The notes under the pieces are model-generated. The model had not been told where the DNA came from and did no database searches. It worked only from the letters and a program-made list of their open reading frames with translations. A stretch of DNA of 36,051 nucleotides, from assembly GCA_025927685.1 (NCBI GenBank), contig JAICKX010000019.1, positions 1 to 36,051 on the forward strand. The letters run 5' to 3'. Position numbers and translations under genes: made by a program. The stretch comes from Thermoleophilia bacterium. GTDB taxonomy: Bacteria; Actinomycetota; Thermoleophilia; Gaiellales; JAICJC01. This document shows positions 1 to 36,051 of this stretch, one piece after another (position 1 is the first letter of the stretch; each line of letters opens with the position of its first letter).

Positions 1-910
1 CGCGAAGATCGGCGGTGAGGTACTTCGCCGAGACGGCGATCAGGACGACCACGATCGCCATGAGCCATACGGCCATCACCGCCCCGAGCGCCCAGTCGGT
101 CGTGTTCACGAACGAGTCCTGGATGAAGTTGCCGAACATGCTGTCGTCGGATCCGCCCACGAGCGACGGCGCGACGAACTCACCGGTGGTCGGGATGAGG
201 ACGAACACGAACGCGGCGATCACCCCGGGCAGGCTGAGCGGGAGCGTCACCTTCAGGAAGGTCGTGAACCGGTTCGCGCCCAGGTCCTGCGCCGCCTCGA
301 GCACGCGCTTGTCGAGGTTCTCGAGGACGACGAAGATCGGAAGCGCGACGAACGGGATCCACGAGTACGCGAGCACGAGCCCGATCGCGAACTTGGAGTG
401 GAAGAGCCACTCGACCGGGTGCCCCTTGGCCCGCCCCAGCTCGACGAGGATCGAGTTGATCGTTCCGTCGGACGAGAGCATCACCGTCCACGCGTAGACG
501 CGCAGCAGATAGCTCACGAAGAACGGGGCGAGCAGGACGAGCAGGAGCGTGTAGCGGCGCCGGTGGGCGACGAACGCCAGGTAGAAGGCGAGCGGGTAGG
601 CGGCGAGGACTGCCACCGTCGAGACGATCAGGGTGATCGCCATCGAGGTCTTGAAGCGGTCGAAGTAGACCGACGTGCCGTCGTGCAGGTACGGGAGGAA
701 GCCCTTCCACGTGTCGAGGTCGAACTTCGCGGGCGGGAAGACCAGATTGGTGAGGAGGTGGACGCTGTAGAGCGCGATCAGGACGATCGGCACGATCAGC
801 CCCGCGAGCAGGTAGACCGTCACCGGCACCGAGAGCCAGGCCCGGCCTGGGCGCCACGGGCGCCGGAGGAGGATCCCCCTCCGGCGCCCGGCGGTGTGCG
901 CCTCGCTCAT
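1..910 (-). CDS. potB: Polyamine-type ABC transporter permease, PotB-like (3' end cut by window edge)
   Basis: Inner-membrane channel subunit of a spermidine/putrescine-type ABC importer. 303 residues are visible from an ATG at 910 and the frame runs off the window. Hydrophobic segments lie near residues 28-50, 88-115, 120-145, 175-197, 228-245 and 275-295. The cytoplasmic loop at about 205-229 is the classic EAA motif (EAAQDLGANR...LPLSLPG) that docks on the ATPase. It starts 7 bp after the stop of the binding-protein gene, so the two are cotranscribed, with the second permease and ATPase probably further left, outside the window. Family assignment is firm; the substrate (polyamine or a related cation) is inferred from similarity to PotB only. 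Confidence 0.88.
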   Translation of the reverse strand, partial: MSEAHTAGRRRGILLRRPWRPGRAWLSVPVTVYLLAGLIVPIVLIALYSVHLLTNLVFPPAKFDLDTWKGFLPYLHDGTSVYFDRFKTSMAITLIVSTVAVLAAYPLAFYLAFVAHRRRYTLLLVLLAPFFVSYLLRVYAWTVMLSSDGTINSILVELGRAKGHPVEWLFHSKFAIGLVLAYSWIPFVALPIFVVLENLDKRVLEAAQDLGANRFTTFLKVTLPLSLPGVIAAFVFVLIPTTGEFVAPSLVGGSDDSMFGNFIQDSFVNTTDWALGAVMAVWLMAIVVVLIAVSAKYLTADLR

Positions 911-917
911 CGAGCGG

Positions 918-2102
918 CTAGCTGGCCTTGACCTCTTCCCACGCGGCCTGATAGGCGGCCCGCTGCGGGATGAACTGCTCGAGGTGGACGGGCGCCGCGA
1001 GCCGGTTCGGATCGCCGATGCGCAGCGCGTTGGCCGCGGCCGGCAGCGCGTAGGCCTTCGGGTACCTCGACCCCTGGATCTGGAGGTCGCTCTTCTTCAC
1101 CGTCGTGTTCGCGCTCGCGTAGACGAAGGCGTTGAAGAGGTCGACGCAGGCGTCGTGACCGATGAACGAGTCGACGTACTTGTGGCAGTGGTAGTAGTTC
1201 TGCGAGCTCTTCAGCATGATGAACCCGCAGTACCACGCCAGCTGGCCCTCCGTCGGCGTCAACCAGCCCGTCTTCAGACCGGCCGCCAGCATGTCGTTGT
1301 AGTCGTTCGGCCAGGCGTACGTCACCCAGATGTCGCCCGACTTGAACGCCGGCTGCATGTCGTCGTATTCCAGCTTCCAGTAGAACTTGTTGACCTGCTT
1401 CTGCTCGATCAGCTTCTGCTTGGCGGCCTCGATCTCGTCGTCGGACATGTCGTAGGGGTTCGACACGCCGTTCACGAGGCCGGCGATCACGAACGGCGTC
1501 GTGAAGCCGTCCCACATCGAGATCTTGCCGGCGTACTTCGGGTTCCAGAAGAGGTTCCAGCTGGTCGCGTCCTCCGGGGCGATCTTGTCGGTCCGGTACA
1601 TGATGCTGGAGTAGCCGGAGTCCCAGGGGATCCAGTACTGCTTGCCGTCGACCTGGCCGGCCTTCAGCACCTCGGGGTCGAGCTCGCCGATGTTCGTGAG
1701 CAGGCTCGTGTCGAAGGGCTGCACCAACCCGGCCTGCACCCAGTCCTTCACGTAGGAGATGCAGGGGTGGGCCAGGTCGTACTGCGCGCCGGCCTGGACC
1801 TTCGCGACCGCTGCGTCGTCTGACTGGAACGCCGTGTAGTTGATGGTGCTCGCCCCGAACTGGTCGACGTACGACTTGCCGGGGACCTTCATGTAGGTCT
1901 GGGCCTTGGTGCCGGCGGCCTCGTAGCCCTGCCACTCGTAGACGCTCAGCTTGCCCGGCTCCTTGCCGATCGCGGGCCGCGAGACACCGGTGCCGCCGCC
2001 TCCGCCGGAGCTCGATCCGCCGCCGCAGGCGGAGATGAGCACCGTGCCGCCCGCCGCAGCGGTGCTCGCCAGAAAGCGTCGTCTGTCCATCCTCCGCGCC
2101 AT
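918..2102 (-). CDS. potD: Polyamine-type ABC transporter substrate-binding lipoprotein, PotD-like
   Basis: Extracytoplasmic solute-binding protein, 394 aa, that would deliver a polyamine-like ligand to the permease encoded next to it. The N-terminus has twin arginines (MDRRRFLAS) followed by a hydrophobic stretch and a lipobox ending in ISAC, so it is probably a Tat-exported lipoprotein. A Gly/Ser linker follows, then a PotD-like mature domain with the opening strand (KLSVYEWQGY) and periplasmic-binding features such as WNLFWNPKYAGKISMWD. The start at 2102 is chosen because AAGGAGG lies just upstream; an in-frame ATG at 2090 and a longer open frame up to 2594 lack that support. First gene of the operon, divergent from the lipoprotein at 2151. 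Confidence 0.9.
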   Translation of the reverse strand: MARRMDRRRFLASTAAAGGTVLISACGGGSSSGGGGGTGVSRPAIGKEPGKLSVYEWQGYEAAGTKAQTYMKVPGKSYVDQFGASTINYTAFQSDDAAVAKVQAGAQYDLAHPCISYVKDWVQAGLVQPFDTSLLTNIGELDPEVLKAGQVDGKQYWIPWDSGYSSIMYRTDKIAPEDATSWNLFWNPKYAGKISMWDGFTTPFVIAGLVNGVSNPYDMSDDEIEAAKQKLIEQKQVNKFYWKLEYDDMQPAFKSGDIWVTYAWPNDYNDMLAAGLKTGWLTPTEGQLAWYCGFIMLKSSQNYYHCHKYVDSFIGHDACVDLFNAFVYASANTTVKKSDLQIQGSRYPKAYALPAAANALRIGDPNRLAAPVHLEQFIPQRAAYQAAWEEVKAS

Positions 2103-2150
2103 GGTTCCTCCTTGGGCCGGGGGGTGCGCGTACGTGCGAACATACCGGGG

Positions 2151-2714
2151 ATGGCCCGGGGTGTCTATCTCGTGACCACCGCAACGCTCTGCGCGTGTCT
2201 GGTCGCGGGCTGCGGCGGAGGGGGCGAGACGGCCGGAGGAGGTGCGACCGCGACCTTGCCCGTGCTGCGGGCGGTGCCGGGGCTCTCCGGGCAGGATCGC
2301 GTGCTCGACGCGGAGGCGCTCACGCACGACGCGCCGCTCCCCGGCCTGGCGGGCGACCTCGAGCGGTGGGGCTTTCTCGGCGGCCGCGAGCGCGAGTTCA
2401 AGGGCGATTCGAAGACCTTCACCGACGTGGTGTCGCGGACGCTGCTCTTCCGCCGCCCGGCCGGCGCAGCGGCCTACGTCGCCTTCGTCGCCGGCCACGC
2501 GGCCAGCTACTGGGGCCCGGGCACGGCCGTCCGGCCGGTCACCTCGGCGGGCCGGGCCGGGTTCTTCGTGCGCGGCGCGAGCTGCGGCTGCCATCGCGAG
2601 AGCCCGATCCTCGTGACGGTCGTCTCGCAGCGCTCGCGGGTGAGCTGGCTGCTCGTGAACGGGCCCGGCGCGACCCGGGCCCGCGCGCAGGCGCTGGCGG
2701 AGCGCATGCCGTAA
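2151..2714 (+). CDS. Small secreted lipoprotein of unknown function
   Basis: 187 aa. The start at 2151 gives a textbook lipoprotein signal: MARGVY, a hydrophobic core and the lipobox LVAGC followed by a glycine-rich linker. The open frame extends back to a TTG at 2112, but that would bury the signal peptide. The mature part has no domain I recognise; it contains a CGC motif near residue 148 and a C-terminal stretch (LVTVVSQRSRVSWLLVNG) with regularly spaced hydrophobics. It is divergent from the potD-like gene with only 48 bp between starts, so promoters must overlap. An EAL-domain remnant directly abuts its 3' end. Confidence 0.65.
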   Translation: MARGVYLVTTATLCACLVAGCGGGGETAGGGATATLPVLRAVPGLSGQDRVLDAEALTHDAPLPGLAGDLERWGFLGGREREFKGDSKTFTDVVSRTLLFRRPAGAAAYVAFVAGHAASYWGPGTAVRPVTSAGRAGFFVRGASCGCHRESPILVTVVSQRSRVSWLLVNGPGATRARAQALAERMP

Positions 2715-2956
2715 AGGCGCGAGCCGTCGACCTGCCCTGCGACGCCCACTCGGCCACCATGGTGGCGGCGATCATCGGGCTGGCGCGCACGCTCGGCCTG
2801 GTGCCGCTGGCGGAGGGCATCGAGACGCCCGAGCAGCTGCGCTTCCTCACCGAGCGCGGGTGCCCGCTCGGCCAGGGGTTCCACTTCTCGCCCCCGGTCC
2901 CCGCCGACCAGATCGCCGACCTCCACCGGCGCCTCTCGCTCGGCTGGGCCGCCTAG
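2712..2956 (+). pseudogene. C-terminal remnant of an EAL-domain (cyclic-di-GMP phosphodiesterase) gene
   Basis: In the frame ending at the TAG at 2956, the translation from about 2725 reads as the last ~75 residues of an EAL domain: a DLPCDAHSATMVAAII segment, then PLAEGIETPEQL, then GCPLGQGFHFSPPVPAD. These match the conserved (V/L)AEGVET-QL and GC--GQGY-FS-P-PA motifs of the family. The catalytic first two thirds, including the EAL signature, are absent: upstream is the unrelated lipoprotein gene in another frame. An ATG at 2759 could in principle express 65 residues, but these cannot be catalytic. Most likely the scar of a deletion that fused the tail of an EAL gene to the lipoprotein locus. 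Confidence 0.7.
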
Positions 2957-2960
2957 CGCC

Positions 2961-4976
2961 TCACACGAGATCGCGCGGGAAGGTCCGCTTCCACGTCCGC
3001 TCGAACGCGGGCTTCTGCCCCTCCCAGGCCCGCACCGTGCACTGCACGTGGAACGAGCCGGCGTCACACGTCATCTCGGAGACGGTCTCGCAGCGCGTGC
3101 GCCAGTCGCCGCGGCCGATCGCGCCGGCCGTCTCGCACCGCACGCGCGCCGACAGCGGATCGCCCTCGACGATCGAGAAGACGGTCAGGTTCCGGTCCTC
3201 CACCTCGAGGCCGTTGGGAAGCCGGACGAGGCCGCCCACCTGCCAGTCGTAGGACAGGTCGATCCGGCCGGTCGAGAGGTCGTGGGTCAGGGTCCGCCCC
3301 GCGGGCCCCGGCCGGAGCACCTCCTTCTTCATCGGCTCCGACTCCTCCGGCTCGCCGAATTCCGGGAGGGTGGCATCCTCCGGGCGCGGCTCGCGCACCG
3401 GCAGGCTGAGCGAGCTCTCGCCGGCGATGACGGTCAGCCTGACGGCCTCGGGGGACGGCCATGCCCACGGCCAATACGTGGGTGACACGCCCACCCGGAG
3501 GCGGTTCCCGGCGGCAAAGGCGTGGCCCGCGGCGTCGAGCCGGACCGTGGCGGTGAACGGCTCGCCGGGCACCAGTGGCTCCGGGAGCTCGTCGCTCTCG
3601 CGGTGGGTCAGGTTCTGGAGCGCGCGGGTGACGACTGTCGAAGCGCCGTCGGGCCACACCTCGCACAGGCGCACGACGACGAGCGCCAGCGGCCGGTCGC
3701 TCTCCAGCCTGAGCGTGACCTCCGGATAGCCGAGGATCTCGAGCCGCTCCGGCAACGGGTCGGACGTGAACGTGAGGCTCATCCCGTCCATCGCCCGCTG
3801 GTCGCCGGGCCAGTCGGCCACCTCTCCGTACGGACACCACGATCCGGCGTCGAGCCCGGCCGCCTGCATCCCGACGATCTCGACCCGCCCGCCGGCCGCG
3901 TCCTGCTCGAGCCGACCGTCGCCGCCGAGGCCGAGCGTCCGCACCGGGGCGTCGCTCCGCGGCCAGCCGTCCTCCGCCACCCACCGCCCCGGCCGCGCGT
4001 CATAGCAGGATGCCGGCCGGAACGGCTCGTGGATCCACGCCCGCAGCATCGGCTCGTCCATGATCCCCGTGTCAGCACCGCGCAGCCAGTGGTCGAACCA
4101 GCGCACGACCTCCTGGAGGAAGCCGATCGTCGGCTGGGGCGGGCCGGCCTGGGGCCAGGCATGCGCCCACGGCCCGATCAGTCCCTTGCGCGGGACGGAG
4201 AGTCCCTCGAGCAGGCGCGGGATCGCGTTCGTGTAGCCGTCGGCCCAGCCGCCGACCGCGTAGACCGGGACATCGATCCGCGAGAAGTCCTCGCACACCG
4301 ACCCCTGTTTCCAGTACGCGTCGCGGCGCTGATGGCCGAGCCAGGGATCGATGAACGGCGGTGCCTCGCGCATGCGCTCGAGCCACATGTCGCGCCAGCG
4401 CTCGCCGACAATCGCGGGGTCGGGGGGCCAGGCGTTCCAGCCGAGCATCGACGACGCCCACTGGAGCATGTCCGAGGCGACGCAGCCGCCGTCGTAGTGG
4501 ACGTCGTCCGCGTAGCGGTCGTCGGTGGAGCAGAGGGTGACGATCGCGCCCAGCGCGGGCGGCCGGTTCGCCGCCACCTGGAGCGAGTTGAAGCCGCTCC
4601 ACGAGATCCCGATCATCCCGACCTTCCCCGTGCACCAGGGCTGCTCGGCGATCCAGGCGATGACCTCGCACGCGTCGGACTGCTCCTGGGGCAGGTACTC
4701 GTCCTCGAGGACGCCGTCCGACTCGCCGGTGCCGCGCTGGTCGACGCGGATGCAGGCGAACCCGTGCCCGGCCAGGTACGGGTAGTGATGCGAGTCGCGG
4801 ACGGCGGTACCGTCGTTCAGGCGGTACGGCAGGTACTCGAGGATCGCGGGGACGGGATCACGCTCGGCGTCGGCCGGAAGCCAGATACGGGCGGCGAGAC
4901 GGCAGCCGTCAGCGAGCTCGATCCACGCGGTCGGGATCGTGCGGACCGGCCGCGGGAAGTCGGTGACGACGCGCAC
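2961..4976 (-). CDS. CocE/NonD family alpha/beta-hydrolase (X-Pro dipeptidyl-peptidase S15-like)
   Basis: 671 aa serine hydrolase of the CocE / glutaryl-7-ACA acylase / S15 family; such enzymes cleave esters or amides, and the substrate here is unknown. Catalytic residues can be placed: nucleophile Ser125 in GISWSG (123-128), Asp246 in GGWADGYTN, His272 in GPWAHAW. The C-terminal third (from ~390) is the jelly-roll domain typical of the family. No signal peptide is visible, so probably cytoplasmic. The start is GTG at 4976; no Shine-Dalgarno is evident, but TTAAAT lies about 10 nt upstream, which fits a leaderless transcript. It converges with the EAL remnant (4 bp gap) and lies just downstream of an RDD gene fragment on the same strand. 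Confidence 0.88.
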   Translation of the reverse strand: MRVVTDFPRPVRTIPTAWIELADGCRLAARIWLPADAERDPVPAILEYLPYRLNDGTAVRDSHHYPYLAGHGFACIRVDQRGTGESDGVLEDEYLPQEQSDACEVIAWIAEQPWCTGKVGMIGISWSGFNSLQVAANRPPALGAIVTLCSTDDRYADDVHYDGGCVASDMLQWASSMLGWNAWPPDPAIVGERWRDMWLERMREAPPFIDPWLGHQRRDAYWKQGSVCEDFSRIDVPVYAVGGWADGYTNAIPRLLEGLSVPRKGLIGPWAHAWPQAGPPQPTIGFLQEVVRWFDHWLRGADTGIMDEPMLRAWIHEPFRPASCYDARPGRWVAEDGWPRSDAPVRTLGLGGDGRLEQDAAGGRVEIVGMQAAGLDAGSWCPYGEVADWPGDQRAMDGMSLTFTSDPLPERLEILGYPEVTLRLESDRPLALVVVRLCEVWPDGASTVVTRALQNLTHRESDELPEPLVPGEPFTATVRLDAAGHAFAAGNRLRVGVSPTYWPWAWPSPEAVRLTVIAGESSLSLPVREPRPEDATLPEFGEPEESEPMKKEVLRPGPAGRTLTHDLSTGRIDLSYDWQVGGLVRLPNGLEVEDRNLTVFSIVEGDPLSARVRCETAGAIGRGDWRTRCETVSEMTCDAGSFHVQCTVRAWEGQKPAFERTWKRTFPRDLV

Positions 4977-5016
4977 GGCGCCGATTTAAGCAGGCGGAAC
5001 GGCGGCGTGCCGCGGT

Positions 5017-5298
5017 CTACGTCGCCCGCGCCAGCTCGGCTGATGTCCAGCTCCGCCGCGGATCGAGCGCGTTCTCCGGATCGTTCACGACGATGGTCCC
5101 GGCCATCTTGTCCCACAGCTCGGCGATCCGAGTCCCACAGCAGCCAGAAATAGACGACGAAACCGACGAGCGTCAGATTGCTCAAGACGCCGATGAGCCC
5201 CTTGCACAGCAGTTCGCGGACGAACATCCGCCCGCGGCCGTGGGCGTCAGCGTGTCCCGGCCCAGAACGCGCTTGCCAAGCAGCTGCTTGGCCTACAG
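5017..5298 (-). pseudogene. RDD-family membrane protein remnant (5'-truncated, two frameshifts)
   Basis: Read on the minus strand, three consecutive reading-frame pieces join into one RDD-family tail: AKQLLGKRVLG (about 5250-5296), then MFVRELLCKGLIGVLSNL and a hydrophobic YFWLLWDSDRR (about 5125-5235), then ELWDKMAGTIVVNDPENALD running to a TAG at 5017-5019. The order LGKR / RELL / WD---R-LWDK-A-T-VV is diagnostic of the family. The N-terminal transmembrane helices and the RDD signature are missing, and the pieces are separated by at least two frameshifts. It sits directly against the stop codon of the protease gene. Sequencing error cannot be excluded for the frameshifts but would not explain the missing 5' half. 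Confidence 0.72.
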
Positions 5299-6237
5299 CT
5301 ACGCGGCGAGCTCGACCGGCCGCACCTCGAGCTCCATCACCGTGCCGGCGCGCAGGACGGTCACGGACTGGGGTGCGCCGATCGTCTCCGCAGACAGCAG
5401 GCGCTGAAGCTCCTCGACGCTCTCGATCGGGCTGCCGTTGAGCGCCACGACGATGTCCTCGGGGCGCAGGCCCGCCAGGCCGGCGGGGCTCTCGGGGGCG
5501 ACGTCGATCAGCTCGATGCCGGTCCTGCGGCCGAGCGCCGCCACCGCCCTCGGAGGAAGCGGGCGCGGAGCAGCGCCCACCCCGAGATAGGCGCGCCGCA
5601 CGCGCCCGTCGCGTGCAAGCGCCGCGATGAGGCCGCGCGTGTGGTCGTTGATCGGCACCGCCAGCCCGAGCCCCATCCCCGCGAGCGCGGTGTTGATCCC
5701 GACCACGCGGCCGTCGCTCGTGGCGAGCGCGCCGCCCGAGTTGCCCGGGTTCAGGCTCGCGTCGGTCTGGATCACGTTGTCGATCATGCGGAGCGTCCCG
5801 CCGGCCCGGGCGGGGAGCGAGCGGCCCAGCGCCGAGACCACGCCGGCGGTCACGGACCCGGCGAACCCGTGCGGGTTGCCGATGGCGACCACCAGCTGTC
5901 CGACCTTGAGCCTGGCGGCGTCGCCGAGCTCCGCGGGCGTGAGCTCGCCGTCCTCGATCCGGATCAGGGCCAGATCGCTGAACCGGTCGCGACCGGTCAC
6001 CGAGAAGCGGAACTCGCGGCCGTCGGGGAACGACGCCCACCCTCCGCGCGTGGCGGCCGGCACGACGTGCGCGTTCGTCACGAGCTCGCGCTCGGAGATC
6101 GCAACCGCGGCCCCGCCGGCCTCGCGCATGCCCGAGCGCGAGCGAAGCCGGACTCGCAGGTTCGCCACCGACGGCGAGACGCGCGCGACCACGTCGATGA
6201 CCGCGCGGGAGTAGGCGTCGAGGATCTCGTGCTCCAT
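5299..6237 (-). CDS. Trypsin-like serine protease with C-terminal PDZ domain (DegP/HtrA-type)
   Basis: 312 aa HtrA/DegP-type protease (S1C). The triad is complete: His57 in TNAHVV, Asp88 in SDLALIRI, Ser167 in NPGNSGGAL. A single PDZ domain occupies about 216-305 (GIELIDVAPESPAGLAGL, DIVVALNGSPI). The start is taken at the ATG at 6237; an open frame continues upstream to 6327 but runs into the repeat-rich spacer. Unlike most bacterial HtrA proteins it has neither signal peptide nor membrane anchor, so it is predicted to be cytoplasmic or exported in an unrecognised way. Its promoter must lie in or beside the palindromic spacer at 6258-6380. Confidence 0.88.
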   Translation of the reverse strand: MEHEILDAYSRAVIDVVARVSPSVANLRVRLRSRSGMREAGGAAVAISERELVTNAHVVPAATRGGWASFPDGREFRFSVTGRDRFSDLALIRIEDGELTPAELGDAARLKVGQLVVAIGNPHGFAGSVTAGVVSALGRSLPARAGGTLRMIDNVIQTDASLNPGNSGGALATSDGRVVGINTALAGMGLGLAVPINDHTRGLIAALARDGRVRRAYLGVGAAPRPLPPRAVAALGRRTGIELIDVAPESPAGLAGLRPEDIVVALNGSPIESVEELQRLLSAETIGAPQSVTVLRAGTVMELEVRPVELAA

Positions 6238-6257
6238 CGCCTCAGCGTAGCTGCGAC

Positions 6258-6380
6258 GGCCAATTGGCACTCGCTCGCGCGGCCAAGCGGCCACGTGGCA
6301 CACGCGGTCACGGCCAAGTGGCCGCACACGCGGTCACGGCCAAGGTGGCCGCCGCCCGCCCGAAGGTGGCCAACGCCACC
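6258..6380. repeat. Cluster of short GGCCAA-type palindromes and a 26-bp tandem duplication
   Basis: Non-coding spacer just upstream of the protease gene. It contains related palindromes: GGCCAATTGGC (6258), GGCCAAGCGGCC (6281), GGCCAAGTGGCC (6312), GGCCAAGGTGGCC (6338), and a looser GGTGGCCAACGCCACC (6365-6380). Two of these are part of a tandem duplication, with units at 6299-6324 and 6325-6350 that each begin CACACGCGGTCACGGCCAAG. The arrangement could be operator sites for the protease or simply a local repeat expansion; nothing else is recognisable in this 300-bp gap except the hairpin at 6482. Confidence 0.7.
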
Positions 6381-6481
6381 CCGGAGACCACCCCGCCAGG
6401 GGGCTAGCCCGGCACGCCCTCGCGCGTCAGACTCGACCTACATCCTTGGCGCGCACCGCGGCAGGGGTGCCTCCCTGAAAT

Positions 6482-6519
6482 GCGCCCGCCCGGCTGGACG
6501 TCCACCACCGGGCGGGCGC
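6482..6519 (-). terminator. Strong GC-rich hairpin, probable terminator
   Basis: A perfect 12-bp inverted repeat (GCGCCCGCCCGG at 6482-6493 with CCGGGCGGGCGC at 6508-6519, 14-nt loop) lies 24 bp beyond the stop of the minus-strand gene at 6543. No long U-tract follows (only ATTTC), which is common for high-GC actinobacterial terminators. Confidence 0.5.
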
Positions 6520-6542
6520 GGAGGACGTCCGCGCGAAGGCAG

Positions 6543-6914
6543 CTAGGCCGCGCGAACCGCTGCCATCAGCTCCATGAAGCAGCCGACCTCCTCCTCGGAG
6601 GTCGACGCCAGGCCGTTGAGCGCGATCTGAAGTTGCAGGCCGAACACCGACAGCAGCAGGTCCGGACCGGTCGGCATCGCAAGGCCGAAGCTGACGTACT
6701 CCGTCCCGGTGTCCGCCCCGACAACGCGATACCGCCACGAGATGGCGGCGTCGCCCGACCGTGCGGACTCCCATCCGAACACGCACAGCCGCTCGCCGAC
6801 GCGCTCGGCATCGGTCACGGGTGACCGAAGCAGCGTGCGCACGACGCGGCTGACGGTGGCGTCGTCGGACGCAGATGCGTCCTCGATGAGGGATGAGAGA
6901 AGGAGCCGGGCCAT
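6543..6914 (-). CDS. Hypothetical protein, 123 aa
   Basis: I do not recognise the family. The protein starts at an ATG at 6914 and reads as a soluble alpha/beta protein without signal or membrane segment. The central part (WRYRVVGADTGTEYVSFGL, then PTGPDLLLSVFGLQLQIALNG) has alternating hydrophobic strands, and the C-terminus is helical. Codon use matches the neighbours. It is followed by a strong hairpin and stands alone on the minus strand between the HD-GYP gene's 3' end (69 bp upstream) and the protease. Expression and function are unknown. Confidence 0.5.
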   Translation of the reverse strand: MARLLLSSLIEDASASDDATVSRVVRTLLRSPVTDAERVGERLCVFGWESARSGDAAISWRYRVVGADTGTEYVSFGLAMPTGPDLLLSVFGLQLQIALNGLASTSEEEVGCFMELMAAVRAA

Positions 6915-6983
6915 CGGGGGTAATGGGCGGGTGCTCCCGTTGTAGGCCCGTTGGGGAAGTCGCGCCTCCCCGGAATAGGTGAA

Positions 6984-8339
6984 CTACGCCGCGAGCTCGG
7001 CGCCCGAGTGGAGAAGTTCGCGCAGCGCCGCGATGCTCCTGCCGTCGAGCCGGGTGCCCGCGTCGGCGTCAAGGATCGCGAACACGCGGTCGAGCGGCAT
7101 CGCCGCGTGGTACGGGCGGTCGTTCGCGAGGGCGTCGTAGACGTCCGCGACAGCCAGGATGCGGGCCGGGAGCGGCAGCGCCTCCGCGTCCAGGCCGCGG
7201 TGATAGCCGCTGCCGTCGAGCCGCTCGTGGTGGGAGGCGGCGGTGCCCGCGATCGGGCGCAGGCACTCGACCTGGGCGAGCACCTCGGCCGTGTAGGCTG
7301 GGTGGCGGCGCATGACCTCCCACTCGGCCGGCGTCAGCCGGCCCGGCTTGTCGAGGACGGAGTTCGGGACGCCGAGCTTCCCGAGGTCGTGAAGCAGGCC
7401 GGCCCGGCGCAGGTCGCGGCGCTCGCGCGGGCCGAGACCGAGCACGTCTGCGATGCCCACGGCGGTCTCGGCGACCCGCTCGGAGTGGCGGGAGGTGAAG
7501 GGCGACTTGGCGTCGACGACCCGGGCGAAGGCCTCGGCGATCAGGTCGAGCCGGTCGTCGTCTGCGAGGACGACGCGCTCCGCGGGCTCCAGGGCGGCGA
7601 CGTGCGTCGTCACGTCGGGCGACGCGACGAGGCGCCAGAACGCGCCGTCGGCGGAGATCCGCTCGAAGGCGGTCACGAGCGACGGGTCGAACCAGGTGCC
7701 GCGCCGGCGCCGGGCCACGCCCGCGGCCGCCGCCGGGCCTCCCGCGGCGAAGAACACCTCGGCGGTCTGTGCGAGCGCGACGATCCGGCCGAGCAGCGAG
7801 ATCTGCTCGCCGCGCAGCCCGGCCGGCTTCCCGCGGCCGTCCCAGTGCTCGTCGGCCGATGCCATGGCGACGACGGTCGCGTCCGGGAACTCGAGCAGCT
7901 GGAGGATCCGGGCGCCGCGGTCGCAGCGCAGGCCGACCAGCTCCTCGCCGAGGCGGGCGCCGTCTCGGGCCACGGCCGCCATCCGGCGGACGCGGTCGAC
8001 CGGCGAGCCGGCCGTCGCGCCGGCGATGTGGCGAACCGTCTGCGACGGTCGGTTCCAGTCGATCCGCTTGAGCCCGGCCTTGAACTCGAGGTCGTCGCCA
8101 CCGAGGAGCTGCGAGACCCGGGCGGCGGTGCTCGAGCAGCCGACGTCCTTCAGGAGCAGGGCGTAGAACAGGGCGGAGCGATCGGCGGCGTCGAGGCCCA
8201 CGTCCGCCGCGAGCCGCATCCCGATCATGCAGCTCCGGGCGGCGTGACCCATCGGCTGGCCCTCGGTCAGGTCGACAGCACGCGAGAGCGCCGAGATGAC
8301 CTCGGACTGGCGGACGAGAAGGCCGGCGGCGTCGGGCAC
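6984..8339 (-). CDS. HD-GYP domain protein with a second, degenerate HD-like half
   Basis: About 451 aa if started at the GTG at 8339. The C-terminal third is a full HD-GYP domain: HDLGK with metal ligands His317-Asp318, then SHHERLDGSGYHRG (about 369-382), then ARILAVADVYDAL. HD-GYP enzymes hydrolyse cyclic-di-GMP or related dinucleotides. The N-terminal half repeats the fold in decayed form: the HD pair is replaced by KD (LLLKDVG, ~61-67), yet the GYP-like segment EHWDGRGKPAGL (~164-175) is kept. Such tandem architecture suggests a sensory or dimerising N-half. The start is uncertain: no Shine-Dalgarno is seen and the frame stays open upstream, but this GTG lies 44 bp after the preceding stop. 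Confidence 0.82.
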   Translation of the reverse strand: MPDAAGLLVRQSEVISALSRAVDLTEGQPMGHAARSCMIGMRLAADVGLDAADRSALFYALLLKDVGCSSTAARVSQLLGGDDLEFKAGLKRIDWNRPSQTVRHIAGATAGSPVDRVRRMAAVARDGARLGEELVGLRCDRGARILQLLEFPDATVVAMASADEHWDGRGKPAGLRGEQISLLGRIVALAQTAEVFFAAGGPAAAAGVARRRRGTWFDPSLVTAFERISADGAFWRLVASPDVTTHVAALEPAERVVLADDDRLDLIAEAFARVVDAKSPFTSRHSERVAETAVGIADVLGLGPRERRDLRRAGLLHDLGKLGVPNSVLDKPGRLTPAEWEVMRRHPAYTAEVLAQVECLRPIAGTAASHHERLDGSGYHRGLDAEALPLPARILAVADVYDALANDRPYHAAMPLDRVFAILDADAGTRLDGRSIAALRELLHSGAELAA

Positions 8340-8382
8340 GACACCATGGTTATCGGCGCGCTCCGGCGGCCGCTCAAGGCGG

Positions 8383-8661
8383 CTACGCGGCGTGGACGCG
8401 CCGGAGCCGCGGGAGCTCGACGGGGACGCCGCGGGACTGCGCCGCCTCGACCAGGTCCTCGGCGCGAACCGCCGCCTCACCCGCGGATCCGCCCGTGGCC
8501 GTCGCCACCACCCGGTCCCAGCCCGGCGTATGGAGCCAGGCGCGGATGCGCGGTGTGCGCTGCGCGAAGGCCACCGACGTCACTCGCAGCCCGGCGTAGC
8601 GGCTGGGACGGTCGATGACGACCGCGTCGCGTGGGCCGTACGGCGGGACGGACTCGCTCAT
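8383..8661 (-). CDS. Small hypothetical protein, 92 aa
   Basis: A short soluble protein from an ATG at 8661, directly upstream of and on the same strand as the HD-GYP gene. It contains a plausible beta-rich core (DAVVIDRPSRYAGLRVTSVAF, then PRIRAWLHTPGWDRVVATATGG) and a helical tail rich in Ala, Glu and Arg. I recognise no family. G/C-rich third positions and conservative spacing to the next gene support it as real, but there is no clear Shine-Dalgarno. It is divergent from the secreted Vps62-like gene, with a 136-bp shared promoter region. Confidence 0.45.
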   Translation of the reverse strand: MSESVPPYGPRDAVVIDRPSRYAGLRVTSVAFAQRTPRIRAWLHTPGWDRVVATATGGSAGEAAVRAEDLVEAAQSRGVPVELPRLRRVHAA

Positions 8662-8797
8662 CACCCGAGAAACCGCACGACCGCGCCGGCGCGTTACACG
8701 GGGTCGCCCGATTCGAGGGATTTCCCCCATGCGACGGTGGGCGGGGACGGCCTACGTTGGCGGTGCGCATCCTGTCACTCGACCATGAGGAGGAGAC

Positions 8798-9829
8798 ATG
8801 CGTACCTCGATCCGCCGGCTCTACGCGTGCGCGACGGCCGTCGCCTGCTTCGCGGCCCTCTCGGGCACGGCGCTGGCCTCCACGCACGCAGCGCGGATGC
8901 TCGCTCGGTACCAGCCGGTGACCGTCATGGACCCGAACGAGGCGTTTGCGCCGACAAGCGTCGCGACGTTCGTGGCCGACGCCGACCTCGAGACCCAGAC
9001 CGCGCCCAACACCTGGGCCCTGGTCACCTCGAGCCCGGCGCTCGGGTCGCTCCCGTCCGCGCCGACCGCGGCCTGCGCCGCCCAGGGGCTCGTGCCGTGC
9101 TACCGGCTGAACCAGCGCGACTGCACTCCCGCGGCCGGCGCAGCGGCGGTGGCGTGCTACCAGGCGGACTGGCTGAGCCCGGCGCCGCGGAGCGTCGTCT
9201 ATGGGCGGGCCACCCGGGCCGGCCGGACGACCGTCCTCCAGTACTGGTACTTCTACTACGACGACTTCTACAGCTACCGCTACCCGCCGGACGACTTCAT
9301 CTGGCAGGCGCACGAGGGCGACTGGGAGAACGTGACGGTGCTGCTCCGGCGCGGCGCGGAGCACCCGCGCTGGGTGGGGTACTCCCAGCACTGCACGGGC
9401 GAGCGCCGGAGCTGGGCGGCCACGCCACGCTGGCATGGCTCCACGCATCCCGTCGTCGACGTCGGGATCGGCTCGCACGCGAACTTCTTCGCGACCGGCG
9501 AGCACCCGATCGCCACGCAGTGCATCCCGGCTGCGGCAATCGCGTTCCTCCAGCAGCAGGGGCTCGCGCTTCCCGACGACCACTCGCACGCCGGCCAGGC
9601 CTACGGCCCGGCCCGGGCCGCCGGCGTGATGCGGACGGCGATCGAGCGGGTCGCCGCGACGCGGCCGCGCTGGATGCGGTTCGCCGGGACGTGGGGCGAC
9701 TACCAGTTCTTCCACGGCCCCGACCCCATCGGGACGGTCGTCTCGGGGCTCGCGCCGGCGACGCCTCCCGCCCAGACGCTGTGGCAGCACCCGGTGCAGA
9801 CCGTGCTCGGCTGGCCGCGCAGCGGCTGA
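8798..9829 (+). CDS. Secreted Vps62-related protein
   Basis: 343 aa with a Sec signal peptide (RRLYACATAV...ALSGTALA, cleavage near residue 27). The central part carries the hallmark of the Vps62/DUF946-like family: LQYWYFYYDDF, HEGDWENVTVLL, a YSQHC segment, and GIGSHANFFATGEH. Members in bacteria are exported proteins of unknown biochemical function; the conserved His/Asp/Trp cluster suggests a metal or sugar site, which is inference. Five cysteines in the mature protein suggest disulfides. A strong GAGGAGG Shine-Dalgarno precedes the ATG at 8798. It ends 63 bp before the respiratory operon and is separated from it by an inverted repeat. Confidence 0.72.
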   Translation: MRTSIRRLYACATAVACFAALSGTALASTHAARMLARYQPVTVMDPNEAFAPTSVATFVADADLETQTAPNTWALVTSSPALGSLPSAPTAACAAQGLVPCYRLNQRDCTPAAGAAAVACYQADWLSPAPRSVVYGRATRAGRTTVLQYWYFYYDDFYSYRYPPDDFIWQAHEGDWENVTVLLRRGAEHPRWVGYSQHCTGERRSWAATPRWHGSTHPVVDVGIGSHANFFATGEHPIATQCIPAAAIAFLQQQGLALPDDHSHAGQAYGPARAAGVMRTAIERVAATRPRWMRFAGTWGDYQFFHGPDPIGTVVSGLAPATPPAQTLWQHPVQTVLGWPRSG

Positions 9830-9847
9830 GGCCGGACCGGCGATGAA

Positions 9848-9889
9848 CGCCTGCGAATACTCGGCCGAAGCGCCGGGTATTCGCAGGCG
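9848..9889. promoter_or_regulatory. 13-bp perfect inverted repeat upstream of the cytochrome oxidase operon
   Basis: CGCCTGCGAATAC (9848-9860) and GTATTCGCAGGCG (9877-9889) are exact reverse complements with a 16-nt spacer. The right arm ends 4 bp before the ctaC GTG, so it overlaps the ribosome-binding region. It may terminate the Vps62-like transcript, act as an operator, or fold to hide the ctaC start. No U-tract follows. Confidence 0.5.
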
Positions 9890-9892
9890 AAG

Positions 9893-10909
9893 GTGAGACT
9901 CCGAATCGCGCGCGCCACCTCGAGGGCAGGGTTTGCTGCGGCCTGCGTGCTGCTCGTGCTCGGGTCCGGGTGTGGGTCGAATCAGTCGATCACGAGCCCC
10001 GTCACCGACCCGGCGCGCGAGATCGACACACTCTGGTGGGCGATGTTCGCCGTCGGGATGGTCATCTTCGGCATCGTCCTGGGGCTGCTCGTCCTGGCGT
10101 ATGTGCGGCGGCGGCGCGCCACCGACCACGACCGGGCCGAGCGGATGTCCTACGCGGTCATCCTGGGCGGCGGCATGGTCGCGCCGGTCATCGTCCTCGC
10201 GGTGCTCTTCGCCTTCGTGATCCGGGTCATGCCCGCCGTGTCGGCGCCGAAGCCCGGGGCGACCAGCCTCACGGTCGAGGTGACCGGCCACCAGTGGTAC
10301 TGGGAGGTGCGCTACCCGGGCACGGATGCGGTGACGGCCAACGAGATCCACCTCCCGGCCCGCACTCGCGTCCGGATCGTCGCCCGCACGGCCGACGTGA
10401 TCCACAGCTTCTGGGCGCCGCGCCTCAACCGCAAGATCGACATGATCCCCGGCCGCTCGAACAGCATCGAGCTCGACGTGCCGAAGGTCGGCACCTACCG
10501 CGGCCAGTGCTCGGAGTTCTGCGGCGTCGGCCACGCCGAGATGGCCTTCCGGGTGATCGTGCAGCCGCCGGACGCCTTCCGAACCTGGCTCGACCACCAG
10601 GCGCAGCCCGCCGAGACGCCGTCGGGGGGCCAGGCGCTCGCCGGGCAGCAGCAGTTCATGTCGGCGTCGTGCCAGGACTGCCACACGATCCGCGGCACGC
10701 CCGCGGACGGGCGGGTCGGACCCGACCTCACCCACATCGGGAGCCGGCGCACGCTCGCCGCGCTGACCATCCCGAACACCTCTCGCAACCTCTTCCAGTG
10801 GATCACGAACCCGCAGTGGTGGAAGCCGGGCAGCCGCATGCCCGGGTTCGCGTCGCTGCCCGTCTCCGCCCGGCGGGCGCTCGTCGCCTACCTGGAGGGG
10901 CTGCACTGA
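9893..10909 (+). CDS. ctaC: Cytochrome c oxidase subunit II with fused cytochrome c domain
   Basis: CuA-carrying subunit that receives electrons and passes them to subunit I; 338 aa. The N-terminus is lipoprotein-like (Cys27 in VLGSGC), followed by two membrane helices (~48-70, 88-112). The cupredoxin domain has the full CuA set: His171, Cys206, Glu208, Cys210, His214, Met217 (GQCSEFCGVGHAEM at 204-217). A C-terminal class I cytochrome c domain follows (CQDCH at 260-264, axial Met probably 316 in RMPGF). This fusion makes the enzyme caa3-type, so no soluble cytochrome c is needed. The GTG at 9893 opens the operon; its ribosome-binding region is partly inside an inverted repeat. Confidence 0.96.
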   Translation: MRLRIARATSRAGFAAACVLLVLGSGCGSNQSITSPVTDPAREIDTLWWAMFAVGMVIFGIVLGLLVLAYVRRRRATDHDRAERMSYAVILGGGMVAPVIVLAVLFAFVIRVMPAVSAPKPGATSLTVEVTGHQWYWEVRYPGTDAVTANEIHLPARTRVRIVARTADVIHSFWAPRLNRKIDMIPGRSNSIELDVPKVGTYRGQCSEFCGVGHAEMAFRVIVQPPDAFRTWLDHQAQPAETPSGGQALAGQQQFMSASCQDCHTIRGTPADGRVGPDLTHIGSRRTLAALTIPNTSRNLFQWITNPQWWKPGSRMPGFASLPVSARRALVAYLEGLH

Positions 10910-12816
10910 TGGCCGTCGAGAGCTCCGCTCCGGCGGCGGTCGAGCGGATCCACCGGCTCGACCGGATCTGGGCTGAGCGCCCGGGCCTGACCGGCTGGAT
11001 CACCACCACCGACCACAAGCGCATCGGCCTCCTCTACCTGGCGACGTCGCTCGCCTTCTTCGCGGCCGGCGGGGCCGAGGCGCTCGTGATGCGCACCCAG
11101 CTCGCCGAGCCGAAGGAGCACGTGATCGGCCCGGCGACCTACGACCAGCTCATGACCATGCACGGCGTCACGATGATCTTCTTCTTCGTGATCCCGCTCT
11201 CGATCGGGGCGTTCGGCAACTACCTGGTGCCGCTCATGATCGGCGCGCGCGACATGGCGTTCCCGCGGATGAACGCGTTCAGCTACTGGCTCTTCCTCGG
11301 ATCGGGCGTGCTCGTGTACACGAGCCTGCTGCTCGGGATGGCCCCCGACGCCGGCTGGTTCGACTACGTGCCGCTGGCGTCGCGCCGGTTCAGCCCGGGC
11401 CTCGGCATCGACTTCTACGCGCTCGGCCTGATCCTGAACGGCATCTCGTCGACCGCCGCGGCGGCCAACTTCCTGGTCACCATCGCCAAGCTGCGCGCGC
11501 CCGGGATGTCGCTGAACCGCATGCCGCTCTTCTGCTATGCGATCCTGGCGACGGCCTTCTCGCTCATCTTCGCGCTCCCGGCGCTGACGGCCGACCTGGT
11601 GTTCCTCGAGCTCGACCGCAAGCTCGACTTCAGGTTCTTCGACGTCGCCCACGGCGGCGATCCGCTCCTGTGGCAGCACCTCTTCTGGATCTTCGGCCAC
11701 CCCGAGGTGTACATCATCGTCCTGCCGGCGTTCGGGATCGCGACCTCGATCATCCCCACGTTCACGCGCCGGATGATGGCCGCCTTCCCGCTCGTCGCGG
11801 TCGCCGAGCTGCTCGTGGCGTTCATCGGGTTCGGCGTGTGGGTGCACCACATGTTCGCGACCGGCCTGCCGCAGATGACGATGGTCTTCTTCGCCGCCGC
11901 GAGCCTCATCATCGTCATCCCGAGCGGCATCCAGATCTTCGCCTGGTGCATGACCCTGGTCACGGGACAGCCCGAGTTCAAGACGCCGCTCCTCTTCATC
12001 GTCGGGTTCATCGTCTTCTTCGTCTTCGGCGGCCTCTCCGGGATCACGCTCGCCGCCGTCCCCTTCGATCAGCAGGTCACCGATACGTATTACGTCGTCG
12101 CGCACTTCCATTACGTCATCTGGGGCGCGGCGGTGTTCCCGCTGCTCGGCGGGCTGTACTACTGGTTTCCGAAGGTCACCGGCCGCATGTACCACGAGCG
12201 CATCGGCCAGCTGACGTTCTGGCTCGTCTTCGCCGGGACCAACCTCACCTTCTTCCCGATGCATATCTCCGGGATGGACGGGATGCCCAGGCGCGTGTGG
12301 ACGTATCCATCGGGGTTGGGCTGGGGCCTCACGAACCTGCTCTCGACGATCGGCGCGTTCCTGCTCGCCGGCGGGCTCGTCGCGCTGCTCGTGAACCTCG
12401 TCGTGAGCGCATACCGTGGGGCCCCGGCCGGTCCCAACCCGTACGGGGGCGCCACGCTCGAATGGGCGACCACGTCGCCGCCGCCGCCCTACAACTTCGC
12501 CGTCATCCCGCAGGTGACGAGCGCCTACGCGTCCTGGGACGAGGATGACCGGGCGAGCGACCGGCGCCGCCTGGAGCACGGCGACCTGGTGCTCGAGGAA
12601 GGCCACAGGACGACGGCCAGCACGCCCGTCGACGGGCACCTGGACGGCGTCCTGCACATGCCGTCGGAGTCCCCCTGGCCGTTCGTGCTCGGCGTCGTCG
12701 CGACGCTGGGCACGGCGTTCGTGCTCACCGACCACTACCTGATCGCCGCCCTGACGGCGGCGCTCGCCGCCGGGGTCCTGACGCTCTGGCACGCCAAGGA
12801 GCCGGCGGAGGCATGA
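10909..12816 (+). CDS. ctaD: Cytochrome c oxidase subunit I
   Basis: Catalytic heme-copper subunit, 635 aa. Key residues are visible: heme ligand His85 in MTMHG; CuB ligand His264, D-channel Glu266 and cross-linked Tyr268 in GHPEVY (263-268); CuB ligands His313-His314 in WVHHMF; and heme ligands in VVAHFHYVIWG. The glutamate in HPEVY makes it an A1-type proton-pumping oxidase. About twelve helices are followed by a cytosolic linker and an unusual C-terminal extension with two more hydrophobic segments (~590-628), possibly replacing a separate subunit IV. Its ATG overlaps the ctaC stop (TGATG). Confidence 0.97.
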   Translation: MAVESSAPAAVERIHRLDRIWAERPGLTGWITTTDHKRIGLLYLATSLAFFAAGGAEALVMRTQLAEPKEHVIGPATYDQLMTMHGVTMIFFFVIPLSIGAFGNYLVPLMIGARDMAFPRMNAFSYWLFLGSGVLVYTSLLLGMAPDAGWFDYVPLASRRFSPGLGIDFYALGLILNGISSTAAAANFLVTIAKLRAPGMSLNRMPLFCYAILATAFSLIFALPALTADLVFLELDRKLDFRFFDVAHGGDPLLWQHLFWIFGHPEVYIIVLPAFGIATSIIPTFTRRMMAAFPLVAVAELLVAFIGFGVWVHHMFATGLPQMTMVFFAAASLIIVIPSGIQIFAWCMTLVTGQPEFKTPLLFIVGFIVFFVFGGLSGITLAAVPFDQQVTDTYYVVAHFHYVIWGAAVFPLLGGLYYWFPKVTGRMYHERIGQLTFWLVFAGTNLTFFPMHISGMDGMPRRVWTYPSGLGWGLTNLLSTIGAFLLAGGLVALLVNLVVSAYRGAPAGPNPYGGATLEWATTSPPPPYNFAVIPQVTSAYASWDEDDRASDRRRLEHGDLVLEEGHRTTASTPVDGHLDGVLHMPSESPWPFVLGVVATLGTAFVLTDHYLIAALTAALAAGVLTLWHAKEPAEA

Positions 12817-13385
12817 CCACGACGCCCATTCCCCGCGCCCGCCCCAACGGCTGGTACGGCATGCTGGTGCTGGTCGCGACGGAGTCGGCGCTCTTCGGGG
12901 CGCTCCTCGCCACCTACGCGTACCTGCACTTCCACGACCCCCGCTGGCCACCGCCGGGCATCGAGCCGCCCAGCATCACCGCGCCGCTCGTCCTCTCGCT
13001 CGTGCTCGTGGCGACGATCGCACCGATGGCGCTCGCCGCGCGCACGGCCCGCCGCCGCCGTGCAGGCCCGCTCGTCGCGCCGATCGCGCTCGCGCTGATC
13101 GTGCAGGTCGCCTACCTGGCGTTCCAGGCGCACCTCTACGCCGACGACCTGGATCGCTTCTCGGCCGGCGGCAGCGCGTACGGGTCGATCTACTTCACGC
13201 TGCTCGCGGTCCACCACGCGCACGTCGGGGTGGGCGTGCTCCTCGACTGCTGGCTCCTCGCCCGCGTGCGCGGCGGCCTCACCGAGTACCGGCGGGGAGC
13301 GGTGATGGCGATCGCGCTCTACTGGTACTTCGTCGGCCTGGTCGGGCTCGCCGTGACGGCCACCATCCTCATACCGTCGTGGTGA
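12813..13385 (+). CDS. ctaE: Cytochrome c oxidase subunit III
   Basis: 190 aa membrane protein with five predicted helices, short compared with seven-helix subunit III proteins but normal for actinobacterial forms. Typical segments: GMLVLVATESALFGALLATY near the N-terminus, GSIYFTLLAVHHAHVGVGV around 128-146, and ALYWYFVGLVGLAV near the end. It stabilises subunit I and proton uptake. Its ATG overlaps the ctaD stop by four bases (ATGA), implying translational coupling. Confidence 0.92.
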   Translation: MTTTPIPRARPNGWYGMLVLVATESALFGALLATYAYLHFHDPRWPPPGIEPPSITAPLVLSLVLVATIAPMALAARTARRRRAGPLVAPIALALIVQVAYLAFQAHLYADDLDRFSAGGSAYGSIYFTLLAVHHAHVGVGVLLDCWLLARVRGGLTEYRRGAVMAIALYWYFVGLVGLAVTATILIPSW

Positions 13386-13759
13386 GGCTGGGCCGCAGCC
13401 CGCGCCTGGCGCTCGCGCTCGAGTGGTACGCGCTCCTGGGCGCGCCGCTGGCATGGACGGCGCAGCTCGTGACCGGCTACGGGCTCACCGAGGCGGCCTG
13501 CGGCCCCTCGGGCCGCGCCTGGAACATCGGCGTCCACGCCTGGGAGGCCGTGATCTTCGTCCTCGCCCTGCTGGTCGCGGCGGGCGGGTGGGCGTCGGCT
13601 GCGGCGCTCCACCGGGCAGTCATCCGCGGCGACCTCGCCGATCCGTACGGCCGGGTCAAGTTCCAGACGATGATCGGCCTCATCGTCGGGGCGATCTTCC
13701 TCGTGGGGATCCTCTACACCGGGGCCGGCGTGCAGACGCTGGATGAGTGCAGGCGATGA
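13382..13759 (+). CDS. Small membrane protein of the oxidase operon
   Basis: 125 aa from the GTG at 13382, which overlaps the ctaE stop (GTGA); another GTG sits one codon earlier. Three hydrophobic segments are seen: EWYALLGAPLAWTAQLV, VIFVLALLVAAGGW and MIGLIVGAIFLVGILYTG. There are two cysteines (AACG, DEC). I do not recognise a named family. Its place inside the operon and its overlapping start and stop suggest an accessory or assembly subunit of the oxidase or supercomplex; that role is inferred from position alone. Confidence 0.75.
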   Translation: MRLGRSPRLALALEWYALLGAPLAWTAQLVTGYGLTEAACGPSGRAWNIGVHAWEAVIFVLALLVAAGGWASAAALHRAVIRGDLADPYGRVKFQTMIGLIVGAIFLVGILYTGAGVQTLDECRR

Positions 13760-14526
13760 GACGGGCGGCGCTCGTGCTCCTGGCGGCGGCCGCGCTCTTC
13801 GTCGCGCTGACGGCGGCGCCGGCCCGCGGCGACAGCACGCCCCGCTCGGCGCTCGCCGGCCGGGGAGCGGAGCTCTACGCGGAGAACTGCTCGAGCTGCC
13901 ACGGGATCGCCGGTGCCGGCATCGGGGCGCCGAGCACGGTGCACGGCGTCGGCGACGTCGCCGGCTTCGGGCCGTCGCTGCGCGGCGTCGGCGCGCTCGC
14001 CGCCGACTTCTACCTGCGCACCGGGTACATGCCGCTTCGCAACCCGTCGGTGCAGCCGCGCCGCTCGAAGGTCGAGTTCTCCCCCGACCAGATCCGCGCG
14101 CTCGTGGCGTACGTGGCCTCGCTCGCGCCCGGCCCCGGGATCCCGACGCCGCATCCGGCCCGGGGCAGCCTGAGCGAGGGCATGAGCCTCTTCGTCCAGA
14201 ACTGCGCCGGCTGCCATCAGGCCGCAGCCGCAGGCGGGTACGTGCCCGACGCGGTGGCCCCGCCGCTCGGCCCCAACTCGCCGCGTGACATCGCCGAGGC
14301 GGTGCGGATCGGGCCCAACCTGATGCCGAGGTTCTCGCAGAGCCGGCTCACCGACGCGCAGCTCGACTCGCTGATCGCCTACCTCCTCTACGCGCGCCAC
14401 CCCGACGACCGCGGCGGCGTCGCCCTCGGCCACGTCGGACCGGTGCCCGAGGGCCTCGTCGCCTGGCTTGTGGCGGGCGTCGTGCTGGTCGGCGTCTGCA
14501 TCACGATCGCGCGGAGGCCGGCGTGA
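13756..14526 (+). CDS. qcrC: Menaquinol-cytochrome c reductase, diheme cytochrome c subunit
   Basis: 256 aa. A signal-anchor (LVLLAAAALFVAL) is followed by two class I cytochrome c domains, each with a CXXCH heme site: CSSCH at about 45-49 and CAGCH at about 150-154. A C-terminal helix (WLVAGVVLVGVCITIA) anchors it. This is the actinobacterial cytochrome cc that wires the bc complex directly to the oxidase. The ATG at 13756 overlaps the previous stop (ATGA); a GTG nine bases earlier is possible but less likely. Confidence 0.92.
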   Translation: MRRAALVLLAAAALFVALTAAPARGDSTPRSALAGRGAELYAENCSSCHGIAGAGIGAPSTVHGVGDVAGFGPSLRGVGALAADFYLRTGYMPLRNPSVQPRRSKVEFSPDQIRALVAYVASLAPGPGIPTPHPARGSLSEGMSLFVQNCAGCHQAAAAGGYVPDAVAPPLGPNSPRDIAEAVRIGPNLMPRFSQSRLTDAQLDSLIAYLLYARHPDDRGGVALGHVGPVPEGLVAWLVAGVVLVGVCITIARRPA

Positions 14527-15410
14527 CGCGGCGCCGAGCCGAGCTCGTCGTGGCGGCGCTCCTGGTTCTGGCGGCGCTCTGCGCAGCCGGCTTCGTGGCC
14601 GTCTACGCACTGGATGCGATCCCGGACCAGACGCAGTACCTCGGTCTCGCGCTGGGCGCCGCCTTCCTCTGCGTGGCGGGCGCGCTCCTCGTGGCCGGCC
14701 GGCACCTGGTCGTGACGGAGGACGGCGAGTCCGAGTACGGGCATCCCTCACCGGAGACGGCCGAGCGGCTCGTCGACATCGGGGACGAGACCGTCGCCGG
14801 GATCCGGCGCCGGCGGCTCCTGACCGGCGCCGCGGCCGTCGCGACGACGGCGATCGGCGCCGCCCTGCTGGCGCCGGTCGTCTCGCTGGGCCCGGTCTTC
14901 GACCTGGCGGCGATGGCGCGGACGCCGTGGCGGCGCGGGCGACGGCTCGTCGACGAGGAGGGCAACCCGGTCCCGGCCTCGGCGATCCAGCCGGACGAGT
15001 TCCTGACGGCGTTCCCCGAGGGCGCCGATCCCGAGGAGATCGGCTCGCCGATCATCCTCGTCCGGCTCGATCCGGCGAGCCTGCGGCTTCCGGCCTCGCG
15101 GCGGAGCTGGGCGCCCGGCGGCATCGTCGGGTACTCGAAGGTGTGCACCCATGCCGGGTGCGCCATCGCGCTCTACCGGGCGCCGCTCTTCCAGCCGGCG
15201 GAGCAGCCGCCGGGGCTGGTGTGCCCGTGCCACTACTCGACGTTCGACCCGGCCACCGGCGGCACCGTCGTCTTCGGCCCGGCCGGCCGGGCGCTGCCGC
15301 AGCTGCCGCTTCGGATCGACCGCCAGGGGAACCTGCGGGCCGGCGGGACGTTCTCCGGGCCGGTCGGGCCGTCCTGGTGGGGCGTGCGCCGGGGGAGGGC
15401 GACCTCGTGA
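14523..15410 (+). CDS. qcrA: Rieske iron-sulfur subunit of the menaquinol-cytochrome c reductase
   Basis: 295 aa. Three hydrophobic segments at about 8-30, 38-59 and 100-124 match the three-helix actinobacterial QcrA. The Rieske domain has both cluster-binding boxes: VCTHAGC with ligands Cys208 and His210, and CPCHYS with ligands Cys234 and His237; Cys213 and Cys236 should form the conserved disulfide. It moves electrons from menaquinol to the cytochrome cc subunit. The GTG at 14523 overlaps the qcrC stop. Confidence 0.94.
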   Translation: MTRRRAELVVAALLVLAALCAAGFVAVYALDAIPDQTQYLGLALGAAFLCVAGALLVAGRHLVVTEDGESEYGHPSPETAERLVDIGDETVAGIRRRRLLTGAAAVATTAIGAALLAPVVSLGPVFDLAAMARTPWRRGRRLVDEEGNPVPASAIQPDEFLTAFPEGADPEEIGSPIILVRLDPASLRLPASRRSWAPGGIVGYSKVCTHAGCAIALYRAPLFQPAEQPPGLVCPCHYSTFDPATGGTVVFGPAGRALPQLPLRIDRQGNLRAGGTFSGPVGPSWWGVRRGRATS

Positions 15411-16765
15411 TCCGCGCGATCGCGAGGGTGCTCGAGGAGCGCACGCATGCGGCGCCGTTCGGCCTGAAGGCGCTGCGTTACCTCTTCCCCGACCACTGGT
15501 CGTTCCTGCTCGGCGAGGTGGCGCTCTACACGTTCATCGTCCTCGTCGGGACGGGGACGTACCTGGCGCTCTTCTTCCATCCGTCGACCGCCCAGGTCGT
15601 GTATCACGGAAGCTACGCGCCCCTCGACGGCATGCAGATGACGGAGGCGTACCGCTCGACGGTGCACCTCTCGCTCGACGTCAGGGCGGGCCTTCTCATG
15701 CGCCAGACGCACCACTGGGCGGCCGACGTGTTCGTGGCGGCGATCGCCGTCCACCTCATGCGCATCGTCTTCACCGGGGCGTTTCGAAAGCCGCGCGAGC
15801 TGACGTACTACGTCGGCCTCACGATCCTCGGGCTGGCGCTGCTCGAGGGCTACCTCGGCTATTCGCTGGTCGACGATCTGCTGTCGGGGATGGGCCTCGC
15901 GATCGGCTACGGCGTCGCGCTCTCGCTCCCGTTCATCGGTGCGAACGTGGCACAGCTGATCTGGGGCGGCCCGGTCCCGGGCACGGCGGACTTCTGGTCG
16001 CGGATGTACATCACGCACGTCTTCCTCCTCCCGCTTGCCATCGCGACGCTGATCGCCATCCATCTTGCGCTCGTCGCCTCGCTTCACCACACGCAGTTCG
16101 GCGGCGGCCGGCGCTCGGAGCGGCGGCTCGTCGGCCTGCCGGCGCTCCCGAGCTACGCGCCGCGGTCGCTCGCGCTCATGTTCACGGTGTTCGCGGTGCT
16201 CTTCCTGCTGGGCGGCCTTGTGCAGATCAACCCGATCTGGCTCTGGGGCCCGTACCACGTCGCCGACGGGACGAACGGCGCCCAGCCGGACTGGTACCTG
16301 GGATGGCTGATCGGCGCGCTCCGGCTCATGCCGGCGTTCGACGTCACGATCCTGGACTACACCGTCATCCCGAACCCGTTCTGGGGAGGCGCGCTCTTCC
16401 CGAGCGTCGTCTTCGGCACCCTCTACGCGTGGCCGTCCATCGAGCGCCGGTTCTCGGGCGATCGCGTCCGCCACAACCTGCTCGACCGCCCCCGCGACGT
16501 GCGCTGGCGCACGGCGACGGCGGCCGCGTTCCTGAGCTGGGTGCTCCTCATCTTCATGGCCGGCTCGGCCGACCGGGCGTACATCCTCTTCGGCTGGAGC
16601 TACGAGACGCAGCTTCAGATCTACCGGGTGCTGGTGTTCGTCCTGCCGCCCGTCGTGTTCTGGCTGACGCTCAAGATCTGCGACGAGCTGCGGCGCAACG
16701 AGGAGGTGGAGCGCCATCGCCACGAGGCCGAGGACGAGGCCCGCGCGGCTGCGAACCGGGTGTGA
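15407..16765 (+). CDS. qcrB: Cytochrome b subunit of the menaquinol-cytochrome c reductase
   Basis: 452 aa quinol-oxidising subunit. Heme b ligands are the histidine pairs in THHWAADVFVAAIAVHLMR (about H103 and H116) and in ITHVFLLPLAIATLIAIHL (H204 and H219). The Qo-site signature appears as PDWY (in AQPDWYLGWLIG) rather than PEWY. Eight or so helices are followed by a charged C-terminal tail (RHRHEAEDEAR). The GTG start overlaps the qcrA stop. Together with qcrC, qcrA and the cta genes it should form a III-IV supercomplex, as established for actinobacteria. Confidence 0.95.
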   Translation: MIRAIARVLEERTHAAPFGLKALRYLFPDHWSFLLGEVALYTFIVLVGTGTYLALFFHPSTAQVVYHGSYAPLDGMQMTEAYRSTVHLSLDVRAGLLMRQTHHWAADVFVAAIAVHLMRIVFTGAFRKPRELTYYVGLTILGLALLEGYLGYSLVDDLLSGMGLAIGYGVALSLPFIGANVAQLIWGGPVPGTADFWSRMYITHVFLLPLAIATLIAIHLALVASLHHTQFGGGRRSERRLVGLPALPSYAPRSLALMFTVFAVLFLLGGLVQINPIWLWGPYHVADGTNGAQPDWYLGWLIGALRLMPAFDVTILDYTVIPNPFWGGALFPSVVFGTLYAWPSIERRFSGDRVRHNLLDRPRDVRWRTATAAAFLSWVLLIFMAGSADRAYILFGWSYETQLQIYRVLVFVLPPVVFWLTLKICDELRRNEEVERHRHEAEDEARAAANRV

Positions 16766-16784
16766 GCTCGCGGCGGTCGCGGCG

Positions 16785-17570
16785 ATGGCCGCGGCCCTCG
16801 CCGCGCTCGGCTGGCTCGCGGTGGGGAACGCCGTGGTGCCCGCCGCGGCGTACGTCACGGGCGAGCACCGGACCCGCCGGGCCGGGCGGGCATGGCCCGC
16901 TCGCCGGACCGCCGCCTTCCTGGCGGCGGTCGTCGTGCTGGGCGCCGCGACGAGCGGCGCCCTCGACGACCGGGCCCGGGCGTCGCTCGCATGGCACATG
17001 ACCCAGCAGATGACGCTGCTCTTCGTCGTGCCGCTGGGCCTGATCGCGGGCGGGCCCGGTGAGCTCCTGGGACGGTCGGGCGCCCGGCGTGCTTGGAGGC
17101 CGTCTCCCGCCGCGCTGGCCGGTGCGTGGCTGGCGCTCGCCGCCGTCCAGTGGGTCGTCCATGTGCCCTCGGTGCTGGACGAGCTCTGGAGCCGGCCGGC
17201 CGCCCTGGCCGCCGTCCACTGGGCGCTCGTCGCAGCGGGAGCCGCGTTCTTCGGCTGTGCGTTCGCCGCCGTCTCGTCGGGCCGGCTGCATCCGCTCGCC
17301 GCCGCGCTCTACGTCGTCAGCACGATGCCGGCGACCGACGCGATCGGCCTCTGGCTCCTCTTCGACCCCAGCGCCGTCTACGAGCGGTACGCCGGCGCGG
17401 GCGCGATCGCCGACCAGCACCGGGCGGGCGCCGTCATGTTCACGGCGGGTATGGTGCCGCTCTTCCTCGCGGCGCGGATGGCGTACGGCTGGATCTCGAA
17501 AGGTGGCGACGCCCGCTTGTCCCGCCGGCAGCCGGCCGGTACGCTTCGGCGCCCCTTGGACTTAGGCTGA
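16785..17570 (+). CDS. ctaG: CtaG-like cytochrome c oxidase assembly protein
   Basis: 261 aa polytopic membrane protein with six or seven helices, starting at an ATG 19 bp after qcrB. The segment HMTQQMTLLFVVPLGLIAG (about 71-89) corresponds to the HM-QHM-L-----P segment of caa3-type CtaG proteins, which help copper delivery to the oxidase. Further conserved His and Trp residues occur in VQWVVHVP and VHWALVAAG. Last gene of the respiratory operon. A CTTAGG/CCTAAG palindrome overlaps its stop codon. Confidence 0.8.
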   Translation: MAAALAALGWLAVGNAVVPAAAYVTGEHRTRRAGRAWPARRTAAFLAAVVVLGAATSGALDDRARASLAWHMTQQMTLLFVVPLGLIAGGPGELLGRSGARRAWRPSPAALAGAWLALAAVQWVVHVPSVLDELWSRPAALAAVHWALVAAGAAFFGCAFAAVSSGRLHPLAAALYVVSTMPATDAIGLWLLFDPSAVYERYAGAGAIADQHRAGAVMFTAGMVPLFLAARMAYGWISKGGDARLSRRQPAGTLRRPLDLG

Positions 17571-17576
17571 CCTAAG
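17561..17576. promoter_or_regulatory. CTTAGG-CTGA-CCTAAG palindrome, partial IdeR/DtxR-like box
   Basis: A perfect 6-bp inverted repeat with a 4-bp centre lies 45 bp upstream of the phosphoesterase GTG and overlaps the ctaG stop. It matches the outer positions of the first 14 bases of the known DtxR/IdeR consensus (TTAGGTTAGCCTAACCTAA) but not the last five. An iron-dependent repressor site is possible; chance is also possible. Confidence 0.3.
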
Positions 17577-17621
17577 CGCCCTCTCGGGTCCGGCCTGCTC
17601 CCGCGACGACACGGGGTGTGA

Positions 17622-18935
17622 GTGAGGTTCACGCGCGTACTGCTGTTCGTGATGCTGGCCGGGCTGGCCCTGATCCACGACGACGGAGAGCCGTCGTGGG
17701 GGCCGCACGTCGTCGTGCCGCTCACGCCGCCGCCGGACCGGCGGCCGCTACCGGTCGCGGAGACGACCACGCCGATCAAGCACGTCGTCTACCTGATCAA
17801 GGAGAACCGGACGTACGACAACCTGTACGGCGGCTTTCCGGGGGGCGACGGCGCACGCGTGGGGAGGACGGCGGAGGGAAAGACCGTCACGCTGCGGCGG
17901 CTTCCCGACAAGCAGACCGATCTCCAGCACAGCTACTTCGCCGCCCACCACGACATCAACGGCGGCAAGATGGACGGGTTCTCGACGCTCCGCGACAAGA
18001 ACGGCAACGTCACCGACCTGGCGTTCACGACCGCGATGCCGGGGCAGCTGCCCGCCTACTGGGGCTGGGCGGAGCACTACGAGCTCGGCGACCGGATGTT
18101 CTCCTCGGCCGCGTCGTCGAGCATGCCCAACCACCTCTACGCGATCGCCTCCCAGTCCGCCGGCGTGATCGACGGTCCGAACTTCCGCACCACGCGCTGG
18201 GGCTGCGACGACCCGGAGGGGATCACGGCGCCCGCCATCCGCAACGGGCGCGAGGTGCGGGTGCGCCCCTGCTTCAACATCCCGACGGCGGTCTCGCAGC
18301 TCGAGAAGAAGCACGTTGCGTGGAGCTACTACGGCGCCCGCGGCGGGGAGCTCGGCTACGGCTGGATCGCGGTCGACCAGATCAAGTACATCCGCGACAC
18401 CGACCTCTGGAACAAGCACGTCTTCCCGGTCGAGTGGTTCGTCCACGACGTCTCCCAGGGCTATCTCGCCCCCGTGACCTGGATCGTGCCGCCGTTCAAC
18501 CTGTCCGACCATCCCGGCGGCCCGTCCCTCTGCCAGGGCCAGAACTGGACCGTCGACATCGTGAACGCGATCATGCGATCGCCCATGTGGCGCTCGACCG
18601 CGATCGTCATGACGTGGGACGACTTCGGCGGGTTCTACGACCACGTCCCACCGCCGCACGCCGACTTCCTCGGCCTCGGGCCGCGGGTCCCGCTCGTCGT
18701 GATCTCCCCGTGGGCCCGAAACCGTGTCGACCACCACACCTACGACTTCACGTCGGTCGTGCGGTTCATCGACCAGAACTTCGGCCTCCCCCAGCTGAAC
18801 GAGCGCCAGCAGCTCTTCTCGTCGATGGGCGACGCCTTCCAGTTCGAGCACCCGCTGCCGCGCTGGTACGCGCACCGTTCGGTCTGCCCGCACACGTCGC
18901 CGGTCCACGTCGCCGAGAGCACCGATCTGGACTAG
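17622..18935 (+). CDS. Exported phosphoesterase family protein (acid phosphatase / phospholipase C type)
   Basis: 437 aa of the PF04185 phosphoesterase superfamily, alkaline-phosphatase fold. The entry motif [17 protein letters not shown] (about 54-70) corresponds to the metal-binding ENRS-D motif. Later motifs are [18 protein letters not shown] and [16 protein letters not shown], the last bearing metal-binding Asp and His residues. A hydrophobic N-terminus ([13 protein letters not shown]) suggests export. It may release phosphate from phosphomonoesters or phospholipids; the substrate is not predictable. The GTG at 17622 is preceded by only a weak GGGTGTGAG. It could be regulated by the palindrome at 17561. 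Confidence 0.85.
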
Positions 18936-18960
18936 ACGCCGGCTCGGTTGCGCCGAGGGT

Positions 18961-18989
18961 GTAAGGATTTCGGCGCGGCGGGCGTATCC
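18961..18989 (+). promoter_or_regulatory. Possible ECF-type promoter
   Basis: GTAAGGATTT (18961-18970) and CGTATCC (18983-18989) are spaced like the -35 and -10 boxes of an ECF sigma promoter, about 50 bp ahead of the gene at 19042. This is pattern recognition only. Confidence 0.25.
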
Positions 18990-19041
18990 AGTACACGAAG
19001 GCAAGTTCTTCCAGTCATCTCGGCATCTCAGGAGGGTGTAG

Positions 19042-19413
19042 ATGGGCTTCAGCAACAAGGATCCCCTGTCGGGGTTGGAGGGTGACCTGCGGGCGAGCCG
19101 TCCGCAGCTGGACCCCGGCGTCGAAGGCCGGATCGCGGCGGGCATCGCGGGGCGATCGCGTCCCCGTGGGGCCCGGGTGCTCACGGCCACCGTCGTCACG
19201 ACCGCCGCGTTCGGCACCATGGCGATGTTCGGCGGCGCGTCGTACGCCATCGCCTCGGCTCACCACATTGTCGGCGGCGGCAACTCGACACCCGCGGACA
19301 CCCAGTACTGCGGCGACTCGTCAGAGCCGGACAGCAACGGCGACCTGCACTCCAACTGCCACACCGGCAGCAAGGGCCGCGGAGCCGGCGGGAACGACAA
19401 GCCCGGCAACTAG
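19042..19413 (+). CDS. Small single-pass membrane protein, 123 aa
   Basis: The start at 19042 has a good Shine-Dalgarno (AGGAGGG). The N-terminal 43 residues are soluble and basic (LEGDLRASRPQLDPGVEGRI), followed by one membrane segment at about 46-72, then a polar, glycine/asparagine/serine-rich exterior tail with two cysteines (YCGDSS, SNCHTG). The topology and N-terminal helix resemble proteins encoded beside ECF sigma factors, but no anti-sigma motif is evident. Unknown function. It ends in a double hairpin region. Confidence 0.6.
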   Translation: MGFSNKDPLSGLEGDLRASRPQLDPGVEGRIAAGIAGRSRPRGARVLTATVVTTAAFGTMAMFGGASYAIASAHHIVGGGNSTPADTQYCGDSSEPDSNGDLHSNCHTGSKGRGAGGNDKPGN

Positions 19414-19440
19414 CCACATCCAACGCAGGAAGCGCGGTAG

Positions 19441-19468
19441 AGAAGGCCCACCGGCCGGTGGGCCTTCT
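19441..19468 (+). terminator. Perfect 14-bp palindrome, probable terminator
   Basis: AGAAGGCCCACCGG at 19441-19454 is followed immediately by its exact reverse complement. It lies 27 bp after the stop at 19413 and ends in TCT, so it probably ends that transcript; being symmetric it may also serve the convergent minus-strand gene. Confidence 0.65.
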
Positions 19469-19472
19469 GGCG

Positions 19473-19498
19473 TTGACGAAGGGCCGTCCCTTCGTCAA
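19473..19498 (-). terminator. 11-bp hairpin containing the stop codon of the RsbW-like gene
   Basis: TTGACGAAGGG (19473-19483) pairs with CCCTTCGTCAA (19488-19498) around a 4-nt loop. The TGA of the minus-strand gene (19495-19497) is inside the right arm. Together with the adjacent palindrome it forms a back-to-back double hairpin between convergent genes. Confidence 0.45.
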
Positions 19499-19926
19499 GC
19501 GTGGGTCGGCCGGCCGGGGTAAGGCGCGCGTACGAGCCGGACGTGGATCTCTGTCGGCCGGCTGCGGCGGACGTGCAGCTGTGAGGCGAGCGCGGTGGCG
19601 ATTTGGAGTCCGATTCCGAGGCCGTGGTTCGGGGATTTCCCGAACCCGTGGCCCCAGTCGCGGACGGTCAGAGTGGCTGCGTCGGGCTCACAGAGCACCT
19701 CCACTTCGACGGGCCCCGTCTCGGTATAGGCGTGGTTCACGACGTTCGCGGCGAGCTCGGTGACGATGAGCCCGGCAGCTGCCAGGTCGACGCCTGGACA
19801 CTCGCGGCTCAACGTGTCGAGGACCTCGCGGCGGAGGTGTGGAACGGCCGCCGGCCGGGCCTCGATCTGGGTCTGCCATCGCTGCTCATCGACCGCCTCC
19901 ACGCTGGCGTGGTTCCCCGCTCTCAC
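19495..19926 (-). CDS. RsbW-like anti-sigma factor / ATP-binding protein
   Basis: 143 aa GHKL ATPase of the anti-sigma (HATPase_c_2) type. The N box is VTELAANVVNHAY (55-67, Asn61), the G1 box RDWGHGF (89-95), the G2 box GLGIGL (102-107). Such proteins bind a sigma factor or phosphorylate a STAS antagonist. The GTG at 19926 follows an AGGGG-type ribosome site. The next gene upstream on the same strand is the ANTAR regulator (23 bp). The STAS protein at 21083, encoded divergently, is the obvious candidate partner; the sigma factor is not in this window unless it is SigH. Confidence 0.82.
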   Translation of the reverse strand: MRAGNHASVEAVDEQRWQTQIEARPAAVPHLRREVLDTLSRECPGVDLAAAGLIVTELAANVVNHAYTETGPVEVEVLCEPDAATLTVRDWGHGFGKSPNHGLGIGLQIATALASQLHVRRSRPTEIHVRLVRAPYPGRPTHA

Positions 19927-19949
19927 GGCCCCTAACCGGTCGATGGGAG

Positions 19950-20543
19950 CTACTCGGCGTCGCCGGGCGGTTGGGCGGGGAGCAGCGTGTGGGTGTCGAC
20001 GATGTTCTGGGCGACGTCGATGAGCCGGTGCTGGGTGCGGCGGGAGTGGTCGCGAAGCAGGTTGTAGGCCGCTTGCTCCTCGATCTGGTGGCGCTCCATC
20101 AGGATGCCCTTGGCGCGTTCGGTGACCGCGCGACGGGCGAAGGCGCCTTCGAGGCCGTGGTACTCGGCAAATCGGCGCAGGACGATGTCGAATGAGCTCT
20201 CGAGCCGGTCCGCGTCGCCGTTGACGATGTAGGCGAAGACGCCTCGCTGGGCGGCTTGGTCAACGAACTTGGGGTCTTCCGCGTCGAGCAGGGCGATCAC
20301 CGGGCAATTGCTCTCCCGGACAAGTTCATCGATCAGGGTGAGGGCGTGCTGCGCCTCGTCGAGGCAGACGATGGCCACGTCGGGGTCTTCGTCTGCGGTC
20401 AGCTCGGCCACCGAGCGCGGATCGGTCGCCTGGACGATGACCGCGTGGCCCAGGGAGGTCACCACCTGGGTGACCTGCGCGAGTCGCTCCTGACGCTCAT
20501 CCGCGATCAGGACACGGAGTCCGGTGTGTCGCCGCGAAACCAT
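19950..20543 (-). CDS. ANTAR-domain response regulator
   Basis: 197 aa. Residues ~8-125 form a receiver-like domain (LRVLIADERQERLAQV, DVAIVCLDE with candidate phospho-acceptor Asp62). The conserved receiver Lys is not visible in the expected YIVNGDADRL segment, so it may be a pseudo-receiver. Residues ~133-185 are an ANTAR RNA-binding domain (TERAKGILMERHQIEEQAAY, then RRTQHRLIDVAQNIV). ANTAR proteins bind paired-hairpin RNAs and prevent termination. It sits 23 bp upstream of the RsbW-like gene and is probably cotranscribed. Start is ATG at 20543. Confidence 0.88.
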   Translation of the reverse strand: MVSRRHTGLRVLIADERQERLAQVTQVVTSLGHAVIVQATDPRSVAELTADEDPDVAIVCLDEAQHALTLIDELVRESNCPVIALLDAEDPKFVDQAAQRGVFAYIVNGDADRLESSFDIVLRRFAEYHGLEGAFARRAVTERAKGILMERHQIEEQAAYNLLRDHSRRTQHRLIDVAQNIVDTHTLLPAQPPGDAE

Positions 20544-20735
20544 CGTGCTTGCGGGGAGGTGTCGCCGGTGATCCTACAGGAGCAGCCGCCCAGCGATGGA
20601 GGTTTCGTTCGGCGACGCAGTGGTATCATCAGGACTCGGCCCCAGCACACGGCCGTTGGCCCCCATCGCGCAGTCGGTGGGCGGCGGGCCTCTCTGATCT
20701 GGCCAGGATCGCCTGTCAACGCTGGGAGACCGATC

Positions 20736-21086
20736 GTGGAGTGGTGGCGCGAGCAGGAAGCTCGGAACGAGGTGAGGTTCCGCGCCCAGAACGAGTGGAT
20801 CGAGCAGGCCAGTCAGAGCTTCGCGTCCACTGCCGCCACCGACACGTTCGTGTGCGAGTGCGGAGATGCAACCTGTGCTCAGCCGATCAGCCTGACCACG
20901 GCCGAGTACGAGCACGTGCGCTCGGTCGCAACCCACTTCGTCGTGGCGGTCAACCACGAAGACCCCGAGGTGGAGCGGCTCGTCAGCGAAAACGGACGCT
21001 ACGCCGTTGTCGAGAAGATCTTCGGCTCGGCGCTGCGACTCGCACGGGCGACCGACCCACGAAGCGCGGGTGGTCGGAGGGAGTGA
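20736..21086 (+). CDS. Uncharacterised CECGD-motif protein, possible zinc site
   Basis: 116 aa from the GTG at 20736, chosen for GGGAG 7 bp upstream. The N-terminus is a charged helix (WWREQEARNEVRFRAQNEW), followed by FVCECGDATCAQPISL with Cys40, Cys42 and Cys47, then ATHFVVAVNHEDPEVE with His67 and His74. The cysteine and histidine spacing suggests metal binding. I recall similar CECGD proteins in actinobacterial regulatory clusters but no assigned function. It is translationally coupled to the STAS gene (GTGA overlap) and divergent from the ANTAR gene, so a sensor or adaptor in the same pathway is a reasonable inference. Confidence 0.7.
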   Translation: MEWWREQEARNEVRFRAQNEWIEQASQSFASTAATDTFVCECGDATCAQPISLTTAEYEHVRSVATHFVVAVNHEDPEVERLVSENGRYAVVEKIFGSALRLARATDPRSAGGRRE

Positions 21087-21466
21087 GGACATTGCACACA
21101 CCCGGGACAGTCGAGCTCACGCAGGAACCAACCGCGTGGCACCTGAGGCTCCACGGCGAGCACGACCTCGCCACCGCCCCCGAGCTGGAGCAGGCCATGC
21201 GCACGGTGCTCGACTCCGGCACAACGGTCCTGATCGACCTCACCGGCGCGACGTTCATCGACTCGACGGTCATCCACTGGCTCCTGCGCTGGGCCGGGCA
21301 CGCCGGCCAGCCCGACACGACGCTCCGTCTCGCCGTCGTCGGCGCGTCACCCGAATCCGCCGCCGGCCGCGTCATCGACCTGGCCGGCCTTCGGCACTCC
21401 ATCCCGCTCTACCCGACCACGAACGAGGCGCTCACGGCCGTGGCGTCAGATCGATCTGAGGGTTGA
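21083..21466 (+). CDS. STAS-domain anti-sigma factor antagonist (RsbV-like)
   Basis: 127 aa from the GTG that overlaps the previous stop; a TTG at 21092 is better spaced from the GGAGGG ribosome site and may be the true start. The STAS core is clear: LRLHGEHDLATAPELEQAM, VLIDLTGATFIDSTVIHWLL. The regulatory position reads Asp60-Ser61-Thr62, so a Thr replaces the usual second Ser phosphorylated by RsbW/SpoIIAB-type kinases. Likely partner of the RsbW-like protein at 19495. It ends 43 bp before the left tRNA-derived repeat. Confidence 0.85.
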   Translation: MRTLHTPGTVELTQEPTAWHLRLHGEHDLATAPELEQAMRTVLDSGTTVLIDLTGATFIDSTVIHWLLRWAGHAGQPDTTLRLAVVGASPESAAGRVIDLAGLRHSIPLYPTTNEALTAVASDRSEG

Positions 21467-21481
21467 CGCGAACGGCGCGCC

Positions 21482-22012
21482 GTGGACACGCATGGCGCCC
21501 GCGGTCGCGTCCGTGGGAGAGCCGGGAGCGGGACTCAAACATCGAATCAGCGCAACGCCACTGGCCGCCTCGCCCAAGAGCTCGACGACCTCGCCCCGGT
21601 CGAGCAGGCCATCGCCGACGGACTCGCCGCCGCGGAACGCAACCGCGACCAGTTGATCCGAGAACTCTTCCCCGAACTCGCCGAAGGTCTCCAGCGACGA
21701 GCCGCCGAACGTGTCGAAGCCAGCATCGCGCTCGAGCAGCAGCACGCCGCCGAACGCGCCGCACAGGCCGAAGCCGAGCACGCCCTTCGGGACGAGTGGA
21801 TGCGCCTCGACAGCGCGCTACCCGCTCCGCTGCGCCGCCGCTTCGACGAGCAGGCGCTCAGGCTCGCCCCGATCGAGCCGGACGCCGGCCTCGCCCACTA
21901 CGTCGCAGAACCCGACTGGGCCGGCTGGATGGTCAAGGTCTTGGAAACAAGCCGCGAGCTGCGCGATGAGCAGCGAACCCGAGAAGCCGCCGGCATGGCC
22001 GGATACCGCTGA
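21482..22012 (+). CDS. Coiled-coil hypothetical protein whose 5' end crosses the attachment repeat
   Basis: The open frame runs from a GTG at 21482, but convincing coding sequence starts near 21560 (RLAQELDDLAPVEQAIADGL). It is rich in Ala, Glu and Arg, predicted helical (ERVEASIALEQQHAAERAAQ), with a conserved-looking C-terminus (AHYVAEPDWAGWMVKVLE). No family recognised. There is no ribosome site at 21482 and no in-frame start after the repeat, so the gene is probably truncated by, or translated through, the left attachment site. It leads an operon with the 56-codon gene at 22024. Confidence 0.55.
   Translation: MDTHGARGRVRGRAGSGTQTSNQRNATGRLAQELDDLAPVEQAIADGLAAAERNRDQLIRELFPELAEGLQRRAAERVEASIALEQQHAAERAAQAEAEHALRDEWMRLDSALPAPLRRRFDEQALRLAPIEPDAGLAHYVAEPDWAGWMVKVLETSRELRDEQRTREAAGMAGYR
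21510..21540. repeat. Left attachment-like repeat (orphan tRNA-Thr 3' end)
   Basis: Bases 21510-21536 are identical to 27056-27082, and with one mismatch the match extends to 21540 (CTCAAAC versus CTCGAAC). It holds only the last 17 bases of the tRNA and 10 flanking bases, so it cannot be a functional tRNA. Confidence 0.75.
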
Positions 22013-22023
22013 GGAGGAACACC

Positions 22024-22194
22024 GTGACCGACGAGACAACCCCGACCGCCGACGACCAGCTCGAGGCCGCCCAGACGCGGATCGCAGAGCTTGAACAGGA
22101 GCTCGAAGACGCCAAGCGCGTCGAGCTCATCTCGCCCGAGGAACAGCAGCGAAGGTGGGGCCAGGAGATCCTCGACCAGATCGCGGCATCGTAA
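22024..22194 (+). CDS. Very small coiled-coil protein, 56 aa
   Basis: GTG at 22024 preceded by GAGGAGGA at 22010-22017, which overlaps the stop codon of the upstream gene. The product is an acidic helix (DDQLEAAQTRIAELEQELED) followed by ELISPEEQQRRWGQEILDQI. It is compatible with a dimeric coiled coil. No family recognised. Strong ribosome site, operon position and codon bias make it a credible gene despite its size. Confidence 0.65.
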   Translation: MTDETTPTADDQLEAAQTRIAELEQELEDAKRVELISPEEQQRRWGQEILDQIAAS

Positions 22195-22201
22195 CGCCAG
22201 G

Positions 22202-22690
22202 TCACTCCTCGCTGCCGGCGGAAACCGTCACCATCCAACCCGCCAGCGTCAGCAGGCAACTGACTGCGAGGAATCCGAGGTCCCAGCTCAGCGGCCCGCC
22301 GCGGTCATCGCGGACGTGGTGAATGCCGAGGATCTCGTGATTGACGACTCCCTCGACTACGTTGAACAGCCCGAATCCAACCAAGATCCAGCCGAACAAC
22401 GCTCGGCCATTGAGCGCCCAGCGCCAGTCGGTCGATCGTCGCCACAGAATCCAGATCCCGGCCACTACAGCCAGCCACGTTGCAGCATGAAACAGGCCGT
22501 CCGCCAACGTGTTGTCCTCCAAGCCGCCGATCGTCGTCGTCGGAAAGTCGCCCTCGCTGCTGAGCATGTGGTGCCACTGCAGGATCTGATGAAACACGAT
22601 GCCGTCGACGAACCCGCCGAGCCCAATGCCGAGCAGCAGGCCCGGCAACCTCGGTCGCCGCACGGGTTCAGGCTCCGCACTGCCGCTCAT
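22202..22690 (-). CDS. DUF2243 family membrane protein
   Basis: 162 aa, four membrane helices. The family signature GFVDGIVFHQILQWHHMLS lies at about residues 24-42, and a second matching segment (NVVEGVVNHEILGIHHV) follows in the third or fourth helix, so the protein has an internal repeat of Asp/Glu-Gly-(I/V)-x-x-H and HH motifs. These conserved acidic and histidine residues in membrane segments suggest a metal or cofactor site; the function of DUF2243 is unknown. Start at ATG 22690. It converges with the coiled-coil operon (7 bp between stops). Confidence 0.85.
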   Translation of the reverse strand: MSGSAEPEPVRRPRLPGLLLGIGLGGFVDGIVFHQILQWHHMLSSEGDFPTTTIGGLEDNTLADGLFHAATWLAVVAGIWILWRRSTDWRWALNGRALFGWILVGFGLFNVVEGVVNHEILGIHHVRDDRGGPLSWDLGFLAVSCLLTLAGWMVTVSAGSEE

Positions 22691-22769
22691 GCTGGCCCAC
22701 CGTGCCCGACCGCTCCACCGCCGAGACGCCGACTCTCGCCAGTCCAAGCCGACGGGTCCGACGGCGCGC

Positions 22770-22905
22770 CGTTTGTGAGGCGTCGAGCTCGTCGGAAGAC
22801 GCCACCTGAGCTTCGATCGTGCCCCTCGTGTGGCGTGGAGTTCCTGCCTCGGCGTCGGGATGCGGTGTATTGCGGTGCAACGTGCCGCCAGCGCGCACCC
22901 GAACG
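22770..22905 (+). pseudogene. Remnant encoding a CxxC zinc-binding tail
   Basis: In one frame this stretch reads RSCPSCGVEFLPRRRDAVY followed by CGATCRQRA, the paired-cysteine zinc finger with a terminal CRQRA motif seen at the ends of many actinobacterial element-borne proteins. No start codon lies upstream in frame, and the downstream frame continues into unrelated sequence with no conserved features. It is best read as a fragment left by rearrangement inside the element. Confidence 0.4.
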
Positions 22906-22943
22906 CGGTGACGCCGCCCGCGGACCGGGCTCGGGGTCACTGT

Positions 22944-23090
22944 TCAGATCGGGGTTTCCGGGTCGCCGTGGACGTCGGTTACCTGTTCCGGCGGTTCCGG
23001 TGGATGGTTGGCCGGTGGTTCCGGCTTGTCCGGGCGATCCGCTTCGGGTCGGACAGCTCCACGCTTCTGTCGGGAGTCGTCGTTCGTCAC
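22944..23090 (-). CDS. Possible 48-aa proline-rich protein
   Basis: GTG at 23090 with AAGGA 5 bp upstream opens a 48-codon frame, very rich in Pro, Asp and Glu (DKPEPPANHPPEPPEQVTD). It is likely disordered if made. No homology recognised. Its codon third positions are mixed. I rate it a tentative gene. Confidence 0.3.
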   Translation of the reverse strand: MTNDDSRQKRGAVRPEADRPDKPEPPANHPPEPPEQVTDVHGDPETPI

Positions 23091-23174
23091 GTGATCCTTC
23101 TTGGTTGCGTCGAACCCCGGGGGGTTCTGCGGAACTCGAGCCGCAGGCCCTGATCGGGGGCCCGTCGACGCGCT

Positions 23175-23208
23175 CGAGAGACCTGGAGCGAGGTGTCCAG
23201 GTCTCTCG
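23175..23208 (-). terminator. 13-bp perfect hairpin terminator
   Basis: CGAGAGACCTGGA (23175-23187) and its exact complement (23196-23208) enclose an 8-nt loop, 29 bp past the stop of the small membrane protein gene at 23237. Confidence 0.65.
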
Positions 23209-23236
23209 GCGACGTTGCTCGTGCTGCTCACGGTCG

Positions 23237-23488
23237 TTAGTGCTTGGAGATTGTGAGGCCGAGGAACATGCCAACGATCAGCGCGATTGAACCCGCGGCC
23301 ATGGTCGTCCATGTGCCGGCGTGGGCGGCGGCTTGTGTCGCCTGAGCGCCGGCAAGCGTCGCGGCCTGGGTGGCTTCTGCGCCGGCCTGGGTGGCGGCCT
23401 GGACGGCCTGTGCCTTCTCGAGGTTCTCGACGCGCTTTGAAACATCGTCGGCCGTGGCAGTGCCGTTGTCAGTCATCATGGTGCTCAT
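23237..23488 (-). CDS. Small membrane protein with Ala/Gln/Thr heptad-like repeats
   Basis: 83 aa from the ATG at 23488, selected because GAGGAG lies 6 bp upstream; the frame is open to 23509. The N-terminus holds a coiled-coil region (DDVSKRVENLEKAQAVQA), then repeated AxxAGAxATQAA units (AATQAGAEATQAATLAGAQA), and one C-terminal membrane helix (MAAGSIALIVGMFLGLTI). The layout is a tail-anchored coiled coil with an inside-facing repeat. I do not recognise a function. It is followed by its own hairpin terminator. Confidence 0.65.
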   Translation of the reverse strand: MSTMMTDNGTATADDVSKRVENLEKAQAVQAATQAGAEATQAATLAGAQATQAAAHAGTWTTMAAGSIALIVGMFLGLTISKH

Positions 23489-23557
23489 GGTGTACTCCTC
23501 GTCGGTCATGGTCGTAGCGCCGGCAGGGTGGGCCCGCCGGAGTCAGATAGGGAAATG

Positions 23558-23586
23558 GGGTTGGGCGGACAGCGCCCGCCCAACCC
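23558..23586 (-). terminator. 11-bp perfect hairpin terminator
   Basis: GGGTTGGGCGG (23558-23568) pairs with CCGCCCAACCC (23576-23586) around a 7-nt loop, 10 bp beyond the stop of the gene at 23597; a short ATTTCCC follows on the minus strand. Confidence 0.65.
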
Positions 23587-23596
23587 GATGCGGTGC

Positions 23597-23932
23597 TTAG
23601 CGGTCGTCGCTGTCGGATCCGGCCCAGAAGCGCTCACGGCTTCCGGCCTTGGCCAGGCCACGGCTGACCATGTAGCCGACTGTCAGGATCGTGACGTACA
23701 GCCATGCTCTGGACGCATCGAACGCGTCGCCGTTGGTGTCTGCGCCCGCTCCGCTGCCGTTGCCGCTGCTGACGAGCCACGCGGCGATTAGCACGCCCGC
23801 GACCGCTGCCAAATACGCGAACAGCTCCGTCGTTTTCAGCGAGTGCTTCGTCTCGGTCGTCAACCGCTTCGTACGATCGCGGTCGACGTCGCCGCGAAGA
23901 CTCGCGGTCGTTCGCTCGACGTGTGTGGCCAT
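23597..23932 (-). CDS. Small two-helix membrane protein
   Basis: 111 aa from the ATG at 23932 with AAGGGG upstream. It has a basic soluble N-terminus (TTASLRGDVDRDRTKRL), one helix (LFAYLAAVAGVLIAAWLV), a Gly/Asn/Asp-rich exposed loop, a second helix (AWLYVTILTVGYMVSRGLA) and a charged tail. No named family recognised. It is divergent from the tetR gene, with a palindromic operator in the 134-bp gap, so it is the likely target of that repressor. Confidence 0.65.
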   Translation of the reverse strand: MATHVERTTASLRGDVDRDRTKRLTTETKHSLKTTELFAYLAAVAGVLIAAWLVSSGNGSGAGADTNGDAFDASRAWLYVTILTVGYMVSRGLAKAGSRERFWAGSDSDDR

Positions 23933-24029
23933 TTGTACCCCTTCTCGTGGTGGTTTGCGCGCTCCAAACTGGAGCGGCTGCCCTCCGCCGCTCCCCTGAG
24001 CGCGCCCACCGTGGGCCACGCCGTGAACT

Positions 24030-24047
24030 AGACAGACAGGTCGGTCT
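24030..24047. promoter_or_regulatory. TetR-type operator between divergent genes
   Basis: AGACAGACAGGTCGGTCT is an imperfect palindrome of the form AGACnGACnnGTCnGTCT, 19 bp before the tetR start and 97 bp before the start of the divergent membrane protein gene. This size and symmetry suit a TetR dimer pair. Confidence 0.55.
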
Positions 24048-24066
24048 TACAGTACCCTACTACCGG

Positions 24067-24693
24067 ATGATCCAAACCGGCACAGCACAAGACCGCAAGC
24101 CCACGGCCCGCGAGCGCATCTTGGACACCGCGTATGACCTGTTCTCCCGGCGAGGGATCCGAGCCGTCGGTGTGGACGAGGTAGTCGAGCGAGCCGGGGT
24201 CGCCAAAGCGACCCTCTACCGGCACTTCCCGTCCAAGGACGACCTCGTTCTCGCCTACCTGCAACTCCGCGAGCAACGCTGGACATTCGACTGGGTAGAG
24301 GCCGAGGCACAACGCAGAGGCGCCACCCCCGAAGACCAACTGCTCGCCATCTTCGATGCCTTCGACGAGTGGTTCCACCAAGCGGACTTTGAAGCCTGCT
24401 CATTCATCAACGTCCTGCTGGAGATGGGCACCGCCCACCCCGCCGGCAAAGCAAGCGTCGAGCATCTCAAAAACATCCGCTCGATCATCGGCCGACTCGC
24501 CGAAGCAGCCCACCTCGAGGATCCGGAATCCTTCGCCCGCTCCTGGCACATCCTCATGAAGGGATCGATCGTCTCAGCGGCCGAAGGCGACCACGACGCC
24601 GCCCGCCGCGCCAAAGCCTTGGCCCGACTCCTGCTCGACCAGCACCGCCCGCCATCGGCAGCCGGTGACTGCCGTTCCCAGCTCGCTGGGTGA
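24067..24693 (+). CDS. TetR family transcriptional regulator
   Basis: 208 aa. The N-terminal helix-turn-helix is canonical (RERILDTAYDLFSRRGIRAV, then GVAKATLYRHFPSKDDLV). The ligand domain (about 70-200) contains a FEACSFINVLLEMG segment common in regulators near YcdC/AcrR types. Start ATG at 24067. It probably represses itself and the divergent membrane gene through the palindrome at 24030. The ligand is unknown. It lies inside the tRNA-flanked element and converges with the STAS gene. Confidence 0.88.
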   Translation: MIQTGTAQDRKPTARERILDTAYDLFSRRGIRAVGVDEVVERAGVAKATLYRHFPSKDDLVLAYLQLREQRWTFDWVEAEAQRRGATPEDQLLAIFDAFDEWFHQADFEACSFINVLLEMGTAHPAGKASVEHLKNIRSIIGRLAEAAHLEDPESFARSWHILMKGSIVSAAEGDHDAARRAKALARLLLDQHRPPSAAGDCRSQLAG

Positions 24694-24781
24694 CGTGAGC
24701 CGATGCCTTGACGGATTCCCCTTCGGAGTCGCACGCCTCCACCGCCGTCACCACCGGTGCGCGGCGACGAGGCGGGTCGCG

Positions 24782-25282
24782 TTAGTGTGGCTCTTCGCCG
24801 CGGCGCTCTTCTTCGGACGTGATGTCTTCGAGGCGATGTTCGGCGGCGTCGGATGTGGCTTGCGCGTCCTCGCGGGCGGCGTGAAGTTCGGCGTCGGTGA
24901 GCCATTCCAGGCGTCGCTTGTCGCGCGCTCGCTGTCCTTCCAGGAGGGCAGCCTTGGCGCCGTCGCGTGAGTAGAAGATCGGCAGGCGACCGTTGAGCCC
25001 CACCAGATCGACCAGGCGCGCTGCCGGCGTCTCCCGACCGACAGAGATGGCCAGCGCCTCACGTTGGCTGAGCTGGACATCGTTCGACCACCGCACGAGG
25101 GTATGGATGACGCTCGAATCGGCGAACTCCAGCCCGGATAGGTCGAGCACGCAGCTGGTCGTGTCATCGGAGAGGGCCGCCGTGAGCACACCGTTTAGGG
25201 CCTCGACGTTGGACATGTCGAGCTCGCCCCGCGCTTCGATCACATCGATGGTGCCGTCCTGAGAAACGGTGATCTCCTCCAC
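24782..25282 (-). CDS. STAS-domain anti-sigma factor antagonist with charged C-terminal extension
   Basis: 166 aa. STAS core at 1-110 (IDVIEARGELDMSNVEALN, CVLDLSGLEFADSSVIHTL) with the Asp55-Ser56-Ser57 motif; Ser57 aligns with the serine phosphorylated in SpoIIAA. Residues ~113-166 form an unusual highly charged helical tail (ARDKRRLEWLTDAELHAA...) absent from the paralogue at 21083. It is divergent from the RsbW-like gene at 25325 with 42 bp between starts. The GTG at 25282 has no ribosome site, but a GGGTAC box lies 10-15 bp upstream, suggesting a leaderless message. Confidence 0.85.
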   Translation of the reverse strand: MEEITVSQDGTIDVIEARGELDMSNVEALNGVLTAALSDDTTSCVLDLSGLEFADSSVIHTLVRWSNDVQLSQREALAISVGRETPAARLVDLVGLNGRLPIFYSRDGAKAALLEGQRARDKRRLEWLTDAELHAAREDAQATSDAAEHRLEDITSEEERRGEEPH

Positions 25283-25291
25283 GCCGAAACG

Positions 25292-25315
25292 GTACCCAAT
25301 GACTGGGCTGGGTAT
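25292..25315. promoter_or_regulatory. Divergent GGGTAY -10 boxes between STAS and RsbW-like genes
   Basis: GGGTAT at 25310-25315 (plus) and GGGTAC at 25292-25297 (minus) are mirror-placed. Each is 9-10 bp from the start codon it would serve. GGGTAT is the known -10 of SigB-type promoters; no clear GTTT -35 was found on either side. Confidence 0.4.
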
Positions 25316-25324
25316 TCACCTTTT

Positions 25325-25711
25325 ATGGAGGCGCTCTTCTGGCAGCGACTGCCCGCGACCAAGAATTCACTGCCGACGGCGAGGCACGCCGCCCTCGCCG
25401 CGCTTGAGGCGGCCGGGATCACCCACCCAATCCTGCTCCGGTCGATCGCGCTCGCACTGTCGGAAGCCGTCGGCAACGCGATCGTTCATGCTTATCCAGA
25501 CGACGCTTCGAGAGAGGTCGAGGTCACCATCGTGCGCGACGACCACCGAGTCACGGTCACGGTGGCCGACGAAGGCGTTGGCCTGGAACGAGCCGCGCAG
25601 GGGCCCGGCCTCGGACTCGGCCAGAAACTGATCCACGAACTCGCGAGCTCGTCGGAAATCGACTCCAGCGCGGACGGAACCACCGTCACGATGCGCTTCA
25701 GCACGCGCTAA
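25325..25711 (+). CDS. RsbW-like ATP-binding anti-sigma / serine kinase protein
   Basis: 128 aa GHKL protein. N box ALSEAVGNAIVHAY (44-57, Asn51), G1 box DEGVGL (82-87), G2 GLGLG (95-99). It is predicted to phosphorylate the STAS protein encoded divergently and to sequester a sigma factor. The ATG at 25325 directly follows TTTT with no ribosome site, matching a leaderless transcript from the GGGTAT box. A paralogous pair lies outside the element (19495 and 21083). Confidence 0.85.
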   Translation: MEALFWQRLPATKNSLPTARHAALAALEAAGITHPILLRSIALALSEAVGNAIVHAYPDDASREVEVTIVRDDHRVTVTVADEGVGLERAAQGPGLGLGQKLIHELASSSEIDSSADGTTVTMRFSTR

Positions 25712-25736
25712 TCCGACCCGGGGCTAATCGTCAGCT

Positions 25737-25766
25737 CGTCGGTGCCATGCAAAAGGCATGCCGACG
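25737..25766 (+). terminator. Imperfect hairpin after the RsbW-like gene
   Basis: CGTCGGTGCC and GGCATGCCGACG flank ATGCAAAA with a 2-nt bulge, 25 bp past the stop at 25711. The following 210 bp up to 25978 hold no gene I can support. Confidence 0.4.
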
Positions 25767-25978
25767 ATAACGAGCGCGACGCCGGCGGCGGGCAAGCGAA
25801 CCGGCATGGACAGACTGAGTCGGCTGACGAAGAGGTCGGCGTGAGATTGTCGCTTGGGCGAAGTTAGGCGGTGCCTCGACCGCGCTCCCGCGCCGACCAC
25901 TCGACAGATTTCTTAGGGGGAACCGCTACGCCTCGTCCCCGCCGGCCGCCACCTTCGCGGGGGGGGAGAGGCGTGGGG

Positions 25979-26293
25979 TCAGGCCGCCGGAGGCGACTCG
26001 AGCGGCGGATGATCCTCAGCTGTGAAAAAGCCCGGCGCATGGTGAGGGTCAGACGCTGCGACCGTCACTCGGGCAACGGCCTCCACCGGCACGAACTCCG
26101 TGGTGTCCTCTTCGTCGTCCGTCGTGCACCGGAGCATGACCCAGTCGCGGATTTCGTCGCCGTAGCTCACGACGGTGTCGACGATGAGGGTTTCGCCCGA
26201 CGCCAGATGGACACGAACCTCGGCCGATTCGCCAGCCTTCTTTCGCCGCTCGACCTCGGCCGCGACATATCTGTAGGCCTGCCGCGTGATCAT
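25979..26293 (-). CDS. Hypothetical protein, 104 aa
   Basis: Start ATG at 26293. The N-terminus is a helix (TRQAYRYVAAEVERRKKAGE) followed by beta strands (AEVRVHLASGETLIVDTVVS, then DWVMLRCTTDDEEDTTEFVP), reminiscent of small SH3-like or PRC-like barrels. No family recognised. The tail is proline-rich. It lies downstream of and on the same strand as the TumE-like gene (222 bp apart), within the tRNA-flanked element. The 222-bp gap holds nothing convincing. Confidence 0.5.
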   Translation of the reverse strand: MITRQAYRYVAAEVERRKKAGESAEVRVHLASGETLIVDTVVSYGDEIRDWVMLRCTTDDEEDTTEFVPVEAVARVTVAASDPHHAPGFFTAEDHPPLESPPAA

Positions 26294-26515
26294 CTGCGCA
26301 GAGCATACCCAGGGGATCCTCAGCGCCCTCGCGCGGCTCGAGAGCGTCGTTGCTCGTGCACCGCGTTCGATCGCCCAATGCTCGCAGCGGCGCCCCTCGC
26401 TCTCAGGCGTGTCGCGGCAGAGCCAACGGCCCGACTCGGAGCACGGGCACGTTTCGAGGCCGGCGGAGCAGCCGCCAGGCAGTGGCCGGTGGAGGCGCCA
26501 CAAAGCGAACAGGCG

Positions 26516-26797
26516 CTAGCGGAGTTCAAGATCGCCACGACCGACCCGGAGCGAAACCTCGTCCCACGCAATCTCCACCGCCTCTCGAGACGACACGGCG
26601 CCCCACGGCTCACCGGTGGGATTGTCCTCGCCTACGTGGCGGTGTTCGGCAGGATCATGGCTCTGGTCACGCTCATAGCCCCAGGCCTCGACTCCATCGA
26701 TCACCAGGTAGTAGGCGTACTCGTCGCGGTGGATCCGGCTCCCGCGGACGACCACCCGTTCCGAGACTTCTACGCCGCCGAACTGGCCGCGGGCCAT
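26516..26797 (-). CDS. TumE/DUF6516-like protein, possible toxin of a toxin-antitoxin pair
   Basis: 93 aa from the ATG at 26797 (the frame is open to 26890). The core RIHRDEYAYYLVIDG, GYERDQSH, HRHVGEDN and a C-terminal acidic helix (SREAVEIAWDEV) follow the pattern of the DUF6516/TumE family (aromatic-rich strand, YDN-like turn, H-HxG motif). TumE proteins are known as toxins paired with an XRE-type antitoxin; no antitoxin gene is recognised next to it. The assignment is from memory of the family pattern and is moderate. Its N-terminal part overlaps a competing coding signal on the plus strand. Confidence 0.45.
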   Translation of the reverse strand: MARGQFGGVEVSERVVVRGSRIHRDEYAYYLVIDGVEAWGYERDQSHDPAEHRHVGEDNPTGEPWGAVSSREAVEIAWDEVSLRVGRGDLELR

Positions 26798-26941
26798 GTC
26801 AAGGGCATCCCAGGTTTCCACCGCCACTTTTGGGCGAGCTGCTACCGGGACCTGATGCGGCTCCGGGGTGCGGACGACTTTGCCGAGCACGCCGAGCGCG
26901 TGCTCGAGCCCGCCTGCTAGTCCACCGTCCGCGGCGCGGCC

Positions 26942-27055
26942 TTGTGCCGTATTTGTGCCGCCAGCGGGAAAATGCCTGCAGGCTGGCAGCCGATCCGACT
27001 CGGCTTGGCTAGGCGCTTTGTCGCCTATCGATGCCGTTTGTCTCCCCGTGTCGCC
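26942..27055. repeat. Short direct repeats beside the right attachment site (possible recombinase arm sites)
   Basis: TTGTGCCG occurs at 26942-26949 and 26953-26960. TTTGTCGCC (27017), TTTGTCTCC (27037) and GTGTCGCC (27048) are related repeats ending next to the 27-bp core. Clustered short repeats beside a tRNA core are what arm-type integrase sites look like. No gene is supported here. Confidence 0.35.
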
Positions 27056-27082
27056 TCCGTGGGAGAGCCGGGAGCGGGACTC
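27056..27082. repeat. Right attachment-like repeat overlapping tRNA-Thr 3' end
   Basis: Identical to 21510-21536. It covers the last 17 bases of the tRNA (T-arm 3' side, acceptor and discriminator) and 10 bases beyond. Confidence 0.75.
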
Positions 27083-27138
27083 GAACCCGCGACCGTCCGA
27101 TTACAAATCGGAGGCTCTACCAGCTGAGCTACCCCGGC
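27066..27138 (-). tRNA. tRNA-Thr (anticodon TGT)
   Basis: On the minus strand the 73-nt sequence folds as a full cloverleaf: acceptor GCCGGGG/TCCCGGC (one G-U pair), D-arm GCTC...GAGC, anticodon stem TCCGA/TCGGA with loop TTTGTAA (anticodon TGT, reads ACA), and T-arm GCGGG TTCGAGT CCCGC. The discriminator is T and the CCA end is not encoded. Its 3' end coincides with the repeat at 27056-27082. Confidence 0.95.
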
Positions 27139-27220
27139 GCTCCTTCGAGCCTACTCCCGCGCGCGACCCGCGGCCACCGCCGCACCTGTTGCCCCGGGGC
27201 AGAACGCGCGTACCTTCGAG

Positions 27221-27264
27221 GTGGCCGGCCGACGCGGAGGGGGAGGCATGCGCCGGCCGGCCAC
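27221..27264. terminator. Large GC-rich hairpin between sigH and tRNA-Thr
   Basis: GTGGCCGGCCGACG (27221-27234) and CGCCGGCCGGCCAC (27251-27264) pair over 14 bp with one mismatch and a 16-nt loop. It lies about 100 bp past the sigH stop and could end that transcript; a smaller 7-bp hairpin sits at 27270-27299. The 223-bp gap holds no gene I can support. Confidence 0.4.
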
Positions 27265-27361
27265 GGTGTGGCGGCGCTCAGGAATGGGGGTACGCCGCCG
27301 TGAATCGATACACCCGAGATGCTATAGCACGAAGCGGTTGGGATGGAATGCGGCGGGCCCG

Positions 27362-28030
27362 CTAGGCGAGCTGGCGGCGTGTGTGCAGGTGCGCCAGCAC
27401 CTTGCGCTTCACGCGCTGGAGGGCGTTGTCCACCGTCTTGGGATCGCAGCCGATCAGATCACCGATCGCCTCGTAGCTTCGCCCCTCCAGGTAGTACGTG
27501 AGCACCTTGGACTCGAGCGGCGAGAGGGTCGAGCTCAGGCACTCGAGCAGGCTCTGGAGCTCGTCGGAGGAGATGACGCACGTCGCCGGGTCGTCAACGG
27601 CCGGGCCCGGGAGCGCGTCGCCGAGCGTGCAGTCGGCGTCGAGGTCCTGCCCCGCCGGCGTATGGCTGAACGAGACGTAGGTGTTGAGCGGCGCGTGCTT
27701 GTAGCGGGTGGCGGTCTTGATCGCGGTGATGATCTGGCGGGTGATGCAGAGCTCTGCGAACGAGCGGAACGACGTCTCCTTGTCGGGGCGGAAGTCGCGC
27801 ACCGCCTTGAACAGCCCGACCAGGCCCTCCTGGACGAGGTCGCTCGCGTCGCCGCCGGCCAGGAAGTAGGAGCTCGCCTTCAGCCGGACGAAGCCGTGGT
27901 AGCGGCGGATGAGGTCGTCCATCGCACGCTCGTCGCCGTTGCGGGCAGCCGCGATCAGAGCCAGCTCGTGCGGCTCGCGCCAGGTGCGGGCGCCGGTTCG
28001 GGCCGCGGCCGATGCTCTCGATGTCGCCAC
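27362..28030 (-). CDS. sigH: RNA polymerase sigma factor SigH-type
   Basis: 222 aa sigma-70 family factor. Region 2 contains FVRLKASSYFLAGGDASDLV, then VGLFKAVRDFRPDKETSFRS, then FAELCITRQIITAIKTATR, nearly word for word the sequence of Bacillus SigH region 2. Region 4 (ESKVLTYYLEGRSYEAIGDL, then DPKTVDNALQRVKRK) also matches. In Bacillus SigH serves the stationary phase; here the regulon is unknown. The GTG at 28030 has GGAGG 7 bp upstream. It ends the gltX-cysS-rlmB-yacP-sigH array, separated from yacP by a 205-bp repeat-bearing gap. Confidence 0.92.
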   Translation of the reverse strand: MATSRASAAARTGARTWREPHELALIAAARNGDERAMDDLIRRYHGFVRLKASSYFLAGGDASDLVQEGLVGLFKAVRDFRPDKETSFRSFAELCITRQIITAIKTATRYKHAPLNTYVSFSHTPAGQDLDADCTLGDALPGPAVDDPATCVISSDELQSLLECLSSTLSPLESKVLTYYLEGRSYEAIGDLIGCDPKTVDNALQRVKRKVLAHLHTRRQLA

Positions 28031-28162
28031 CGTTGTACCTCCGGAGGAGCCAACCCTCGAGGGCGATCAACCTGACCCTCGACTACAGGCTTAGGGACGG
28101 TCGGAAACTCTAGCGCACGCAGGCGATATGTCAAGTTCTCGCGCCGAATCCGTCACGCCCAG

Positions 28163-28235
28163 CGTTCAGGGACTGTCCCCGAACGTCGCGCGGCCGTGCC
28201 GAAACCGGCGCGCGGACCGTTCGGGGACTGTCCCC
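28163..28235. repeat. Paired GGGGACTGTCCCC palindromes forming a long inverted structure (REP/BIME-like)
   Basis: CGTTCAGGGACTGTCCCCGAACG (28163-28185) and CGTTCGGGGACTGTCCCC (28218-28235) are near-identical palindromes. The intervening TCGCGCGG and CGCGCGGA extend the symmetry, so the whole 73 bp can fold into one long hairpin. It lies in the gap between yacP and sigH. Confidence 0.7.
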
Positions 28236-28712
28236 CTACTCGCCGCGGCGGAGGCGTTCGAGCGCCTCGCGGACCGCCGGGTCGAGCGTGTCGCCGAGCG
28301 TCGTCCGGCCACGAGACTCCGCTGGGGCCGGGCGCTGGGCCGGGGCGGCCCGCAGCCGGTCCAGGAACTCGCGGGCGCTCATCGCATGGACGCCGCCGCG
28401 CTGGGCGACATGGCGCAGGACGGCATCATTCGAGACGACGGTGACGCCGCTCGGCGCCTCGCCGGCGCGGCGGTGGGCGAGCCGCTCGATGACCGTGTCC
28501 GCCGTCTCGCGGCCGGAGTAGACGACCTGCACCCGGCCGATCCGGCGGCCGCCGCCCTGGCCGTCGAAAACGAGGACCACGTCGATCCCGGCCTCCGACG
28601 CGAAGCCCGCCACGTCGCCCACCAGCTGCTCCCGGGCCCGCGCGTAGTCCGGCCCGGCGCCGCGCACGTGGACGACGTTGTCGCCGTCCAGGATGTGGAG
28701 GTCGTCAGCCAC
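28236..28712 (-). CDS. yacP: YacP-like NYN domain ribonuclease
   Basis: 158 aa of the NYN/PIN-like fold. Acidic active-site residues are visible in LHILDGDNVVH (Asp9, Asp11), in DVVLVFDGQGGG and in TVVSNDAVLRHVA. The Bacillus homologue (Rae1/YacP) is a ribosome-associated endoribonuclease that cuts mRNA in the A site; function here is by family. The C-terminus carries a short Pro/Ala/Arg-rich linker. The GTG start overlaps the rlmB stop by 8 bp. Confidence 0.85.
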   Translation of the reverse strand: MADDLHILDGDNVVHVRGAGPDYARAREQLVGDVAGFASEAGIDVVLVFDGQGGGRRIGRVQVVYSGRETADTVIERLAHRRAGEAPSGVTVVSNDAVLRHVAQRGGVHAMSAREFLDRLRAAPAQRPAPAESRGRTTLGDTLDPAVREALERLRRGE

Positions 28713-29403
28713 CGCCGCGCTGCCGTTGCGCCTCGAAGAGCATGACGGCCGCGGCCGTGCTGACGTTCAGCGACTCGATCCGCCCGCCGAGCGGGATCGC
28801 CACCTCCTGGTCGCACGAGGAGCGCACGCGCGGCCGCAGCCCGCGCCCCTCCGCGCCGAGGACGAAGACGGCCCCGTCGCGGTAGTCGGCCGCGTCGTAG
28901 GCGGTCGCCGCCCCGGCCGCGGCGGCGTAGCTCCAGAGGCCCGGCTGCTTCGTGTCGAGCAGGAACGCCGCCAGGTTCTCGACGCGCGCGATCCGCAGGT
29001 GCTCGACCGCGCCGGCCGACGCCCGGCACACGGCGGCCGTCACCGCGGCGGATCGCCGCCTGGTGACGACGAGCCCGCCCGCCCCCGCGCACTCGGCCAC
29101 GCGCGCCACGGCGCCCAGGTTGTGCGGGTCGGTCACCTCGTCGAGCGCCACGACCAGCGGCCGCTCGCCGCCCAGCACCTCGGCCGCCCCCGCGTACGGG
29201 TACGGCGCCACCTCGGCCACCACGCCCTGGTGCTCCTCGCTCTCCGCGCGGCCCACGAGCCGCTCGGCCGGCTCGACCACGGCCCGCTCGGGCAGCCAGT
29301 CGAGCGTCTCGCGCGAGCGGGCCGTGCACCACACACGGCCCACCTCGCGCCGGCCGCGGAGCGCCTCGAAGACCGGGCGGCGGCCGTAGACGACCTCAGC
29401 CAC
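28705..29403 (-). CDS. rlmB: 23S rRNA 2'-O-methyltransferase, SpoU/TrmH family
   Basis: 232 aa from the GTG at 29403, which overlaps the cysS stop by 8 bp. The N-terminal L30e-like domain (EVVYGRRPVFEALRG) is followed by a SPOUT knot with all three motifs: HNLGAVARVAECAG (94-107), VLGAEGRG (181-188) and IPLGGRIESLNVSTAAAV (203-220). RlmB in E. coli methylates G2251 of 23S rRNA; the exact target here is inferred. The open frame extends upstream to 29529, but that part lies inside cysS. Confidence 0.92.
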   Translation of the reverse strand: MAEVVYGRRPVFEALRGRREVGRVWCTARSRETLDWLPERAVVEPAERLVGRAESEEHQGVVAEVAPYPYAGAAEVLGGERPLVVALDEVTDPHNLGAVARVAECAGAGGLVVTRRRSAAVTAAVCRASAGAVEHLRIARVENLAAFLLDTKQPGLWSYAAAAGAATAYDAADYRDGAVFVLGAEGRGLRPRVRSSCDQEVAIPLGGRIESLNVSTAAAVMLFEAQRQRGGG

Positions 29404-30691
29404 GGCGGACGAGCTCGTAGCCGCCGGCGGTGTCGCGCACCTCCCAGCCCAGCGCGGCGATCTCGTCGCGCAGCCGGTCGGACTCGGGGAAGTCGCTCCG
29501 CTCCCGGGCCGCGCGGCGGGCCTCGGCAAGCTCGACGACCTCCGCCGGCGCCGCCTCCGAGCGCGCGAGCCCGCCCAGGCCGAGCACGTCCAGCACCTCG
29601 GCCACGGTGTCGCGGGCCTCGGGCGGCGCGCGGAAGAGCGCGGCGAGCGCCCGCGGCGTCGAGAAGTCGTCGTCCAGCGCCTCCCACACGGCGCCGCGCA
29701 CGGCCGCGTCCTCTCCCGCTCCCGTGCGCAGCCGGTTCCGCAGCGTCTCGCACGCCGTCCGCGCCTGCTCGAGCGTGGCGTCGGAGTACGCCAACGGGCT
29801 CGCGTAGTGGGCCTGGAGGAAGAGCATGATGAGGGTCTCCGGCCCCCAGGTGTCGAGCGCCGTTTCGAGCGTTTCGATGTTCCCCTCCGACTTCGACATC
29901 TTCTCGCCGGCCAGTTGGAGCATCCCGTTGTGCGCCCAGACGCGGGCGAACCCGCGCCCGATCGAGCACGACTGGGCGATCTCGTTCTCGTGGTGGGGGA
30001 AGATCAGGTCGCGCCCGCCGCCGTGCACCGCGAACTCGCGCCCGAGCAGCTTCTCGGCCATCGCCGAGCACTCGATGTGCCAGGCCGGCCGGCCGTCACC
30101 CCAGGGCGAGGGCCACGACGTGTCCTCGTCGGCCTTGGTCGCCTTCCAGAGCGCGAAGTCCACCGGGTCGCGCTTGTGCTCGCCGGGCTCGACGCGCGCC
30201 CCGGACTCGACGTCGTCCGGCCGCTGGCCGGAGAGCTCCCCGTAGCGGTCGAAGCTGCGGACGGCGAAGTAGACGTCGCCGCCGGCCTCGTACGCATGCC
30301 CGCCGGCGACGAGCTCCTCGATCAGGGCCACGATCTCCGGGATCGTCGCGCTCGCGAGCGGCTCCTCGTCGGGCCGCCCCAGCCCCAGCCGGTCGGTGTC
30401 GGCGATGAACGCGCGCGTCATCTCGGCCGCCAGCTCGTCGGAGCGGACGCCCCGCGCGTTCGCCGCGGCGTAGATCTTGTCGTTGATGTCGGTGATGTTC
30501 TCGACCAGCCGCACCCGCTGCCCGCGCCACTCGAGGTAGCGCTTCATCTGGAGGAACACGACCACCGGCCGGCCGTTCCCGACGTGGATGCGGTCGTAGA
30601 CCGTCGGCCCGCAGACGTAGAACCCGATCGTCCCGTCCGGCCCCGGCTCGAGCTCGCGCAGCGCCCCGGTGAGCGTGTCGCGCAGCCTCAT
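29396..30691 (-). CDS. cysS: Cysteinyl-tRNA synthetase
   Basis: 431 aa class I synthetase. The HIGH motif is HVGN (36-39) and the KMSKS loop is KMSKS (264-268). Zinc ligands are probably Cys27 (FYVCGPTVYD), Cys208 (WHIECSAM), and His233/His234 with Glu235 or Glu237 in FPHHENE. The C-terminal domain is short, and the protein is slightly shorter than the usual ~460 aa. The ATG overlaps the gltX stop by four bases (ATGA). Confidence 0.96.
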   Translation of the reverse strand: MRLRDTLTGALRELEPGPDGTIGFYVCGPTVYDRIHVGNGRPVVVFLQMKRYLEWRGQRVRLVENITDINDKIYAAANARGVRSDELAAEMTRAFIADTDRLGLGRPDEEPLASATIPEIVALIEELVAGGHAYEAGGDVYFAVRSFDRYGELSGQRPDDVESGARVEPGEHKRDPVDFALWKATKADEDTSWPSPWGDGRPAWHIECSAMAEKLLGREFAVHGGGRDLIFPHHENEIAQSCSIGRGFARVWAHNGMLQLAGEKMSKSEGNIETLETALDTWGPETLIMLFLQAHYASPLAYSDATLEQARTACETLRNRLRTGAGEDAAVRGAVWEALDDDFSTPRALAALFRAPPEARDTVAEVLDVLGLGGLARSEAAPAEVVELAEARRAARERSDFPESDRLRDEIAALGWEVRDTAGGYELVRRG

Positions 30692-31806
30692 GCCGCCCTC
30701 CGCACAGCCTCGTCACGCGGCAGCGCCGCCAGCACGGCCCACAGCTCCGGCCCGGTCGTGCGGCCGGTGAGAGCCAGCCGCGCGCTCCGCAGCGGGATGC
30801 CGCGCCGGCGCAGCTCGTCGACGAAGGCGCGGGCCTGCATCTCGTCGAGATGCTCGGGAAGCTCACGCCGCAGGTCGGCCAGCTCGGGCAGGGTCGCGCG
30901 CTCGGAGGGCGTGTCGAGGACGCACGCGACGAGCTCCGCCGCCTCGACCAGCGTGTGCGCGCCACGGAGCGCGGGCGCCATGGCGGCCACGGCGGCGGCC
31001 GGGGTGCCCGGCCCGCAGAACGGCAGGACGGCCTCCACCAGCTCGGCGCTCCCCAGCCGTGCCAGGTGCATCGCCGAGAGCGAGCGCAGGCGAGCCGGGT
31101 CGAGGCGGACGTCGCCGCGCGCGATCCGCTCCGGGTCGAACCTGGCGACGAGCTCGTCCATGTCGAGCACCTCTCCCGGGCCTGAGCTCGCGACCAGCCC
31201 CAGCATGTTGACGACGGCCTGGGGCGGATAACCGGCGGCGCGCAGGTCGGCCACGGAGGCGTCGCCCTCGCGCTTGGAGAGCTTGCCGTCCGCGCCGAGG
31301 ACGACGGCGTGGTGGATGAACTCCGGCGGCTCCGCGCCGAGCGCGCGGAAGCCGGCCGCGTGCAGGTCCTCGTTGGCGCGGTGGTCGCCGCCGCGGATGA
31401 CGTGCGTGATCCCGAAGTCGAGGTCGTCGACGACGGTCGCCCAGTGGTAGGTCGGCCGCCCGTCACCGCGCACGATGACGAACGGGCGCACCCCCGGCGC
31501 CGACAGGTAGAGCGCGCCCTCGCGGATCGTCGTGTGCTCGGCTGCGTTGGCCGCCTCGACGTGCCGCTCGATGCGCGCGCTCTGGCGCACCGGCCCCTCG
31601 TCCCAGCCGATCCCGAGCCAGCCGAGGTCCGCGAGGATCGCGCTCTCCGCCCCGGAGACGGTGCGCTCGGCGTCCGTGTCGTCGATCCGAAGCAGCATCG
31701 TGCCGCCGCGCTTGCTCGCAAAGAGCCGGTTCAGGAGCGCCGTCAGCGCGCTTCCCAGATGCAGCGACCCGGTCGGGCTCGGCGCGAAGCGGACGTGGAC
31801 GCTCAT
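30688..31806 (-). CDS. gltX: Glutamyl-tRNA synthetase, compact form
   Basis: 372 aa class I synthetase, about 100 residues shorter than typical bacterial GluRS. The start FAPSPTGSLHLGSALTALLN (HLGS at 16-19), LRIDDTDAER, and KLSKR (175-179) are intact. The shortening lies mainly between about residues 85 and 112: the usual acceptor-binding insert is replaced by a short YLSAPGVRPFVIVRGDG link. The helical anticodon-binding domain is present at the C-terminus (about 240-372), so this is not GluQ-RS. ATG at 31806; only a weak GGCGG ribosome site. Confidence 0.9.
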   Translation of the reverse strand: MSVHVRFAPSPTGSLHLGSALTALLNRLFASKRGGTMLLRIDDTDAERTVSGAESAILADLGWLGIGWDEGPVRQSARIERHVEAANAAEHTTIREGALYLSAPGVRPFVIVRGDGRPTYHWATVVDDLDFGITHVIRGGDHRANEDLHAAGFRALGAEPPEFIHHAVVLGADGKLSKREGDASVADLRAAGYPPQAVVNMLGLVASSGPGEVLDMDELVARFDPERIARGDVRLDPARLRSLSAMHLARLGSAELVEAVLPFCGPGTPAAAVAAMAPALRGAHTLVEAAELVACVLDTPSERATLPELADLRRELPEHLDEMQARAFVDELRRRGIPLRSARLALTGRTTGPELWAVLAALPRDEAVRRAA

Positions 31807-31827
31807 CCGCCGTACGTTAAATGACCG

Positions 31828-32256
31828 TCAGACGACGGCGCGGGGCTGGGCCTCGCGCAGGCGCTCGGCCAGCGCGCGCATGATCTTCCCCTGCACGGTC
31901 GGGTACTTCGAGACCAGCGTGCGGAAGCCGCCGATGTCGAGCACCATGAGCCGGCACGGCTCGGTCGCGACGACGGTCGCGGTGCGCGGCCCGTGGTCGA
32001 TCAGCGCGATCTCGCCGAGGAAGTCGCCGGGGCCGAGCTCGTTCACCTTGCGCCCCTTGCGCTCGACGCGAACCGTCCCGGAGACGACGATGAAGAACTC
32101 CCGGCCCGACGCGCCCTCCCGTGTCAGGACGCGGCCCTCCTTCACGTCGACCTCGTCCATCAGCCGTCCCAGGGCCTCGATCTCGCGCCGGTTGAAGCCC
32201 GCGAACAGCGGCACCCCGGCGATGAGCTCGAGCTTCGGATCCTTCGTCCTCGCCAT
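31828..32256 (-). CDS. Cyclic nucleotide-binding domain protein
   Basis: 142 aa consisting of a single cNMP-binding beta-roll: LIAGVPLFAGFNRREIEAL, GREFFIVVSGTVRVER, and the phosphate-binding cassette GDFLGEIALIDHGPRTATV with Glu82 and Arg91. No helix-turn-helix follows, so it is a stand-alone sensor or adaptor domain, not a CRP-type regulator. ATG at 32256; a much longer open frame upstream (to 32790) overlaps the divergent GGDEF gene and is not used. It is divergent from the cyclic-di-GMP gene with only 63 bp between starts. 21 bp separate its stop from the gltX start. Confidence 0.85.
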   Translation of the reverse strand: MARTKDPKLELIAGVPLFAGFNRREIEALGRLMDEVDVKEGRVLTREGASGREFFIVVSGTVRVERKGRKVNELGPGDFLGEIALIDHGPRTATVVATEPCRLMVLDIGGFRTLVSKYPTVQGKIMRALAERLREAQPRAVV

Positions 32257-32319
32257 CGCCGCCGATCTTACCGCTCCGGCCGACGCGAAACGGACCGCGT
32301 CCTGCCGATTACCGGAAAC

Positions 32320-34722
32320 GTGAACTCGATTTCGCGACACCCTCGCGGGCGGGCGCGGCGCGCGCTCCCCATCGTGCTGCCGTTCGCCGCAGCTCTCGCC
32401 GCCCTGCTCACCACGTTCGTGCAGGGCGCGACCGCGGGCGAGGCCGGCGTCGTCGTCGCGATCGCCGCCGGCCTGTGGGCATGGCTGCGGACGGTGCGCA
32501 CCCGCGTCGAGGAGAGCCGCCGGCTGGCGCTGACCGACGACCTGACCGGTCTCGGGAACCGGCGCCGTCTCCTCGGAGACCTCGAGCGGGCGATCGGGGA
32601 GGGAACCGACCATTCGCCGTCCGCGCTCGCGATGTTCGACCTCGACGGGTTCAAGGCCTACAACGACACGCACGGCCACCCGGCCGGCGACGCCCTGCTG
32701 GCACGCCTCGGCGTCCGGCTGGCGAGCACGTCGGCAGACTCGAGCGCCGCCTACCGCCTCGGCGGCGACGAGTTCTGCGTGCTCCTGCACGGCTCACCGT
32801 CCGAGCTCGAGGAGGCGCTGGCGACCGCGCTCGCGGCGCTCACCGACGAGGAGGCCGACGTCCGCCCGTCCTACGGCTTCGCACTGCTCCCGCGCGAGGC
32901 GCGCGACCCGTCGTCGGCGCTCCGCATCGTCGACCAGCGCATGTACGCCCAGAAGGACGACCGGCGGGCGTCGACCAAGCGTCAGGCCCGCGACATCCTG
33001 CTCGCCGTGCTCGACCAGCACGCACCCGACCTGCGCGCGCACTCCGACTGGGTGGCCGACCTGGCCCGCTCGGTGGCGCAGCGGCTCGGCCTCTCGCGCG
33101 AGCGGATCGAGGAGGTCGCCCTGGCCGCCGAGCTCCACGACATCGGCAAGGCCGTCGTGCCGCGCAGCATCCTCCAGAAGCCGGGCCCGCTCGACAAGGC
33201 AGAGTGGGAGATCATGCGCCGGCACACGGCCGTCGGCGAGGCGATCCTGGCGGCGGCGCCGGCGCTCAGGACCGTCGCGCCGATCGTACGCTCGACGCAC
33301 GAGCGAATGGACGGCACCGGGTACCCCGATGGCCTGGCCGGCGAGCAGATCCCGCTCAGCGCGCGCATCGTCGCCGTCTGCGACGCGTTCGACGCGATGA
33401 CGAGCGATCGTGCCTACCGCGGGGCGATGCCGCGTAAGGCGGCGCTCGAGGAGCTCGAGGCCGGTGCGGGCACGCAGTTCGACCCGGCCGTCGTCGAGGC
33501 CGCCCGGGCCGCGCTCGAGCATCCGTCCGCACTCCGGCGGAGCTCGGACGCCGCCGGGCAGCGGCCGGCGCCCGACCTGTCGCCGGTGGCCCGCATCCAG
33601 GGCCTGGTCGACGTCATCCGGCTCGTGCGCATGCACGACGAGCCCGACCGGCTGCTCGACGAGATCGCAACCACGGTGGGCACGGCACTGGGGCTCGGCA
33701 CGATCGTCATCAACCTCTACCGGCCCGAGTGGGACGACTACGTCGTCACCAGCGTGCACGGCAACGACGTGGCCCGCGAGACGCTGCTCGGATCCACCTA
33801 TCCGCGCGAGTGGTTCGACCCGATCATGGACCCGCGCTTCCTGCGCCGCGGCGCCTACGTGATCGACCAGGGCGAGTTCGACTGGAGCGCGCACCTCGGC
33901 GACCGGTACGTGCCGAGCGATCCCGGGAGCACGATCCCCGGGGCCTGGCAGCCGGAGGACGAGCTGTTCGTGCCGTTCCGCCACTCCGACGGGCACATCC
34001 TCGGCATCTTCTCGGTCGGCGACCCGGCCTCCGGCCTGCGCCTCTCCGACGAGGAGCTCGACGTGCTGGTGGCCGCCGCGTCGCAGGCAGGTGTCCTCGT
34101 GGAGGCGGCCCAGTCGGCCGCCGACTGGGCCCGCTCGCAGACCGCCCTGACCGAGCTCCTGTCCGTCTCGTCGCGCCTGATCGAATCGAGCTCGGTCGAT
34201 GACGTTCTCTCGGTCGTGTGCAGCGGCATCCAGTCGGCGCTCGGATTCGACAAGGTCGTGATCCAGCTGCGCGATGCCGAGACGGGCGACTACCCCTCGG
34301 CCGCCGGGATCGGCTGGTCCCCCGGCGATGCGGCGCTCGCCACGCCGACCACCGCCGCCGACCTCGACCGGCTGCTCGATCCCGACTTCGAGATCGAGGG
34401 CTGCTACCTGCTGCCCTACGCGGAGGGCGCCGCCCGCTGCTCGGCCGCGTCGCTCAGCTACACCTCGCAGCTCAACGGCGCCGGCCCGAACGCCTGGAAC
34501 CGGCACTGGCTGCTCGTCCCCCTCCGGGACAACGACGGCCGCCTGGCCGGCGTCATCTGGGCCGACGACCCGAAGGACCGCCTGCTGCCGGTGCCGCGCC
34601 GGCTCCAGGCCCTGCGGCTCTTCGCCAACCAGACCACCTCCGCGCTCGCCACCGCACGCATGCTCGAGACGCTGAGCCGGCTCGAGCGCGACGACGAGCC
34701 CGGGCTCGAGCGCGCGGCCTGA
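32320..34722 (+). CDS. Bifunctional GGDEF / HD-GYP protein with two GAF-like domains
   Basis: 800 aa if started at the GTG at 32320. Order: one or two membrane helices (~16-57); GGDEF domain (~68-213) with RLGGDEF at 146-152, so cyclic-di-GMP synthesis is possible; HD-GYP domain (~222-400) with HDIGK (273-277) and THERMDGTGYPDG (326-338), so hydrolysis is possible; then two GAF-like domains (~430-580 and ~605-775). No RxxD inhibitory site lies upstream of GGDEF. Sensor domains at the C-terminal end are less common than N-terminal ones. The frame is open to 31993, but that would overlap the divergent cNMP gene. Confidence 0.9.
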   Translation: MNSISRHPRGRARRALPIVLPFAAALAALLTTFVQGATAGEAGVVVAIAAGLWAWLRTVRTRVEESRRLALTDDLTGLGNRRRLLGDLERAIGEGTDHSPSALAMFDLDGFKAYNDTHGHPAGDALLARLGVRLASTSADSSAAYRLGGDEFCVLLHGSPSELEEALATALAALTDEEADVRPSYGFALLPREARDPSSALRIVDQRMYAQKDDRRASTKRQARDILLAVLDQHAPDLRAHSDWVADLARSVAQRLGLSRERIEEVALAAELHDIGKAVVPRSILQKPGPLDKAEWEIMRRHTAVGEAILAAAPALRTVAPIVRSTHERMDGTGYPDGLAGEQIPLSARIVAVCDAFDAMTSDRAYRGAMPRKAALEELEAGAGTQFDPAVVEAARAALEHPSALRRSSDAAGQRPAPDLSPVARIQGLVDVIRLVRMHDEPDRLLDEIATTVGTALGLGTIVINLYRPEWDDYVVTSVHGNDVARETLLGSTYPREWFDPIMDPRFLRRGAYVIDQGEFDWSAHLGDRYVPSDPGSTIPGAWQPEDELFVPFRHSDGHILGIFSVGDPASGLRLSDEELDVLVAAASQAGVLVEAAQSAADWARSQTALTELLSVSSRLIESSSVDDVLSVVCSGIQSALGFDKVVIQLRDAETGDYPSAAGIGWSPGDAALATPTTAADLDRLLDPDFEIEGCYLLPYAEGAARCSAASLSYTSQLNGAGPNAWNRHWLLVPLRDNDGRLAGVIWADDPKDRLLPVPRRLQALRLFANQTTSALATARMLETLSRLERDDEPGLERAA

Positions 34723-34809
34723 CCGCGGGGAACCATTCCGCGTGAAGCCACAGTCCGATTGCGGGATTCCCGCGGGTGAGGCCGCTGGGCGCCGGGTACA
34801 GTCCGGCCG

Positions 34810-35592
34810 ATGTCTCCGCCGACGGAGCCGCATACGCACGAGCACCGGCACGGGTCGGTCGTGCATAGCCACCCGCACGTACACGTGTTCGGGATCGGCC
34901 ACGATGACCCGGACGCGCACGACCATCATCACCACGAGCACCGGCACGGCCACGATCACAACCACGAGCACGGGCACGGGCACTCTCACGGCCTCGTCGA
35001 CCGGTCGATCCTGCGCTCCCGCGACGGGCTCCGCACGGTCGGGATCAGCCTCGCCATCCTCGGCGTCACGGCCCTCGCCCAGGCGGCGGTCTTCGCCCTT
35101 TCCGGGTCGGTGGCGCTCCTGGCGGACACGATCCACAACTTCGGCGACGCCCTGACCGCCGTGCCGCTCGGGATCGCCTTCCTGCTGCGGTCAGCCCGTG
35201 GCGAGCGCCGGGCGGGCATGTTCGTCGTGCTCGCGATCGCGGTCTCCGCAGGCGTCGCGCTCTACGAGACGATCCAGCGCTTCCTTCATCCCGAGCACCT
35301 GTCGCACCTGGGCGTACTGGCGGCAGCGGGCATCGCCGGCTTCCTCGGGAACGAACTCGCGGCCCGCGTTCGCCTGGGCGCCGGCCGCCGGCTGGGGAGC
35401 CCGGCGCTCATCGCCGACGGCAACCACGCCCGCGTCGACGGCTACGTGTCGCTCGGCGTCGTGGCGAGCGCAGGGTGCGTCTGGGCCGGCCTGCGGGTCG
35501 CCGACCCGGTGATCGGCCTTGTGATCACGCTCGTCATTCTGCGCGTGACCTGGGCTAGCTGGAAGACCGTGTCGGCCGCGCCGGCTGGATGA
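34810..35592 (+). CDS. CDF-family metal cation exporter with His-rich N-terminus, C-terminal domain missing
   Basis: 260 aa. Residues ~8-60 are extremely His-rich (HEHRHGHDHNHEHGHGHSH), a cytosolic metal-binding tail typical of Zn exporters. Five or six membrane helices follow. Transport-site residues are in place: Asp106, His109 and Asp113 in LADTIHNFGDAL, His206 and Asp210 in ADGNHARVDGY. The protein stops right after the last helix (VTWASWKTVSAAPAG), so the cytoplasmic C-terminal domain (~80 aa) is absent. The stop falls where a GNAT fragment begins on the other strand, suggesting truncation by rearrangement. CTD-less CDF proteins exist, so it may still work. Confidence 0.85.
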   Translation: MSPPTEPHTHEHRHGSVVHSHPHVHVFGIGHDDPDAHDHHHHEHRHGHDHNHEHGHGHSHGLVDRSILRSRDGLRTVGISLAILGVTALAQAAVFALSGSVALLADTIHNFGDALTAVPLGIAFLLRSARGERRAGMFVVLAIAVSAGVALYETIQRFLHPEHLSHLGVLAAAGIAGFLGNELAARVRLGAGRRLGSPALIADGNHARVDGYVSLGVVASAGCVWAGLRVADPVIGLVITLVILRVTWASWKTVSAAPAG

Positions 35593-35746
35593 CATCCAGC
35601 GGTGCTTGCCGATCGTGCGGTCGCGCACGAACCCGAGCTGCTCGTAGGTGGAGAGCGCCCGTTGAAGAGGAACCCCGCCGGCAGGTGCCCGGGGAAGCCT
35701 CGAGCGAGTCGATTGCGTCCGCCAGTTGCTGCTCGGACGGGCCCAT
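35585..35746 (-). pseudogene. Broken GNAT acetyltransferase fragment
   Basis: On the minus strand ATG at 35746 with an AGGAGGAG ribosome site starts MGPSEQQLADAIDSLEA. Further on, in another frame (about 35587-35658), the text reads ALSTYEQLGFVRDRTIGKHR, which is the typical C-terminal strand and helix of a GNAT acetyltransferase. The two parts are out of frame and the middle of the domain is missing. The start is only 26 bp from the divergent mutY start. Confidence 0.6.
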
Positions 35747-35772
35747 GAGATGAGATCCTCCTCCTGCCGGCT

Positions 35773-35913
35773 ATGACCCTCGCGACCAACGACGACCTAC
35801 TGGCCTGGTACGCAGACAACGCCCGCGACCTGCCCTGGCGGCGGACGCACGACCCCTACGCGATCCTGGTCAGCGAGGTCATGGTGCAGGCATCGTCATG
35901 GGGTCGACCATAG
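35773..35913 (+). pseudogene. mutY: mutY (A/G-specific adenine glycosylase), interrupted after ~39 codons
   Basis: ATG at 35773 begins a clear MutY N-terminus: NDDLLAWYADNARDLPWRRT, then HDPYAILVSEVMVQ. In intact MutY this is followed by QTQV and the helix-hairpin-helix, Asp and iron-sulfur cluster regions. Here the frame changes to unrelated ASSWGRP and a stop at 35911. The break is at about 35889-35892. None of the catalytic residues is present, so the product is inactive unless the rest lies beyond an insertion. Confidence 0.8.
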
Positions 35914-36051
35914 CCCCCTCGCGGGCAAAACTCCAGCCTGGTGTTCGCACGGTGTTCGCGAGGCTGCGGGCCTCCTCGAGCGGTGTTTGAGGCTCGATTT
36001 GAGCACCTCGGGAACTCAAGCGTTCGCCAGGCGCATCTCGCGCGGGCATGC
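35892..36051. other. Sequence of unknown origin that interrupts mutY
   Basis: From the mutY break to the window end there is no recognisable coding sequence. It holds a near-repeat GTGTTCGCACGGTGTTCGC (35942-35960, two GTGTTCGC units). It is probably the end of an inserted element that continues beyond the window, or a rearrangement boundary. Confidence 0.45.

Follow-up and report, generated by a model that had tools for sequence, protein, structure and literature searches.

An integrase-free 5.5-kb segment with regulatory cargo at a tRNA-Thr gene of a Thermoleophilia bacterium: a probable CIME-like island

Cis-mobilizable elements (CIMEs) belong to the accretion model of the ICESt1 type and have been described as ICEs or IMEs that underwent decay (PMC5704250). 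Islands that were suggested to be CIMEs are also found at the ssrA gene of Dehalococcoides, where 15 of them lack integration genes (PMC3146451). Here, a segment of 5.5 kb was analyzed within a 36,051-nucleotide stretch of Thermoleophilia DNA (the window). We put the probability at roughly 0.7 that this segment is a non-autonomous, CIME-like tRNA island at tRNA-Thr(TGT), which has kept its att sites and contains no mobility genes.

According to the initial annotation, both ends of the segment are marked by a perfect 27-bp repeat of the tRNA-Thr 3′ end, and this was borne out, since exact copies of TCCGTGGGAGAGCCGGGAGCGGGACTC enclose positions 21537–27055. The longer 37-bp version of the repeat, with two mismatches, consists of the final 22 nt of tRNA-Thr and about 15 nt downstream, so that the repeat reaches from the T-loop into the downstream sequence, in the same orientation in both copies. 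The target and border features are as follows:

27065–27138, − strand: intact tRNA-Thr (TGT), Rfam tRNA 67.9 bits; putative integration target, its 3′ end facing the element
27056–27082, + strand: tRNA-proximal repeat, 27 bp exact (27050–27086 with 2 mismatches), the tRNA 3′ 22 nt plus downstream sequence
21510–21536, + strand: distal repeat, 27 bp exact (21504–21540 with 2 mismatches), displaced tRNA 3′ fragment and putative distal att site
26942–26959, + strand: short direct repeat TTGTGCCG..TTGTGCC, 100 bp inside the tRNA-proximal end, weak candidate for an integrase arm-type site

With up to three mismatches allowed, the whole 3.3-Mb assembly contains the two copies and no more, which shows that this repeat is no general feature of the host. 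Searches for more tRNA-Thr fragments left of the left repeat, and for the 26-nt core of the repeat in viral contigs, found none. The TTGTGCC repeat is absent from all other fetched loci and was rejected as a general arm site. In the predicted empty site, tRNA-Thr would run directly into CTCTCCCACGGACGCGACCGCGGGCGCC.

The interior carries the following genes and sites:

21482–22012, + strand: coiled-coil ORF, lacking good homologues, whose frame opens across the left repeat; possibly 5′-truncated at the border
22024–22194, + strand: 56-aa coiled-coil ORF, following the previous one
22202–22747, − strand: DUF2243 membrane protein (Pfam, 2.7e-48)
23175–23208, − strand: perfect 13-bp hairpin downstream of p23237
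23237–23509, − strand: p23237, small protein with a C-terminal TM-like segment
23555–23589, − strand: 14-bp hairpin downstream of p23597
23597–23932, − strand: p23597, small membrane protein with a TETK..KTTE / YMVSRGLAKxGSR motif, of an unnamed actinobacterial family
24030–24047, no strand: TetR operator AGACAGACAGGTCGGTCT between the divergent p23597 and TetR genes
24067–24693, + strand: TetR-family regulator (TetR_N, 1.9e-19)
24782–25282, − strand: STAS protein of the anti-sigma-factor-antagonist type with a C-terminal extension (STAS, 7e-10)
25325–25711, + strand: HATPase_c_2 protein, RsbW/SpoIIAB-like anti-sigma kinase (8.5e-21), divergent from the STAS gene
25979–26293, − strand: hypothetical protein
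26516–26890, − strand: hypothetical protein with sub-threshold TumE similarity (E 0.029)

Pfam confirmed the domains behind the DUF2243, TetR and divergent STAS/RsbW-like assignments, and the proposed operator proved to be an 18-bp palindrome that is kept upstream of homologous TetR genes. The reading of the last gene as TumE-like did not hold, as the match reaches 14.8 bits versus a gathering cutoff of 23.4, a very weak likeness, and no TumA partner was found for it. The suggestion that the small genes each have their own hairpin terminator was only partly right: strong hairpins do lie 3′ of the p23237 and p23597 genes, but they have no T-tracts, and terminator-like sites are no commoner than in shuffled sequence. 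The STAS and HATPase proteins correspond at the domain level to the kinase and antagonist of an RsbW/RsbV partner switch, and the pair itself suggests that they may form a stress switch. No convincing homologues of the 21482–22012 ORF were found in the order or in viral contigs, and p23597 matched nothing in Pfam or NCBIfam; in Streptomyces, relatives of p23237 adjoin p23597 homologues. Homologues of the TetR protein are patchy across the class (55–74% identity) and were absent from the four nearest relatives at an E cut-off of 1e-30.

All nine interior genes tested have a GC3 of 0.736–0.806, as compared with 0.894–0.977 in core genes (p 3e-5), and the GC3 steps coincide with both repeats. The left repeat fails to part regulatory cargo from ordinary host DNA, because directly outside it lies a cassette (identified by Pfam) that resembles the cargo of the element and includes ANTAR, STAS and HATPase genes:

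19495–19926, − strand: HATPase
19950–20543, − strand: ANTAR regulator
20706–21086, + strand: CECGD protein
21083–21466, + strand: STAS protein

The GC3 of this left cassette (19495–21466) is 0.81–0.875, under that of core genes and above that of the element's genes (p 0.007), and a syntenic cassette occurs at a different site in another genome (G001:C185), with a p23237 homologue adjoining. It is likely an older accreted cassette; its position just outside the left repeat and its intermediate GC3 indicate that accretion probably built a larger region here, with the 5.5-kb element as one of its units.

Close relatives share the right flank (CysS-TrmH-NYN-sigma-tRNA), with the same tRNA-Thr(TGT) gene adjoining the sigma-factor gene, whereas the downstream side of tRNA-Thr is different in every relative examined at genus, family and order level. 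An uninterrupted site was kept by none of them, the closest being relatives at the genus level only, and the interior proteins, with the exception of the RsbW-like ones, had no match at their tRNA-Thr loci. Two candidate markers were discarded. In G001 tRNA-Thr is followed by an rnhA-like gene, which did not serve to mark an ancestral neighbor, since its matches in other genomes of the family are only 32–40% identical and located elsewhere; PLC, considered as a marker of the left flank, occurs in each of the five family genomes without being syntenic.

The claim that the segment contains no recombinase, relaxase or capsid gene stood up to six-frame searches with PF00589 and PF00239 (tyrosine and serine recombinases), which gave no match on the contig, and to Pfam scans of the main ORFs, which gave no relaxase or capsid family and no satellite genes for packaging, capsid remodelling or phage response. 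An intact tRNA gene is accompanied by a same-orientation displaced 3′ fragment, an interior of distinct composition (GC3 step) whose TetR is missing from the nearest relatives at the E 1e-30 cut-off, and attL and attR without integration or transfer genes. Taken with the restriction of the repeat to this locus, these features support an integrated, integrase-free element, as had been proposed. Neither an ICE or IME parent nor a phage, plasmid or viral contig with the unit on it was found: distant blastn gave short single-gene matches only, phage and plasmid blastn only single-gene matches to DUF2243 or TetR, and alignment of p23597 against viral contigs three distant matches.

A search for the gene set elsewhere did retrieve related cargo in other integrase-free, repeat-bounded units. 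One (L122) spans 6.5 kb at a tRNA-Ser and carries TetR and CECGD genes; another (L154), 2.0 kb long, is enclosed by two 3′ fragments of tRNA-Leu and contains CECGD and p23597 genes. In the genomes of both units PF00589 matches are located elsewhere, the nearest, in G298, lying some 5.6 kb outside the unit. Homologues of p23597 were found within 1.2 kb downstream of tRNA or tmRNA 3′ ends at 9 of 45 independent Thermoleophilia loci (2.4% expected, p ~1e-6); the association of TetR by itself with tRNAs is modest (p 0.02). ANTAR, CECGD and STAS gene types co-occur with p23597 at three loci (L158, L160, L161), and at a fourth (L162) a 408-aa tyrosine integrase is followed by an orphan tRNA 3′ fragment and then p23597, an arrangement suggestive of the tandem expected for an integrase supplied by an adjoining element. 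Outside Thermoleophilia the p23597 homologues are mostly away from tRNAs, and in Streptomyces, Nocardioides and Actinoplanes the link is absent, which implies that mobility belongs to the Thermoleophilia islands and not to the gene. T-arm pattern matches that agree with known tRNAs at 18 of 25 positions or fewer are probably due to chance and were kept out of the evidence. Similar cargo next to other tRNA genes throughout the class makes the segment look like hitch-hiking DNA whose general kind is known, and the recurrence of stress-regulation cargo looks like its unusual part.

The following course of events may be proposed. Site-specific recombination of the tyrosine-integrase type would have brought the element into the 3′ end of tRNA-Thr(TGT); in its present, non-autonomous state it retains both att sites and has no integrase, relaxase or structural gene. 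Its movement, now or formerly, would most likely depend on the integrase of another element with the same tRNA specificity, supplied in trans or after landing adjacent and acting on these att sites. The cargo (TetR with its operator, p23597, p23237, STAS/HATPase pairs) would be drawn from a gene pool that recurs at different Thermoleophilia tRNA genes. In the cell, TetR may control its own gene and the divergent membrane-protein gene, and the STAS/HATPase pair may act as an anti-sigma/antagonist switch.

Other histories have to be weighed against this one. The island might instead extend over the whole low-GC3 stretch (about 19.5–27.1 kb), with the left repeat as an att site inside it, where two accreted units meet. 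This is a real possibility, at somewhat less than even odds: the left cassette falls below core genes in GC3, its ANTAR, CECGD and STAS types accompany p23597 elsewhere and it has a p23237 homologue next door in G001, but its GC3 exceeds that of the element and no third tRNA-Thr fragment closes the left side. It is conceivable, if rather doubtful, that the segment is the remnant of a larger, once autonomous prophage, ICE or IME, which became fixed and immobile by deletion of its integrase and transfer genes. The frame of the first ORF that crosses the left repeat, the drift between the repeats (2/37 mismatches) and an integrase remnant next to tRNA-Asp, accompanied by a perfect 46-bp copy of the tRNA, an instance of such decay in the same genome, would agree with it; however, the interior holds no remnants of integrase, relaxase or phage genes, most of its ORFs look intact and the 2.0-kb L154 unit indicates that cargo-only units recur.

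An assembly artefact, in which two pieces of a binned metagenome were joined at the 27-bp repeat, is very improbable. The assembly is indeed fragmented (81.5% complete, 198 contigs) and an entire contig makes up the window, but usual assembly k-mers are longer than 27 bp, different sequence lies beyond each repeat copy and the same architecture occurs in other assemblies (L122, L154). A left repeat of unrelated origin is already refuted, as about 2e-6 exact 27-mers are expected by chance in the window, none was found in shuffled sequence, and the copy has the correct order and orientation relative to the tRNA, with a GC3 step at both borders. The CIME-like island continues to be our preferred reading. 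Its extension to the whole class, in which integrase-free cassettes of 2–7 kb bounded by tRNA/tmRNA 3′ repeats would swap a pool of p23597, autoregulated TetR, CECGD, STAS, HATPase and ANTAR genes among tRNA sites through integrases of other elements, as a tRNA-based counterpart of integron cassettes, is speculative and on present evidence unlikely.

Among described systems, the element shares with CIMEs the kept attL and attR, the absence of integration and transfer genes and the tandem units at one target gene (PMC5704250). It differs in that no related autonomous parent was found and related cargo lies at several different tRNA genes. The Dehalococcoides ssrA islands are likewise bounded by stable-RNA 3′-end repeats, with no integration module and with recurrent cargo, but their arrays have a single tmRNA target, contain serine-recombinase relatives and carry reductive dehalogenase cargo (PMC3146451). 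The STAS protein adjoins a HATPase_c_2 kinase as in the RsbV/RsbW and SpoIIAA/SpoIIAB partner-switching pairs; unlike these, the pair is below equivalog cutoffs and divergent, not in one operon, and no cognate sigma-factor gene was found inside the element. Finally, an intact tDNA and a same-orientation displaced 3′ fragment form the ends of tDNA islands in Islander, which requires an integrase gene inside (PMC4383910); the element has none, so the design of Islander screens out integrase-free units of this kind. Such island finders thus overlook cargo-only units at tRNA genes. These are seemingly a recurrent route by which an uncultured soil class shuffles regulatory and envelope genes, and p23597 and TetR with its AGACAGACCGGTCTGTCT operator provide handles for finding further units and their mobilizing agents.

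The window is the entire contig C94 (36,051 bp) of an assembly of 3.34 Mb in 198 contigs, estimated as 81.5% complete. The initial annotation described a perfect 27-bp repeat of the tRNA-Thr 3′ end at both boundaries of a 5.5-kb element, and two exact copies were recovered:

27065-27138, minus strand, tRNA-Thr(TGT)
21510-21536, exact 27-bp repeat, left copy
27056-27082, exact 27-bp repeat, right copy

The flanking repeat, which is 37 bp overall with two mismatches, spans the final 22 nt of the tRNA (starting at the T-loop) and about 15 nt past the tRNA end, a geometry of integration. A chance match of the pair is excluded; no third copy occurs in the whole assembly with three mismatches permitted.

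The boundaries are independently supported by GC content at third codon positions (GC3), that is 0.736-0.806 in nine interior genes vs. 0.894-0.977 in eighteen core genes on both sides (p 3e-5), and the interior composition is foreign; total GC drops from ~17.5 kb to 27.5 kb in the window. The right border is sharp (0.736 to 0.933), whereas the step at the left one is smaller (0.80 to 0.875), since the cassette immediately outside it (HATPase, ANTAR, CECGD protein, STAS) has intermediate GC3, 0.81-0.875. We read 21537-27055 as a recent unit beside an older acquired cassette. The latter (19495-21466) is syntenic with contig C185 of the same-genus genome G001, and its CECGD protein (CECGDxxC motif) is recurrent and has no Pfam match. 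The CysS-TrmH-NYN-sigma-tRNA-Thr block is kept across genus and family, and the sigma gene adjoins tRNA-Thr in most order genomes examined. The DNA 3′ of the tRNA differs in every relative examined: in G001 an rnhA-like gene comes next, G003 has an unrelated gene there, and the contig stops at this point in G002 and a short way further on in G004. No empty site was found among the relatives, and the region downstream of tRNA-Thr looks like a variable spot.

DUF2243, TetR, STAS and HATPase_c_2 domains are all clear in the element, as had been proposed; the STAS and HATPase proteins match best an anti-sigma antagonist and SpoIIAB/RsbW models, respectively, both below equivalog cutoffs. Resemblance of the suggested TumE-like gene to TumE is very weak. 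The small membrane-type genes p23597 (23597-23932, minus) and p23237 (23237-23509, minus) gave no Pfam match above cutoff. They are followed by two strong hairpins, both without T-tracts, so that a terminator for each small gene, as annotated, holds in part. The first ORF (21482-22012) opens across the left repeat, and good homologues of it were not found. A frame with a zinc-ribbon-like motif, CPSCGxxF...DAxYCGATCRQRA (22775-22975, plus), overlaps other ORFs and is possibly a small or degraded gene.

The operator assigned to TetR also stood: the TetR gene and p23597 point away from each other, and the DNA between them contains the 18-bp palindrome AGAC.GAC..GTC.GTCT. It is likely an autoregulatory operator, because it recurs upstream of homologous TetR genes (at least 16/18 matching positions in 14 of 35; 15 such sites in total in 459 kb).

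TetR homologues (55-74% identical) are scattered through the class and absent from the four nearest relatives at a cut-off of E 1e-30; G001 carries a p23597 homologue. STAS, CECGD, p23597 and p23237 recur around the TetR homologues, with another cargo gene within 4 kb at six TetR and eight p23597 loci; 320 kb of control DNA gave two weak TetR matches. Cargo recurs at several tRNA genes, and its placement relative to tRNA/tmRNA ends is non-random: among 45 independent loci of this class, p23597 lies within 1.2 kb downstream of a tRNA/tmRNA 3′ end or orphan 3′ fragment in nine (2.4% expected, p 1e-6) and on the opposite side in two, one of them between two fragments, while TetR lies within 2.5 kb in 5 of 34 (p 0.02). 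In a wider 80-locus sample, p23597 homologues of Streptomyces, Nocardioides and Actinoplanes are mostly without a tRNA link, although the p23597/p23237 pairing is kept in Streptomyces; therefore tRNA association is a property of these islands, not of the gene family as such. Three viral-collection contigs (IMG/VR, L294-L296) also carry p23597 relatives.

The contig has no tyrosine integrase or resolvase-type recombinase, in agreement with the initial annotation. The rest of the genome has a single resolvase match and four tyrosine-recombinase matches, of which two are remnants, short or broken, and two look Xer-like by eye. The resolvase lies on contig C75 (region 2674-5923), ~2.2 kb from a second ANTAR regulator, a homologue of the window's. 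On contig C43 (6106-8184) a perfect 46-bp copy of the tRNA-Asp 3′ half lies 2 kb downstream of tRNA-Asp, with a tyrosine-integrase remnant adjoining the tRNA and, by eye, AbiEii/AbiEi-like ORFs inside; this is a second, decayed tRNA island.

Repeats also enclose, on both sides, two further units that have no integrase. L122, at tRNA-Ser, is 6.5 kb long and, judged by eye, has IS481-like remnants at its two ends. L154 spans 2.0 kb from one tRNA-Leu 3′ fragment to another and contains nothing but CECGD, p23597 and small ORFs. All PF00589 matches in their genomes lie outside the units; in G298 the closest is ~5.6 kb beyond the unit. At locus L162 a 408-aa tyrosine integrase is followed by a ~320 bp gap, an orphan tRNA 3′ fragment and p23597, the tandem that would be expected if an integrase-bearing element adjoins a cargo unit. 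The fragment at L168 is a tmRNA 3′ end; there (also L233, JACRMD010000265.1, 1-29) it starts the contig 149 bp upstream of a p23597 homologue, with an RsbW-like gene nearby. In G001, contig C57 (3900-4061) holds an orphan, Met-like tRNA 3′ half with CATAACCC, preceded by the direct repeat GGTTTGCCC and, upstream, an RHS/YD-repeat ORF; half and repeat mark the att-like edge of a further island.

Integration of the unit would have been the work of a tyrosine integrase whose target is the T-loop/3′ end of tRNA-Thr; given such an enzyme encoded by another element, the unit could be cut out in trans or, once accreted, moved in cis. TetR would repress its own gene and p23597, and the STAS/HATPase pair may modulate a host sigma factor. 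A broader, class-wide cassette system in Thermoleophilia is possible. Islander (PMC4383910) would reject the element, since it has no integrase. The closest described precedent are Dehalococcoides ssrA islands without an integration module (PMC3146451). The published definition of cis-mobilizable elements (CIMEs; PMC5704250) is matched by appearance, mobilisation being its functional half; no parent element was found. Because of this fit and the nearest precedent, with mobilisation as a candidate property, the element looks like an already known kind of mobile DNA, CIME-like.
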